Assembly: GCA_035533755.1 (NCBI GenBank) | Contig: DATLTC010000031.1 | Span: 1-52,297, forward strand | Length of the DNA: 52,297 bases | Direction: 5' to 3' | From: Gemmatimonadaceae bacterium | GTDB taxonomy: Bacteria; Gemmatimonadota; Gemmatimonadetes; Gemmatimonadales; Gemmatimonadaceae | In this document: piece by piece, positions 1-52,297 of the stretch | Layout: each line of letters opens with the position of its first letter | Position numbering within the stretch: position 1 is the first letter of the stretch | Notes under the pieces: model-generated | Database searches by the model: none | The model's input: only the letters and a program-made list of their open reading frames with translations | Told to the model about the DNA's origin: nothing | Made by a program: the position numbers and the translations under genes

Positions 1-2
1 GG

Positions 3-797
3 GGCAAACCCACGGCGTGCGTGTCGTGTCACCAGGCGGACTACGCGAAGACGTCGAGCCCGCCCCACGCCGCGGCGGGATTCCCGACCACGTGCGAGAC
101 GTGCCACAGCACCGCCAACTGGACGAGCGCGACGTTCGACCACAACGCCACCAAGTTCCCGCTCACGGGCGCGCATCTGGCGGTGGCCTGCAACGCGTGC
201 CACGGCGACGGCGTGTACGCTGGCAAGCCGACCGCGTGCGTGTCGTGTCACCAGGCGGACTACGCGAAGACGTCGAGTCCGCCCCACGCCGCGGCGGGGT
301 TCCCGACGACGTGCGAGCTCTGCCACAGCACCACCAACTGGACGAGCGCGACGTTCGACCACAACGCCACCAAGTTCCCGCTCACGGGGGCGCACGTGAC
401 TCTGGCCTGCAATGCCTGCCATGGCGATGGCGTGTACGCCGGCAAGCCGACCGCCTGCGTGTCGTGTCACCTCACGGACTACAACGGCACGAACAATCCG
501 GCGCATGCCGCGGCGGGCTTTCCGCAGACGTGCGATCAGTGCCACACGACGACGACCTGGTCCGGCGCCACGTTCAACCACGACGGCTCGTTCTTCCCGA
601 TCTATTCGGGAACGCACCAGAACCGATGGACGCAATGCGCGGACTGTCATACGTCGCCGACCAACTTCGCCGTGTTCACCTGCACCGGCGCGTGCCATGC
701 GCAGGCGACCACCGATTCGCACCATAGCGGCGTGTCCGGATACCGGTACGAGAGCAACGCCTGCTACGCGTGCCACCCGAGGGGGCAGGGCGGATGA
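3..797 (+). CDS. Multihaem c-type cytochrome, 5' end cut by window edge
   Basis: The frame is open to the left edge, so the N-terminus and any signal peptide are missing; the GTG at 21 lies inside the first haem motif and is not a start. The visible 264 residues hold ten CXXCH motifs (CVSCH, CETCH, CNACH and variants) plus one CX3CH (CTGACH), so about eleven covalently bound haems are predicted. Many additional histidines could be distal ligands. Two 73-residue units are nearly identical (5 differences by eye) and are followed by a diverged third. Such repeat cytochromes are periplasmic or outer-membrane electron carriers. The stop overlaps the start of the next gene (ATGA at 794-797), so the two are translationally coupled. 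That neighbour encodes an outer-membrane barrel, which suggests electron transfer across the outer membrane; this role is inference. Confidence 0.9.
   Translation, partial: GKPTACVSCHQADYAKTSSPPHAAAGFPTTCETCHSTANWTSATFDHNATKFPLTGAHLAVACNACHGDGVYAGKPTACVSCHQADYAKTSSPPHAAAGFPTTCELCHSTTNWTSATFDHNATKFPLTGAHVTLACNACHGDGVYAGKPTACVSCHLTDYNGTNNPAHAAAGFPQTCDQCHTTTTWSGATFNHDGSFFPIYSGTHQNRWTQCADCHTSPTNFAVFTCTGACHAQATTDSHHSGVSGYRYESNACYACHPRGQGG
18..455 (+). repeat. Two tandem 219-bp coding repeats in the cytochrome gene
   Basis: Unit 1 spans 18-236 and unit 2 spans 237-455; a diverged third unit begins at 456. I count about 19 base differences between units 1 and 2, mostly silent. Each unit encodes three CXXCH haem motifs in 73 residues. 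The array runs to the left edge, so more copies may lie outside the window. Confidence 0.95.
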
Positions 798-2440
798 GTC
801 GCGTGCGCGGCGCAGCGCGCTGGCCGGGCCTGGGCGCCATCCTCGCCGGATGGCTCGGGCTCTGGAGCGGCGCACTCTCCGCCCAGGCCACGGGGGCGGC
901 GCATCCGGGCGCCGCGCCCCCGCGGTGGGCGCACGTGAGCTACATCAGCGGACCGTCCGTGTACATCGACGCGGGCGCCAGGGACGGCTTGCGGCAGGGC
1001 AGCCGCCTCGACGTGGTGCGCGATACGGTGGTCATCGCCGAGCTGGCGGTGGAATACATCTCTTCGAGCAGCGCGGCGTGCACGATCGTGCGCAGCAGCG
1101 GGCCGCCTATCGCCGTGGGCGACTCGGTGCGGTTCACGCCGGTGCCGGTGCCGGCGCCGCCGGCCGCGGCCGCGCCGGCCTCGCCGCTCGCCGCCGCGTC
1201 CGCGCGCCCGTGGAGCGCCGGCAACGCGCTGCGCGGCCGCATCGGCGTGCGGTATCTGGTCGTGGATGCGGGTACCGGACCGGCCGGGATGATGACGCAG
1301 CCCGCGTTCGACGTGCGGCTCGACGGCATGCATCTGTCCGGCTCGTCGCTCGGGCTCGCCGTGGACGTCCGCGCGCAGCGGTCGATCCTCCCGCCGCCGG
1401 ACAGCACGCACCCGGCGCCGACGTACCCGCTCAACGTCACGCACGTGTACAAGGCGGCGCTGATCTGGAACCCCGCCGGGTCGCCGGCCACGGCCACCGT
1501 CGGGCGGCAGTTCTCGTCCAGCAGCTCGTCGGTGGGCCTGTTCGACGGCGTCGGTCTGGACTACGCTCGACGCCGGTGGAGCGTCGGCGCGTTCGGCGGA
1601 TTCGAGCCGAGCGTAGCGACGTTCGGCTTCTCCGATTCGACGCGCGAGTACGGCGCGTACGTGCAGTGGCACAACGCGTCGCTCGCGCTCCCGGTGTGGT
1701 CGCTGACCCTGGGCGGCGTGGGCGCGTACACCATGGGGCAGATCGACCGCGAATTCAGCTATCTGTCGGCCATGTATGCCGGCCCGCGGTTGACGCTCTA
1801 CGCCACGCAGGAGCTGGACATCAACCGCGGATGGCGGGCCGTGCAGGAACATTCCACGACGACGCCCACGGCCACATTCGCCACCGCCCAGTACGCCGTG
1901 ACCGACGCGGTGAGCCTGTACGGAGGCGTGGACAACCGCCGCAACGTTCGCCTCTATACCGACTATCTGAATCCCGAGGCGGCGTTCGACGCCAGCTTCC
2001 GGCAGGGCGTGTGGGCGGGCGCGTCGCTCAACATGCGCGGCCGATTCCGGGTGAGCGCCGACGAACGCACCTCGAGCGGAGGATTGGCGGGCACGGCGCA
2101 GTCGTACACCGGCGCGGCGAGTGTCATGCGCTTGACCCCGCTGCAACTCGGCGTCCATCTGCGCGCCACGCGCTACACGGGCCAGATGTCGAGCGGCACG
2201 CTGCAGTCGGCATCGGCCGAAGCGAACCCGTTCGATCTGGTGCACCTGGAACTCACCGGGGGCGTGCGCACGTCGGTCACGCCGATCATGGGCCCGGGCG
2301 CGTCGCGCGTGAATTGGGGCAGCTTCGACGCGGACTGGGGCATCGGCCCGTCGATCTACCTGTTGTTCTCGCTCTATCGGGAGTCGGGGCCCGGCCTGCA
2401 CGACGGGCAGAGCTACCTGTCGATCAGCTACCGGTTCTGA
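794..2440 (+). CDS. Outer-membrane beta-barrel protein, possible partner of the multihaem cytochrome
   Basis: A 548-residue protein. The ATG at 794 is chosen because it overlaps the cytochrome stop by 4 nt and follows a GGGGGCAGGGCGG stretch. The N-terminus is a signal peptide ending near LSAQA. Residues of about 40-115 form a small beta domain resembling FlgT-C/SH3-like folds (a VYIDAGARDGLRQGSRLDV stretch). A Pro/Ala linker follows, then about 400 residues of alternating aromatic and polar strands. The last residue is Phe (SISYRF), the classic signal for outer-membrane barrel assembly. Family knowledge: porin-cytochrome conduits pair a barrel with a multihaem cytochrome. The pairing here rests on adjacency and overlap only; a structural barrel unrelated to electron transfer is possible. 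Its 3' end overlaps the convergent glycosyltransferase gene by 13 bp. Confidence 0.8.
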   Translation: MSRVRGAARWPGLGAILAGWLGLWSGALSAQATGAAHPGAAPPRWAHVSYISGPSVYIDAGARDGLRQGSRLDVVRDTVVIAELAVEYISSSSAACTIVRSSGPPIAVGDSVRFTPVPVPAPPAAAAPASPLAAASARPWSAGNALRGRIGVRYLVVDAGTGPAGMMTQPAFDVRLDGMHLSGSSLGLAVDVRAQRSILPPPDSTHPAPTYPLNVTHVYKAALIWNPAGSPATATVGRQFSSSSSSVGLFDGVGLDYARRRWSVGAFGGFEPSVATFGFSDSTREYGAYVQWHNASLALPVWSLTLGGVGAYTMGQIDREFSYLSAMYAGPRLTLYATQELDINRGWRAVQEHSTTTPTATFATAQYAVTDAVSLYGGVDNRRNVRLYTDYLNPEAAFDASFRQGVWAGASLNMRGRFRVSADERTSSGGLAGTAQSYTGAASVMRLTPLQLGVHLRATRYTGQMSSGTLQSASAEANPFDLVHLELTGGVRTSVTPIMGPGASRVNWGSFDADWGIGPSIYLLFSLYRESGPGLHDGQSYLSISYRF

Positions 2441-3999
2441 ACCCGGAACGCCTCACCGGCCCCGACGGCGCCGAGCGCGCGGAGCCGGGGCGCGCCGGCC
2501 GTGGTGTCGCGTTGCGCGACGAGTCGCGCCGCATCGCGCAGCGGCGGCGCGATCGTCACCAGGTAATTCACGGGCACGGCGCGCAGCAGTTGCGCGATCG
2601 ACGCCGCGTTCATGGCCGTCGTGCGCGGCGTGACGTATTCCGCCGCCGTGAACGGCACGATCGGCACCGCGGTGCGGCCGGTGAACAGGTACACGAGCTG
2701 TTCGCCGTCCACGGCGACGACGTCGGACGGCGATGTGTTGGACGAGACCCAGCGCACGAGCGGCCCGATGGCGGCGGTGGCGTTGGCCGCGCCGCTGCGC
2801 CACGAGCGCGCGGCGTCGCTCCGCACTTCGGCGCGCGCCATGCCGAGCAGCAGCACCGCGGTGGCGGCGACGACCGCGCTCCGCGCCGCCCGCGCCGGCA
2901 GGCGGGCGCCCCAGGCGACCGCCGCGCCCATGCAGAGCACGATCAGCGGCCATACGGCATACAGAAAGCGCCATGGCGTGAACGGCCAGGCCAGCATCAC
3001 GAGCAGATAGATCGCGACGAACGCGGCGGTGACCGGTGCGCGGCGCGCCATGCGCCACAGGCCCGCGACGAGCGCGGCCGCGGCGAGCAGCGCCGTGGCG
3101 TGCCGGACGACCGCGGCATCGGCCAGCGACCAGCGGTCGGCCAGCAACTCGCCCACCTCGCGCACGTTCGTCGTCACCGTGCTCACGACCCCGTGCACCC
3201 CGGTGGCGCGGAGGCCCGCCAGGAACCACCCCAGGTAGCTGCCGTAGCTGCCCTCGAGGCCAGGCGGGAGCGGCGTGGCGCGATGCCCCACCCAGAGCGA
3301 CCAGGGTACGATGACGATCGCGGCGCCGGCCACGCAGAGCGCCGCGTCGCGCCAGCGCCGCCGCAGCGCGAGCAGCGCCACCATGGCGAGTTCGAACGCC
3401 AGCCCGTGCGTGCGCACCAGCGCCAGCGCGCCGGCCGCGAGGCCGACGGCGAGGGCGCGACGCCCTCCCGCCGGCGCGTCGTTCGACGGCGCGACGAGAC
3501 GCTCGCCGGCGATGAGCGCCGGCAGCAGGCACGCGGCGAACAGCGGCTCGGAGAGCACGAGCCCCGAGAGCAGGAGCATGGGGAACGTGGCGGTGGCGAT
3601 GAGCGCGGCCGCCGCCGCGGCCGCCGCGCCCCACCCCAGCACGCGGCGCGCGAATCGCTGCGTGTACCATGCCGCGATGCCCGTGAACACGGCGTTGGCG
3701 AACAGGAAGAGCATCACGTTGGCCGGAAAGCGCGGCACGATCCGCCAGAGCAGGGCGAGCACGAGGGGATAGCCCGGCGGATAGTGCGCGGCCACCGGCG
3801 CGCCGGGCAGGTGCAGAAAGCGGTAGCCCTGTCCCGTGGCGAGCGCCTTGGCGAGGATGACGTACACGCCGTCGTCGTGATACACGCCCACCGCGTACGG
3901 TCGCGCGGCCCAGAGCGCGATCGCGACGACGGCGAGTGCCACGATCGCGCTCAGCGCCCACTGCGTTCGGCCGGCCGGCCCTTGGAGGTCCTGTTCCAA
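2428..3999 (-). CDS. GT39-like (PMT/ArnT-type) polytopic membrane glycosyltransferase
   Basis: A 523-residue multi-spanning protein with the hallmarks of the dolichyl-phosphate-mannose mannosyltransferase/ArnT group: an acidic first loop (HDDGVY) after the first membrane helix, then a conserved LATGQGYRF region and a YPPGYPLVLALLW segment. Such enzymes transfer sugars from polyprenyl-phosphate donors on the periplasmic side of the inner membrane. The C-terminal 150 residues form a soluble domain. The start is a TTG at 3997-3999 with no clear ribosome site, so the true start may differ by a few codons. It is a paralogue of the gene at 18735-20291 (shared HYPPGYPL, PANV and VLSEPLF segments). 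The acceptor is unknown. Confidence 0.82.
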   Translation of the reverse strand: MEQDLQGPAGRTQWALSAIVALAVVAIALWAARPYAVGVYHDDGVYVILAKALATGQGYRFLHLPGAPVAAHYPPGYPLVLALLWRIVPRFPANVMLFLFANAVFTGIAAWYTQRFARRVLGWGAAAAAAAALIATATFPMLLLSGLVLSEPLFAACLLPALIAGERLVAPSNDAPAGGRRALAVGLAAGALALVRTHGLAFELAMVALLALRRRWRDAALCVAGAAIVIVPWSLWVGHRATPLPPGLEGSYGSYLGWFLAGLRATGVHGVVSTVTTNVREVGELLADRWSLADAAVVRHATALLAAAALVAGLWRMARRAPVTAAFVAIYLLVMLAWPFTPWRFLYAVWPLIVLCMGAAVAWGARLPARAARSAVVAATAVLLLGMARAEVRSDAARSWRSGAANATAAIGPLVRWVSSNTSPSDVVAVDGEQLVYLFTGRTAVPIVPFTAAEYVTPRTTAMNAASIAQLLRAVPVNYLVTIAPPLRDAARLVAQRDTTAGAPRLRALGAVGAGEAFRVQNR

Positions 4000-4094
4000 T
4001 ACCAGTGATGTCGATGGGATGGGGAAACTCGACCGCGCGTGCCCAAGTATCGCGCGCGGCCGCGTGCCCAGCCACCGGACGCGCGCGGCTGCCG

Positions 4095-4114
4095 AAGCAA
4101 GTACACACTTGCTT
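4095..4114. promoter_or_regulatory. Palindromic operator upstream of the TetR gene
   Basis: A perfect inverted repeat with 8-bp arms and a 4-bp centre, AAGCAAGT-acac-ACTTGCTT, ends 31 bp before the TetR ATG. TetR proteins commonly bind such sites next to their own gene. A TTGCTT hexamer (4109-4114), 17 bp from a weak TAGCCT (4132-4137), could be the promoter. In that case the right arm overlaps the -35 box and the transcript would be nearly leaderless. The palindrome is seen directly; the promoter and the repressor assignment are inferred. Confidence 0.7.
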
Positions 4115-4145
4115 GCTCGTGTTCAACCCGCTAGCCTGCGACGCC

Positions 4146-4751
4146 ATGGACATTCGCGATCGAATACTCGAAGCCGCCGCGCGCGTCTACGCCCTGCACG
4201 GGTATCGCGGCGCCACCACGCGGCTCATCGCCAATGAAGCCGGGGTCAATGAGGTCACGCTGTTCCGCACCTTCGGCTCCAAGGACACGCTGTTCGAGGA
4301 GTTGGCCCGCGGCCAGGCCGAGGCCACCAGCGTGCCGCCGCTGCCCGCCAAGCCGGCGAACCCCGAGCGGGAACTCACCGAGTGGTGCCGCACGGTGCTG
4401 GACCATCTGACACAGCATCGCTCCTATCTCCGTAAGTCGATGAGCGAGCTGGAAGAGCGCCCGCTCGCCGCCGCGGCCGCCTGCAAGGGGCCCCACTGCG
4501 CGCGGGACGTGCTGGCCGAGTACGTGGAGACGCTGCGCGATCACAAACTGGCGCATCCGGAAGGGGAGACGGGCACGGCGATCTCGATGTTCATGTCGTC
4601 GTTGTTCGGCGACGCGATGTGCCGCGACGTGATGCCCGACGCGTTTCCGGAGCCGGCCGAGGAGGCGCCGGGCCGGTACGCGCGTTGCTTTCTGCGCGCC
4701 GTGGGCGTGCGCGTGAGCGCCGCGGCGCACGTCGACGCGACCGCGGCGTGA
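4146..4751 (+). CDS. TetR/AcrR-family transcriptional regulator
   Basis: A 201-residue protein. The N-terminal helix-turn-helix (residues 1-47) is typical of TetR: an ILEAAARVYALHGY helix, then TTRLIANEAGV and TLFRTFGSKDTLF. The C-terminal part is the variable ligand-binding and dimerisation domain and carries four cysteines. The start is the ATG that places the DNA-binding domain at the very N-terminus. It lies 35 bp upstream of the TolC/adaptor/RND genes in the same direction, so it probably represses that pump and itself through the palindrome at 4095-4114. The inducer is unknown. Confidence 0.9.
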   Translation: MDIRDRILEAAARVYALHGYRGATTRLIANEAGVNEVTLFRTFGSKDTLFEELARGQAEATSVPPLPAKPANPERELTEWCRTVLDHLTQHRSYLRKSMSELEERPLAAAAACKGPHCARDVLAEYVETLRDHKLAHPEGETGTAISMFMSSLFGDAMCRDVMPDAFPEPAEEAPGRYARCFLRAVGVRVSAAAHVDATAA

Positions 4752-4786
4752 TGCCGCGGCCCCATCACCTTTCAACACCCGGGACC

Positions 4787-6421
4787 ATGCCACACCTCAT
4801 CGCCAGGAGCGCGCACACCGTCGCGCTGATCGGCGTTCTCGCATTCGGCGCCGCGCCGTTGGCGGCGCAGGGCACGGTGAGCGGCCCGCGACGCCTGTCG
4901 CTCGACGACGCCATCCGGACCGCCGAGACGCAGAGCGCCACGATCGGGATCGCGCGCGCCGGCGTCACGCGCGCCGGTGGAGTGCTCGATCAGGCGCAGA
5001 GCCAGTTCCTGCCGCAGATCAACGCCTCGGCGGGCTACACGCGCACGTTGCGATCGCAGTTCTCGGGATTCAGTCTGGGCGCAGCGCCGGCGGATACGAC
5101 GGGTCCGAAGACCGAATCGCTGTGCGCGCCGCACATCGCCAGCAGCGCCACCCCCGCCGAACGGCAGGCGGCGCTGGCCGCGGCGGTGACGTGCGCCTCG
5201 ACGAGCAGCGGACTGTCGAGCTTCCAGAGCGTGGGGTTCGGCGCCGCCAATCAATACGTGCTGGGGCTGCAGCTCTCGCAGAACGTGTTCACCTGGGGCC
5301 GGCTCACCGGCCAGCGCACGGCCGCGCTCGCGGGACAGCGCGTGGCCAACATCGAACTCACGGCGCAGCGCGCGCAACTGGCGCTGGATGTGACGCAGGC
5401 GTACTACGACGCCGTGCTCGCCGGCCAGCTGGTGACGATCGCCGACTCCACGCTCGCGCAGACCAACGAACTGCTGCGGCAGACCACCGTGGCGCGGCAG
5501 GTGGGCAACGCGTCGGAGTTCGACCTGCTCAAGGCGCAGGTGACGCGCGACAACCAGGTGCCGCAGGTGCTGCAGGCCGAGACCAACCGTGACGTGGCGG
5601 TGCTCAAGCTCAAGCAGCTGCTCGCGCTCCCGCTGGACGACTCCCTGGAGCTGACGACGCCGATCGAGGACACGCCGGCGCCGGCGCTCACCGGGATCGC
5701 CACGGCCGGTACGCCCGACACGAGCGCGGTACGCCGGGCGGCGGTGCGCGAAGCCGCCGAGAACCTGCAGGCGCAGGAAGGGCTGCTCCAGGTGGCGCGC
5801 GCCGAGCGGTATCCGGCGTTGTCGCTCACGTCGGGCTACCAGCGGCTGTACTTCCCGCAGAACACCTTCCCGTCGTGGAGCGACTTCCGCGAGAACTGGA
5901 CGGTGGGACTCTCGGCGTCGGTGTCGCTGTTCAGCGGCGGGCGCACGCACGGCGACGAACTGGTGGCGCAGGCGAGCGTGCAGCAGGCCCGGGCCCAACT
6001 GGACCAGACGCGGCAGTACGCGTCGCTCGACGCGCGCGTGGCGCTGAAGCAGTTGGCGCAGGCCGAGGCGGCGTGGCAGGCCAGCGCCGGCACGTCGGAA
6101 CAGGCGCGGAAGGCGTACGCGATCGACGAGGTGCGTTACAAGGAAGGGATCTCGACGCAGACCGATCTGGCGCAATCGCGGCTCCTGCTGCAGCAGGCGG
6201 CGGCCAACCGTGCCCAGGCGGCGCGCAATCTGGCGGTGGCCCGCGTGCGGCTGGCGCTGCTGCGCGATCTGCCGCTGCAGCAGGGCGCGAGCGGCTCCGC
6301 CGCCGGCGCGACGACGCAGTCCACGTCGGGCGGCTCGGCGCCGTCGTCGGCCACGCAGACACAGACCACGACACCGACCACCGCCGGCACGGCGGGTCAA
6401 TCCGGGGGCATGAACCAATGA
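4787..6421 (+). CDS. TolC-family outer-membrane efflux channel
   Basis: A 544-residue protein with a signal peptide (cleavage near LAAQG) and the two repeated outer-membrane-efflux domains made of long Ala/Gln-rich helices, for example around residues 180-260 and 390-490. It would form the trimeric exit duct of a tripartite efflux pump. Near residues 100-145 there is an insert with two cysteines (SLCAPH and VTCAST) that could form a disulphide in an extracellular loop. The last 45 residues are Ser/Thr/Gly-rich and probably disordered. The stop overlaps the adaptor start (ATGA, 6418-6421), showing coupled translation with the next pump component. Confidence 0.92.
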   Translation: MPHLIARSAHTVALIGVLAFGAAPLAAQGTVSGPRRLSLDDAIRTAETQSATIGIARAGVTRAGGVLDQAQSQFLPQINASAGYTRTLRSQFSGFSLGAAPADTTGPKTESLCAPHIASSATPAERQAALAAAVTCASTSSGLSSFQSVGFGAANQYVLGLQLSQNVFTWGRLTGQRTAALAGQRVANIELTAQRAQLALDVTQAYYDAVLAGQLVTIADSTLAQTNELLRQTTVARQVGNASEFDLLKAQVTRDNQVPQVLQAETNRDVAVLKLKQLLALPLDDSLELTTPIEDTPAPALTGIATAGTPDTSAVRRAAVREAAENLQAQEGLLQVARAERYPALSLTSGYQRLYFPQNTFPSWSDFRENWTVGLSASVSLFSGGRTHGDELVAQASVQQARAQLDQTRQYASLDARVALKQLAQAEAAWQASAGTSEQARKAYAIDEVRYKEGISTQTDLAQSRLLLQQAAANRAQAARNLAVARVRLALLRDLPLQQGASGSAAGATTQSTSGGSAPSSATQTQTTTPTTAGTAGQSGGMNQ

Positions 6422-7539
6422 ACGTGAAGGTCCAGACCGCGCGCGCGGCGCGCGCGCTGCTCGCGGCGGCCGTCGTGCTCGGGGCGGCGGCGTGCAAGCG
6501 CGACGCCGCGGAGGCGGCGCCGGCCGATTCCGGGGTGACGATCGGCCCCGAGAACATCGCCGTCGTCGAGGCGCGCAAGATCCAGACCGGGCCGGCGATC
6601 TCGGGATCGCTCGACGCCGACCAGCAGGCCGTGGTGCGCGCCGAGGTGCAGGGCGCGGTGCTCGAGACGTACGCCGAACCGGGGCAGCGGGTGGCGCGGG
6701 GGGCGCTGCTCGCCCGCATCGACGACACGGCGATCCGCGCCCAGGCGTTGTCGGCGCAGTCGGCCGTGGGCACGGCGCAGAATGCCGACGACATCGCGCA
6801 ACGCAATCTCCAGCGCAGCGAGGCGCTGATGAAGGTGGGCGCGATCGCGGACCGCGATCTCGAAGCGGCGCGCAACGCGGCGATGGTGGCGCAGACGCAG
6901 CTCGACAACGCCAGGGCGGTGTACGCCAACGCGCAGAAGACGCTCGACAAGACGCAGGTGCGGGCGCCGTTCGACGGCGTCGTGGCGGCGCGCAACGTGA
7001 CCGGCGGCGACTTCGTCTCGCCGGGCGGCGCGATGTTCTCGGTGGTCAATCCGGCGACGATGCGGCTGGAGGCGTCGGTGCCGGCCGACCAGTTGGGCGA
7101 CGTGCGGGTGGGCATGCCGGTGGCGTTCAGCGTGACGGGGTATCCGGGGCGCCAGTTCGTGGGACACATCACGCGCATCAACCCGATGGCCGATCCGACC
7201 ACGCGGCAGGTGGCGATCCTGGCGCGCATTCCCAACGCCGGCAACTCGCTGGTGGCGGGCCTGTTCGCCGAAGGGCGGGTGGCGAGCGAGACGCACACGG
7301 CCCCCGTGGTGCCGATCTCGGCCGTGGACGAGCACGGAGTGCGCCCGTCGGTGATGGCGCTGCGCGGCGGCAGGGTGCGGCGCGTGGAGGTCCAGCTCGG
7401 CATCCGCGACGACGTGGCCGAGACGGTGGAGATCCAGAGCGGGCTGGCGGCGGGGGACACGATCCTCGTCGGGGCGGCACGGGGCCTCTCGCCGGATACG
7501 CCGGTGCGGGTGAACGCGCCGTCGGACGCGAAGCGATAG
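6418..7539 (+). CDS. RND efflux periplasmic adaptor lipoprotein (HlyD/MFP family)
   Basis: A 373-residue membrane-fusion protein. The N-terminus ends in a lipobox (LGAAAC, Cys26), so the protein should be lipid-anchored in the inner membrane. The biotinyl-lipoyl half-motifs flank a helical hairpin at about residues 100-170. A beta-barrel domain follows (VRAPFDGVVAARNV, then LEASVPADQLGDV) and a C-terminal membrane-proximal domain. The adaptor links the TolC-like duct to the RND pump encoded just downstream (10-bp gap). Its start overlaps the tolC-like stop by 4 nt. Confidence 0.92.
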   Translation: MNVKVQTARAARALLAAAVVLGAAACKRDAAEAAPADSGVTIGPENIAVVEARKIQTGPAISGSLDADQQAVVRAEVQGAVLETYAEPGQRVARGALLARIDDTAIRAQALSAQSAVGTAQNADDIAQRNLQRSEALMKVGAIADRDLEAARNAAMVAQTQLDNARAVYANAQKTLDKTQVRAPFDGVVAARNVTGGDFVSPGGAMFSVVNPATMRLEASVPADQLGDVRVGMPVAFSVTGYPGRQFVGHITRINPMADPTTRQVAILARIPNAGNSLVAGLFAEGRVASETHTAPVVPISAVDEHGVRPSVMALRGGRVRRVEVQLGIRDDVAETVEIQSGLAAGDTILVGAARGLSPDTPVRVNAPSDAKR

Positions 7540-7549
7540 CGAGCGAGCC

Positions 7550-10500
7550 ATGGTGATTTCCGATTTCGCGATCAAGCGGCCCCTGGTCACCGTCGTCACG
7601 ATGCTGGCCCTGGTGGTGTTCGGCCTGTTCGCGCTGTTCAGGCTGAAGACCGACGAATTTCCCGACGTGGCGCCGCCCTACGTGACGGTGGGCATCCCGT
7701 ATCCCGGGGCGTCGCCCGACGTGGTGGAGAAGCAGGTGCTGAAGCCGGTCGAGGACCAGATCTCGTCGATCAGCGGCGTGAAGCAGGTGACGGGCCAGGC
7801 GTACGACGGCTACGCGAGCGTGCTGATCGAGTTCTACTTCGGCAAGGATCTCAACGTCGCCACGCAGGAGACCCGCGACGCGATCTCGGCCATCCGTTCG
7901 GATCTGCCCGACGAGATGAAGGAGCCGGTGATCAAGAAGTTCAACGACACCGACCGGCCGATCGTGTCGCTGGCCCTGTCGTCCACGGTGCTGTCTCCGG
8001 CCGAGTTGACGCGGCTGGCCGACCCCGACATCACGCGCAAGCTGCGGTCCATTCCCGGCGTGGCCGACGTGGAGGTGTTCGGGAACGTGAACCGCGAGTT
8101 GACGGTGGAGGTGAGGCCGACGGCGCTGCAGGCGGCGGGGGTGAGCGTGGCCGAGGTGGTGACGGCGCTCCAACTGCAGAACCTCGCGGCGCCGGTGGGG
8201 CGCGTGATCGGCACGCTCTCCGAGCGCTCGATCCGCCTCAAGGGGCGCCTGGACACGCCGGCCGAGTTCGCGCAGCTGGTGGTGGCCGAGCGGAACGGGC
8301 AGCTCATCCGCCTGGGCGACGTGGCCAACGTCAAGGACGGCACGGCCGAGCCGCGCACGCTGGCGCTGTACAACGACCGCGAAGCGGTGGGCATCGACGT
8401 CAAGAAGGCCACGGGCTACAGCACCACCGACGTGAGCGACAAGATCCGCGCCGCCGTGCGCGAGATCGAGAAGACGCTGCCGCCGGGCACGACGATGGAG
8501 CTGGTGAAGGACTCGGGCGTCCGCGTGGACGCGGCGGTGCGCAACGTGGAGGAGGCGCTGGTGGAGGGCGCGCTCCTCACCGTGCTCGTGGTGTTCCTGT
8601 TCCTGAATTCGTGGCGGTCCACGGTGATCACGGGCCTGGCGCTGCCGGTCTCGGTGCTGGCGTCGTTCATCGCCGTCTGGGTGATGGGGTTCAAGCTCGA
8701 GACGATGTCGCTGCTCGGGCTCTCGCTGGCCATCGGCATATTGATCGACGACGCGATCGTGGTGCGCGAGAACATCGTGCGCCACGTGGAGATGGGAAAG
8801 GACCACTACTCCGCCGCGCACGACGGCACCGACGAGATCGGGCTCGCCGTGGCGGCGACCACGTTCTCGATCCTCGCCGTGTTCGTGCCGATCGGGTTCA
8901 TGCCCGGCATCGGCGGCCAGTGGTTCAAGCCGTTCGCGCTCACCATCGCCTGCGCGGTGGCGGTGTCGCTGTTCGTGTCGTTCTCGCTCGACCCCATGCT
9001 CTCCGCCTACTGGGCCGATCCCCACAAGGAGCCGCACGAGCGCGTGTGGATCGGCCGGCAGCTGGTGAAGTTCAACCGCTGGTTCAACCGCCAGTCGGAG
9101 CGGTACAAGGGCGTGGTGGCGTGGGCGCTGGACCACCGGGTGGCGATGGTGGCGCTGGCGCTGGGGTCGCTGGTCCTGGCCATGGTGCTGCCCACCACGG
9201 GCGTCGTGGGCGTGGGGTTCATGCCCGAGGACGACCGCGCCGAGCTGACGGTGCACATCGAGACGCCGCCGGGTTCGAACCTCGAGTACACGCGGCTCAA
9301 GGCCGAGGAGACGGCCCGGTTCATCCGCGCCCATCCCGAGGTGAAGTACACGTACGCGACGCTCGGCACGCAGGCCACCGGCGAGGTGGACGCGGGCGAC
9401 ATCTACGTGAAGCTGGTGCCGCGCGCCGCGCGCTCGGTGAGCGTCACCCAGTTCGCCGCCATGGTGCGCAACGAGACCCAGCACGTGGCCGGCGTCACGC
9501 TGTCGGTGTTCACCGACGACTTCAGCGGCGGGCGCAAGCAGCTGCAGTTGCAACTGCGCGGCAACGACCTGGCGTCGCTCAACGCCGCCGCCGACACGGT
9601 GGAAGCCATCGTCGAGCACGTGCCCGGCGCCGTGGACGTGGGGCTGTCCACCAAGGGCGAGAAGCCGGAGCTGAACATCGAACTCAATCGCGGCGTGGCC
9701 GGCGCGCTGGGCATCACCGTGGGACAGATCGCGCAGTCGCTGCGGCCGGCGTTCGCCGGGCTCAAGGCCGGCGACTGGATCGATCCGAGCGGCGAGCCGC
9801 GGGACGTCGAGGTACGGCTGGCGCCCGACGCCCGGCGTCGCGCCGCCGACCTGAGCCAGCTCCCGCTGGTGATCGCGGGCCCCAACGGCGCGCCGGTCAC
9901 GATTCCGCTGGGCCAGGTGGCGACGATCGTCGACAGCGTGGGCCCGGCGATCATCGATCACCTGGATCGCGATCTCGTGGTGAACGTGGAGCTCAACACG
10001 TCGGGCCGCGCCTCGGGCGACGTGACGAGCGACATCCGGGCGCGGCTGTCCAAGATCCAGCTGCCGCCGGGCGTTCGACTGTCGTACGGGGGCGACGCCC
10101 AGAACCAGGCCGAGGTGTTCGGGCAGATCTTCTCGGCGCTCGGCGTGGCGTTGCTGCTCATGTATCTGATCCTCGTCGTGCAATTCGGATCGTTCCTCGA
10201 TCCGCTGGCGATCATGATCTCGCTGCCGCTGTCGTTGATCGGCGTGATGCTGGCGCTGGCGGTGACGGGCAACACGATCAACATCATGTCGCTCATCGGC
10301 GTGATCCTGCTCATGGGGATCGTGGCCAAGAACGCGATCCTGCTGATCGACTTCGCCAAATGGTCGCGCGAGGAGCAGGGGACGCCGCTGCGCGAGGCGC
10401 TGATCCAGGCGGGCGCCATCCGGCTGCGGCCCATCCTCATGACCACGTTCGCGCTGATCGCCGGCATGGTGCCGGTGGCCCTGGGACGCGGCGAGGGCGC

Positions 10501-10708
10501 GCAGTTCCGCGCCCCGCTCGGCGTGGCCGTGATCGGCGGCGTGATCACGTCCACCCTGCTCACCCTGCTCGTGATCCCGACGTTCTACGAGATCATGGAC
10601 GACTGGCGGTCGGGGCTGGCCCGGAAGTTCGGGCTCACCCCGCCGCACACGGCGGAGCACCACGTGCCGCCGGGGGCGGTGCCGCAGCCCGGGATGGGGG
10701 ACGACTGA
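7550..10708 (+). CDS. RND-family efflux pump inner-membrane transporter (AcrB/HAE1-like)
   Basis: A 1052-residue protein, the usual length of the family. It starts with the typical ISDFAIKRPLVTVVTML first helix and has the duplicated arrangement of one helix, a large periplasmic loop and a helix bundle. Proton-relay residues are present: Asp400-Asp401 in GILIDDAIVVREN and Lys927 in IVAKNAILLIDF. Both halves keep PLxLIGV/PVSVLA-type helix 4 segments. It exports substrates by proton antiport through the adaptor and TolC-like duct encoded upstream. The substrate cannot be read from sequence; the shape is closer to multidrug HAE1 pumps than to metal pumps, since no metal-coordinating Met pairs stand out. 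Confidence 0.94.
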   Translation: MVISDFAIKRPLVTVVTMLALVVFGLFALFRLKTDEFPDVAPPYVTVGIPYPGASPDVVEKQVLKPVEDQISSISGVKQVTGQAYDGYASVLIEFYFGKDLNVATQETRDAISAIRSDLPDEMKEPVIKKFNDTDRPIVSLALSSTVLSPAELTRLADPDITRKLRSIPGVADVEVFGNVNRELTVEVRPTALQAAGVSVAEVVTALQLQNLAAPVGRVIGTLSERSIRLKGRLDTPAEFAQLVVAERNGQLIRLGDVANVKDGTAEPRTLALYNDREAVGIDVKKATGYSTTDVSDKIRAAVREIEKTLPPGTTMELVKDSGVRVDAAVRNVEEALVEGALLTVLVVFLFLNSWRSTVITGLALPVSVLASFIAVWVMGFKLETMSLLGLSLAIGILIDDAIVVRENIVRHVEMGKDHYSAAHDGTDEIGLAVAATTFSILAVFVPIGFMPGIGGQWFKPFALTIACAVAVSLFVSFSLDPMLSAYWADPHKEPHERVWIGRQLVKFNRWFNRQSERYKGVVAWALDHRVAMVALALGSLVLAMVLPTTGVVGVGFMPEDDRAELTVHIETPPGSNLEYTRLKAEETARFIRAHPEVKYTYATLGTQATGEVDAGDIYVKLVPRAARSVSVTQFAAMVRNETQHVAGVTLSVFTDDFSGGRKQLQLQLRGNDLASLNAAADTVEAIVEHVPGAVDVGLSTKGEKPELNIELNRGVAGALGITVGQIAQSLRPAFAGLKAGDWIDPSGEPRDVEVRLAPDARRRAADLSQLPLVIAGPNGAPVTIPLGQVATIVDSVGPAIIDHLDRDLVVNVELNTSGRASGDVTSDIRARLSKIQLPPGVRLSYGGDAQNQAEVFGQIFSALGVALLLMYLILVVQFGSFLDPLAIMISLPLSLIGVMLALAVTGNTINIMSLIGVILLMGIVAKNAILLIDFAKWSREEQGTPLREALIQAGAIRLRPILMTTFALIAGMVPVALGRGEGAQFRAPLGVAVIGGVITSTLLTLLVIPTFYEIMDDWRSGLARKFGLTPPHTAEHHVPPGAVPQPGMGDD

Positions 10709-10773
10709 CCCGCCGCGTCATCTCCCCGACAGGCACGCCGATCCCCTGACAACGGCGTGCGCTCGTCGAGGCT

Positions 10774-10812
10774 AAATTGGAGGTCCGGGCTTCGGCCAGG
10801 GGCCTCCAATTT
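10774..10812 (+). terminator. Strong hairpin closing the efflux operon
   Basis: A 10-bp perfect stem, AAATTGGAGG paired with CCTCCAATTT, encloses an inner GGC-TTCG-GCC hairpin with the very stable UUCG tetraloop. A flanking A-run and T-run would let it act on both strands. It lies 65 bp after the RND stop and ends only 14 bp before the DedA ATG, so it may also affect DedA expression. Confidence 0.75.
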
Positions 10813-10826
10813 CATTTCCCGGTGCA

Positions 10827-11456
10827 ATGACTTTCGTTCCCCTGCTCTGGCAGTCGCTGTCGCATCTGAGCGAGTCGTCCACACACCTGCAGCGGTTGTG
10901 GGCGTACATCACGCTGGGCGCGACGGGCATCTTCACCGAGGAGACCTCGCCGATGATCGGCGGGCTGGCGGCGCACAACCATCACCTTCGGTTCGCGCTC
11001 GTCGTGCTCTGGGTGGCGGCCGGCGTGTGGGGCGCCGACATCGTGCTCTACTATCTGGGCCGCTGGCGCGGGCGGTGGTTGCGGGAGCGCTGGCCCAAGC
11101 TGCGGCGCGTGATCCTGCGCGCGCTCCGATTCGTCCGCCGGCATCCGTGGCGGTCGTCGCTCGCCGTGCGGTTCGCGTATGGACTGCGGTTCACGCTGCC
11201 GATCGCCTGCGGCGCGGCGCGGCTGCCCGTGCCGCTGTATCTGATCGGCAGCGCCATCAGCTCCATCGTCTGGTCGCTGGTCTTCACCACCGCCGGCTGG
11301 GTGGTGGGCCGCACCTCCCAGGCCCTCGGCTGGCATCCCCGCCTCCATGAACTGCCGTTCATGATCGGATTGTTCGTGGTCGGGCTGGTGGCGTACTTCA
11401 TCTCGCGCCGCCGCCACGTGGAAGAGCGCACGGTGGAAGTGCTCGAGGCCGACTAG
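10827..11456 (+). CDS. DedA/SNARE-associated-family inner-membrane protein
   Basis: A 209-residue polytopic protein with DedA signatures: an acidic re-entrant segment near the first helix (GIFTEETSP), GADIVLYYLGRWRG, a basic RFAYGLRFTLPIACG segment and C-terminal helices. DedA proteins are thought to act as lipid scramblases or proton-dependent transporters needed for membrane homeostasis; several flip undecaprenyl phosphate or phosphatidylethanolamine. The start is the only ATG before the conserved region and sits right behind the terminator-like hairpin. A distant relative of the TVP38 type lies at 40200-40904. Confidence 0.85.
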   Translation: MTFVPLLWQSLSHLSESSTHLQRLWAYITLGATGIFTEETSPMIGGLAAHNHHLRFALVVLWVAAGVWGADIVLYYLGRWRGRWLRERWPKLRRVILRALRFVRRHPWRSSLAVRFAYGLRFTLPIACGAARLPVPLYLIGSAISSIVWSLVFTTAGWVVGRTSQALGWHPRLHELPFMIGLFVVGLVAYFISRRRHVEERTVEVLEAD

Positions 11457-11540
11457 CAACCGCCGGCGGCGGCACCCCATTGCCCGGGGCGTGGCAGCTG
11501 TCGATCTTGATTTGGCGATGCACGACGTTGGCAAGCGCAC

Positions 11541-11559
11541 CCCGATCGGAACGATCGGG
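11541..11559. promoter_or_regulatory. Perfect inverted repeat before the DUF2157-like gene
   Basis: CCCGATCG-gaa-CGATCGGG has 8-bp perfect arms. It lies 85 bp after the DedA stop and 19 bp before the next ATG, and is followed by AATTT. It could be an operator or a short terminator; the sequence does not decide between them. Confidence 0.45.
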
Positions 11560-11578
11560 AATTTGCCGGAGGGTACGT

Positions 11579-12886
11579 ATGCGCGGAGAGGCGGGGGACA
11601 CCCCGGGCGCGGCGGACCGGACACCCGATAGCACCGACGGCATCTCGCTGGACCAGCTGCGGCAGGCAGTGGCGCGCGGCATCCTCTCGGCCGAGCAGCT
11701 CGACGCGCTGCTGGCGGCGCGCCCCACGGCGCCGGACCGCCAGACCGCCGCGGAAGCGCGCCGCGGACTCAACGCCGTCACCATCGCGTACTATCTGGGC
11801 GCCGCGGCCGTGGTGTTCGCGTTCTGGTGGTTCCTCGTGGACCGCTGGCAGGCGCTGGGCGCGGCGGGAGTCCTCGCGATCGCGCTCGCGTACGCGGCGA
11901 TCTTCGCGTTCACGGCGCGGTTTCTGGGCCGGCAGGGATTCCGCACCGCGTCGGCGTTGGCCGCGCTGCTCACCGTCTCGATGGCGCCGGTGGTGGCGTG
12001 GAGCCTGCTCCAACTGGCCGGACTGTGGTACGAACCGGGCGCGCTCGCGGGGCCGACATACGGCATGCGCGTGGACGTGTTGGAAACTCTGCGCTGGATT
12101 CCCGTGGAGTTGGCCACGGCGCTGGCGGCGCTGGTCGCGCTCCGCCGCGTGCGGTTCGCGGTGCTGGCGATCCCGGTGGCGGCGGTGGTGCCGCTCGTGG
12201 CCGGCCACCTCGTGCCGCTCGTGCTCGACCCGGACATCGCCAACGAGATGACCGCCTGGATGCTGCTCGTCTCCGGGGCCGCGCTCATCGCCTGCGGCTA
12301 CGCCACCGACCGGCGGCAGCAGGGCGACGAGGACTACGCGGGTTGGGTGTACCTCACCGGATTAGTGGCGCTGGCCATCGGCGTACTCTCGGCGTGGAGC
12401 TACGCCGGCGCCATCCGCCATGCTGTGCCGGTGGCCGCGCTGGCGTTGTTGGCGCTGTCGCTGTATCTGCGGCGGCCGATGTTCCTGGTGTTCGGCACGC
12501 TCGGCATCGTGGGCTATCTGGCCTATCTCGCGTTCGACGTGTTCCGCAATGCGCTCAGCTTCCCGGTGGTGCTGGCCACGTTCGGCGTGTGCGTGATCCT
12601 GCTCACCGTGTGGTTGCAGCGGCGGTATCCGTCGCTGGCGCGGCAGGTCGAGGCCGCGCAGGCGGGGCGGCGCGCAGTGCCCCATGCCGCGCTCGTGTTC
12701 GGCGGCGCCGTGGCGGTGATGACGGCCCTGCTGTTCTCCCGGCTGCCCGACGCGCACGCGCGGGCCGCCGATCAGTGGGTACGCGTGCGGCGCACGGCGC
12801 TCGAGGTGCACCGCCGGCAACTGCACGCCAGGCGCGATTCCAACCAGTTGCGGGCCGTGCCGCCGCGACCCCTCATCCGCCCGTAG
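11579..12886 (+). CDS. Polytopic membrane protein, DUF2157-like
   Basis: A 435-residue protein. The ATG at 11579 follows a GGAGGG site with 5-nt spacing, better than any upstream start. Residues of about 18-45 (ISLDQLRQAVARGILSAEQ) form a short soluble helix pair as in DUF2157 membrane proteins. About ten hydrophobic helices follow, and the final 60 residues are strongly basic and cytoplasmic in character. No catalytic motif is visible and the function is unknown. It stands alone between DedA and the Omp85-like gene. Confidence 0.75.
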   Translation: MRGEAGDTPGAADRTPDSTDGISLDQLRQAVARGILSAEQLDALLAARPTAPDRQTAAEARRGLNAVTIAYYLGAAAVVFAFWWFLVDRWQALGAAGVLAIALAYAAIFAFTARFLGRQGFRTASALAALLTVSMAPVVAWSLLQLAGLWYEPGALAGPTYGMRVDVLETLRWIPVELATALAALVALRRVRFAVLAIPVAAVVPLVAGHLVPLVLDPDIANEMTAWMLLVSGAALIACGYATDRRQQGDEDYAGWVYLTGLVALAIGVLSAWSYAGAIRHAVPVAALALLALSLYLRRPMFLVFGTLGIVGYLAYLAFDVFRNALSFPVVLATFGVCVILLTVWLQRRYPSLARQVEAAQAGRRAVPHAALVFGGAVAVMTALLFSRLPDAHARAADQWVRVRRTALEVHRRQLHARRDSNQLRAVPPRPLIRP

Positions 12887-12961
12887 CGCGCGCCGGCTCG
12901 CCCTGAAACACGGGGCGGAGCGGGGCCGTAGGGAGGGCCGCCAACCCTTCAGCCCCACCCG

Positions 12962-15313
12962 ATGTTCGCACTCCTCGCCGCCGCCACGCTCGCGCTCCAG
13001 GCCCAGGTCCGCGCCAACCCGGACACGACCCGGAAGCACGAGGTCTCGATCATGATCGGGGCGGGCGACAGCGGGCGCCGCGCGCGGCGCGAACCCAAGC
13101 GCATTCCGGTCACGCCCGAACTGCTGCGCACGGCGTTCAAGGACCCGGAGGCGCGCACGCTCCTGCTGCGGGCCCGCGCGGCGCGCATGACGCAGGACTC
13201 GGCGTTGCTCTCGTACGACGCGATGTCGTACCAACGCATCTCGGCGGGGCTGGGATTCTCCAGCATCGGTCGCGACCGGCTGATGTTCCGCCACGAGGAC
13301 GTGGCCCACGTGCGCTGGCAGCGCGGGGTGGGCGCGTGGGTGCAGCTCGAAGGCGCGCGCACGGCCATCCCGATCGCGCCGTCCGAAGCGCAGGACTCGG
13401 CCGACCACGACATGAACTTCGACGACGGCTCGGCCATCCCGTACTACCCGGGCTACGAGACGCTGTGGATCGGCGGCGGGGTGGCCAAGGCGCAGGTGAA
13501 CGAGCGCGAGATCGTCCATCCGCTGGCCGAGGGCGCCGAAGCGTACTACACGTACGCCACCGGCGACTCGTTGACGCTGCGGTTGCCCGGCGGCAAGCGG
13601 ATCGAGCTGCGCGAACTCAAGGTCAGTCCGCGCGCCCCGCGGTGGAATCTGGCCGTGGGGTCGCTCTGGTTCGACGTGTCCACGGGCCAACTCGTGCGCG
13701 CGGTGTTCCGACTGGCCGTGCCCATGGACATCTGGGCGGTGGCCAACGCCGACGATCCGCACAGCATGGACGACGTGCCGTTCTGGGTGAAGCCGATGAT
13801 CTCGCCCATGAAGGCGCAGGTGACGGCCGTGGCGCTGGAGTACGGACTCTACGAGGGACGGTTCTGGCTGCCGCGGCTGCAGAGCGCTCAGGGCGACGCG
13901 CAGGTGAGCTTCATGCACGTGCCGTTCAGCATCGAACAGAGCTATACGTACGCGTCGGTGAACGGGCGCGACTCCCTGCCCAGGATCACGCCCGCGTATG
14001 CCGAGATTCCCGACTCGCTGCCCGAAGCCGTGCGCGACAGCATCCGCGAGTCGCGGCGCCAGGCGGAGCGCGCCGAGCGCGATTCGGTGCGCAAGGGACT
14101 CAAGCCCAGGCCCACCGCGCAATGCGACACCTCCAGGTTCGTCACGCAGATGACGCGGCGGTATGGCGACGCCGGACTGCCGGTGGCCTATCAGGTGCCG
14201 TGCGACCAGTCGCAGCTCGCCACGTCGCCGCTGTTGCCCAAGTCGATCTACGATCCGGGCGAGGCGATCTTCGGGTCCACGGAGCGCGACGCCCTGATCG
14301 CCACCGCGCTGTCGCTCGCGGCGCAGCCGCAGTGGGCGCCGCTGCCGCCCACGTTCCATTGGGGGGCCGACCTGATGCGGTTCAATCGCATCGAGGGGTT
14401 CTCGATCGGCGGGCGCGTGGACGAGCAGTTCGGCGCGGGATACACGGGATCGGCGCTGGGGCGCATCGGCACCGCCGACCTCGAACCCAACGTGGAGGTG
14501 ACCGTCGCGCGGAGCAACCTGACGCGCACGATCGGCGTCACCGGCTACAACCGGCTCGTGTCGGCGGGCGACTGGGGCAATCCGCTGAGCTTCGGCAGCT
14601 CGCTCTCGGCGCTGCTGTTCGGACGCGACGAGGGGTTCTACTACCGGGCCTCCGGGGTGGAACTCACCGGGTCGAATACGCGCGGGCTGCAGTACGACTG
14701 GCGGCTGTTCGCGGAGCGTGAGCGCACGGCCGCGGTCGAGAATCACTGGTCGCTGGGCGCGCCGTTCATCCCCAATCTCACGGCGCGCGCCGGCTCGTAC
14801 GCCGGCGGCGCGCTGCGCGTGCGCGGCAGCTACGGCGAGGATCCGCAGGCGTTCCAGGTCCAATCGAGCCTGCGCCTGGAGGCGGCGGGGGGCGATTCGT
14901 CGTACGGACGGGGCGCGCTCGAGTTCACCTTTTCCGACGGGCTGGGGCCGCTCGCGGGCGCGGTGACGCTGTCGGGGGGAAGTTCGGTGGGGGCGGTGCC
15001 GGCGCAGCGCCTGTGGTACCTGGGCGGTGCGCAGACCGTGCGCGGCCAGACGCCCGACACGCTGCAGCGCGGCAACGCCTACTGGCTCACGCGCACCGAA
15101 CTCGGACTCAACACCACGGGGATGCGACCGACGATCTTCTCGGACATTGGATGGGCGGGGGATCGCACCCGGCTCGGCGACGTGGGGCGGCCGCTGAGCG
15201 GCGTGGGCGCCGGGCTCAGCTTCTTCGAAGGCCTGTTCCGGTTCGACGTGTCGCGCGGGCTGTATCCGCGCCGGCAATGGCGCATGGACATGTACGTCGA
15301 AGCCCGGTTCTAG
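12962..15313 (+). CDS. Omp85-superfamily-like outer-membrane protein
   Basis: A 783-residue exported protein with a short signal peptide (cleavage near LALQA). The first 480 residues are a soluble beta-rich region without recognisable POTRA repeats. It includes a charged helix (SRRQAERAERDSVRKG, near residue 365) and two cysteines. The last 300 residues look like a 16-strand barrel and contain LGGAQTVRGQTPDTL, which matches the VRGY/F loop-6 motif of BamA/TamA-type proteins. The protein ends in Phe. It may insert or secrete surface proteins, or be a DUF5686-type surface protein; the exact role is open. Confidence 0.75.
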   Translation: MFALLAAATLALQAQVRANPDTTRKHEVSIMIGAGDSGRRARREPKRIPVTPELLRTAFKDPEARTLLLRARAARMTQDSALLSYDAMSYQRISAGLGFSSIGRDRLMFRHEDVAHVRWQRGVGAWVQLEGARTAIPIAPSEAQDSADHDMNFDDGSAIPYYPGYETLWIGGGVAKAQVNEREIVHPLAEGAEAYYTYATGDSLTLRLPGGKRIELRELKVSPRAPRWNLAVGSLWFDVSTGQLVRAVFRLAVPMDIWAVANADDPHSMDDVPFWVKPMISPMKAQVTAVALEYGLYEGRFWLPRLQSAQGDAQVSFMHVPFSIEQSYTYASVNGRDSLPRITPAYAEIPDSLPEAVRDSIRESRRQAERAERDSVRKGLKPRPTAQCDTSRFVTQMTRRYGDAGLPVAYQVPCDQSQLATSPLLPKSIYDPGEAIFGSTERDALIATALSLAAQPQWAPLPPTFHWGADLMRFNRIEGFSIGGRVDEQFGAGYTGSALGRIGTADLEPNVEVTVARSNLTRTIGVTGYNRLVSAGDWGNPLSFGSSLSALLFGRDEGFYYRASGVELTGSNTRGLQYDWRLFAERERTAAVENHWSLGAPFIPNLTARAGSYAGGALRVRGSYGEDPQAFQVQSSLRLEAAGGDSSYGRGALEFTFSDGLGPLAGAVTLSGGSSVGAVPAQRLWYLGGAQTVRGQTPDTLQRGNAYWLTRTELGLNTTGMRPTIFSDIGWAGDRTRLGDVGRPLSGVGAGLSFFEGLFRFDVSRGLYPRRQWRMDMYVEARF

Positions 15314-15365
15314 CGCTCGCGCCGTGGTCTGACGCGGCGTCTGACGGGCGCCCGCGGGCCGTGTG

Positions 15366-15395
15366 GCGAAACGACGCATTTCGCGCAAAGCGCGA
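15366..15395. promoter_or_regulatory. Paired inverted repeats upstream of the diguanylate cyclase
   Basis: GCGAAA-(7 nt)-TTTCGC (15366-15384) is followed at once by TCGCGC-AAA-GCGCGA (15381-15395). The first dyad is centred about 98 bp upstream of the -24 element at 15472, a usual distance for an enhancer site. It could also be the 3' hairpin of the preceding gene. Confidence 0.35.
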
Positions 15396-15471
15396 GACCG
15401 GGCGGGCCCACCCCCCACGGGGGCGTGACGTAAGTGATGGATTGGGCGTCGGTTATGCAACATTCTCGATG

Positions 15472-15487
15472 TGGCACGATCGTCGCA
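15472..15487 (+). promoter_or_regulatory. Sigma-54-type -24/-12 promoter candidate
   Basis: TGGCACGATCGTCGCA has the exact GG-N10-GC spacing and a perfect TGGCACG -24 element. The -12 element is TCGCA instead of TTGCA. It points toward the diguanylate cyclase and would start transcription near 15498, which favours the GTG start at 15569. Confidence 0.5.
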
Positions 15488-15568
15488 CAGGGCAGTCGTG
15501 AGCCGCCCGTCTCCGGAGGACCGAGACGCGCGCTCGGCCGATGCCGGCTTCATGTCATCCCTCCGCCC

Positions 15569-16810
15569 GTGACTCTACCTCCCAGCGTCCGCAACCGGTT
15601 CCAGGCAGACACACTTCTCTGGCAGGGGAAGATCCGGTGTTGCGTTGCGGTGGTGGTGGGTATCGCCGCGTTCCTGCTGCTGCAGGCGTCGGGCGCGGCA
15701 CGGCCCATCGCGCCGCTGGCGATCGCGCTGGTGAGCTATGCGGTGGTGGTGGGCGGCGTGATGGCGGTGGCCGCGACACGGCGCGAGGTGGGCGGGTGGG
15801 GCGTGACGGCGACGATCATCGCCGACATCGCGTACGTGTTCGCGGTCACGCTGCTCGTGTCCGCGCCGGCGTATTACGGCCGCATCCTCATCCTCTCGTT
15901 CGTCGCGCTGCATCTCACCGACCTGTATTTCGGCCGCGCGCAGGCGCTGCTGGCGCTGTTCGCCGTGATCTGCGGATATCTGGTGCTGGTGTCGGTGGCC
16001 ATCAACGCCCACGCGCCGCTCGTGTGGTCCGAGGAGCTGTGGTCGGTGGCGGCATTCGCCGTGGTGGGCGCGACCTTCTTCCTGCAATACGGCAGCTTGA
16101 CGCGGCGGCTTGGCGTGATCGCGCGGCTGATCGAGCGGGGGGAGGAAGGCGAGTTCGCGATTCCCTACGACGTGGAAGCCGACCCGCATCCCGACGCGGT
16201 GACGATGGTGGGCGTGGCGTACAACCGGGTGCGGGAGCGGATCTCGAGCATGGTGCTCACCGACGCCCTCACCGGATGCGTGAACCGGCGCGGGTTCGAC
16301 CAGGAGGTGGCGCGCGAAGTGGCCCGGGCCACGCGCGCCGGAAGCGAGTTCTCGCTGCTGGCGCTCGACCTGGATTATTTCAAGACCGTGAACGACACCC
16401 GCGGACACCTGGCGGGCGACGCGGTGCTGCGCGAGATCGGGATGCTGCTCAAGCAATCGCGCCGGGCCGGCGACGTGGTGGCGCGCACGGGCGGCGAGGA
16501 GTTCTCGATCATCCTGCCGGACACCACCCCGGCGGGCGCGCATCAGGTGGCCGTGCGGATGTGCGACGCCATCCGGGCGCACGATTTCCTGGCCGGCAAC
16601 CGGCCGGTGCGCCTGTCGGTGAGCATCGGGGTGGTGTCCAAGGGCGCGGACCTGCACGACGACGTGGTGGAGGAGATCAAGCGGCGCGCCGACGACGCGT
16701 TGTACCATGCCAAGCGCAGCGGCCGCGACTGCGTGCGGGTCTGGACCTCGGCGCTGGCGCCCCGGCGCTCCGGCCGGACCACTGAATCCCTGCGCGCCGT
16801 CGAATCGTAA
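15569..16810 (+). CDS. Membrane-bound diguanylate cyclase (GGEEF domain)
   Basis: A 413-residue protein. Five or six membrane helices occupy residues of about 20-185, followed by a linker helix and a GGDEF domain. The active-site loop is GGEEF (308-312), and the product-inhibition site RxxD (RAGD) sits five residues before it, so the enzyme should make c-di-GMP and be feedback-inhibited. Start choice is uncertain: ATGs at 15437 and 15455 are in frame, but the extra 45 residues look non-coding and would contain the sigma-54-like site. The GTG at 15569 lacks a good ribosome site. The integral membrane sensor resembles none I can name. Confidence 0.88.
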   Translation: MTLPPSVRNRFQADTLLWQGKIRCCVAVVVGIAAFLLLQASGAARPIAPLAIALVSYAVVVGGVMAVAATRREVGGWGVTATIIADIAYVFAVTLLVSAPAYYGRILILSFVALHLTDLYFGRAQALLALFAVICGYLVLVSVAINAHAPLVWSEELWSVAAFAVVGATFFLQYGSLTRRLGVIARLIERGEEGEFAIPYDVEADPHPDAVTMVGVAYNRVRERISSMVLTDALTGCVNRRGFDQEVAREVARATRAGSEFSLLALDLDYFKTVNDTRGHLAGDAVLREIGMLLKQSRRAGDVVARTGGEEFSIILPDTTPAGAHQVAVRMCDAIRAHDFLAGNRPVRLSVSIGVVSKGADLHDDVVEEIKRRADDALYHAKRSGRDCVRVWTSALAPRRSGRTTESLRAVES

Positions 16811-16856
16811 GGCCTGGCAGTCCGCCGCCGGCGGGCGCTTCATCTTCCGGTCCACC

Positions 16857-18104
16857 ATGTTCACCTCGTCCCTGGCTTCCACGCGGGTGGGTTTCTCGGC
16901 GCTGCGCGCCAACCCCCTGCGCACGCTGCTGTCCACGCTCGGCGTGGTCATGGGCGTGGCGTCGCTCGTGTCGGTGCTGTCGCTGGGCGACGGGATGGAG
17001 CGGTTCGCGCGGTCCCAGATCAACCAGACCACCGACCTGCAGTACGTGGAGGTGCGGTCGCTGACCACGCGGACCGTGGACGGCCAGCGTTTTCCGCGCG
17101 CCGACATCCGTGTGTTCACCGCGGCCGACGCCGACGCCCTGGAGCGCGCGCTCCCCGTGCGCGGCGAGGTGGGGCTGCTGGTGCGCGGCAGCGCCCTCGT
17201 GACGCGCGCCGGCGCGAGCGGGCTTCCGCGCGGCGCCACCGTGCTCGGGGTCACGCCACGGCTGCTGGCCATGCGCGGCATGCGGCCGGAGGCGGGCCGG
17301 TTCTTCTCTGCGGACGAGGCGCGGACCGGGGCGCCGGTGGCCGTGCTGTCGCGCCGCCTGGCGGCGGCGCTGGCGGCGCCCGGGCCGCCGGCCTCGCTGC
17401 TCGACTCGACCGTCGACGTGCAGGGCGCGCCCCGGCGGGTGATCGGCGTGATCGCGCCCGACGCCGATTCGCTCGAGATGCTCGTGGCGGTGCCGGTGGT
17501 GGGCGCCACGGCGCTGATGACGCCCACCGCGGAGCCGCGCGTTCCGGACCTGCTGGTGCACGTGGACAGCGTGGACCAGGTGAGCGCGGCGCGGGCTGCG
17601 GTGCAGAAGTGGCTGGCCGCCGGCGACACCGCCTGGGCGCAGCGGGTGGACGTGATCACCAACGAGTATCGGGTGGCGCAGGTGCAGCAGGGGTTGTTGC
17701 TGTTCAAATTGCTGATGGGCGCGCTCACGGGAATCTCGCTGCTCGTGGGCGGGATCGGGATCATGAACGTGCTGCTGGCGAGCGTGGCCGAGCGCACCCG
17801 CGAGATCGGCATCCGGCGCGCCACGGGGGCGCGGCGTCGCGAGATCATGATGCAATTCCTGTCGGAGTCGGTCGCGATCTCGGGGGCGGGCGCGGTGGTC
17901 GGCGCGGGGGCGGGGGTGGGCGCCGCGTACGCCGTCACGGCGTTCATGCGCATGCGCACCCACGCGCGGCTGTACGCCGGCCTGTCGTGGAGCACGGTGC
18001 TGGTGGCGGCGCTCGCGGCGCTGGTCGTGGGGATCGGATTCGGACTCTATCCGGCGGTGAAGGCGGCGCGGCTGTCGCCCATCGACGCCATCCGGCACGA
18101 ATAG
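16857..18104 (+). CDS. MacB-like ABC transporter permease (MacB_PCD plus FtsX), no ATPase nearby
   Basis: A 415-residue permease with one N-terminal helix (TLLSTLGVVMGVASLVSVLS), a periplasmic core domain of about 220 residues, and three C-terminal FtsX helices. Family-typical motifs are GGIGIMNVLLASVAERTRE, IRRATGARRREI and a C-terminal ARLSPIDAIRHE. MacB-type permeases couple cytoplasmic ATP hydrolysis to periplasmic movements that drive export or lipoprotein trafficking. Unlike the operon at 28-33 kb, no ATPase or adaptor gene adjoins it, so it would need to borrow an ATPase subunit. Confidence 0.85.
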   Translation: MFTSSLASTRVGFSALRANPLRTLLSTLGVVMGVASLVSVLSLGDGMERFARSQINQTTDLQYVEVRSLTTRTVDGQRFPRADIRVFTAADADALERALPVRGEVGLLVRGSALVTRAGASGLPRGATVLGVTPRLLAMRGMRPEAGRFFSADEARTGAPVAVLSRRLAAALAAPGPPASLLDSTVDVQGAPRRVIGVIAPDADSLEMLVAVPVVGATALMTPTAEPRVPDLLVHVDSVDQVSAARAAVQKWLAAGDTAWAQRVDVITNEYRVAQVQQGLLLFKLLMGALTGISLLVGGIGIMNVLLASVAERTREIGIRRATGARRREIMMQFLSESVAISGAGAVVGAGAGVGAAYAVTAFMRMRTHARLYAGLSWSTVLVAALAALVVGIGFGLYPAVKAARLSPIDAIRHE

Positions 18105-18147
18105 CCGGCGTTTACTTTCGCGCGCGGCGGGCGCAGCTTGATAGCCG

Positions 18148-18738
18148 ATGCCCGCCTCCCCTTCGCGTCGAACCGCCCGTCCGCCCGCGCGCTGCGCGTG
18201 GGCCGCCACCCCGCTCAGCATCGCCTACCACGATGAGGAATGGGGCGTGCCGGTGCACGACGACCGGGTGCTGTTCGAGTTCCTGGTGCTCGAGGGGGCG
18301 CAGGCCGGGCTGAGCTGGGAAACCATTCTCCGCAAGCGCGAGGGCTATCGCGAGGCGTTCGCGGCGTTCGACCCGGCGCGTGTGGCGCGGTTCACGCCGG
18401 CGCGCGTGGAGCGGTTGCTCACGAATCCGGACATCGTGCGTCACCGGCTCAAGGTGGAGAGCGCGGTGTCCAACGCGCGGGCGCTGCTGGCGGTGCAGCG
18501 CGAGTTCGGCAGCTTCGATGCCTACGTCTGGCGGTTCGTGGACGGCACGCCGCGGGTGAACCGCCCGCGCACCATGCGCCAGGTGCCGGCGCGCACCGGG
18601 CAATCCGATGCGCTGAGCAAGGATCTGCGCGGGCGCGGATTCCGGTTCGTGGGGTCCACCATCTGCTACGCGTTCATGCAGGCCATGGGCCTCGTGAACG
18701 ACCATCTCGTCACCTGTTTCGGGAGCGGGACCCAGTGA
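18148..18738 (+). CDS. tag: DNA-3-methyladenine glycosylase I
   Basis: A 196-residue protein, the usual size of Tag. It excises 3-methyladenine from alkylated DNA. The family's zinc-site residues are present at the right spacing: Cys16, His28, His186 and Cys190 (RCAWA, AYHDEEWG, NDHLVTCF). The catalytic region FEFLVLEGAQAGLSW, which includes the conserved Glu and the substrate-stacking Trp, is intact. The stop overlaps the GTG start of the glycosyltransferase gene (GTGA at 18735-18738), so the two are probably cotranscribed although their functions are unrelated. Confidence 0.95.
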   Translation: MPASPSRRTARPPARCAWAATPLSIAYHDEEWGVPVHDDRVLFEFLVLEGAQAGLSWETILRKREGYREAFAAFDPARVARFTPARVERLLTNPDIVRHRLKVESAVSNARALLAVQREFGSFDAYVWRFVDGTPRVNRPRTMRQVPARTGQSDALSKDLRGRGFRFVGSTICYAFMQAMGLVNDHLVTCFGSGTQ

Positions 18739-20291
18739 GCGACAACGACCGCATCGTCATTCCGGCGGAGACCACGGTCGCGATCCTCGCGGTGATCGTG
18801 GGGCTCGTGACGCTCGACTACCTGCCGGTGGGCGGATTCTACGACGACGGCCTGTACGCGATTCTCGCCAAGTCGCTGGCCACGGGACACGGGTACCGGT
18901 TCCTCAACCTGCCCGGCCTGCCGGCGGCGGTGCACTACCCGCCGGGCTATCCGCTGCTGCTGGCGCTGCTGTGGAAGATCGGCCCGGCGTTTCCGGCCAA
19001 CGTGGTCCTGTTCAAGCTCCTGAACGTGCTGCTGCTGGGCGTGGTGGCGTGGACCGCGTGCCGCCATGCGGTGCACGTGCTGGAGATGTCGCCGGGCGTA
19101 GCCGTGCTGGCCACGGTGCTCGGGACGCTGACCATCCCGATGCTCGTGCTCACCAACATGGTGCTCTCCGAGCCGTTGTTCCTGGCACTGCTCATCCCGG
19201 CGCTGATCCTGGCCGACGAGATGATCCGCCATCAGCCGGCGCGGCGCGAAGCGCTCTGGCTGGGGATCCTGAGCGCCGCCGTGGTGCTCGTGCGGTCGAT
19301 CGGCGTGATGTTGATCGTGGCCGTGGTGCTGGTGTGGGCGGCACGGCGGGCCTGGCGCGCCGTGGGCTGGTATCTGGGCGCGTCGCTGTTCTGCCTCTCG
19401 CCCTGGTTGCTCTGGTCGGCGGTGCACGCGCACGACGTGGCGCCGGTGCTGCAGGGCGCGTACGGCGGCTACTTCGGCTGGTTCGTGGACGGGGTGCGCG
19501 CGCTCGGCGCGGCGCAACTGTTGGACACGGCGCGGGTGAACGTGGCCACGATCGCCGTGGGCGTGGCGACGTCGTTCCGCTACTCGGTGTCCACGGCGAT
19601 GACGAGGCTGGTGGTGCTGCTGCTGGCCGCGCTGCTCGGCTACGGCGCGTGGCGGGCACGGCGCCGGGCGCCGGTCACGCTGCTGTTCCTGGCGTTGTAC
19701 GTGGCGCTGGTGGTGGTGTGGCCCGGCGGGCCGCTCCGGTTCATCTGGGGCGTGTGGCCGCTGCTCATGCTGGTGCTCCTGGTGCCGCTCGAAGTGCTGC
19801 GATCGCCCACGGCCCCGCGGGCGCTTCGCGTGGCCGTGGCCGTGGCCGGGCTGTGCCTGGTGCCCGGCATGCTGCGCTACAACGCGCGCGGCTACCGGGG
19901 GGCGTGGTGGGCGAGCATTCCGCGCTCGATGGGAGATCGCGCGCAGGCGGCCATCCAATGGGTGCGCCTGCACACCAGACGCAGCGACGTGATCGCCGGC
20001 GAGGCGGAGCCGATGATCTACCTGTACGCCGAGCGCCAGGCGGTGCCGGTGGCCACGTTCACGGCCGCGCAGTATCTGCACGACCGCACGCCGGCGCAGA
20101 ACGCGGAATACCTGCGGCAGATCCTGCAGGCGTCGGGCGCCCGGTTCGTGCTGGTCCAGTCGCCGGGCGAAGTGGACGCGGCGCGTGCGCTGGCCGCCGA
20201 CTCCACCGCGTCGCCCCGCCTCACGCTCGCCGACAGCACCGGCGGACTCTACGTGTTCGACGTGGGCGCGCGCGACTCAACGCGGCGCTGA
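18735..20291 (+). CDS. GT39-like polytopic membrane glycosyltransferase, paralogue of 2428-3999
   Basis: A 518-residue protein. The GTG start overlaps the tag stop by 4 nt. It has about ten membrane helices, an acidic first loop (FYDDGLYA), then LATGHGYRF and VHYPPGYPLLLALLW, the same landmarks as the gene at 2428-3999. A soluble C-terminal domain of about 110 residues follows the last helix. It probably transfers a sugar from a polyprenyl carrier in the periplasm. The convergent neighbour is an O-antigen ligase/polymerase-like gene whose 3' end overlaps by 15 bp, so a shared role in envelope glycan building is plausible but inferred. Confidence 0.85.
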   Translation: MSDNDRIVIPAETTVAILAVIVGLVTLDYLPVGGFYDDGLYAILAKSLATGHGYRFLNLPGLPAAVHYPPGYPLLLALLWKIGPAFPANVVLFKLLNVLLLGVVAWTACRHAVHVLEMSPGVAVLATVLGTLTIPMLVLTNMVLSEPLFLALLIPALILADEMIRHQPARREALWLGILSAAVVLVRSIGVMLIVAVVLVWAARRAWRAVGWYLGASLFCLSPWLLWSAVHAHDVAPVLQGAYGGYFGWFVDGVRALGAAQLLDTARVNVATIAVGVATSFRYSVSTAMTRLVVLLLAALLGYGAWRARRRAPVTLLFLALYVALVVVWPGGPLRFIWGVWPLLMLVLLVPLEVLRSPTAPRALRVAVAVAGLCLVPGMLRYNARGYRGAWWASIPRSMGDRAQAAIQWVRLHTRRSDVIAGEAEPMIYLYAERQAVPVATFTAAQYLHDRTPAQNAEYLRQILQASGARFVLVQSPGEVDAARALAADSTASPRLTLADSTGGLYVFDVGARDSTRR

Positions 20292-21908
20292 CCGGGAGCA
20301 CTCCGCCAGCCGCCGCTTGGGCGCCGGCGCATAGGGAAACAACGCCCGCGCCGCGCCGGCGTGGACGCGCACGAGATCGCACCGGCCGCGCGCCGCGGCG
20401 TCGTCCGCCAGGCGCATCTGGATGCGGTAGCTTCCCGGATCCTCGCGGGCCGCGGTGACCACCGCGTCGTGTTCGTAGTCGCGCATGGCGCGCAGCATGA
20501 AGGCGCTGCGCGCCGCAGCGCCCACGCCCACCGCCACCACCGCGGCGGCGAGCGCGGCCCGCAGGGCGGCCGGCGGCGCGAAGGCGCGCCGGACGGGCGG
20601 CGTGCGCAACGCCCCCAGGGCCGCGAACACGATCAGCGCCGGCGCCGGCAGCAGCAACACGGCGTCGAACAGTCCCACGATCACCGTCGCGATCACCGTG
20701 CCGCCCAGCGCCAGGCCGCGCAGGTAGTCGTCGAACGCGGTGGCCGACAGGAGTTGTCCGGCGGCATCGCTCAGCAGCATGAGCATGGCCAACGCCAGGC
20801 ACCCCGTGGCGATCCACCCCCGCTCCGAGACGAACGCCATCCAGTCGCTGCTCGGCCACGGGTTGGCGGTCATGCGGGTCTGGTCGTCGAGCGACGGATC
20901 GCTGGCCGGCACGATGGCGGGGTACGCCACGGCCCAGTTGCCGGGGCCCACGCCCAGCAGGGGATGGTGCAGCGCGAGGCGGATGGAATTCTCGTATTGC
21001 AGCAGGCGTCCGCGTCCGCTGCCGCCCTTGTAGTCGGCCACGTTCTTCATCGTGTCGAGGTACGGCGACTTGCTGCGCCATTCGAGCGCATTGGGCGCGA
21101 AGACGGCCGCGCCCACCGCCGCCGCCGCCACGCATCCGATCAATGCCAGCCGGCGGCGCATGCCGGGCACGCGCCATTTGCGCCGCGCCCGCCACACGCC
21201 GGGCAGGAGCACGATGACGCATGCGGCGAGGGCGATCCACGCGGCGCGCGTGCGCGACAGCACGAGGATGGCCGACACGGCGGCCAACCCCAGGGCCGCG
21301 GCCGCCGTGGCCAACCACCGGCGCGCGCCGACGGCGGTCACGATGAGCAGCGGCGTGATGATGGCGGCCAGGTGGGCCACGAAGTTGCGGTTGCCCAGCG
21401 TGCCGCCCGGCGCGCGGTTGGTGCTGAAGAACGTGGAGTCCGCCCCGTAGGCCTGGACGAGCGCCGAGACCGCCACGGCGACCACGGCCACCGCCAGCAG
21501 CCCGGTGATGGTGCGCCGGCGCCTGGGGCTCCCCGCCGTGAACGCGGTGGCGCTCCAGAAGAGCAGCAGGCTCGACCAGGTGACGGCCAGCGCCCGCGTG
21601 GCCAGCCACGCGTTGGCGGCGAACAGCGCCGAGACCACGCTCAGCGCCAGATACAGCGCGAGCAGGACGTCCACGCCGGTGAACGGCACGCGCCGGCTCC
21701 GCCGCACGATCGGGAAGGCGATGCACAGCGCCGCCACGTGCAGCACCAGCTCCTTGGGCACGAAGAAGCGGTCGAGGTCGAACGCCTTGTAGGGCGCCGC
21801 CACCAATCCCACGCCCAGCGCCGCGATGCCGAGCAGCACCACGCCCAGCGCGGTGTGGAGTGGCGCCGCGGAATCAGCGGGCGAGGGGGAGGTAGAGGTA
21901 GAGGCCAT
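20277..21908 (-). CDS. O-antigen ligase/polymerase-like membrane protein (Wzy/WaaL family)
   Basis: A 543-residue protein with about twelve membrane helices. The Wzy_C-type signature lies in the large periplasmic loop: a GRGRLLQYENSIRLALHHPLL stretch is followed by GVGPGNWAVAYP, where the conserved His/Gly positions of ligases and polymerases sit. A soluble helical tail of about 100 residues resembles the start of a TPR region (ARALFPYAPAPKRRL). Such proteins polymerise or ligate lipid-linked glycans on the outer face of the inner membrane. The ATG at 21908 is chosen over upstream options because those would reach into the divergent promoter region. Confidence 0.82.
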   Translation of the reverse strand: MASTSTSPSPADSAAPLHTALGVVLLGIAALGVGLVAAPYKAFDLDRFFVPKELVLHVAALCIAFPIVRRSRRVPFTGVDVLLALYLALSVVSALFAANAWLATRALAVTWSSLLLFWSATAFTAGSPRRRRTITGLLAVAVVAVAVSALVQAYGADSTFFSTNRAPGGTLGNRNFVAHLAAIITPLLIVTAVGARRWLATAAAALGLAAVSAILVLSRTRAAWIALAACVIVLLPGVWRARRKWRVPGMRRRLALIGCVAAAAVGAAVFAPNALEWRSKSPYLDTMKNVADYKGGSGRGRLLQYENSIRLALHHPLLGVGPGNWAVAYPAIVPASDPSLDDQTRMTANPWPSSDWMAFVSERGWIATGCLALAMLMLLSDAAGQLLSATAFDDYLRGLALGGTVIATVIVGLFDAVLLLPAPALIVFAALGALRTPPVRRAFAPPAALRAALAAAVVAVGVGAAARSAFMLRAMRDYEHDAVVTAAREDPGSYRIQMRLADDAAARGRCDLVRVHAGAARALFPYAPAPKRRLAECSRSAPR

Positions 21909-22002
21909 GGAGGCGGGTGGCGCCGGCGTTCTGCGGCGGACTGCACCAAGGTACATTGGACGCGCACGGCACGCACCGGCGTCCCGCAACCCGAGGTATA
22001 CG

Positions 22003-23148
22003 ATGACGATGGCCCGCAGCGCAGTGACCCTGGCCGGACTCCTGGTCCTCGCGTCCGCGACACTTCACGCGCAGTCGCAGGCGCCGCGGCGCGCGCGTCA
22101 GCTGGGCGTGGCGCCCGGCATCTTCGCGCCCGGCGCGAACAACGCGATCACCGACGTGGCCGGCGTGCTCGTGGGCCAGACCACGGTGGACGATGGCGAC
22201 TCCATCCACACCGGGATCACCGCCATCCTCCCGCATGCCGGCAACATGTTCGCCGCGCGCGTGCCGGCGGCCATCGTCGTGGGCAACGGGTTCGGGAAGC
22301 TGGTGGGCGTGACCCAGGTGGGGGAGTTGGGGGAGATCGAGACGCCGATCCTGCTCACCTGCACGCTCTGCGTGTGGCGCGCCGCCGACGCGATGGTGGG
22401 GTGGCTGCTCGCCCAGCCCGGCATGGAGCACGTGAAGTCCATCAATCCCGTGGTGGGGGAAACCAACGACGGCACCCTCAACGCCATCCGGTCGCGTCCG
22501 ATCACGCCGGCCGAGGTGGTGCACGCGCTCGAGTCGGCCACGGGGGGACCGGTGGCCGAGGGAAGCGTGGGGGCCGGCCGCGGCACGATCGCGTTCGGTT
22601 GGAAGGGCGGCATCGGCACGTCGTCGCGCGTGCTCCCCAAGTCGCTGGGCGGGTGGACGGTGGGCGTGCTCGTGCAGACCAACTACGGCGGGATCCTGCA
22701 GGTGCTGGGGGCGCCGGTGGGCAGGGAGCTGGGACAGTATTCGTTCCAGCACGACGTGGACGACCAGAGCGCCAACGGGTCGTGCATGATCGTCGTGGCC
22801 ACCGACGCGCCGATCCTCGATCGGAATCTGCGGCGGTTGGCGTCGCGGGCGATCATGGGGTTGGCCCGCACGGGGTCGTTCGCGGCCAACGGGTCGGGCG
22901 ACTACGTCATCGCCTTCTCGGCCAACCCGGCGCTGCAGCGCGGCGCCGACCAGCGCCGTCCCGACGTGGAGGAGTTGACCAACGACGAGATGTCCCCGCT
23001 GTTCGAGGCGGTGGTCGAGGCCACGGAAGAGGCGATCTACAACTCGCTGTTCATGGCGACGCCGGTAACGAACCAGGGACGCACCGTGCAACCGGTGCCG
23101 ATCGACAAGGTGCAGGCCATTCTCAGCAAGTACGGGTACGGCCGATGA
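22003..23148 (+). CDS. Exported P1-family (DmpA-like) N-terminal-nucleophile aminopeptidase
   Basis: A 381-residue protein with a signal peptide (cleavage near TLHAQ). The P1 fold is recognised from APGIFAPGANNAITDVAGV (substrate-loop Asn and Asp), GNGFGK, an INPVVGETNDG stretch, and the autocleavage site ANGSCMIVVATDAP, where the Gly259-Ser260 bond would be cut to expose Ser260 as nucleophile. DmpA-type enzymes release D- or L-amino acids, or beta-peptides. The start follows a CGAGG ribosome site. The periplasmic location is inferred from the signal peptide; many family members are cytoplasmic, so this is a modest oddity. Confidence 0.92.
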   Translation: MTMARSAVTLAGLLVLASATLHAQSQAPRRARQLGVAPGIFAPGANNAITDVAGVLVGQTTVDDGDSIHTGITAILPHAGNMFAARVPAAIVVGNGFGKLVGVTQVGELGEIETPILLTCTLCVWRAADAMVGWLLAQPGMEHVKSINPVVGETNDGTLNAIRSRPITPAEVVHALESATGGPVAEGSVGAGRGTIAFGWKGGIGTSSRVLPKSLGGWTVGVLVQTNYGGILQVLGAPVGRELGQYSFQHDVDDQSANGSCMIVVATDAPILDRNLRRLASRAIMGLARTGSFAANGSGDYVIAFSANPALQRGADQRRPDVEELTNDEMSPLFEAVVEATEEAIYNSLFMATPVTNQGRTVQPVPIDKVQAILSKYGYGR

Positions 23149-23176
23149 CCGCGCGCCGCTCACGGCCGGCCATCGT

Positions 23177-23602
23177 TCACACGCACTTGAAGACGTTCGG
23201 ATTTCCCCCGAACACCAGCTCATAGCTCTGCGGGGCGATCGAGCCGTCGAGCACGGTCATGGTGAGCGTCATCGTGTGGCCGTCGGTGTGCCCCGTGTAG
23301 CGGGCCGGGAGCTTGGGCACGAGGGAATCGTTGGCGGGCACGGGGCCCGGGCCCTCGCGGATGTACAGGCCCGGCAGGTCGAACGCGCCGTGCGCGTCCA
23401 GCGTCATGGCGCCGGAGATGCGGCCGGCTCCGCAGTCGTACTCGATGGTGGCGCCGGTGTCGGAGACCACCATGCCGGCGTGCGGTCCGCCCCACTGGCC
23501 GTTGGGGACGCGGTCGGGGACGCGGGTGGCGCAGGCCGAGACGAGGGCGCCGGCCAGAGCCAGGGCGAGAACGCCGGCGCGGGTGGAGACGCGAGAGGGC
23601 AT
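23177..23602 (-). CDS. Small hypothetical lipoprotein
   Basis: A 141-residue protein. The ATG at 23602 follows GGAG with 7-nt spacing. The lipobox ALVSACA puts the lipidated Cys at 24. The mature part is beta-rich (GMVVSDTGATIEYDCGAGRISG, then LTMTVLDGSIAPQSYELVFG) and has two cysteines. It resembles small lipocalin-like or DUF-type envelope lipoproteins, but I recognise no named family. It converges on the DmpA-like gene with a 28-bp gap. Confidence 0.72.
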   Translation of the reverse strand: MPSRVSTRAGVLALALAGALVSACATRVPDRVPNGQWGGPHAGMVVSDTGATIEYDCGAGRISGAMTLDAHGAFDLPGLYIREGPGPVPANDSLVPKLPARYTGHTDGHTMTLTMTVLDGSIAPQSYELVFGGNPNVFKCV

Positions 23603-23752
23603 GTGGTGCTCCGTTGCCCAATAATAGCGTTCCGGGATCGGGCCGGGCCGGGATGCCGCCGGGCCGGTGGTTGCCCGAGGGGGCAATTCCGGACTTCCCC
23701 CATAGGCAGCGCGAGCATTCGGTGGCATATTCGTTAGGCTATCCCGCGACTT

Positions 23753-23770
23753 CCCCTTGGTGCCAAGGGG
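23753..23770. promoter_or_regulatory. Perfect palindrome upstream of the histone-like gene
   Basis: CCCCTTGG-tg-CCAAGGGG has 8-bp arms and a 2-bp centre. It lies 38 bp before the ATG of the AT-hook/H1-like protein, in the only promoter region between two divergent genes. An operator is more likely than a terminator, because a 2-nt loop cannot close as a full RNA hairpin and no T-run follows. Confidence 0.5.
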
Positions 23771-23808
23771 GCCGGCGACCGCGGTTCACCACTGCACAGG
23801 CCCGACCC

Positions 23809-24216
23809 ATGACTTCTCCGGAAGATCTGTTCCGCGCGGAAAAGGAGCGCTCGCAGAGCGAGCGCGGTTCCACCCATGCGGTGCTGCTGGCCGAAGCCAA
23901 GGCCGCCTTCGACAAGCTGATGGCCGATGGCCAGGCGGCGCGGAAGAGCGGCCGTCCCCGCAAGAACCCGCTTCCGCCCCTGCGGGCGGTGGTCCCGGCG
24001 GCGGTGGCTCCGGTCAAGGCCAAGAAAGCGGCCGTCCCGCCCGCCAAACACGCGGGCGGGAGCAAGGCGGCGCCGAAGAAGGCCGCCGCCAAGCCCGCCG
24101 CGAAAAAGGCCTCCAAGCCGGCGGCCAGGAAGCTGGCCGCCAGGCATCCGAGCGGGAAAACCGCGGCGCGGAAGCCTGCTGCCCGGAAGCCAGCCAAGCA
24201 CGGCAAGAAGCGCTGA
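23809..24216 (+). CDS. Histone H1-like DNA-binding protein with an AT-hook core
   Basis: A 135-residue protein. Residues 1-45 form a charged helical segment (LLAEAKAAFDKLMADG). Residues 46-53 (KSGRPRKN) contain GRPRK, the core of an AT-hook that inserts into the minor groove. From residue 68 onward the chain is almost only Lys, Arg, Ala and Pro in short repeats (PAAKKA, AARKPA), as in eukaryotic histone H1 tails and bacterial H1-like proteins. It probably binds or compacts DNA without sequence specificity. It lies 22 bp upstream of the decarboxylase gene. Confidence 0.78.
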   Translation: MTSPEDLFRAEKERSQSERGSTHAVLLAEAKAAFDKLMADGQAARKSGRPRKNPLPPLRAVVPAAVAPVKAKKAAVPPAKHAGGSKAAPKKAAAKPAAKKASKPAARKLAARHPSGKTAARKPAARKPAKHGKKR

Positions 24217-24238
24217 TGCGCGGCGCGGACCCCTGCTG

Positions 24239-25684
24239 ATGGCGTCGTCTCCTCTGGATCTCGACCAGGAGACGATGCGACGGCTGGGCCATCAAGTCAC
24301 CGACCTGGTGGCGGAGCATCTCGCGAACGTCCGCAGCGAGCCGGTGCAGCATCCGATCGACCGCAAGACGGCGCGCGAGCTGGTGGGGCTTTCCGGCCGC
24401 GCGCCCGAACAGGGCACGTCGTTCGACCAGATCCTGGCCACACTGCGCGAACGGGTGTTCCCGTATCATGCGCGCGAGCCGCACCCGTTCTTCATGGGCT
24501 ACGTGCCCAGCCATCCCACCTTTCCCGCCGTGGTGGGCGACTGGATCGCCACCGGCTACAACTTCTTCGCCGGCGTGTGGTCGGTGGCCGCGGGGCCCAA
24601 CGAGATCGAGTTGACGGTGCTCGAGTGGTTCCGCCAGTGGATGGGCATGCCGGAGGGCACGCGCGGGCTGCTCACGTCCGGCGGATCGAACGCCACGCTC
24701 ACCGCGGTCGTGGCGGCGCGGCACGCGGCGTTGGGGGACGAGCCGCAGGATCTGCCGCGGCTCACGCTCTACGCGTCGGACCAGGCGCACTCGTCGGTGG
24801 CGCGCGCGGCGTGGATCGCCGGCATTCCGCGGGCCAACGTGCGCGCGGTGGCGAGCGACGGCCGGTTTCGCATGCGCGTGGACGCGCTCGACGCGGCGAT
24901 CGCGGCCGACCGGGCGGCGGGACTGCGGCCCTTTCTCGTGGTGGGCAACGCGGGGGCGACGAACACCGGCGCCGTGGATCCGTTGCACGCGCTGGCCGAC
25001 GTGGCGGCGCGCGAGGGGCTCTGGTATCACATCGACGCCGCGTACGCGGGCTTCGCCGTGCTCACGGCGCGCGGACGCGCGTTGCTGGACGGCATCGCGC
25101 GGGCCGACACGGTCACGCTCGATCCGCACAAGTGGCTGTTCGTGCCGTTCGAGTGCGGGTGCCTGCTGGCGCGCGAGCCGGCCCGCCTGGAGGCGGCGTT
25201 CCACATCTTCGCCGACTACCTCAAGGACGCCGAAGCCCGCGACCAGGACGTGAACTTCGCCGACTCCGGCGAGCAGCTCACGCGGTATTCACGCGCGTTC
25301 AAGGTGTGGGTGTCGGTGAACTACTTCGGCGTGGCGCCGATCCGCGCCGCCATCGCGCAGTGCATGGAGCTGGCCGATCACGCCGAGCGGCTGGTGCGCG
25401 CCGCGCCCGATCTCGAAGTGCTGTCGCCGGCGCAGTTCGGCGTGATCTGCTTCCGCGTCCATCCGCCGGGCGTGGACGATGCGGCCGCGCTCGACGCGTT
25501 GAACGAACGGGTGAATGCGGCGGTGAACGCCAGCGGGAAGGTGTTGATGTCGTCCACGCGGCTGCGCGGCGCGTTCTCGCTGCGGCTGTGCATCCTCAGC
25601 TATCGGACCACCGAGGCGGACATCGCGACGGTGATCGCGCTGGTGCGGGACGCGAGCTCGGCGTCCCAACCCTCAGCACGATAG
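24239..25684 (+). CDS. Group II pyridoxal-phosphate-dependent amino-acid decarboxylase
   Basis: A 481-residue protein, the length of aromatic-L-amino-acid decarboxylases. It has the family's PHPFFMGYVPSHPTFPAV substrate region, TSGGSNATL phosphate loop, SDQAHSS (cofactor-stacking His), HIDAAYAG (Asp266 pairs with the pyridine nitrogen) and DPHKW with the Schiff-base Lys298. It should decarboxylate an aromatic or related amino acid in the cytoplasm; the exact substrate is not evident. The C-terminal 12 bp overlap the convergent kinase gene. Confidence 0.93.
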   Translation: MASSPLDLDQETMRRLGHQVTDLVAEHLANVRSEPVQHPIDRKTARELVGLSGRAPEQGTSFDQILATLRERVFPYHAREPHPFFMGYVPSHPTFPAVVGDWIATGYNFFAGVWSVAAGPNEIELTVLEWFRQWMGMPEGTRGLLTSGGSNATLTAVVAARHAALGDEPQDLPRLTLYASDQAHSSVARAAWIAGIPRANVRAVASDGRFRMRVDALDAAIAADRAAGLRPFLVVGNAGATNTGAVDPLHALADVAAREGLWYHIDAAYAGFAVLTARGRALLDGIARADTVTLDPHKWLFVPFECGCLLAREPARLEAAFHIFADYLKDAEARDQDVNFADSGEQLTRYSRAFKVWVSVNYFGVAPIRAAIAQCMELADHAERLVRAAPDLEVLSPAQFGVICFRVHPPGVDDAAALDALNERVNAAVNASGKVLMSSTRLRGAFSLRLCILSYRTTEADIATVIALVRDASSASQPSAR

Positions 25685-26980
25685 CACCAGCCGCGCCTCG
25701 CACCCGCGTCCCTCGGTGCGATCCACCAGCGCCACCGATCCCCCGTGCGCCTCGGCGATCTGCTGTGACAGCACCAGCCCGATCCCGGTGCCGCCCGGCT
25801 TGGTGGTGAAGAACGGGACGAACAGATTGGTGGTGTGCGGCAGCCCGGGGCCGTCGTCCTGCACCACCAGCTCGAACCTCGCGCCGTCGCGGCGCCACGT
25901 CACGCGCACGCCGCCCCCGGTCTCGAGCGCCGCGTCCACGGCGTTGCGCACGAGATTGATCAGCAGCTGATCGAGCTGGTCGCCGTCGGCGAGCAGGACG
26001 ACGTCGGGGCCGGGGCGCACCTCCACCGGGAGCCGCGTCTCGAGTTGCGCGACGCGGGTGACCCACGCGCCCACGGCGATCGACGCGAGCCGCGGCGCGG
26101 GCAGCTTGGCCAGCCGCGTGTACGACGCCAGGAATCGCGTCAGCCCCTCGGAGCGGGTCGCGATCACGCCCAATCCCGACTGCATGTCGGCGCGCATGGC
26201 CTCGTCGGGGGGACCGCGGCGCAGCGACTCCTGGAACTGCTCGGCGAGCGACTTGATGGGCGTGATCGAATTGTTGATCTCGTGGCCGAGCACGCGGATC
26301 AGCCGCTGCCACGCCTTGCGCTCCTCGTCGCGCAGGGCGCGGCTCACGTCGGCGAGCACCACGAACCGGTGCGGGCGGCCGCCCTGCCGGAAGCCGCCGC
26401 GCCGCACCTCCCAGCGGCCGCGCTGGCCGGCGAGAGCGAGTTCCACCACGCGCGGCGCGTCGCCGCTCAGGCATTCCTCGAGGCCGACCTCCTCGGCGCG
26501 CCGCCCGAGCAGCCGTTCCGACGGCTGGCCGAGCAGCCGTTCGCCGCTCGCGTTCACCACGCGCAGCGCGCCGGCGTCGTCGAACGCGAACACGGCCACG
26601 TCGATCTCCGCCATCACGCGCTGCAGGAGCGCGGTGGCCTCGAGCGCGCCCAGGCGCCGCTCGCGCAGCTCGTCCATGAGCGAATTCATCTCGAGCATGG
26701 CCAGCCCCAGCGCGTCCTCGGTGCTGGCGCGGCGGCCGCGCAGCGAGTAGTCCTGCTCGCGCACGGCGGCGAGCATGTTGGACAGCGTCTGCAGGGGGCG
26801 CACCACGCGGTCGCGCAGCGCGAACGCGAGCACGAGCCAGAGCGCCACGAGCAGCACGGTGAGCGTCCACTGCATGCGCGGGGCGTAGCCGCCCGTCCAG
26901 AGCAACCCGAGCGCCACGAGCAACGCCGGCAGCGGGGAGGCGAGCGCGAGGAGGGTGACCTGGCGTTCGTGCGACGCCAT
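25673..26980 (-). CDS. NtrY-like sensor histidine kinase
   Basis: A 435-residue protein. Two N-terminal membrane helices (about 8-30 and 38-57) have almost no loop between them. A HAMP-like linker and a PAS-like domain (about 115-215) follow. The phosphoacceptor is His233 in LGHEINNSITPI, the form typical of NtrY/NtrB-type kinases. ATP-binding boxes are Asn346 (NLVRNAVDA), DDGPGL (375-380), FVPFFTT and GGTGIGL (397-402). The tiny extracytoplasmic loop suggests it senses a membrane or cytoplasmic signal. It starts 9 bp after its cognate regulator gene and is the last gene of the efflux operon. Confidence 0.93.
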   Translation of the reverse strand: MASHERQVTLLALASPLPALLVALGLLWTGGYAPRMQWTLTVLLVALWLVLAFALRDRVVRPLQTLSNMLAAVREQDYSLRGRRASTEDALGLAMLEMNSLMDELRERRLGALEATALLQRVMAEIDVAVFAFDDAGALRVVNASGERLLGQPSERLLGRRAEEVGLEECLSGDAPRVVELALAGQRGRWEVRRGGFRQGGRPHRFVVLADVSRALRDEERKAWQRLIRVLGHEINNSITPIKSLAEQFQESLRRGPPDEAMRADMQSGLGVIATRSEGLTRFLASYTRLAKLPAPRLASIAVGAWVTRVAQLETRLPVEVRPGPDVVLLADGDQLDQLLINLVRNAVDAALETGGGVRVTWRRDGARFELVVQDDGPGLPHTTNLFVPFFTTKPGGTGIGLVLSQQIAEAHGGSVALVDRTEGRGCEARLVLSC

Positions 26981-26989
26981 GGCCGGCGG

Positions 26990-28351
<1,362 letters not shown>

Positions 28352-28406
28352 GCGTGAAGCTTACGCCGGGCGGCGGGCCGCGGCCATTGCCGGCCGCCGC
28401 CACGCG

Positions 28407-29066
28407 TCAGGCGATCCAGCCGTCCTTGAGATTGATGATCCGATTGCCGTAGCCCGCGTTCACTTCGGAATGGGTCACCTGGACGATCGTCGTGCCGGCC
28501 TTGTTGAGCCTGGTGAACAGCTCCATGATCTCGGCGCCCTGCGCCGAGTGGAGATTGCCGGTGGGCTCGTCGGCGAGCAGGATGGACGGTTGGTGGATCA
28601 CGGCGCGGGCCACGGCCACCAGCTGCTGCTGGCCGCCGGACAGCTGGTGCGGATAGAGATCCTTCTTGGCCACCATCCCGAACCGGTCGAGCGTGTCGGC
28701 CACCATCGCCTGGCGCTCCGACTTCCTGATGTCGCGGTACGACAGCGGGATGTCGAGGTTCTCGGCCACCGTGAGATCGTCGAGCAGGTGGTACTGCTGG
28801 AACACGAACCCCACGTACTGCTTGTGCAGCGCCACGCGCCGCTTGGTGTCGAGCGTGTGCACCGGGTGATCGTGCAGGAAGTACTCCCCCGTCCAGGCCC
28901 CGTCGAGCATGCCGAGCACGGCGAGCAGCGTGGACTTGCCGGCGCCCGACGGGCCCATGATGGTCACGAACTCGCCGGGGGCGATATCGAGCGTGATCCG
29001 GCGCAGCACGAACGTCTGGCCGCCGGCAATGGGATAGCTCTTCTCGACGTTGCGCAGGGAGATCAT
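28407..29066 (-). CDS. ABC transporter ATPase (MacB/LolD-type) with unusual motifs
   Basis: A 219-residue ATPase. Walker A is GPSGAGKST (38-46), the Q-loop VFQQYHLL is present, the signature is LSGGQQQ (142-148), Walker B is ILLADEP and the switch is His199. Two deviations stand out: the residue after the signature is Leu149 where Arg is usual, and the D-loop reads NLHS, with His173 replacing the conserved Asp. These could lower or alter ATP turnover, or make this subunit the degenerate partner in an asymmetric dimer with the ATPase at 31546-32253. It begins 20 bp after the permease stop. Confidence 0.92.
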   Translation of the reverse strand: MISLRNVEKSYPIAGGQTFVLRRITLDIAPGEFVTIMGPSGAGKSTLLAVLGMLDGAWTGEYFLHDHPVHTLDTKRRVALHKQYVGFVFQQYHLLDDLTVAENLDIPLSYRDIRKSERQAMVADTLDRFGMVAKKDLYPHQLSGGQQQLVAVARAVIHQPSILLADEPTGNLHSAQGAEIMELFTRLNKAGTTIVQVTHSEVNAGYGNRIINLKDGWIA

Positions 29067-29086
29067 CGACGGGGTCGCGTGGAGGG

Positions 29087-31510
29087 TCAATCGGCGCGCA
29101 GCGCGACGAGGGGATCGACGCGGGCGGCACGCCGCGCCGGAAGATACGCCGCCGCCAGCGCGACGACAGCCAACACCGCGGCGACCACGGCGAAGGTGGG
29201 CCGGTCGGTGGCGGTGATGCCGTACAGCAGTCCCGTCATGAGGCGCGACAGCGCCACGCTCCCCACGATGCCGGCTGCCAGCCCGATCACCACCGGCAGC
29301 ATCCCCTGGCGCACCACCATGCCCAGCACGTGGCGCGTCGGCGCGCCCAGCGCAAGCCGCAGCCCCAGCTCTCCCGTCCGTTGCACCACGCCGTACGCCA
29401 CCACGCCGTAGATCCCGATCGCCGCGAGCACCATGGCCAGGGTGCCGAACGTGGCCAGGAGCCACGTCTGGAAGCGCGGGCGAATGAACTCATCGCCCAT
29501 CATCGCTTCCATCGGCTCCATCGAGATGGGATCGAGTTGCGGATCGACGGCGTGGAACGCGTTGCGCACCGCGCCGGCCAGCTGCGCCGGCGCGCCCCGC
29601 GTCCGCACGGCGAACCACACGCCCGGGAAGGGCGCCTGCGCGTACGGGACGAACACCGCGGGAGCCGGCGGTGACCCGATGCCATTGAACGTGGGGTCGC
29701 CCGTGACGCCGACGATCGTTCGGATCACGCCGCCCACGTTGAGCTGCTGCCCGAGCGGATCCTGCTTCGGGAACGCGCGCCGCACCAACTCCCGGTTCAC
29801 GATCATCACCAGCGGCGCATGCGGGTCATCCGCCGTCGTGAAGTCCCGCCCGGAGGTCACGGGGATCCCCAGGGTCGCGAGGTAGCCCGGCGTCGCCGGC
29901 ACGAACCACGCGTTGGGCACGTGCCCCGGGTCGGGCGCTTGCCGTCCCACCACGGTGTACACCTGCGATTCCTGCACGTGCGACGGCGGCAGGCTGGTGC
30001 CCGCGCCTGCGCTCGTCACGCCCGGGATGGCGCGAAAGCGGGCCAGCAGCTCGTCCATCGTCGCGGCCTGCTTGGAGACGTCGGCGTACCGGTCGAGATC
30101 GAACAGCGCGCCGAACGCGAGCACGCCGTGGGGATCGAACCCCGGATCGGCGTGCGTCAACTTCTCGAAGCCCCGCACCATCAGCCCCGCGCCAACGAGC
30201 AGCATGAGAGCCAGCGCGGTCTCGGCCGCCACCAGCCACGAGCGGAGCCGGCCCGAGTGGCGGCCGCCCGTCAACCCGCGCCCCTGATCGCGCATCGCGA
30301 TCTGCGGATCCTGCCGCCACGACGCCAGCGCCGGCGCGAGGCCGAACAGCGCCCCCGTGAGCACGCTCACCGCCGCCGCGTAGGCCATCACCTGGCCGTT
30401 GACCCCCACGTTCTCGATGCGCGGAATGTCCGGCGGGCTCAGCTTCACGAGCACGGCCACGGCCCACGTCGCGAGCAGCACGCCGGCCAAGCCGCCGGCC
30501 GCGGCCAGCACGAGACTCTCGGTGATCAACTGCCGCACCAGGCGCCGGCGCGGCGCGCCGAGGGCCCGGCGCACGGCCATCTCGCGCGCGCGCTCGGTGG
30601 CGCGCGCCAGCGCCAGGTGCGCCACGTTCGCGCACGCGAGCAGGAGCACGAATCCCGCCGCGCCGAGCATCACCCAGAGGAGGCGCGCCACGCCCCCCAC
30701 CGTCTGATCGCGGAGCGACTCGAGGTGGATCACCACTCCCTTGTCGGAAGCCGGGTACGTCCGGGCGAGCTGCGCCTGCACGCGGTTCAGCGCCGCGCTC
30801 GCGCCGGCGGGCGTGGAGCCCGGCGCGAGGCGTCCCACGACGAGATATCCGAACAGGCCCCGATTGTCGATCCAGTCGCCGACCCCTCCCCGGCCCGACG
30901 TTTTGTAGATGCCGTAGAGCGAGGTCCAGGCGTCGATGTCGGGCGTCGGGAAGTGGAAGCCGGGGGGCATGACCCCGATGACCGTGAACGGGTCGCCGCC
31001 CAGGTCCACGGTCCGGCCGATCACCGACCGGTCGCCGCCGAAGTGGCGCATCCATATGCGATAACTTATGGCCACGACGGGCAGCCGGTCGTCGGAGGGG
31101 CGGGGGACGCGGCCGAGCACGGGGGTGGCGCGGAGGACGTCGAACAGGGTCGCCGTCCCGAGCACGGCGCGGATGGGTTCGCTGCCCTCGGGCCCGGAGA
31201 GCTGGACGCGGTTGAACCCGTAGGCGGCGATGCCGGAGAAGCCGGTGTTGGCGGCCTGCCAATCACGGACGTCGGGCAGCGACGCGGGGTGCTGGTCGGA
31301 CGGCGTGGCCGTTGGCGCCGTCCAGATGGTGTAGAGGCGGCCGGCGTCGGCGTATGGCAGCTGCCGGATGAGCACGGCGTCGACGACGCTGAAGATCGCG
31401 GTGTTGGCGCCGATGCCGAGCGCGAGCGTGAGCACCGCCACCAGGGTGAACAGGCGGTGCTTGCCCAGCGAGCGCGCCGCGAAGCGGACGTCCTGCCACA
31501 GCGTGTCCAT
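29087..31510 (-). CDS. ADOP-family ABC transporter permease (two MacB_PCD/FtsX modules)
   Basis: An 807-residue protein of the acidobacterial duplicated orphan permease type. The start ([15 protein letters not shown]) is the family hallmark and follows GGAG with 7-nt spacing. The first module has one helix ([19 protein letters not shown]), a periplasmic domain and FtsX helices with [13 protein letters not shown]; the second repeats the plan and ends with [14 protein letters not shown] and [15 protein letters not shown] single chain thus contains what MacB makes as a dimer. Despite the name orphan, it is flanked here by two ATPase genes and an adaptor gene. Export or mechanotransmission across the periplasm is likely; the substrate is unknown. 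Confidence 0.93.
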
Positions 31511-31545
31511 CGGGGTCTCCAGTCGCGTCCGCGCCGGGTGCCGGC

Positions 31546-32253
<708 letters not shown>

Positions 32254-32294
32254 GAAGCGCTCCGATTGAATGACTCGTGGCGCGGCGGTCCGCG

Positions 32295-33563
32295 CTACTG
32301 TCCCACCCGGCATCTGGGGCTGCACTTCACCCGGTCCACCGCGTCCCACTGTGACATGTCCGACAGGATCACCGTGTCGCCCACGGCGAGCCCGCGCTGG
32401 ATCTCCACGGTATTCACCGAGCTGCGGCCCAGTTCCACCTGCACCCGTTCGGCGTACGATCCGCCCTGGATCACCTTGAACAGCCCCACGGTGCCCGAGC
32501 CCGCGCCGTAGCCCGGCCGCCCGGTGTACAGCACGTTGGTCAGCTTCTCGATGGTGATCGTGCCGTCCACGCTGAGGTCGGGCACCGCGCCCGACGGGAG
32601 CTTCCCGTCCAGGGAGACGTCCACGGTCACGGTGCCGTTCTGCGCCGACGGGTCCTTGCGCGCCACGTGGCCGGCGATGATCCCGTTGTGGGTGTCCACC
32701 TGCGCCTTCTGTCCGATCACCACATCCTTGGCCTGTGTTTCGGGAATGCGCAAGACGGCCTTGAGCTTGCCGGGCTGCACCACCTTGGCCACCAGCTGCC
32801 CCTCGGTTACCCATTGCCCGAGTTCGGGCACCTGATCCTCCTGCACCACGCCCGAATCGCCGGCCACCACCATGAGGCTCCTCGACTTCCGGTCCTGCGC
32901 CTGGGCCATGGTGTTGAGCAGGTTCACCTGCGCCACCTGCGCCACGATCTGCGAGTCGGCCTGCTGCCGCATCAGCGCCAGCGTCTGCTCCGCGTACTTC
33001 ATGCGTTCGGCGAGCTCGCGCACGACCTGGCGATTGTGGTCCACGTCCATCGACGCCGCGAGGTGGCGCGCGGCGAGCGTATCGGTGGCCCTGGCCTGAT
33101 CCAGCGCCTGCAGGTACTGCGTTTGGAGCGTGGCGATGCTCGCCTGCTGGCTGAGTTGATTGCTCGACAGCGTGCTCCGCAACTGGATGAGCGTGGACCG
33201 CGCCTCGGCATAGGCCTGGTGGGCCTGGAGCGCCGCGATCTCCACGTCGGGATTGGACATCTCGATGAGCACGGTCTGCGGCGTCACGCGCTCGCCGGCC
33301 TGCACCACCAGCCGGTCGATGCGTCCCGTGGCTCCGGCCGTGACCTGGCGGATGTGCTCGGGCACGAGATTGCCCGGGCCGCGCACCTCGAGCACCATGT
33401 CGCCGCGACGCACGGTATCGGTCCAGAGCGTGCCGCCGTCCACCGTGGGCGCCGCGGGCTTGAGCCGCGCGAGCATCACGGTGATGACGACGACGGCTAC
33501 CGCGCCGATGCCGATGCCGACATAGCGCTTGGTGTTCTTCTTCTTGGGGCGGGCGACGTCCAC
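32295..33563 (-). CDS. MacA/HlyD-like periplasmic adaptor
   Basis: A 422-residue protein with one N-terminal membrane helix (about 15-33), a split lipoyl domain, a long coiled-coil hairpin (about residues 110-230, Gln/Ala-rich) and beta-barrel domains (LRIPETQAKDVVIGQKAQV). It would bridge the ABC permease to an outer-membrane duct. The GTG at 33563 is chosen because GAGG sits 6 nt before it and because the sigma-54 promoter ends upstream at 33605; the longer frame would start before the promoter. An odd Cys-containing tail (CSPRCRVGQ) closes the protein. It is the first gene of the six-gene operon. Confidence 0.92.
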   Translation of the reverse strand: MDVARPKKKNTKRYVGIGIGAVAVVVITVMLARLKPAAPTVDGGTLWTDTVRRGDMVLEVRGPGNLVPEHIRQVTAGATGRIDRLVVQAGERVTPQTVLIEMSNPDVEIAALQAHQAYAEARSTLIQLRSTLSSNQLSQQASIATLQTQYLQALDQARATDTLAARHLAASMDVDHNRQVVRELAERMKYAEQTLALMRQQADSQIVAQVAQVNLLNTMAQAQDRKSRSLMVVAGDSGVVQEDQVPELGQWVTEGQLVAKVVQPGKLKAVLRIPETQAKDVVIGQKAQVDTHNGIIAGHVARKDPSAQNGTVTVDVSLDGKLPSGAVPDLSVDGTITIEKLTNVLYTGRPGYGAGSGTVGLFKVIQGGSYAERVQVELGRSSVNTVEIQRGLAVGDTVILSDMSQWDAVDRVKCSPRCRVGQ

Positions 33564-33604
33564 GCGAATCCTCGGCCAGGGGGTGCAGAGCGTGCCCCCC
33601 TTCA

Positions 33605-33621
33605 AAGCAAGGCCCGTGCCA
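33605..33621 (-). promoter_or_regulatory. Sigma-54 promoter of the adaptor-ABC-NtrC/NtrY operon
   Basis: Read on the minus strand, the sequence TGGCACGGGCCTTGCTT matches the sigma-54 consensus TGGCACG-N4-TTGCW at every conserved position, with GG (33620-33619) and GC (33608-33607) separated by exactly 10 nt. Transcription would start near 33595, about 32 nt before the GTG start of the adaptor. Confidence 0.88.
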
Positions 33622-33692
33622 GACGCTGGCCGGGCCAAGTGCCACGTTGTTCAGGAGTTAGACCACCGAGGCGGGCGGAAGGTTGGGGCCGC

Positions 33693-33731
33693 GTGTGCGG
33701 ATGTGGGATTGGACGTCCCACATCCGAACAC
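33693..33731. promoter_or_regulatory. 39-bp inverted repeat, probable enhancer site for the NtrC-type activator
   Basis: Arms of 16 nt with a single mismatch flank a 7-nt centre; the inner 11 bp, CGGATGTGGGA paired with TCCCACATCCG, are perfect. The centre (33712) lies about 92 bp upstream of the -24 element, the usual place for an enhancer-binding protein. On the minus strand no T-run follows, which argues against an intrinsic terminator for the gene ending at 33782. Confidence 0.72.
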
Positions 33732-33781
33732 CCCTCAGCCTCGGGACCCTGGTGACCTATGCGGCGTGGACGCGCCGGGTG

Positions 33782-34357
33782 TCAGTTCGCGGCCGACGAA
33801 TTGGTCCAGACCAGCAGCGCGCCGCAGCCGTTGCCCGACCGGCGGTAGGCGGCCGGCGTGCGCGTGCCGTCGTAGAACTCCACGCCGGCCACGTCGCGCG
33901 CGTTGATCCAGCTGATCTCGCTGTCGTTGAGGTACGTGCCGTCCACGTAGACATGGATGTAACAGGGGACCATGCCGTTGGTGGACGCGAGCGCGCCCAC
34001 GCCCTCGCCGCGCGTGCTCGCCAGATACTGGACGCCGAGCCGCCCGCTCCCGATCACGCGAAGCCCCGGGAACCGGGTGACGATGATGTCGGCGAACGAG
34101 CGATCGCGCTGGGCCGCGATCTGACTGGCCGTGAGGTAGTAGCCGGTGCCCAGCTTTCGCCGCGCCTCGAATTCCTGCATGCCGGGCGTCTGCCGCGCCG
34201 TGTCGCCATCCACCCACACGGTGTCGACCTTGGCTCGGGTCGTGGTGTCGGCGCGGCCGGCCGACGACTGTGCGCTGCTCGGCGCGGCAATGGCCGCCGA
34301 CGCGACGAGGGCGATGAGAACCTGCGGCCCCGCGCTCCTGAAGAATCGCCCGATCAT
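33782..34357 (-). CDS. Exported stand-alone TonB-receptor plug-like protein
   Basis: A 191-residue protein. A GGAGGT ribosome site 5 nt before the ATG fixes the start. A signal peptide ends near SSAQS. The mature part resembles the plug domain of TonB-dependent receptors: YLTASQIAAQ, FADIIVTRFPGLRV, then CYIHVYVDGTYLND, INARDVAGVEFYDG and a final CGALLVWT. No beta-barrel follows. Two cysteines may pair. It may be a periplasmic carrier or regulator derived from a receptor; such short plug proteins recur in this kind of genome, and their function is unknown to me. Confidence 0.78.
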   Translation of the reverse strand: MIGRFFRSAGPQVLIALVASAAIAAPSSAQSSAGRADTTTRAKVDTVWVDGDTARQTPGMQEFEARRKLGTGYYLTASQIAAQRDRSFADIIVTRFPGLRVIGSGRLGVQYLASTRGEGVGALASTNGMVPCYIHVYVDGTYLNDSEISWINARDVAGVEFYDGTRTPAAYRRSGNGCGALLVWTNSSAAN

Positions 34358-34558
34358 TCTGCACCTCCGTGCTGGACACGATGCAGGATGAGCAAACCGG
34401 GATCGTTAGTCAAACCAGTTTGCAGAAGCAGAACAGATGGCGCGGTACGCTGCCGCGGCGATGTCGTGTGGTAAGCAGCGACGGGGCCGCGACTTGATGC
34501 GCGGCGGGCGTGGCCGGCGCGGGCATGCACGGAATTTGTAAGTGGGACGACCCGCGCT

Positions 34559-35170
34559 TCAGTGGATGTTGGGGACCGTCGGGCGGATGGTGGGGAAGCG
34601 CGAACCGCCGAAGCCGCCGGGCATGGGCAGGTAGACGCCGCCGCGGCCGTGCGGCTCGCAGTGATCGTCGCCCACGCCGCCGCCGCGAATGACGACGCCG
34701 GTGAACGGTCCCATGCCGCCGCCGGATCCGGCGCGGCCGAAGTCGCCGCTTCCCATGGCGCCCGCGGCGCCGGGCGAAGCGGCCGGGCGCGACAGGGTGG
34801 CCACCGGGTCGCGCGCGGACAGCGGCACGGGCGAGACCGCGACCGTCGGGGCCTGCGGCGCGTGCTGCATCTCGCTCACCTCGGGCGCGGGCGCTGCCGG
34901 AAGCGTGGGCGCCTTGGACGCCACCGCCCTCGGCCCCGGCTCCTTGCGCAGACGCCTGGATGGCCGCGGCGCGCTCAGCGGACGCGTCTCGAGATCGTTG
35001 AAGTTGGCGGGATTGACCGGCGTCGAAGGGACTTCCATCGTGGTCGTGGAGGCCAACTTGAGATCGCGCTGCAGATCCACGGTGCTGCTGGTGGTCCGAT
35101 CGGCACGTCCGCACGCGCCGAGTGCCGCGGCAAGCGGCAGCGCGATGGAGAGAATGGTGGAGTTGCGCAC
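34559..35170 (-). CDS. Pro/Ala- and Gly-rich hypothetical lipoprotein
   Basis: A 203-residue protein. The GTG at 35170 follows AGGAG with about 5-nt spacing, better placed than an upstream frame extension. The lipobox LGAC gives a lipidated Cys20. The middle is Pro/Ala/Ser-rich and probably extended; the end is Gly-rich (GSGGGMGPFTGVVIRGGG) with a single His/Cys cluster (DDHCEPHGRGG) that could bind metal. No family is recognised. Base composition matches its neighbours. Confidence 0.6.
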   Translation of the reverse strand: MRNSTILSIALPLAAALGACGRADRTTSSTVDLQRDLKLASTTTMEVPSTPVNPANFNDLETRPLSAPRPSRRLRKEPGPRAVASKAPTLPAAPAPEVSEMQHAPQAPTVAVSPVPLSARDPVATLSRPAASPGAAGAMGSGDFGRAGSGGGMGPFTGVVIRGGGVGDDHCEPHGRGGVYLPMPGGFGGSRFPTIRPTVPNIH

Positions 35171-35230
35171 AGCGTCTCCTGTGCCGACTGGGGTGAGCGG
35201 CGGGCCTGTATACAATACGCCGCACTGCAA

Positions 35231-35280
35231 AAGCTGCAAGCTTCACGCCAGGGCTTAACGAACCAACGGCGCCGTTAAGC
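35231..35280. promoter_or_regulatory. Stacked inverted repeats in a divergent intergenic region
   Basis: Three dyads fall within 50 bp: AAGCT-gca-AGCTT (35231-35243), GCTTAACG-(12 nt)-CGTTAAGC (35253-35280), and inside the latter a perfect 12-bp palindrome AACGGCGCCGTT (35265-35276). They lie between two divergent lipoprotein genes, so shared operators are plausible. Confidence 0.4.
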
Positions 35281-35441
35281 GAGCATATCTGTCTCTGCAC
35301 GGTGACAGGGCGGGATCAGGTGGCGCAGACAGAGACGGAAGTCCACGCGCCCTGCGCACGGTGCGCGGCATGCCGGCGGTGGTCAGTCGGCAGCGGACGG
35401 TCGGGATGCGATCTGCCAGATTTTGGGGTACTCTCTTGACC

Positions 35442-35972
35442 ATGCTCACATCGCGCCGAGGGGTCGTGATCGCGGGGGCGCTGGCCGTGCTCGCCGCGCT
35501 CTCCGCTTGCAGCAGCCCGCCGTCCGAGCCCTGGGGGCTCACGCACGCACAGGCCGAGGCGATCCGCAAGGACATCCGCGACGAGGTGACCAGGGCATAC
35601 GATCTGTCGCGCCCCCACATCGCCCGCAACATGCTGAGTCTCTATCCCGACTCGGGGCGCATCATCTCGGCGGCGGGCGGGAAGATCGTCACGACGCGCG
35701 ATTCGCTGGCCGCCGGCATCCATTATTTCTGGGACAACGTGGGCCGCTACATGCAGAAGCCCACCTGGATCTGGAAGCAGATGATCATCGACGTGCTCTC
35801 GCCCGACGCGGCGGTGATGACGGCCACGTATCACGTGCCGCACCATACGCCCACCGGCCAACCGCACGACATCGGCGGCGCGTGGACGGCGGTGTTCGTG
35901 CGCCAGGGCGCGCGGTGGGTGATCATCCAGGAGCACCTGTCGGATCTGCCGGCGCCGCCGCCGGCGAAGTGA
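35442..35972 (+). CDS. Lipoprotein with SnoaL/NTF2-like (DUF4440-type) domain
   Basis: A 176-residue protein. The ATG at 35442 puts a compact signal ending in the lipobox LSAC (Cys23) at the N-terminus; a further in-frame ATG at 35406 is possible. The mature domain has a helix with SRPHIARNMLSLYPDSG, a strand region and a closing GGAWTAVFVRQGARWVIIQEH, the usual last strands of NTF2-like folds in which a cone-shaped pocket holds a small ligand. The role is unknown. Confidence 0.75.
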   Translation: MLTSRRGVVIAGALAVLAALSACSSPPSEPWGLTHAQAEAIRKDIRDEVTRAYDLSRPHIARNMLSLYPDSGRIISAAGGKIVTTRDSLAAGIHYFWDNVGRYMQKPTWIWKQMIIDVLSPDAAVMTATYHVPHHTPTGQPHDIGGAWTAVFVRQGARWVIIQEHLSDLPAPPPAK

Positions 35973-36038
35973 GCGCGTGGGCGCGGGCCGCCGCGCGATG
36001 ATGCCGGACCGGCGCGCGCGTGTTAGCTTCGGCGCGCC

Positions 36039-37247
36039 ATGACCACCGTCGATGCCGACCCCCGCCGCTGGCGCCAACTGATCCTGCTGTCGCTGGCCGA
36101 GCTGTTCGGGATGTCGCTCTGGCTCGCCGCGGCGGCGGTGGGACCGCAGTTCGCCGTCCGCTGGCAGCTCTCGCCGTCGCAGTCGGGCTGGCTGGTGACG
36201 ATCGTGCAGCTCGGGTTCGTGCTCGGCACGGCGACGACGGCGGTGTTGAACCTGGCCGACGTGATTCCATCCAAGCGACTGTTCGCGGCGTCGGCGCTGG
36301 CGGGCGCGGCGGCGAACGCGGCGCTGGTGCACGCGCCCACGTACGAGCGGGCGCTGGTGCTCCGCCTGGTGACCGGCTTCGCGCTGGCCGGCGTGTATCC
36401 GCCGGCGATGAAGATGATCTCCACCTGGTTCCGGTCGCAGCGCGGGCTGGGGATCGGGACGGTGGTGGGCGCGCTCACGGTGGGCAAGGCCAGTCCGTAC
36501 CTGGTGCACGCCTTTCCCGGCGCCGGGATCGCCGCCGTGCTGTACACGGTGACCGGGTTCGCCGTGCTGAGCGCGGCGATCGTCACGGTGGGCTACCACG
36601 ATGGGCCGTACGCCTTTCCGTCGCGGCCGTTCTCGTGGTCGCTCGTCGGCACCGTCTTTAAAGAACGCGAATGGCGCCTGGCCACCGGCGGATACCTGGG
36701 GCACATGTTCGAGCTGTACTCGATGTGGACCTGGGCGCCGGTGTTCATCGCCGCGAGCGCGGCGGCGAGCGGCATGGCCACGGGGGCGCGCACCACCGAG
36801 ATCGCTTCGCTGGTGTCCTTCCTGGCGATCGCGGCGGGCGGCGTGGGATGCGTGTGGGGCGGGCTGGTGGCCGACCGGCGCGGCCGCGAGTGGCTGGTGA
36901 CGGTGGCGATGGCGGCGAGCGGCGCGTGCGCGGTGCTCATCGGCCTCACCTTCGGACGCCTGTTCTGGGTGGTGGCGGCGGTGGCCATCGTGTGGGGATT
37001 CTTCGTCGTCGCCGACTCGGCGCAGTTCAGCGCCCTCGTCACCGAGAGCGTGCCGGCGCACGCCGTGGGCACCGCGCTCACGCTGCAGACGTCGCTGGGC
37101 TTCCTGCTGACGATGGTGTCGATCCAGCTCGTGCCGCCGGCCGAGGCGTTGGTCGGCTGGCGCTGGGCGTTCGCGATGCTGGCCCTGGGTCCGGTGTTCG
37201 GGATCGCGGCCATCCGGCGGCTGGTGGCGGCGCGCGGCGCGGCGTAG
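36039..37247 (+). CDS. Major facilitator superfamily transporter
   Basis: A 402-residue protein with twelve predicted membrane helices and the MFS layout. The motif-A-like loop between helices 2 and 3 is LADVIPSKR and its repeat in the second half is LVADRRGREW. The start of helix 1 (LILLSLAELFGMSLW) resembles nitrate/nitrite and cyanate-type porters, but no substrate can be named. It heads a tight four-gene operon with an amidohydrolase, a methyltransferase and a diguanylate cyclase (gaps of 34, -4 and 3 bp). Confidence 0.88.
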   Translation: MTTVDADPRRWRQLILLSLAELFGMSLWLAAAAVGPQFAVRWQLSPSQSGWLVTIVQLGFVLGTATTAVLNLADVIPSKRLFAASALAGAAANAALVHAPTYERALVLRLVTGFALAGVYPPAMKMISTWFRSQRGLGIGTVVGALTVGKASPYLVHAFPGAGIAAVLYTVTGFAVLSAAIVTVGYHDGPYAFPSRPFSWSLVGTVFKEREWRLATGGYLGHMFELYSMWTWAPVFIAASAAASGMATGARTTEIASLVSFLAIAAGGVGCVWGGLVADRRGREWLVTVAMAASGACAVLIGLTFGRLFWVVAAVAIVWGFFVVADSAQFSALVTESVPAHAVGTALTLQTSLGFLLTMVSIQLVPPAEALVGWRWAFAMLALGPVFGIAAIRRLVAARGAA

Positions 37248-37281
37248 TTGCGCCGCGGCGGCGTCCGTCGCAGGTTGGCCC

Positions 37282-38592
37282 ATGGGAAAGACTGCTGCCG
37301 CACGCGCTCTGATCGCGCTCCTGGCCGCGCTTGCCGCGCTCCCCGCGCCGGCCGCCGGCCAGGGGGGCGGGGCTGCCGCCGACGTTCCGATCCTCGTGCG
37401 CGACGTCACGCTCATCGACGGCACGGGCGCCGCACCGCGTCCGCACATGGACCTCGTGCTGCGCGGCGGACGCATCGCGCAGGTGGCGGCGACGGGCGAC
37501 GTGGGCGGCGCGCCGCCCGATTCGGTGATCGACGGCCGCGGCCTGTTCGCGATTCCCGGACTCATCGACGCGCACGTGCACCTGGGCACGGCGCCGTGGA
37601 GCGAGCGCGCCGACGATCTGCGGCACGCGCTGATGGGTGGCGTGACTACGGTGTTCGATCTGGCCGGCGACGCGCGCGCCACCGGCGATCTGCAGCGCGC
37701 CGAGTTGGCCGGCCAGATCGAGGGGCCGCGCATCTATTACGTGGCGCTGTTCGGCGGGCCGGCGTTCTTCACCGATCCCCGCACCCTCGACGCGTCGCGC
37801 GGCTTCGCGGCCGGCACGGCGCCGTGGATGCAGGCGGTGACCGACAGCACCGATTTCGCGCGCGCCGTGGCGCTGGCGCGCGGCACGGGCGCGGTGGGGA
37901 TCAAGCTCTACGCGGCGCTCGATTCCGTGGCCGTCACGCGGGCCACCGCCGAAGCGCACCGCCAGGGCCTGCGCGTGATCGCGCACGCCACGACCTTTCC
38001 CGCGCGGCCCGGCGATCTGGTGGCGGCGGGCGCGGATATGCTCGCCCACACGCCGTATCTGGTGTGGCAGGGTAGTCCACGGTCCGCGGACTTTCCCGAC
38101 CGCGCCAAGGGCGACTTCCTGCACGTGCCGGCCGACGCGCCGGTCATCGAACAGCTGCTCCGGTCCATGCGCGACCGCGGCGTGGCGCTCAATCCCACGC
38201 TGTGGGTGTTCGCCGAGGAATTGCCGCGCGATTCGGTGAGCCGCGTGCGCTCGCCGTGGATGTACGCGGTCACGCGCCGCGCCGCCGAGCTGGGCGTGCG
38301 GATCGTGGCCGGCACCGATGGGATGTTCGACGCCAAGCGCGATTCGCTGCCGACGCTGCACCGCGAGCTGGAACTGCTCGTGACCCGGGCGGGGCTGACG
38401 CCGCTGCAGGCGATCACGGCGGCCACGGAGAACGGCGCCTGGGCGATCGGCGTGGACCGCACGCTGGGCACGCTCGTGGCCGGCAAGGCGGCCGACCTGG
38501 TGTTGCTCGGCGCCGATCCCACGGCCGACATCCGCAACACCCGCGCCGTGCGCGTGGTGATCCAGCGCGGCAAGGTCGTGCGCGCGCGATGA
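37282..38592 (+). CDS. Exported metal-dependent amidohydrolase
   Basis: A 436-residue protein with a signal peptide (cleavage near AAGQG). It has the imidazolonepropionase/prolidase-like amidohydrolase plan: HxH ligands His98 and His100 (DAHVH), Lys208 (GIKLY, likely carboxylated), His235 and His256, and Asp346 (AGTDG). The C-terminal beta sandwich closes with GKAADLVLLGADP. It would hydrolyse a C-N bond in the periplasm; the substrate is unknown. The stop overlaps the next gene by 4 nt (ATGA at 38589-38592). The upstream MFS gene may supply transport of the substrate or product. Confidence 0.9.
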   Translation: MGKTAAARALIALLAALAALPAPAAGQGGGAAADVPILVRDVTLIDGTGAAPRPHMDLVLRGGRIAQVAATGDVGGAPPDSVIDGRGLFAIPGLIDAHVHLGTAPWSERADDLRHALMGGVTTVFDLAGDARATGDLQRAELAGQIEGPRIYYVALFGGPAFFTDPRTLDASRGFAAGTAPWMQAVTDSTDFARAVALARGTGAVGIKLYAALDSVAVTRATAEAHRQGLRVIAHATTFPARPGDLVAAGADMLAHTPYLVWQGSPRSADFPDRAKGDFLHVPADAPVIEQLLRSMRDRGVALNPTLWVFAEELPRDSVSRVRSPWMYAVTRRAAELGVRIVAGTDGMFDAKRDSLPTLHRELELLVTRAGLTPLQAITAATENGAWAIGVDRTLGTLVAGKAADLVLLGADPTADIRNTRAVRVVIQRGKVVRAR

Positions 38593-39317
38593 ACCGCGAC
38601 TACTGGGACCGTCAGGCGGATCGTTGGGAGGCCGAGATCTTCGACAGCCTGAGCGAGGATCGCACGGGGGGCATCCGGGGGGCGCTGCGCCGTGCCGCGG
38701 CGCGCCACGCCGAGGTGCTGGACTTCGGATGCGGCGTGGGCGGGTATCTCCCGTTCCTCGCCCGCACCTTCAAGCGCGTGCACGCCATCGACTGGTCGGC
38801 GCGGTGCGTGGCCCGGGCCCGGGAACGCACCGCCGCGCTGGCCAACGTGACGATCGAGGGCAACACGCCGCGAGCGCTCGCCCGTCTGGAGCACCGGTTC
38901 GGCTGCGTGATCGCCGCCAATGTCGTGATCCATCCCCGGCGCGCCGTGCGGGAGCGGCTCCTGCGGTCCATCGGCCGCGTGGCCAGGCAGCACGCCACGA
39001 TGCTTTTCGTGGTGCCGTCGCTGGAGTCGGCGGCGTACTGCGAATACATGCGGCGCGAGACGGCGCCGCGGCAGCGGTCGTCGTACGACTTCACGCCGGC
39101 GATGCGCGCGCCCGAAGCGGGGGTGGTGAGCATCGAGGGCGTGCCGACCAAACATTTCACGGGCGACGAGCTGACGGCCACGCTCTCGCGCTCCGGATTC
39201 CGGCTGGTGGAGTTGCTGCGCGTGAACTATGCGTGGAAGACGGAGCGGTTGTCGCCGCCGCGGGGCCTGCGTTCGGTGCTGCCGTGGGACTGGCTGGCCG
39301 TGACGTTGGCCAACTGA
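38589..39317 (+). CDS. Class I SAM-dependent methyltransferase
   Basis: A 242-residue protein with a Rossmann-type methyltransferase fold. The SAM-binding glycine loop is VLDFGCGVGG (43-52), followed by an acidic strand end (AIDWS) and a middle segment FGCVIAANVVIHPRR in place of motif IV. The acceptor substrate cannot be inferred; small-molecule methylation is most likely. It overlaps the amidohydrolase stop by 4 nt and is 3 bp from the diguanylate cyclase, so it is embedded in the same transcript. Confidence 0.87.
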   Translation: MNRDYWDRQADRWEAEIFDSLSEDRTGGIRGALRRAAARHAEVLDFGCGVGGYLPFLARTFKRVHAIDWSARCVARARERTAALANVTIEGNTPRALARLEHRFGCVIAANVVIHPRRAVRERLLRSIGRVARQHATMLFVVPSLESAAYCEYMRRETAPRQRSSYDFTPAMRAPEAGVVSIEGVPTKHFTGDELTATLSRSGFRLVELLRVNYAWKTERLSPPRGLRSVLPWDWLAVTLAN

Positions 39318-39320
39318 CCC

Positions 39321-40166
39321 ATGCGATTCCCCGTCGAGTTGGAGCAGCGCAGTCCGGCGTTCTGGGCGGTGAGCGGCACCGTCCTCGTGGCCGGGCTCGG
39401 CGTGGTCGACTACTTCACCGGATACGAGATCAGCTTCTCGCTGTTCTACCTGATTCCGGTGTTCCTGGTGGGCTGGTATTCCACCCGGCATCTGGCGCTG
39501 TCCATCTCGGGGTTGAGCGCCATCGTGTGGCTGGGGGCCGATGTGGCCAGCGGGGCGCGGTACACCAATGCGGTGATCCCCGTCTGGAACATGCTCATCC
39601 GCCTCGGATTCTTCGTCACCGTGGCGTCGCTGCTGGGGGCGCTGCGGGCCGCGCACGAGCGAGAGCAACGGTTCGCGCGGATCGACCACCTGACGGGGGT
39701 CCTCAACGCGCGGCACTTCCTCGAGTTGGCGGACGCCGAGCTGGCGCGGTCGCGTCGCTACGCGCGCACGTTCACGGTGGCCTACCTCGACGTGGACAAC
39801 TTCAAGGAGATGAACGACCGGTTCGGGCACGCCGCCGGCGATCAGGTGCTGCAGGCGGTGGGCCAGCATCTCCGGGACGCGCTGCGCCGCACCGATCTCG
39901 TGGGGCGGATGGGCGGCGACGAATTCGTGCTCCTGCTGCCGGAGACGTCCGATGAAGCGGCGCGTGCCGTGATGACCAAGGTCCACGACGCGCTCAGCGC
40001 CCAGATGCGGCAATGGAGCTGGCCGGTGACGTTCAGCGTGGGCGTGGTGACGTTCGCCACCCCGCCCGACTCGGTGGCCGACATCATCAAGTCGGCCGAC
40101 AATCTGATGTACGCGGTCAAGCGTTCCGGAAAGGGGAGCGTGCACTTCCTGACCCGCCGCGGCTGA
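39321..40166 (+). CDS. Membrane-bound diguanylate cyclase (GGDEF domain)
   Basis: A 281-residue protein with four N-terminal membrane helices (residues of about 12-110) and a GGDEF domain. The active loop is GGDEF (198-202), preceded five residues earlier by the inhibitory RxxD (RRTD). It should make c-di-GMP with feedback inhibition. It is the last gene of the MFS/amidohydrolase/methyltransferase operon. It is shorter than the enzyme at 15569-16810 and unlike it in the membrane part. Confidence 0.92.
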   Translation: MRFPVELEQRSPAFWAVSGTVLVAGLGVVDYFTGYEISFSLFYLIPVFLVGWYSTRHLALSISGLSAIVWLGADVASGARYTNAVIPVWNMLIRLGFFVTVASLLGALRAAHEREQRFARIDHLTGVLNARHFLELADAELARSRRYARTFTVAYLDVDNFKEMNDRFGHAAGDQVLQAVGQHLRDALRRTDLVGRMGGDEFVLLLPETSDEAARAVMTKVHDALSAQMRQWSWPVTFSVGVVTFATPPDSVADIIKSADNLMYAVKRSGKGSVHFLTRRG

Positions 40167-40199
40167 CGCTCCCCGGACCCCCGGGTCTCGCGCGGCGGC

Positions 40200-40904
40200 T
40201 CAGTCCTGCAGCCGGCGATGCAGGCGGGTCATGGCCCACGCGCTGAACCCGATGCCGAGCGCGCCCAGGCCGAGCATCAGCGGAATCTGCCGGTTCAAGA
40301 AGCTGGCGCCGAGATAGATGGTCCCCACGGCGAACGGCAGTTCGGCGATGGCCAGCGCCGCCGCGTACTTGGCGGCGCTGTAGCGCGCCAGCCCCAGCAG
40401 GTAGCCCGGCACCTCCGACGGCATGGCGAGTTGGAACAGCAGCACGAGCCCGAATGGCGCGTTGCGCGAGATGCGCTGCTGGTAGCGTTCCAACGTCCCG
40501 GCCGACGTGAGCGCCGCGACCACGGGACGGCCGAGCACCCGCCCGATGGCGTACGCGCACAGTCCGCCCACGAGCCAACCGCCCCACAGGAGCAGCAGGC
40601 AGCCGAATTTGCCCCATGCGTACACGCCCACCGGCACGATCACCGCGCTGGAGAAGAAGGCCAGCATGGCCGACAGGGCGGCGAGCACGAAGAACAGCGT
40701 GGCGCCGCCCACCGGATGGTTGAGGATGATGGTCTGTACATGGGCCAGCAGGCGCACGAGCTCGGCGTGCACGGTGTCGGAGGCCGCCGCGAACGCCAGG
40801 GCCACGCAGAGGAGCGCCAGCAGCAGGCCGCGCGTCCACAGCGAGGCCGTGGAGGTCCGGCGCGGCGCGGCGCTCGGGGTAGGGGTTGTCAGCTCCTCAT
40901 GCAT
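40200..40904 (-). CDS. TVP38/TMEM64-type (SNARE-associated Golgi domain) membrane protein
   Basis: A 234-residue protein with five or six membrane helices. The conserved domain includes FSSAVIVPVGVYAWGKFG, a GGWLVGGLCAYAIGRVLG segment and LLFQLAMPSEVPGYLLGL. This family is related to DedA and probably moves lipids or ions. The ATG at 40904 is the first with family-like length; it is preceded within 8 bp by a TATACT box, which would make the message leaderless. Longer in-frame options reach into the promoter of the divergent peptidase. Confidence 0.82.
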   Translation of the reverse strand: MHEELTTPTPSAAPRRTSTASLWTRGLLLALLCVALAFAAASDTVHAELVRLLAHVQTIILNHPVGGATLFFVLAALSAMLAFFSSAVIVPVGVYAWGKFGCLLLLWGGWLVGGLCAYAIGRVLGRPVVAALTSAGTLERYQQRISRNAPFGLVLLFQLAMPSEVPGYLLGLARYSAAKYAAALAIAELPFAVGTIYLGASFLNRQIPLMLGLGALGIGFSAWAMTRLHRRLQD

Positions 40905-40912
40905 GCGCCTTG

Positions 40913-40918
40913 AGTATA
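40913..40918 (-). promoter_or_regulatory. TATACT -10 box suggesting a leaderless transcript
   Basis: On the minus strand TATACT ends 8 bp before the ATG of the TVP38-type gene, so transcription would start at or next to the start codon. No good -35 box is visible. Confidence 0.4.
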
Positions 40919-41026
40919 GACCAGGCCGCCGCAGCGCGCACCGGCGCGTCTTGTCGGGCGCTGTACCGCCCTGCATGATGATGGCTCGACCGTCGGCCAT
41001 CACACCGCTCCTCCCCGGACCCTCCC

Positions 41027-43879
41027 ATGCGTCGTCAACCCCGTCTCCAGGCGCCCGTCGCGGCGCTCGTGCTCTCGCTGGCGTTCGCCGTCGCGCCGCG
41101 TGCGCGCGCCCAGACGCCGGCCGCTCGAGACACCGCGTCCGCGCTCAAGACCCTCAACGTCGGCGACTACGGCCGATGGAAGCGCATCACCGCCGCCGGC
41201 CTCTCGCCCGACGGGGTGTGGATGACGTACGTGTACCATCCCAACGACGGCGACGACACGCTGTTCGTCAAGAACCTGAACGACGCCAAGCTCTACACGA
41301 TCGTGCGGGGCGCCGCGCCGTCGTTCTCCGATGACTCGCGCTGGGTGGGCTACTACGTGAGCCCGCCGGCACGCACCGGGCGGGGCGGCGGCGCCGGACG
41401 GGGCGAGACGCCGCCGAACGGACGCGGCGGACGCGGTGCGGCGGCCGCGCCGGCCCGCGGTTTCGAACTGCTCGATCTGTCCACCGGTGCCAAGTGGTCG
41501 GCGCCCAACGCCGAGGACTTCAAGTTCGCCAAGGGCTCGCGGTTCCTCGCCGTCCACATCAACCGCGACTCGCGCACCGACACCACGCACACGGGCTCGG
41601 ATCTGCTGCTGCGCGTCCTGGGGCCCGACGCCACGCGCAACATTGGCAACGTGAGCCAGTACGCCTTCAACGACGCCGGCACCCTGCTCGCGTACACCGT
41701 GGACGCGGTGGAGAAGATGGGCAATGGCATCTACCTCGTGGATCTGGCCAGCGGCGCCACGCGCGCGCTCGACGCGACGGCCGCCACGTACGATCAGATC
41801 GGATGGAGCGCGCACGGCGAGAATCTGGCCGTGCTCCGCGGCAACAAGGCGAAGGGGGAGAAGCAGCGCGCCAATGTGCTCCTCGCCTGGACCGGCGTCG
41901 GCGAGCCGGGCGCGAAGGCGACGATCTACGATCCCGCCACGGCGTCCGACTTCCCCAACGGATTCGTGCTCAGCGAATTCGCCGCGCCGCATTGGAGCGC
42001 CGACGGGTCGCGCGTGTTCGTGGGCATCAAGGAGCAGGAGAAGGAACCGCCCAAGAGCGAGGACCCGCAGGCCAACGTGGACGTGTGGCACTGGAACGAT
42101 GCCGAGGTGCAGTCGGTGCAGATGGTGCGGCTGCAGCAGGAACTGCGGCAGACGTTCGCGTCGGCCGTCCTCGTGGGGCCGGACCGGTTCGTGCAGCTCG
42201 CCGACAGCGCGATGCCCACCGTGCAGTTGGTGGACGATGGGGCGTGGGGCGTGGGGCGCAACGACACCACGTACCGCGGCGAGGTGGCCTGGGGCGGGGG
42301 GCACGCCGATTATTACCGCGTGAACACCGGCACGGGCGCGCCGTCGCTGATCGCCAGGAAACTGTGGCGCACGATGGGCACGTCGCCCGACAGCAAGTGG
42401 TTCCTGTATCTCCAGAACAAGCACATCTACGCGTACGACGCCGGGACGGGGAGGAGCGCGCCGGTGGACGGGGGGATGAACTTCGTCAACACCGACGACG
42501 ATCACCCGTACGAACTGCCCATCTGGGGGCTGGCCGGGTGGTCCCGGGACGGGAAGTCGGTGCTCGTCTACGATAAATACGACGTGTGGCAGCTGTCGCT
42601 CTCGGGCGGGAAGCCCGTGAATCTCACGCGCGGCGTGGGCAAGGCGCAGCAGATCCAGTTCCGCGTCGTGCGGCTCGACCTGGGCGCCGGCGGCCGCGGG
42701 GGCCGCGGAGGACGGGGCGGATTCGGCGCGCCCGCGCCCGACGTCGAGGATCATGGCATCGATCTCACCAAGCCGGTGCTCCTCTCGGCGTACGGCGAAT
42801 GGACCAAGAAGAGCGGCTACTGGACGCTCGATCCGGGCCAGGCGCCCAAGCCCCTCATCTATGAGGACAAGATGATCGGCCAGGCCGAGAAGGCCACGGA
42901 CGCCGACCGCGTGATCTTCACCGAGCAGACGTTCCGCCAGTTTCCCGACTACTGGGCGGCGAACACGTCGTTCCAGTCGCCGACCCGGGAGACCGACGCT
43001 GATCCGTTCATCGGGGAGTACGCGTGGGGAAGCAAGGTGCTCATCAACTACACCAACGGCCGCGGGCAGAAGCTCCAGGCCACGCTCACCTTGCCGGCCG
43101 GATACCAGCCGGGCAAGAAGTATCCGATGCTCGTGTACTTCTACGAGATCCTGTCGAACACGCATCATCAGTTCTCGATGCCGTCGTTCGACGACCGGCC
43201 GCAGGTATCCACGTACGCGAGCAACGGGTACCTGATGCTCGAGCCCGACGTGGTCTACCAGATCGGCACCCCGGGCACGTCGGCCGTGGACTGCGTGACG
43301 AGCGCGGTGAGGCAGGTCATCGCCATGGGCTACGCCGATCCCAAGCATATCGGGCTGCAGGGCCACAGCTGGGGCGGCTATCAGTCGTCGTACATCCTCA
43401 CGCAGACCAACATCTTCGCAGCCGTGGTGACCGGCGCGCCCCCCACCGACCTCATCAGCTTCTACGACGAGTTGTATCCCGGCACCGGCACCGTGCAGCA
43501 GGGGATCACCGAGGTGGGGCAGGTGCGCATGGGCGAGAACGTGACGCCGTGGAATCACACGGCGCTGTACGAGGAGCAGTCGCCGCTGTTCAACGTGCGC
43601 AAGATCACCACGCCGTTCATGATCCTGCAGGGCACGGCCGACAACGCCGTGGACTGGGATCAGGGACTCGAGTTCTACAACGCCGCCCGGCGCAACGGGA
43701 AGAAGGTGATCTTCCTGTCATACCCCGGCGAGCCGCACCACCTGGCCAAGAAGCCGAACCAGATCGACTTCCAGATTCGCATGAAGCAGTTCTTCGACCA
43801 CTACCTCAAGGGCGCGCCCGAGCCGGACTGGATGAAGAACGGCGTGCCGCAGGTGCACAAGGGAGAACCGATCCGGTAA
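41027..43879 (+). CDS. Exported S9-family prolyl-oligopeptidase-like serine peptidase
   Basis: A 950-residue protein with a signal peptide (cleavage near ARAQT). A WD40-like beta-propeller domain runs to about residue 690 and an alpha/beta-hydrolase domain follows. The catalytic triad is Ser781 (GHSWGGY), Asp872 (GTADN) and His904 (GEPHH). Such peptidases cleave peptides small enough to enter the propeller tunnel, often dipeptidyl or acylaminoacyl. Two Gly/Arg-rich inserts interrupt the propeller (41370-41462 and 42681-42740). The C-terminal hairpin at 43879-43917 separates it from the convergent gene. Confidence 0.93.
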   Translation: MRRQPRLQAPVAALVLSLAFAVAPRARAQTPAARDTASALKTLNVGDYGRWKRITAAGLSPDGVWMTYVYHPNDGDDTLFVKNLNDAKLYTIVRGAAPSFSDDSRWVGYYVSPPARTGRGGGAGRGETPPNGRGGRGAAAAPARGFELLDLSTGAKWSAPNAEDFKFAKGSRFLAVHINRDSRTDTTHTGSDLLLRVLGPDATRNIGNVSQYAFNDAGTLLAYTVDAVEKMGNGIYLVDLASGATRALDATAATYDQIGWSAHGENLAVLRGNKAKGEKQRANVLLAWTGVGEPGAKATIYDPATASDFPNGFVLSEFAAPHWSADGSRVFVGIKEQEKEPPKSEDPQANVDVWHWNDAEVQSVQMVRLQQELRQTFASAVLVGPDRFVQLADSAMPTVQLVDDGAWGVGRNDTTYRGEVAWGGGHADYYRVNTGTGAPSLIARKLWRTMGTSPDSKWFLYLQNKHIYAYDAGTGRSAPVDGGMNFVNTDDDHPYELPIWGLAGWSRDGKSVLVYDKYDVWQLSLSGGKPVNLTRGVGKAQQIQFRVVRLDLGAGGRGGRGGRGGFGAPAPDVEDHGIDLTKPVLLSAYGEWTKKSGYWTLDPGQAPKPLIYEDKMIGQAEKATDADRVIFTEQTFRQFPDYWAANTSFQSPTRETDADPFIGEYAWGSKVLINYTNGRGQKLQATLTLPAGYQPGKKYPMLVYFYEILSNTHHQFSMPSFDDRPQVSTYASNGYLMLEPDVVYQIGTPGTSAVDCVTSAVRQVIAMGYADPKHIGLQGHSWGGYQSSYILTQTNIFAAVVTGAPPTDLISFYDELYPGTGTVQQGITEVGQVRMGENVTPWNHTALYEEQSPLFNVRKITTPFMILQGTADNAVDWDQGLEFYNAARRNGKKVIFLSYPGEPHHLAKKPNQIDFQIRMKQFFDHYLKGAPEPDWMKNGVPQVHKGEPIR

Positions 43880-43917
43880 CGCGGAGCGCGGTGGCCCGCT
43901 ATTCGCGCGCTCCGCGT
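43879..43917. terminator. Bidirectional hairpin between convergent genes
   Basis: A 12-bp perfect stem (43879-43890 with 43906-43917, core CGCGGAGCGCG and CGCGCTCCGCG) encloses a 15-nt loop. It begins at the stop of the S9 gene and its right arm lies inside the last codons of the BNR gene. It is GC-rich with no T-run, so it may act as a structure-only or Rho-type stop. Confidence 0.5.
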
Positions 43918-45941
43918 CCGCGCCCCCGTCCAGCCGCGTGCTCGACCACCGCCGGCCCCAGGACCTTCGCCTCCATGTTCACGAACATGAGGTGGAGATC
44001 CGTGCCGGTGCGGAACGGCGCCATCCCGGTGAGTTGGAACACGAGGTCCCTGGGCGCCGACAGCGAATCCGGCAGCAGCCCGCCGGTCGGGAGCAGCGAC
44101 GTCAGGTCCCACACCGCCCCCACGCCGCGGAGGCCGTTGTCGGAGTTGGCCACGTCCACGGTGCGCGCATTCTCCGACGTGAGCTGCAGGACGCGCGCCT
44201 TGAGCGGCCCGCGGATCGTGTCGGTACGCGTGGCATTCTTGAGCCGCACGTGGAAGGTCACTCGGCCGGTCTTGCGGTCGATGTCGGTACGCAGCAACTG
44301 CAGCGTGACGCGCCCTGATAGATCGGACAACGCCGCCAGATCGCCGCCGCCGTTGCGCGCCACGGTGCCGTCCACGTGCACGCGGGCCGTCCAGAGCTGC
44401 GCCATCCCGGTGCGATAGTCGATCCACGCCGGATGGAAGTCGCCCGCCGCGTCGGCCACGAACGCGCCGTTGTGCCCCGGCGCGAAGGTGAATCCGGCGT
44501 ACCCGAGGCCGGCCGACAGCGACACCACCTGCCCGCCGCTGCGCGCCGCCGCCGGCTCGTCCCCGCGTCCCCCACGCCCGGCTCCGGCGCCCAGGCCGGC
44601 ACGCCCCGCCGCCACCCAGTCCAGCTGATCGGCGGCGAACGTCGTCGGCTTGTCGGTGATCTTCTCGCTCGGCGACCAGGTCTCGCCGCCGTCCATCGAC
44701 ACCCGCATGCGGATGTTCCAGCCGATGTCGTTGGCAAAGTCGCGGCGATCGTACCACTGCACGGCCACCACGCCATCCTTGTTCACGGCCACGGTCGGCG
44801 TCACGTCGTCGGGGCCGTTGACCAGCGGATCTTCGGCCGCGCGATCGTCGCTGATGACCTGCTCGGGCGACCAGGTCTTTCCCATGTCGCTCGAATACGA
44901 GAGCATCACCTGCAGCCGGCCGGTGCGGAAATCGGACCACACCACGTAGAGGCGGTCCTTGAACAGCGGCGAGCCCGGGTCCACCGCGAGGTCGGGGATC
45001 ACCGCCGACTCCGACCGCGGCCGGTTCATCCAGTAGTCGCCGATGTGCACGGCCGGCTTCCAGCTCTCGCCGCCGTCGGTGGAGGTGATCACGTCCAGCC
45101 AGTAGTTGGCCGCCGGCAGCGGCGTGCGCGCGGCGAGTCCGCCGCGCCCGCCGCCTCCGCGCCCCTCGCCTGGCAGCAGCGCCTTCCGGTGCCCGTACAG
45201 CGTCATCACCGTGCCGTCGGAGAGGATCACGCTGTTGGACATGCCGAGGATCCCCTCGGGGGGCGGCACCAGCCGGAGCACGGGATTGTCCCATGTCGTG
45301 CCGCCGTCGCGCGAGGTGAACAGCGCCACGGCCATGTCCTTCTCGGCGCCGCCGAATCCGGGCCCGCTCGAGTCGGTGGCCCACGGCACGCTCACCGTGG
45401 AGTTCATGTACACCCGGCCATTGTACTTGCCGCCGGTGAAGTCGGAGACGAGATACTCGCGGTCCCACGCGTATGCCGGCGGCGCCTTGCTGGGCGGATC
45501 CCACGTGCGGCCGCCGTCGCGCGAGCGGTAGAGCCCCCAGCGCGCGAGCGTCGCGAATAGCGCCGAGCCGTCCGGTCCGTAGGCCACCGCCGCGTCGCCG
45601 CCCGAGGTCGAGTCGCGCCGTTCCAGCGATACCGACCACGTTCTCCCAGTGTCGAACGACACGTAGGCGATCGACTTGATGCCCGTGGTGTCGTGCCACG
45701 CGATGTGCGATGCCGCGATCAATCGCTCCGGATGGCTGGGATCGGCCGCGATCACCGGCTCGGAGTGCGGGTCGTCGGGGCGCGCGGCGCTGATCTGCAC
45801 GTTGGGCCCGACGGTGATCTTCTGTGCGGCCAGGGCCGCGGGCCGCATGGCGCCAAGCGCGGCCAGCGCGGCCACGGCGAATGTGGCGCGCGCGACATCC
45901 ATCCGGGCGCGAGGGAGCAGGACGGGGCGAGGAGCGCTCAT
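43899..45941 (-). CDS. Exported BNR/Asp-box beta-propeller protein (sialidase-like fold)
   Basis: A 680-residue protein. The ATG at 45941 follows GGAG with 6-nt spacing; an in-frame ATG at 45902 sits directly at the signal peptide. Six Asp-box (SxDxGxTW) motifs are seen: SFDTGRTW, SRDGGRTW, SRDGGTTW, STDGGESW, SSDMGKTW and SMDGGETW, giving a six-bladed propeller. The sialidase Arg triad is not clearly present, so the enzyme activity is unproven. Gly/Arg-rich inserts occur at about 45122-45175, 44540-44608 and at the C-terminus. The last 150 residues form an extra beta domain. Confidence 0.87.
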   Translation of the reverse strand: MSAPRPVLLPRARMDVARATFAVAALAALGAMRPAALAAQKITVGPNVQISAARPDDPHSEPVIAADPSHPERLIAASHIAWHDTTGIKSIAYVSFDTGRTWSVSLERRDSTSGGDAAVAYGPDGSALFATLARWGLYRSRDGGRTWDPPSKAPPAYAWDREYLVSDFTGGKYNGRVYMNSTVSVPWATDSSGPGFGGAEKDMAVALFTSRDGGTTWDNPVLRLVPPPEGILGMSNSVILSDGTVMTLYGHRKALLPGEGRGGGGRGGLAARTPLPAANYWLDVITSTDGGESWKPAVHIGDYWMNRPRSESAVIPDLAVDPGSPLFKDRLYVVWSDFRTGRLQVMLSYSSDMGKTWSPEQVISDDRAAEDPLVNGPDDVTPTVAVNKDGVVAVQWYDRRDFANDIGWNIRMRVSMDGGETWSPSEKITDKPTTFAADQLDWVAAGRAGLGAGAGRGGRGDEPAAARSGGQVVSLSAGLGYAGFTFAPGHNGAFVADAAGDFHPAWIDYRTGMAQLWTARVHVDGTVARNGGGDLAALSDLSGRVTLQLLRTDIDRKTGRVTFHVRLKNATRTDTIRGPLKARVLQLTSENARTVDVANSDNGLRGVGAVWDLTSLLPTGGLLPDSLSAPRDLVFQLTGMAPFRTGTDLHLMFVNMEAKVLGPAVVEHAAGRGRGRGARE

Positions 45942-46043
45942 GGGGGTCTCCGCGAGACGCGGGTACGAGGCACGACATGGCCCGCGCAACGCGGGCCGAG
46001 CAATCATGCCGGGCGTCGCCGTGGCCGGCAAGACCAGGGCCGG

Positions 46044-46895
46044 TTACTCGCGTTCCAGCAGCACGATGCCCGACATGCGGCGGAACTCTTCCTGCACGCG
46101 CTTGGAGTACAGGCGTCCGATCAGCCGCCACAGCCACATCATCCGCATCTCGCGATGGAGCCGCCGCGCCTCTTCCATGGATGAACGGAACTGCTCCTCG
46201 CGCCACCCCAGCGGCCGGTAGAACGCCGTTCCTTCACTGGGCGCAAAACGGAACGGCGCGTTGCCCTGTTGCACGCCCTTGCCCCAGGTGCGGTTCATGT
46301 ACGTCAGCAGCCGGGGGTTGGCCAGATCGATGAGCCAGTACCGGAAGCTCGGCTGCGTATGCAGATCGCGGGCCAGCGCCGCCACCTGCTCGGCGGTGAG
46401 GTAGATGAGCAGCCCTTCGGTCACGACGAGCGCGCGTTCCGCGGCGGCGCCGATGCGCGCGAACAACGCCTGCCGCGCCGCGGCGTCCGTGAGGTCGGTG
46501 GCCACGGCTTCGTAGCGGCACACGGGCGTCGCGTCGCGCAGGGCGTGGGTCTTGTAGTCGAGGATCGCCGGGAGGTCCACGTCCACCCATCGCAGCGTGG
46601 CCGGCAGCTCCATCCGCCACGGCCGCGCGTCGAGCCCGGCCGCGAGGTTGATCACCGTGTCCACGCCGCGGCGCGCGATCGCGTCGCGAATGATCTCGTC
46701 GAACACCGCCGTGCGGACGATCATCGCCCACGCCATCGCGCGGCCCTGCTTCATGCTGTCCACGATCTCGTCGCCGCGCGTGCCGGCCAGCGTGCGCGCG
46801 AACGGATCGCGGAAGAGCGCATCGGGGCGCTCCGTCTCCATGGCGCGGTACACGGCCACCCAGCGCGCCGTGTCGGAGATGTGTTCGATGGCCAT
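46044..46895 (-). CDS. Class I SAM methyltransferase of the leucine-carboxyl-methyltransferase-like family
   Basis: A 283-residue protein. The start at 46895 follows GAGG with 5-nt spacing. It shows the LCMT-like family (TIGR00027-type) landmarks: an N-terminal SDTARWVAVYRAMETERPD stretch, DALFRDPFARTLAG, then VINLAAGLDARPWR (81-94, SAM binding), WVDVDLPAILDYK and TEGLLIYLT. In mycobacteria such enzymes act on small molecules or polyketides; the substrate here is unknown. It is 102 bp from the BNR gene and divergent from the tricorn-like gene. Confidence 0.88.
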   Translation of the reverse strand: MAIEHISDTARWVAVYRAMETERPDALFRDPFARTLAGTRGDEIVDSMKQGRAMAWAMIVRTAVFDEIIRDAIARRGVDTVINLAAGLDARPWRMELPATLRWVDVDLPAILDYKTHALRDATPVCRYEAVATDLTDAAARQALFARIGAAAERALVVTEGLLIYLTAEQVAALARDLHTQPSFRYWLIDLANPRLLTYMNRTWGKGVQQGNAPFRFAPSEGTAFYRPLGWREEQFRSSMEEARRLHREMRMMWLWRLIGRLYSKRVQEEFRRMSGIVLLERE

Positions 46896-47034
46896 CGGAG
46901 CCTCGCGGGGGGAGAAGCCCCACCACTCTAGCCGATTCGCGGCCCCGGCGTAATGCTTAGCCAGTCCACGCGCGGCCGGGCCCGCCCGAACAGGGCGGCG
47001 GCGCGCGCGGCGAACCCCCTCACCGCAGCCTCCC

Positions 47035-50000
47035 ATGTCCCGATTCCGCTTCTCCCTCGCCGCGGCCGCGTGCATCGCCGCCGCGCCCGCCGGTGCGCAG
47101 ACGCGCATGCTCCGCTCGCCCACGGTGAGCGCCACGCAGATCGCATTCGCCTATGCCCAGAACATCTGGGTCGTGAACCGCGCCGGCGGCGCCGCGCGCA
47201 TGCTCACGTCCTTCCAGGGCCAGGCCTCGGATCCGTTCTTCTCACCCGACGGCAAGTGGATCGCGTTCACCGCTAACTACGGCGGCAACGCCGACGTGTA
47301 CGTCGTGCCGGCCACGGGCGGACAACCGAAGCGGCTCACCTGGCATCCGGGCAACGACGACGTGACGGGGTGGACGCCCGACGGACAGCGCGTCGTGTTC
47401 TCGTCGGGGCGGGCTACCGCGGCCCCCACCGCGGCGCTGCGGTTCTGGACCGTCTCCGTGGACGGCGGCGAGGCCACGCCGATGCCGATGCCGCGCGCCT
47501 ACCAGGGCCACATCTCGGCCGACGGCCAGTACGTGGCCTACCGGATGAACACCTCGTGGGACGAGGAGCGCCGCAACTACCGCGGCGGGCAGAACCGCCC
47601 GATCTGGATCGTCAACCTCAAGACGTTCGAGCTCGTGTCGCCGCCCTGGACGGGTTCCAAGGACATGGAGCCGGCGTGGATCGGCCACACGGTGTACTTC
47701 ATCTCCGACCGCGACGGCGTGGCCAACATCTGGTCGTACGACATCGAGAGCAAGGCGCTCAAGCAGGTCACCGACTTCTCCGACTTCGACGTCAAGACGC
47801 TCGACACGGGCGACGGCGTGGTGGTGTTCGAGCAGGCCGGCTACGTGCATGAACTCGATCCGAAGTCGGGCAAACAGCACATCGTGGACATCACGGCCAC
47901 CGGCAACTTCCCCTGGATGATGCCGCACTGGGTGGATGTCTCGGGCCGCGTGGTCAACATGGCCATCTCGCCCATGGGCAAACGCGCCGTGGTCCAGGCG
48001 CGCGGCGAGATCTTCACGATTCCCGCCGAGTACGGCGACGTGCGCGACCTCACGAACACCAGCGGAGCCGCCGAGCAGAATCCTGTGTGGTCGCCCGACG
48101 GCAAGTCGATCGCCTATTTCAGCGACCAGTCCGGCGAGTTCCAGCTGGTGATCCGCGACCAGGAGGGGCTCAAGGCGCCGCGGTTCATCAGCCTGCCGCA
48201 CCCCACGTACTACTTCACGCCGCAGTGGTCCCCCGACGGCAAGTACATCTCGTACACCGACACGAACCTGCACCTGTGGGTGCTGGACGTGGCCACCGGG
48301 CAGGCCAAGGAAGTGGGCGACGATCCGTGGATGGTGCCCACGCGCACCATGAATCCGGTGTGGAGCCCCGACGCCAAGTGGGTGGCCTACGTGGCGCACC
48401 TGAACTCGCTGTTCCACGCCGTCTTCGTGTACAACGTGGAGACCGGACAGACCCGGCAGGTCACCGATGGACTGGCCGACGCCGTGTCGCCGGCCTGGGA
48501 CGCGAGCGGCAAGTACCTGTGGTTCCTGGCGTCCACCGACTTCGGGCTCAAGTCGGAGTGGCTCGACATGTCGAGCTACGATCACATCGAGAACTTCGGG
48601 CTCTACTTCGCGGTCCTGAACAAGAAGGACGCCACGCCGCTCACGCCGCGCAGCGACGACGAGACGGGGCGGCCGGCGGAGCCGGAGAACGGCGGCCGGG
48701 CCGGCCGAATGGGCGGCGCCGGTCGCGCCGGCGAGATGGGTGGTGACGCCGAGCGCGCGAGCGCGGCGCCACGCGCGCCGGTGAACGTGCAGATCGACTT
48801 CGACGGGCTGCAGGGGCGCATCGTCTCGGTGCCGGACGTCCCGGTGGCGCAGTACTCGGATCTCAAGGCCGGCGCCCCGGGCACGGTGTACTACATCCGG
48901 GCCGGCGCGGCCGGCGGCGGGCGGGGACGCGGTGGGGAGGCCGCCACCGGCGGCCCCGAACTCATGCGCTACCGCCTGAGCGATCGCCGCGAGGCGCCGT
49001 TCGTATCGGGCGTGGCCGACTACGACGTGAGCCAGGACGGCCACAAGCTGCTCTACCGCACCGGCGGAGGCATCGGCGGTCGTGGCGCGGGCGCCGAGCC
49101 GCCGGCAGCGGCGCTGTTCATCGTGGACGCCGATCGCACGCCGCCGCAGGCCAATCAGGGGCGCCTCAAGGTGGCGCTCCGGATGTACCTCGATCCCAAG
49201 GCGGAATTCAAGCAGATCTTCCACGCCGACTGGCGCCAGCAGCGCGACTTCCTGTACGTGCCCAACATGCAGGGCGCCGACTGGCCGCGCATGGAGCTCA
49301 TGTACGGCGCGCTGCTGCCGTATGTGAACCATCGCGCGGATCTCAACTACCTCATGGACATGATGGGCTCCGAGATCGCGATCGGGCATTCGTTCGTGCG
49401 CGGCGGCGACATGCCGGAGGTTCCGCGCACCACGACGGGCGTGTTGGGCGCCGACTTCAAGGTGGAGAACGGGCGCTATCGCATCACGCGGATCTACGAC
49501 AACGAGAGTTGGAACCCGGACCTCCGCGCGCCGCTGGCGGAGCCGGGCCTCAACGTGCACGTGGGCGACTACGTCCTGGCGGTGAACGGCCAGAACCTGG
49601 TGGGCACGGACAACATCTACCGGCTGCTCGACGGCACGGCCGACAAGCAGACCGTGCTGTCGGTGAGCGCCCAGCCCGGTCCCGAGGGCGCGCGCGACAT
49701 CACGGTGATCCCGGTGGCCAACGACGAGCCGCTCCGCAGCCGCGCCTGGGTGGAGGACAACCGGCGCATCGTCGACTCGCTGTCGCACGGCAAGCTGGCC
49801 TACGTGTATCTGCCGAGCACGGCCCAGCCGGGCTACACGTACTTCAACCGCTACTACTTCTCGCAGCAGGACAAGCAAGGCGCGATCATCGACGAGCGGT
49901 ACAACAGCGGCGGATCGGCCGCGGACTACATCATCGACGTCCTCCAGCGCGCGTTCGACGGGTACTTCAACAACGTGGCCGGCACACGCATGCCGTTCAC

Positions 50001-50448
50001 CAGCCCCGAGGCGGGGATCTGGGGCCCCAAGGTGATGATCATCAACGAAATGGCCGGCTCGGGCGGCGACCTCATGCCGTGGATGTTCAAGGCCCGCAAG
50101 GTGGGCACGCTGGTCGGCATGCGCACATGGGGCGGGCTGGTGCATACGGCCGACACGCCGCCCTTCATCGACGGCGGATCGGCCATCGCGCCGCGCGGCG
50201 GGTTCTTCGGCACCGACCACAAGTGGCACGTGGAGAACGAGGGCACCTCGCCCGACGTCCAGGTGGAGGATTGGCCCAAGGACATGATCGCCGGCCACGA
50301 CATGCAGCTCGAGACCGCCGTGCAGGTGGCCCTCAAGCAGCTGGCCGAGCATCCGGTGCACCGCGATTCCGTGGAACCGCCCTCTCCCACGTGGGGCAAG
50401 CGGATCAAGCCGCTGCCGCCGCTCAAGAACGGGGGCGGCAGCAACTGA
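47035..50448 (+). CDS. Exported tricorn-like S41 serine protease
   Basis: A 1137-residue protein with a signal peptide (cleavage near AGAQT). Two WD40/TolB-type propellers fill residues of about 25-690. A C1-like region, a PDZ domain (about 800-900, LNVHVGDYVLAVNGQNL) and the S41 catalytic domain follow. Catalytic residues by analogy with tricorn are His785 (IGHSF), Ser1009 (AGSGGD) and Glu1069 (ENEGT). The usual Ser before the His is Gly. Three Gly/Arg-rich inserts lie at 48690-48780, 48901-48955 and 49066-49110. It probably degrades oligopeptides in the periplasm, together with the S9 enzyme. Its stop overlaps the CTG of the next gene. Confidence 0.93.
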   Translation: MSRFRFSLAAAACIAAAPAGAQTRMLRSPTVSATQIAFAYAQNIWVVNRAGGAARMLTSFQGQASDPFFSPDGKWIAFTANYGGNADVYVVPATGGQPKRLTWHPGNDDVTGWTPDGQRVVFSSGRATAAPTAALRFWTVSVDGGEATPMPMPRAYQGHISADGQYVAYRMNTSWDEERRNYRGGQNRPIWIVNLKTFELVSPPWTGSKDMEPAWIGHTVYFISDRDGVANIWSYDIESKALKQVTDFSDFDVKTLDTGDGVVVFEQAGYVHELDPKSGKQHIVDITATGNFPWMMPHWVDVSGRVVNMAISPMGKRAVVQARGEIFTIPAEYGDVRDLTNTSGAAEQNPVWSPDGKSIAYFSDQSGEFQLVIRDQEGLKAPRFISLPHPTYYFTPQWSPDGKYISYTDTNLHLWVLDVATGQAKEVGDDPWMVPTRTMNPVWSPDAKWVAYVAHLNSLFHAVFVYNVETGQTRQVTDGLADAVSPAWDASGKYLWFLASTDFGLKSEWLDMSSYDHIENFGLYFAVLNKKDATPLTPRSDDETGRPAEPENGGRAGRMGGAGRAGEMGGDAERASAAPRAPVNVQIDFDGLQGRIVSVPDVPVAQYSDLKAGAPGTVYYIRAGAAGGGRGRGGEAATGGPELMRYRLSDRREAPFVSGVADYDVSQDGHKLLYRTGGGIGGRGAGAEPPAAALFIVDADRTPPQANQGRLKVALRMYLDPKAEFKQIFHADWRQQRDFLYVPNMQGADWPRMELMYGALLPYVNHRADLNYLMDMMGSEIAIGHSFVRGGDMPEVPRTTTGVLGADFKVENGRYRITRIYDNESWNPDLRAPLAEPGLNVHVGDYVLAVNGQNLVGTDNIYRLLDGTADKQTVLSVSAQPGPEGARDITVIPVANDEPLRSRAWVEDNRRIVDSLSHGKLAYVYLPSTAQPGYTYFNRYYFSQQDKQGAIIDERYNSGGSAADYIIDVLQRAFDGYFNNVAGTRMPFTSPEAGIWGPKVMIINEMAGSGGDLMPWMFKARKVGTLVGMRTWGGLVHTADTPPFIDGGSAIAPRGGFFGTDHKWHVENEGTSPDVQVEDWPKDMIAGHDMQLETAVQVALKQLAEHPVHRDSVEPPSPTWGKRIKPLPPLKNGGGSN

Positions 50449-51683
50449 GCCCGATACCCCCAACGGTCAACGCCGAGCGTCTCCACGGCCGCCTCGCCGC
50501 GCTGTCGCACTGCGGCCGCACGGCGGCCGGCGGCGTCACGCGCCTGGCCTACAGCGACGCGGACCGCGAGGCGCGCGCTCTGGTCATGGACTGGATGCGC
50601 GAGGCCGGCCTCGCGCCGTCCGTCGACTTTGCCGGCAACATCATCGGTCGCCGCGCCGGAGCCGACGCGTCGCGCGGGCCGCTCCTCTTCGGCTCGCACG
50701 TGGATTCGGTGCCCGACGGCGGTAACTACGATGGTCCGCTCGGCACCCTCGCGGCGATCGAGACGGCCGCGGTGATCGCCGAGCAGGGGCGCGCCCTGCG
50801 GCATCCGATCGAGGTCGTGGTGTGGTCCAACGAGGAGGGAGGACTGTTCGGCAGCCGCGCGGTGAGCGGGCAACTGCCGGTGCGCGAGCTGCAGAACGTG
50901 TCGCGCAGCGGCAAGACCGTGGCCGACGGCATCGCGTCCATCGGCGGCGATCCGGCGCGACTCGACGAGATCCAACGCGAGCCGGGAGCCATCGCCGGAT
51001 ATCTCGAGCTGCACATCGAACAGGGCGCGATCCTCGAGCAGTCCCACACCGACATCGGCGTGGTGGAGGGGATCGTGGGCCTCCGCGAGTGGAACGTGAC
51101 CATCACCGGCGCGGCCAACCACGGCGGCACCACGCCCATGGACGAGCGCCGCGACGCGCTGCTGTCGGCGGCGCGGTTCATCGAGATGGTGAACCGGGTG
51201 GTGCGGAGCGTGCCCGGGCACCAGGTGGGCACGGTGGGCCGTATCGAGGCCACCCCGGGCGCGGTGAACGCGATCGCCGGCCTCGTGGTCTGCTCGCTGG
51301 AACTGCGCGACCTGGACACCGCCAAGATCGATTCGCTCTTCGCGCGCATTCGGGGCGAGGCGCGGCGGATCGGCGAGTCCGACGGCACCACGTTCGCGTT
51401 CGCCGATCTCATGACGGGCGCGCCGGCGCCCAGCGATCCGCGCATGCGCGAGGCGATCGCGCAGTCCGCCGATGCGCTCGGCCTGTCGTGGCGGGCCATG
51501 CCCAGCGGCGCCGGGCACGACGCGCAGGCCATGGCCACGCTCGGCCCCATGGGCATGATCTTCGTGCCCAGCGTCGGCGGAATCAGCCATTCGCCCAGGG
51601 AGTACTCCACTCCCGAAGCGGTGGTGAACGGCGCCAACGTACTGCTCGGCGCCTTGCTGGCCGCCGATCGGGAACTGCCCTGA
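50445..51683 (+). CDS. M20-type amidase: N-carbamoyl-amino-acid hydrolase/allantoate amidohydrolase family
   Basis: A 412-residue zinc hydrolase. Metal ligands in order are His85 and Asp96 (GSHVDSVPDGGNYDG), Glu130-Glu131 (SNEEGG), His190 (ELHIEQG) and His382 (ISHSP). It would hydrolyse carbamoyl amino acids or allantoate-like ureides. No ATG or GTG lies at the expected place: the conserved N-terminus (VNAERLHGRLAAL) is preceded only by a CTG at 50445 that overlaps the upstream stop (CTGA) and follows a GGGGGCGG site. A GTG at 50391 would give 18 extra residues inside the upstream gene. No signal peptide is visible, so it is cytoplasmic. Confidence 0.88.
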   Translation: MSPIPPTVNAERLHGRLAALSHCGRTAAGGVTRLAYSDADREARALVMDWMREAGLAPSVDFAGNIIGRRAGADASRGPLLFGSHVDSVPDGGNYDGPLGTLAAIETAAVIAEQGRALRHPIEVVVWSNEEGGLFGSRAVSGQLPVRELQNVSRSGKTVADGIASIGGDPARLDEIQREPGAIAGYLELHIEQGAILEQSHTDIGVVEGIVGLREWNVTITGAANHGGTTPMDERRDALLSAARFIEMVNRVVRSVPGHQVGTVGRIEATPGAVNAIAGLVVCSLELRDLDTAKIDSLFARIRGEARRIGESDGTTFAFADLMTGAPAPSDPRMREAIAQSADALGLSWRAMPSGAGHDAQAMATLGPMGMIFVPSVGGISHSPREYSTPEAVVNGANVLLGALLAADRELP

Positions 51684-51757
51684 GCATCGAGCCGACGGAC
51701 TCGTCCGCCGGCCGGTTTCGCGTTGCCCATTTCCTTTCCACCCCAGCCAACCCCGCC

Positions 51758-52234
51758 ATGCGCCTCGTCGCCATCACCCGTGCTGCGCTCGTCCCTCTCG
51801 CCGCGTTCGCCGTCGTCGCCTGCCGCAGTGCGCAGTCTGCCCCCGCCGCGGCCGCGCCGTCGCCGGCTGCCGCCCCCGCCCCCGCTGCCGCCGCGGTGGC
51901 CATGCCGGCCGGACGGATGCTCCCGCCGGGCGTCACCGCGGCGATGGTCGCCGCCGGCGATTCGATGTTCAGCGCGCCCAAGAGCTGCAACGGCTGCCAC
52001 GGCATGGGCGGCGTGAATGGACGCAACGGCCCCAACCTCACCACCGGGGACTTCGACCACATCGACGGCAGCTACGAGTCCATCGTGCACATCGTGACCG
52101 TGGGCATCACGAAGAAGGAGCTCCAGCATCCCGAGGAGCATCGCTTTCCCATGCGCCCGCGCGGCGGCCACGATCTGACGGACGACCAGATCCGCGACAT
52201 CGCCGCGTACGTGTGGACGCTGAGCAACCACTAG
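51758..52234 (+). CDS. Monohaem cytochrome c lipoprotein
   Basis: A 158-residue protein. The lipobox FAVVAC gives a lipidated Cys22. A Pro/Ala-rich linker (about 27-50) is followed by a class I cytochrome c domain: the haem site is CNGCH (77-81), and the sixth ligand is probably Met132 (FPMRPRGG). It ends with the typical IRDIAAYVWTLSNH helix. It would carry electrons at the periplasmic face of a membrane. It is 74 bp downstream of the amidase and its own promoter is not obvious. Confidence 0.92.
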   Translation: MRLVAITRAALVPLAAFAVVACRSAQSAPAAAAPSPAAAPAPAAAAVAMPAGRMLPPGVTAAMVAAGDSMFSAPKSCNGCHGMGGVNGRNGPNLTTGDFDHIDGSYESIVHIVTVGITKKELQHPEEHRFPMRPRGGHDLTDDQIRDIAAYVWTLSNH

Positions 52235-52297
52235 GTGTGATTACCGGAGACGTTGTTTCGCGGTTGGGGGTGTTCGCTCGGTCGTAACGGTTACAAG

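Follow-up and report, generated by a model that had tools for sequence, protein, structure and literature searches.

The cytochrome and barrel genes at the contig edge

The window, i.e., the whole stretch of 52,297 nt analysed here, starts with the first base of contig C31 in a 3.25 Mb genome of 103 contigs. The first gene on the forward strand (positions 1 to 797, in frame 3-797) is the 3′ part of a repeat multihaem c-type cytochrome gene. Its reading frame is open on the contig start side and the first stop is the TGA at 795-797. The initial annotation described a cytochrome with eleven haems or more. Eleven haem motifs are present in 3-797, 10 CXXCH and one CX3CH (CTGACH), but the product is only a C-terminal fragment cut at the contig edge. 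The fragment matches Cytochrome_C7 in Pfam (1.1e-12). Tandem Repeats Finder reported a 219-bp period (73 aa, three haems) across 3-585, and three tandem tri-haem units of this length were delimited over 3-659 (3-221, 222-440 and 441-659, forward strand). The first two units are 90% identical to each other and the diverged last unit shares 58-61% identity with both. A C-terminal haem cap occupies 600-797 (forward strand; FPIYSG.H...W..C..CH ... C.ACH ... CYACHPRG), and its sequence is conserved over four phyla. Elsewhere in the 52,297-nt window, no further CXXCH-rich frame was picked out.

The second gene (794-2440, forward strand) encodes an outer-membrane barrel protein of 548 aa that has no Pfam or NCBIfam family name. 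The only Pfam similarity is a weak, sub-threshold one to FlgT_C in the N-terminal domain. Three features noted at the outset, a 4-nt overlap, an exported product and a terminal Phe, are all found: the ATG at 794 shares ATGA with the cytochrome stop, a signal peptide is predicted from the sequence at 794-889 on the forward strand (MSRVRGAARWPGLGAILAGWLGLWSGALSAQA, cleavage near SAQA), and the C-terminus reads ...YLSISYRF. An AlphaFold2 model was built from a 40-sequence input (mean pLDDT 81, barrel domain mostly 80-95). The proposed SH3-like domain appears in the model as a small N-terminal beta domain of six strands (residues 44-114; 923-1135, forward strand), followed by a disordered Pro/Ala linker and a 22-strand beta-barrel domain ending in SYRF (residues 147-547; 1232-2434, forward strand).

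The MtrB barrel has 26 strands. By geometry calculation, the ideal backbone diameter is about 40 Å at 22 strands versus 47 Å at 26. A 22-strand barrel is in the size class of TonB receptors, which hold a folded plug; with 22 modelled strands and an ideal diameter of about 40 Å, the earlier concern that the barrel might be too narrow for haem domains was not substantiated. Structural matches of the barrel are 22-strand TonB receptors and OprD/AlgE porins. MtrB is absent among the matches listed in the fold comparison, which is uninformative on the relation between the two. A PDB sequence search with the barrel found no relative. The MtrB_PioB profile (PF11854) matches none of the 40 barrel family members and does match a control in the same genome, in agreement with the initial view that the barrel is unlike MtrB. 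Contig C42 carries this control, a true MtrAB pair (L088 5087-8264; decahaem DmsE 5.7e-74, MtrB_PioB 2.5e-84). Since the pair was detected, the method recognises the MtrB/PioB family when it is present. The DmsE/MtrA decahaem profile gives 23.2 bits for the window cytochrome against a cut-off of 192.2, and 248.8 bits for the C42 control.

The probable upstream genes on contig C64

The repeat of the window cytochrome recurs at the extreme right end of contig C64 (locus L004). Four genes lie there on a common strand: a membrane protein gene (L004 4775-5881), a flavoprotein gene (L004 5891-7321), a cytochrome gene with 23 CXXCH (L004 7322-9331) and, running up to the C64 end, the opening half of a repeat cytochrome gene, which encodes a signal peptide of its own and 12 CXXCH. 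No lipobox was seen in this signal. Because the genes are contiguous in relatives, C64 and C31 very probably adjoin each other, with the break falling in the repeats. Unit A of C64 and unit x of C31, on the two sides of the break, are 94% identical, and B (C64) and z (C31) are 93% identical. The ends of the two contigs share no identical overlap (6-7% difference in the units). On C64 the A-type unit is followed directly by the last-type unit, whereas C31 has x, y and z. These differences would be accounted for by two alleles or by strains that vary in unit number. The joined cytochrome would have at least 19 haems, a figure kept conditional because units A and B of C64 differ by 6-7% from those of C31. 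The repeat cytochrome of a same-genus genome (G001) has 16 haems. If the two contigs join, the leftward extension proposed in the initial annotation brings in more cytochrome, the 23-haem gene and the start of the repeat cytochrome, by way of C64 and not on C31 itself.

Two WX3HX13H motifs and SGXXG are present in all complete homologues of the membrane protein, and in an alignment of 20 sequences W123, H127, H141, W296, H300, H314 and SG..G are invariant. This inner-membrane protein, with its two HX13H pairs, probably holds two b haems. Pfam relates it only weakly to cytochrome b561, with hits in 6 of 20 members and a best E of 0.005. The flavoprotein contains 4Fe-4S sites, Pyr_redox and a YpdA/TrxR-like domain. 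By motif, it is predicted to be a cytoplasmic protein anchored to the membrane, with an NAD(P)/FAD domain and a pair of 4Fe-4S-type sites. The flavin part has no CXXC, and for this reason the protein is not a disulfide reductase by motif. Its second cluster motif (L004 5891-7321 and homologues) is usually CxGHGxCxxxCP, a conserved His replacing one Cys in most homologues. Together, the flavoprotein and the b-haem protein resemble a ferric reductase/NOX split in two.

The second cytochrome mostly has 23 or 20 haems in relatives, and 17 in one distant genome. Matches to it on sphingomonad and Methylophaga plasmids were set aside as other clusters with no barrel listed. Reading of the five genes did not identify a lipoprotein or a clearly surface-exposed cytochrome.

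Occurrence of the gene set and haem number

The barrel is present in 11 of 99 relatives. Scanning genome contigs yielded 39 named barrel loci, which belong to Gemmatimonadota, Acidobacteriota, Eisenbacteria and one unclassified bacterium. Four of them have the contig start inside the barrel, and L060, considered as a barrel without a cytochrome, was dropped for a 100-N scaffold gap immediately upstream of the barrel, which leaves 34 loci with readable upstream DNA. All 34 have a multihaem cytochrome immediately upstream; barrel homologues without a neighbouring cytochrome, which the initial annotation had named as evidence against a conduit, did not turn up in this search for the pair. These same five genes, in unchanged order, are found in genome G007 and at ten further loci (L044, L048, L053, L057, L063, L065, L069, L070, L071 and L075). 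At L062, L064 and L072, the other genes of the set are turned round and the adjacency is kept. In the DNA available around three Acidobacteriota loci (L058, L061 and L079), the cytochrome-barrel pair alone is seen.

In a search of 150 phylum genomes, the barrel and the membrane protein each have profile matches in 14, and 13 genomes have both (hypergeometric 1e-16, uncorrected for kinship). A same-genus genome (G002) has neither, and the distribution of the set is therefore patchy. All five genes are also found in a cultured member of the Bacteroidota, Emticicia oligotrophica DSM 17448, where they follow ccsA (cytochrome c maturation) on plasmid pEMTOL02. The profile matches there are 7e-43 for the barrel and 1e-38 for the membrane protein, and the two cytochromes have 23 and 40 haems. 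Two arrangements depart from the common one. L056 (4223-11602) has two tandem cytochrome-barrel pairs after one membrane protein and one 19-haem cytochrome. The cluster at L042 (genome G081) is more distant: its barrel is weakly related, its repeat cytochrome is a different one with 30 haems, and the flavoprotein directly follows the barrel.

The repeat cytochromes have 10, 13, 16, 19, 22, 31, 34, 40 or 43 haems in total, i.e., 10+3n. The haem count is 1 mod 3 in 26 of 28 complete rows, which include a few duplicates and one fragment. Repeat units are 90-94% identical to each other within this genome and about 79% identical to the units of the sister species. As read from these identities, the units have been duplicated or homogenised recently. 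The repeat cytochrome is split in two frames, broken inside the repeats, at L094/L091 (genome G124) and at L072; these are probably assembly errors in the repeats.

Interpretation as a probable electron conduit

Porin-cytochrome gene clusters of the PCC3 type have been described and are functionally unverified. They were listed from Proteobacteria (Sideroxydans, Leptothrix and others), and the inner-membrane proteins of PCC3 and PCC4, with two WX3HX13H and SGXXG, were likened to ferric reductase and cytochrome b (He et al., 2017; PMC5566968). The present set shares with PCC3 a porin that adjoins a repeat-rich, many-haem cytochrome, a second cytochrome of about 21-24 haems (23 here) and an inner-membrane protein that carries SGXXG and the WX3HX13H motif twice. 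The repeat cytochrome of PCC3 is described as extracellular; the features seen in the present one are the repeats and the 10-43 haems. The set differs from PCC3 in its 22 predicted strands, against mostly more in PCC3, although the very large porin was described for "most" and is perhaps not strictly defining. It also differs in the extra FAD/4Fe-4S protein and in its hosts, which are Gemmatimonadota, Acidobacteriota, Eisenbacteria and Bacteroidota. We filed the set as a PCC3-like porin-cytochrome conduit, its barrel set apart from PCC3 porins by their description only. PCC4 has the same inner-membrane motifs and Fe-S redox proteins in the cluster, but three periplasmic cytochromes with 4, 5 and 10 haems in place of two with 23 and 10+3n.

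Clusters of "group 1" in a 2026 ghost-rock survey pair a porin of some 20 strands with a large cytochrome, and 7 of 11 have a ferredoxin-NADP reductase gene nearby (PMC13264449). The large cytochrome was reported as decahaem (PMC13264449), whereas it is 10+3n here. Compared by description only, these clusters may be the same family as the present set. The Geobacter Ext and OmbB-OmaB-OmcB conduits, also compared by description, are similar in predicted barrel size (ExtB 18, ExtE 21) and multihaem cytochromes (PMC6148476), but mostly come with outer-membrane lipoprotein cytochromes, none of which was recognised on reading the present cluster. MtrAB, PioAB and MtoAB likewise pair a barrel with a multihaem cytochrome as an outer-membrane conduit; the present proteins belong to neither MtrB_PioB nor DmsE, and the barrel has 22 strands versus 26.

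It was concluded that, with high probability, positions 1-2440 encode the part of a five-gene porin-cytochrome conduit that belongs to the outer membrane, the set lying partly on C64 (L004). We consider it very likely that the set conducts electrons across the outer membrane as a porin-cytochrome conduit and is PCC3-like, its barrel being smaller and a flavoprotein being added. The conduit reading suggested at the start is well supported by the pairing at 34 of 34 loci and by the 22-strand model. The suggestion of a new type holds in part: the barrel family and the flavoprotein make the set a variant, while the gene plan, haem numbers and membrane-protein motifs match PCC3.

This set and the MtrAB pair on C42 make at least two distinct kinds of conduit in the organism. 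The C42 pair adjoins cytochrome b/Rieske-type and CcmF/CcmG-like genes. Elsewhere in the genome, L085 and L086 (G000 contig C56:60000-90000) carry a dense block of multihaem cytochromes with 8, 8, 16, 11, 14, 21 and 9 haems, together with an exported protein that fits no family and a large subunit like that of a [NiFe]-hydrogenase, with maturation genes close by. L087 and L089 are two alternative-complex-III-like sets (pentahaem cytochrome, molybdopterin-like protein and membrane subunit).

Going by gene content and motifs, the five-gene set probably moves electrons between the cell inside and the surroundings. Its gene order, with C64 joined to C31, is inner-membrane b-haem protein, flavoprotein, 23-haem periplasmic cytochrome, repeat cytochrome (10+3n) and 22-strand barrel. 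Electrons would move along a chain with NAD(P)H or quinol at its inner end, next to which come the flavoprotein, the b haems and the 23-haem cytochrome. At the other end would be the repeat cytochrome, with one of its termini in or on the barrel and in contact with a donor or acceptor outside. The outside partner could be, e.g., iron, manganese, humics or a partner cell, and the flow could go in either direction. Because haem number varies fourfold (10-43) and barrel size is constant, the barrel can hold only a constant end of the wire. This end is probably the conserved C-terminal cap, which is encoded beside the barrel, and the repeats would set the reach of the wire. A bolder proposal, which we put forward tentatively and at rather less than even confidence, is that the set represents a separate NAD(P)H-linked conduit lineage spanning the whole envelope, with a split ferric-reductase-like module, a wire that grows in tri-haem steps and a constant 22-strand barrel unrelated to known conduit porins.

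The set could instead be a true PCC3 member as in Proteobacteria, not a variant, with all four parts homologous and electrons going to quinone. The inner-membrane motifs are the same as those published for PCC3, repeats occur in the PCC3 cytochrome as well, and the haem numbers fall among those reported for PCC3 (Sideroxydans CL21 has 24 plus 12 or 14; the 2017 medians are 21 and 34). We regard this as somewhat unlikely, as the descriptions of PCC3 give it a porin that is mostly very large, with up to 42 strands against 22 here, and four genes with no flavoprotein.

The other two alternatives concern the barrel itself. It may export or anchor the repeat cytochrome as an extracellular wire or filament that is not fixed in the pore. 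The longest cytochromes (40-43 haems) would exceed what the pore needs and perhaps the periplasm, the 22-strand barrel is large, usher pores are among its Foldseek matches, and no lipoprotein for carrying electrons outside was recognised in the set. The usher matches are generic, however, with about 10% identity and low TM, short cytochrome forms of 10-13 haems exist, and no secretion partner genes were seen at the loci; this alternative is unlikely. That the barrel is an ordinary solute porin, paired with the cytochrome by an accident of gene order, would suit a fold like that of general porins (OprD, AlgE) and TonB receptors. It is highly improbable given the adjacency at all readable loci, in three phyla of the named collection plus Bacteroidota, the rearranged clusters that remain together and the near-perfect co-occurrence with the membrane protein.

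A PCC3-like conduit with its own barrel and flavoprotein would provide a complete envelope-spanning electron path in Gemmatimonadota, Acidobacteriota and Eisenbacteria, where conduits are little described. Emticicia oligotrophica is a cultured carrier with the set on a plasmid and is open to experiment. The repeat cytochromes form a natural length series, from 10 to 43 haems by threes, which could be used to ask what sets the limit on electron transfer in haem wires and how wires of varied length are gripped by a barrel whose size stays the same.
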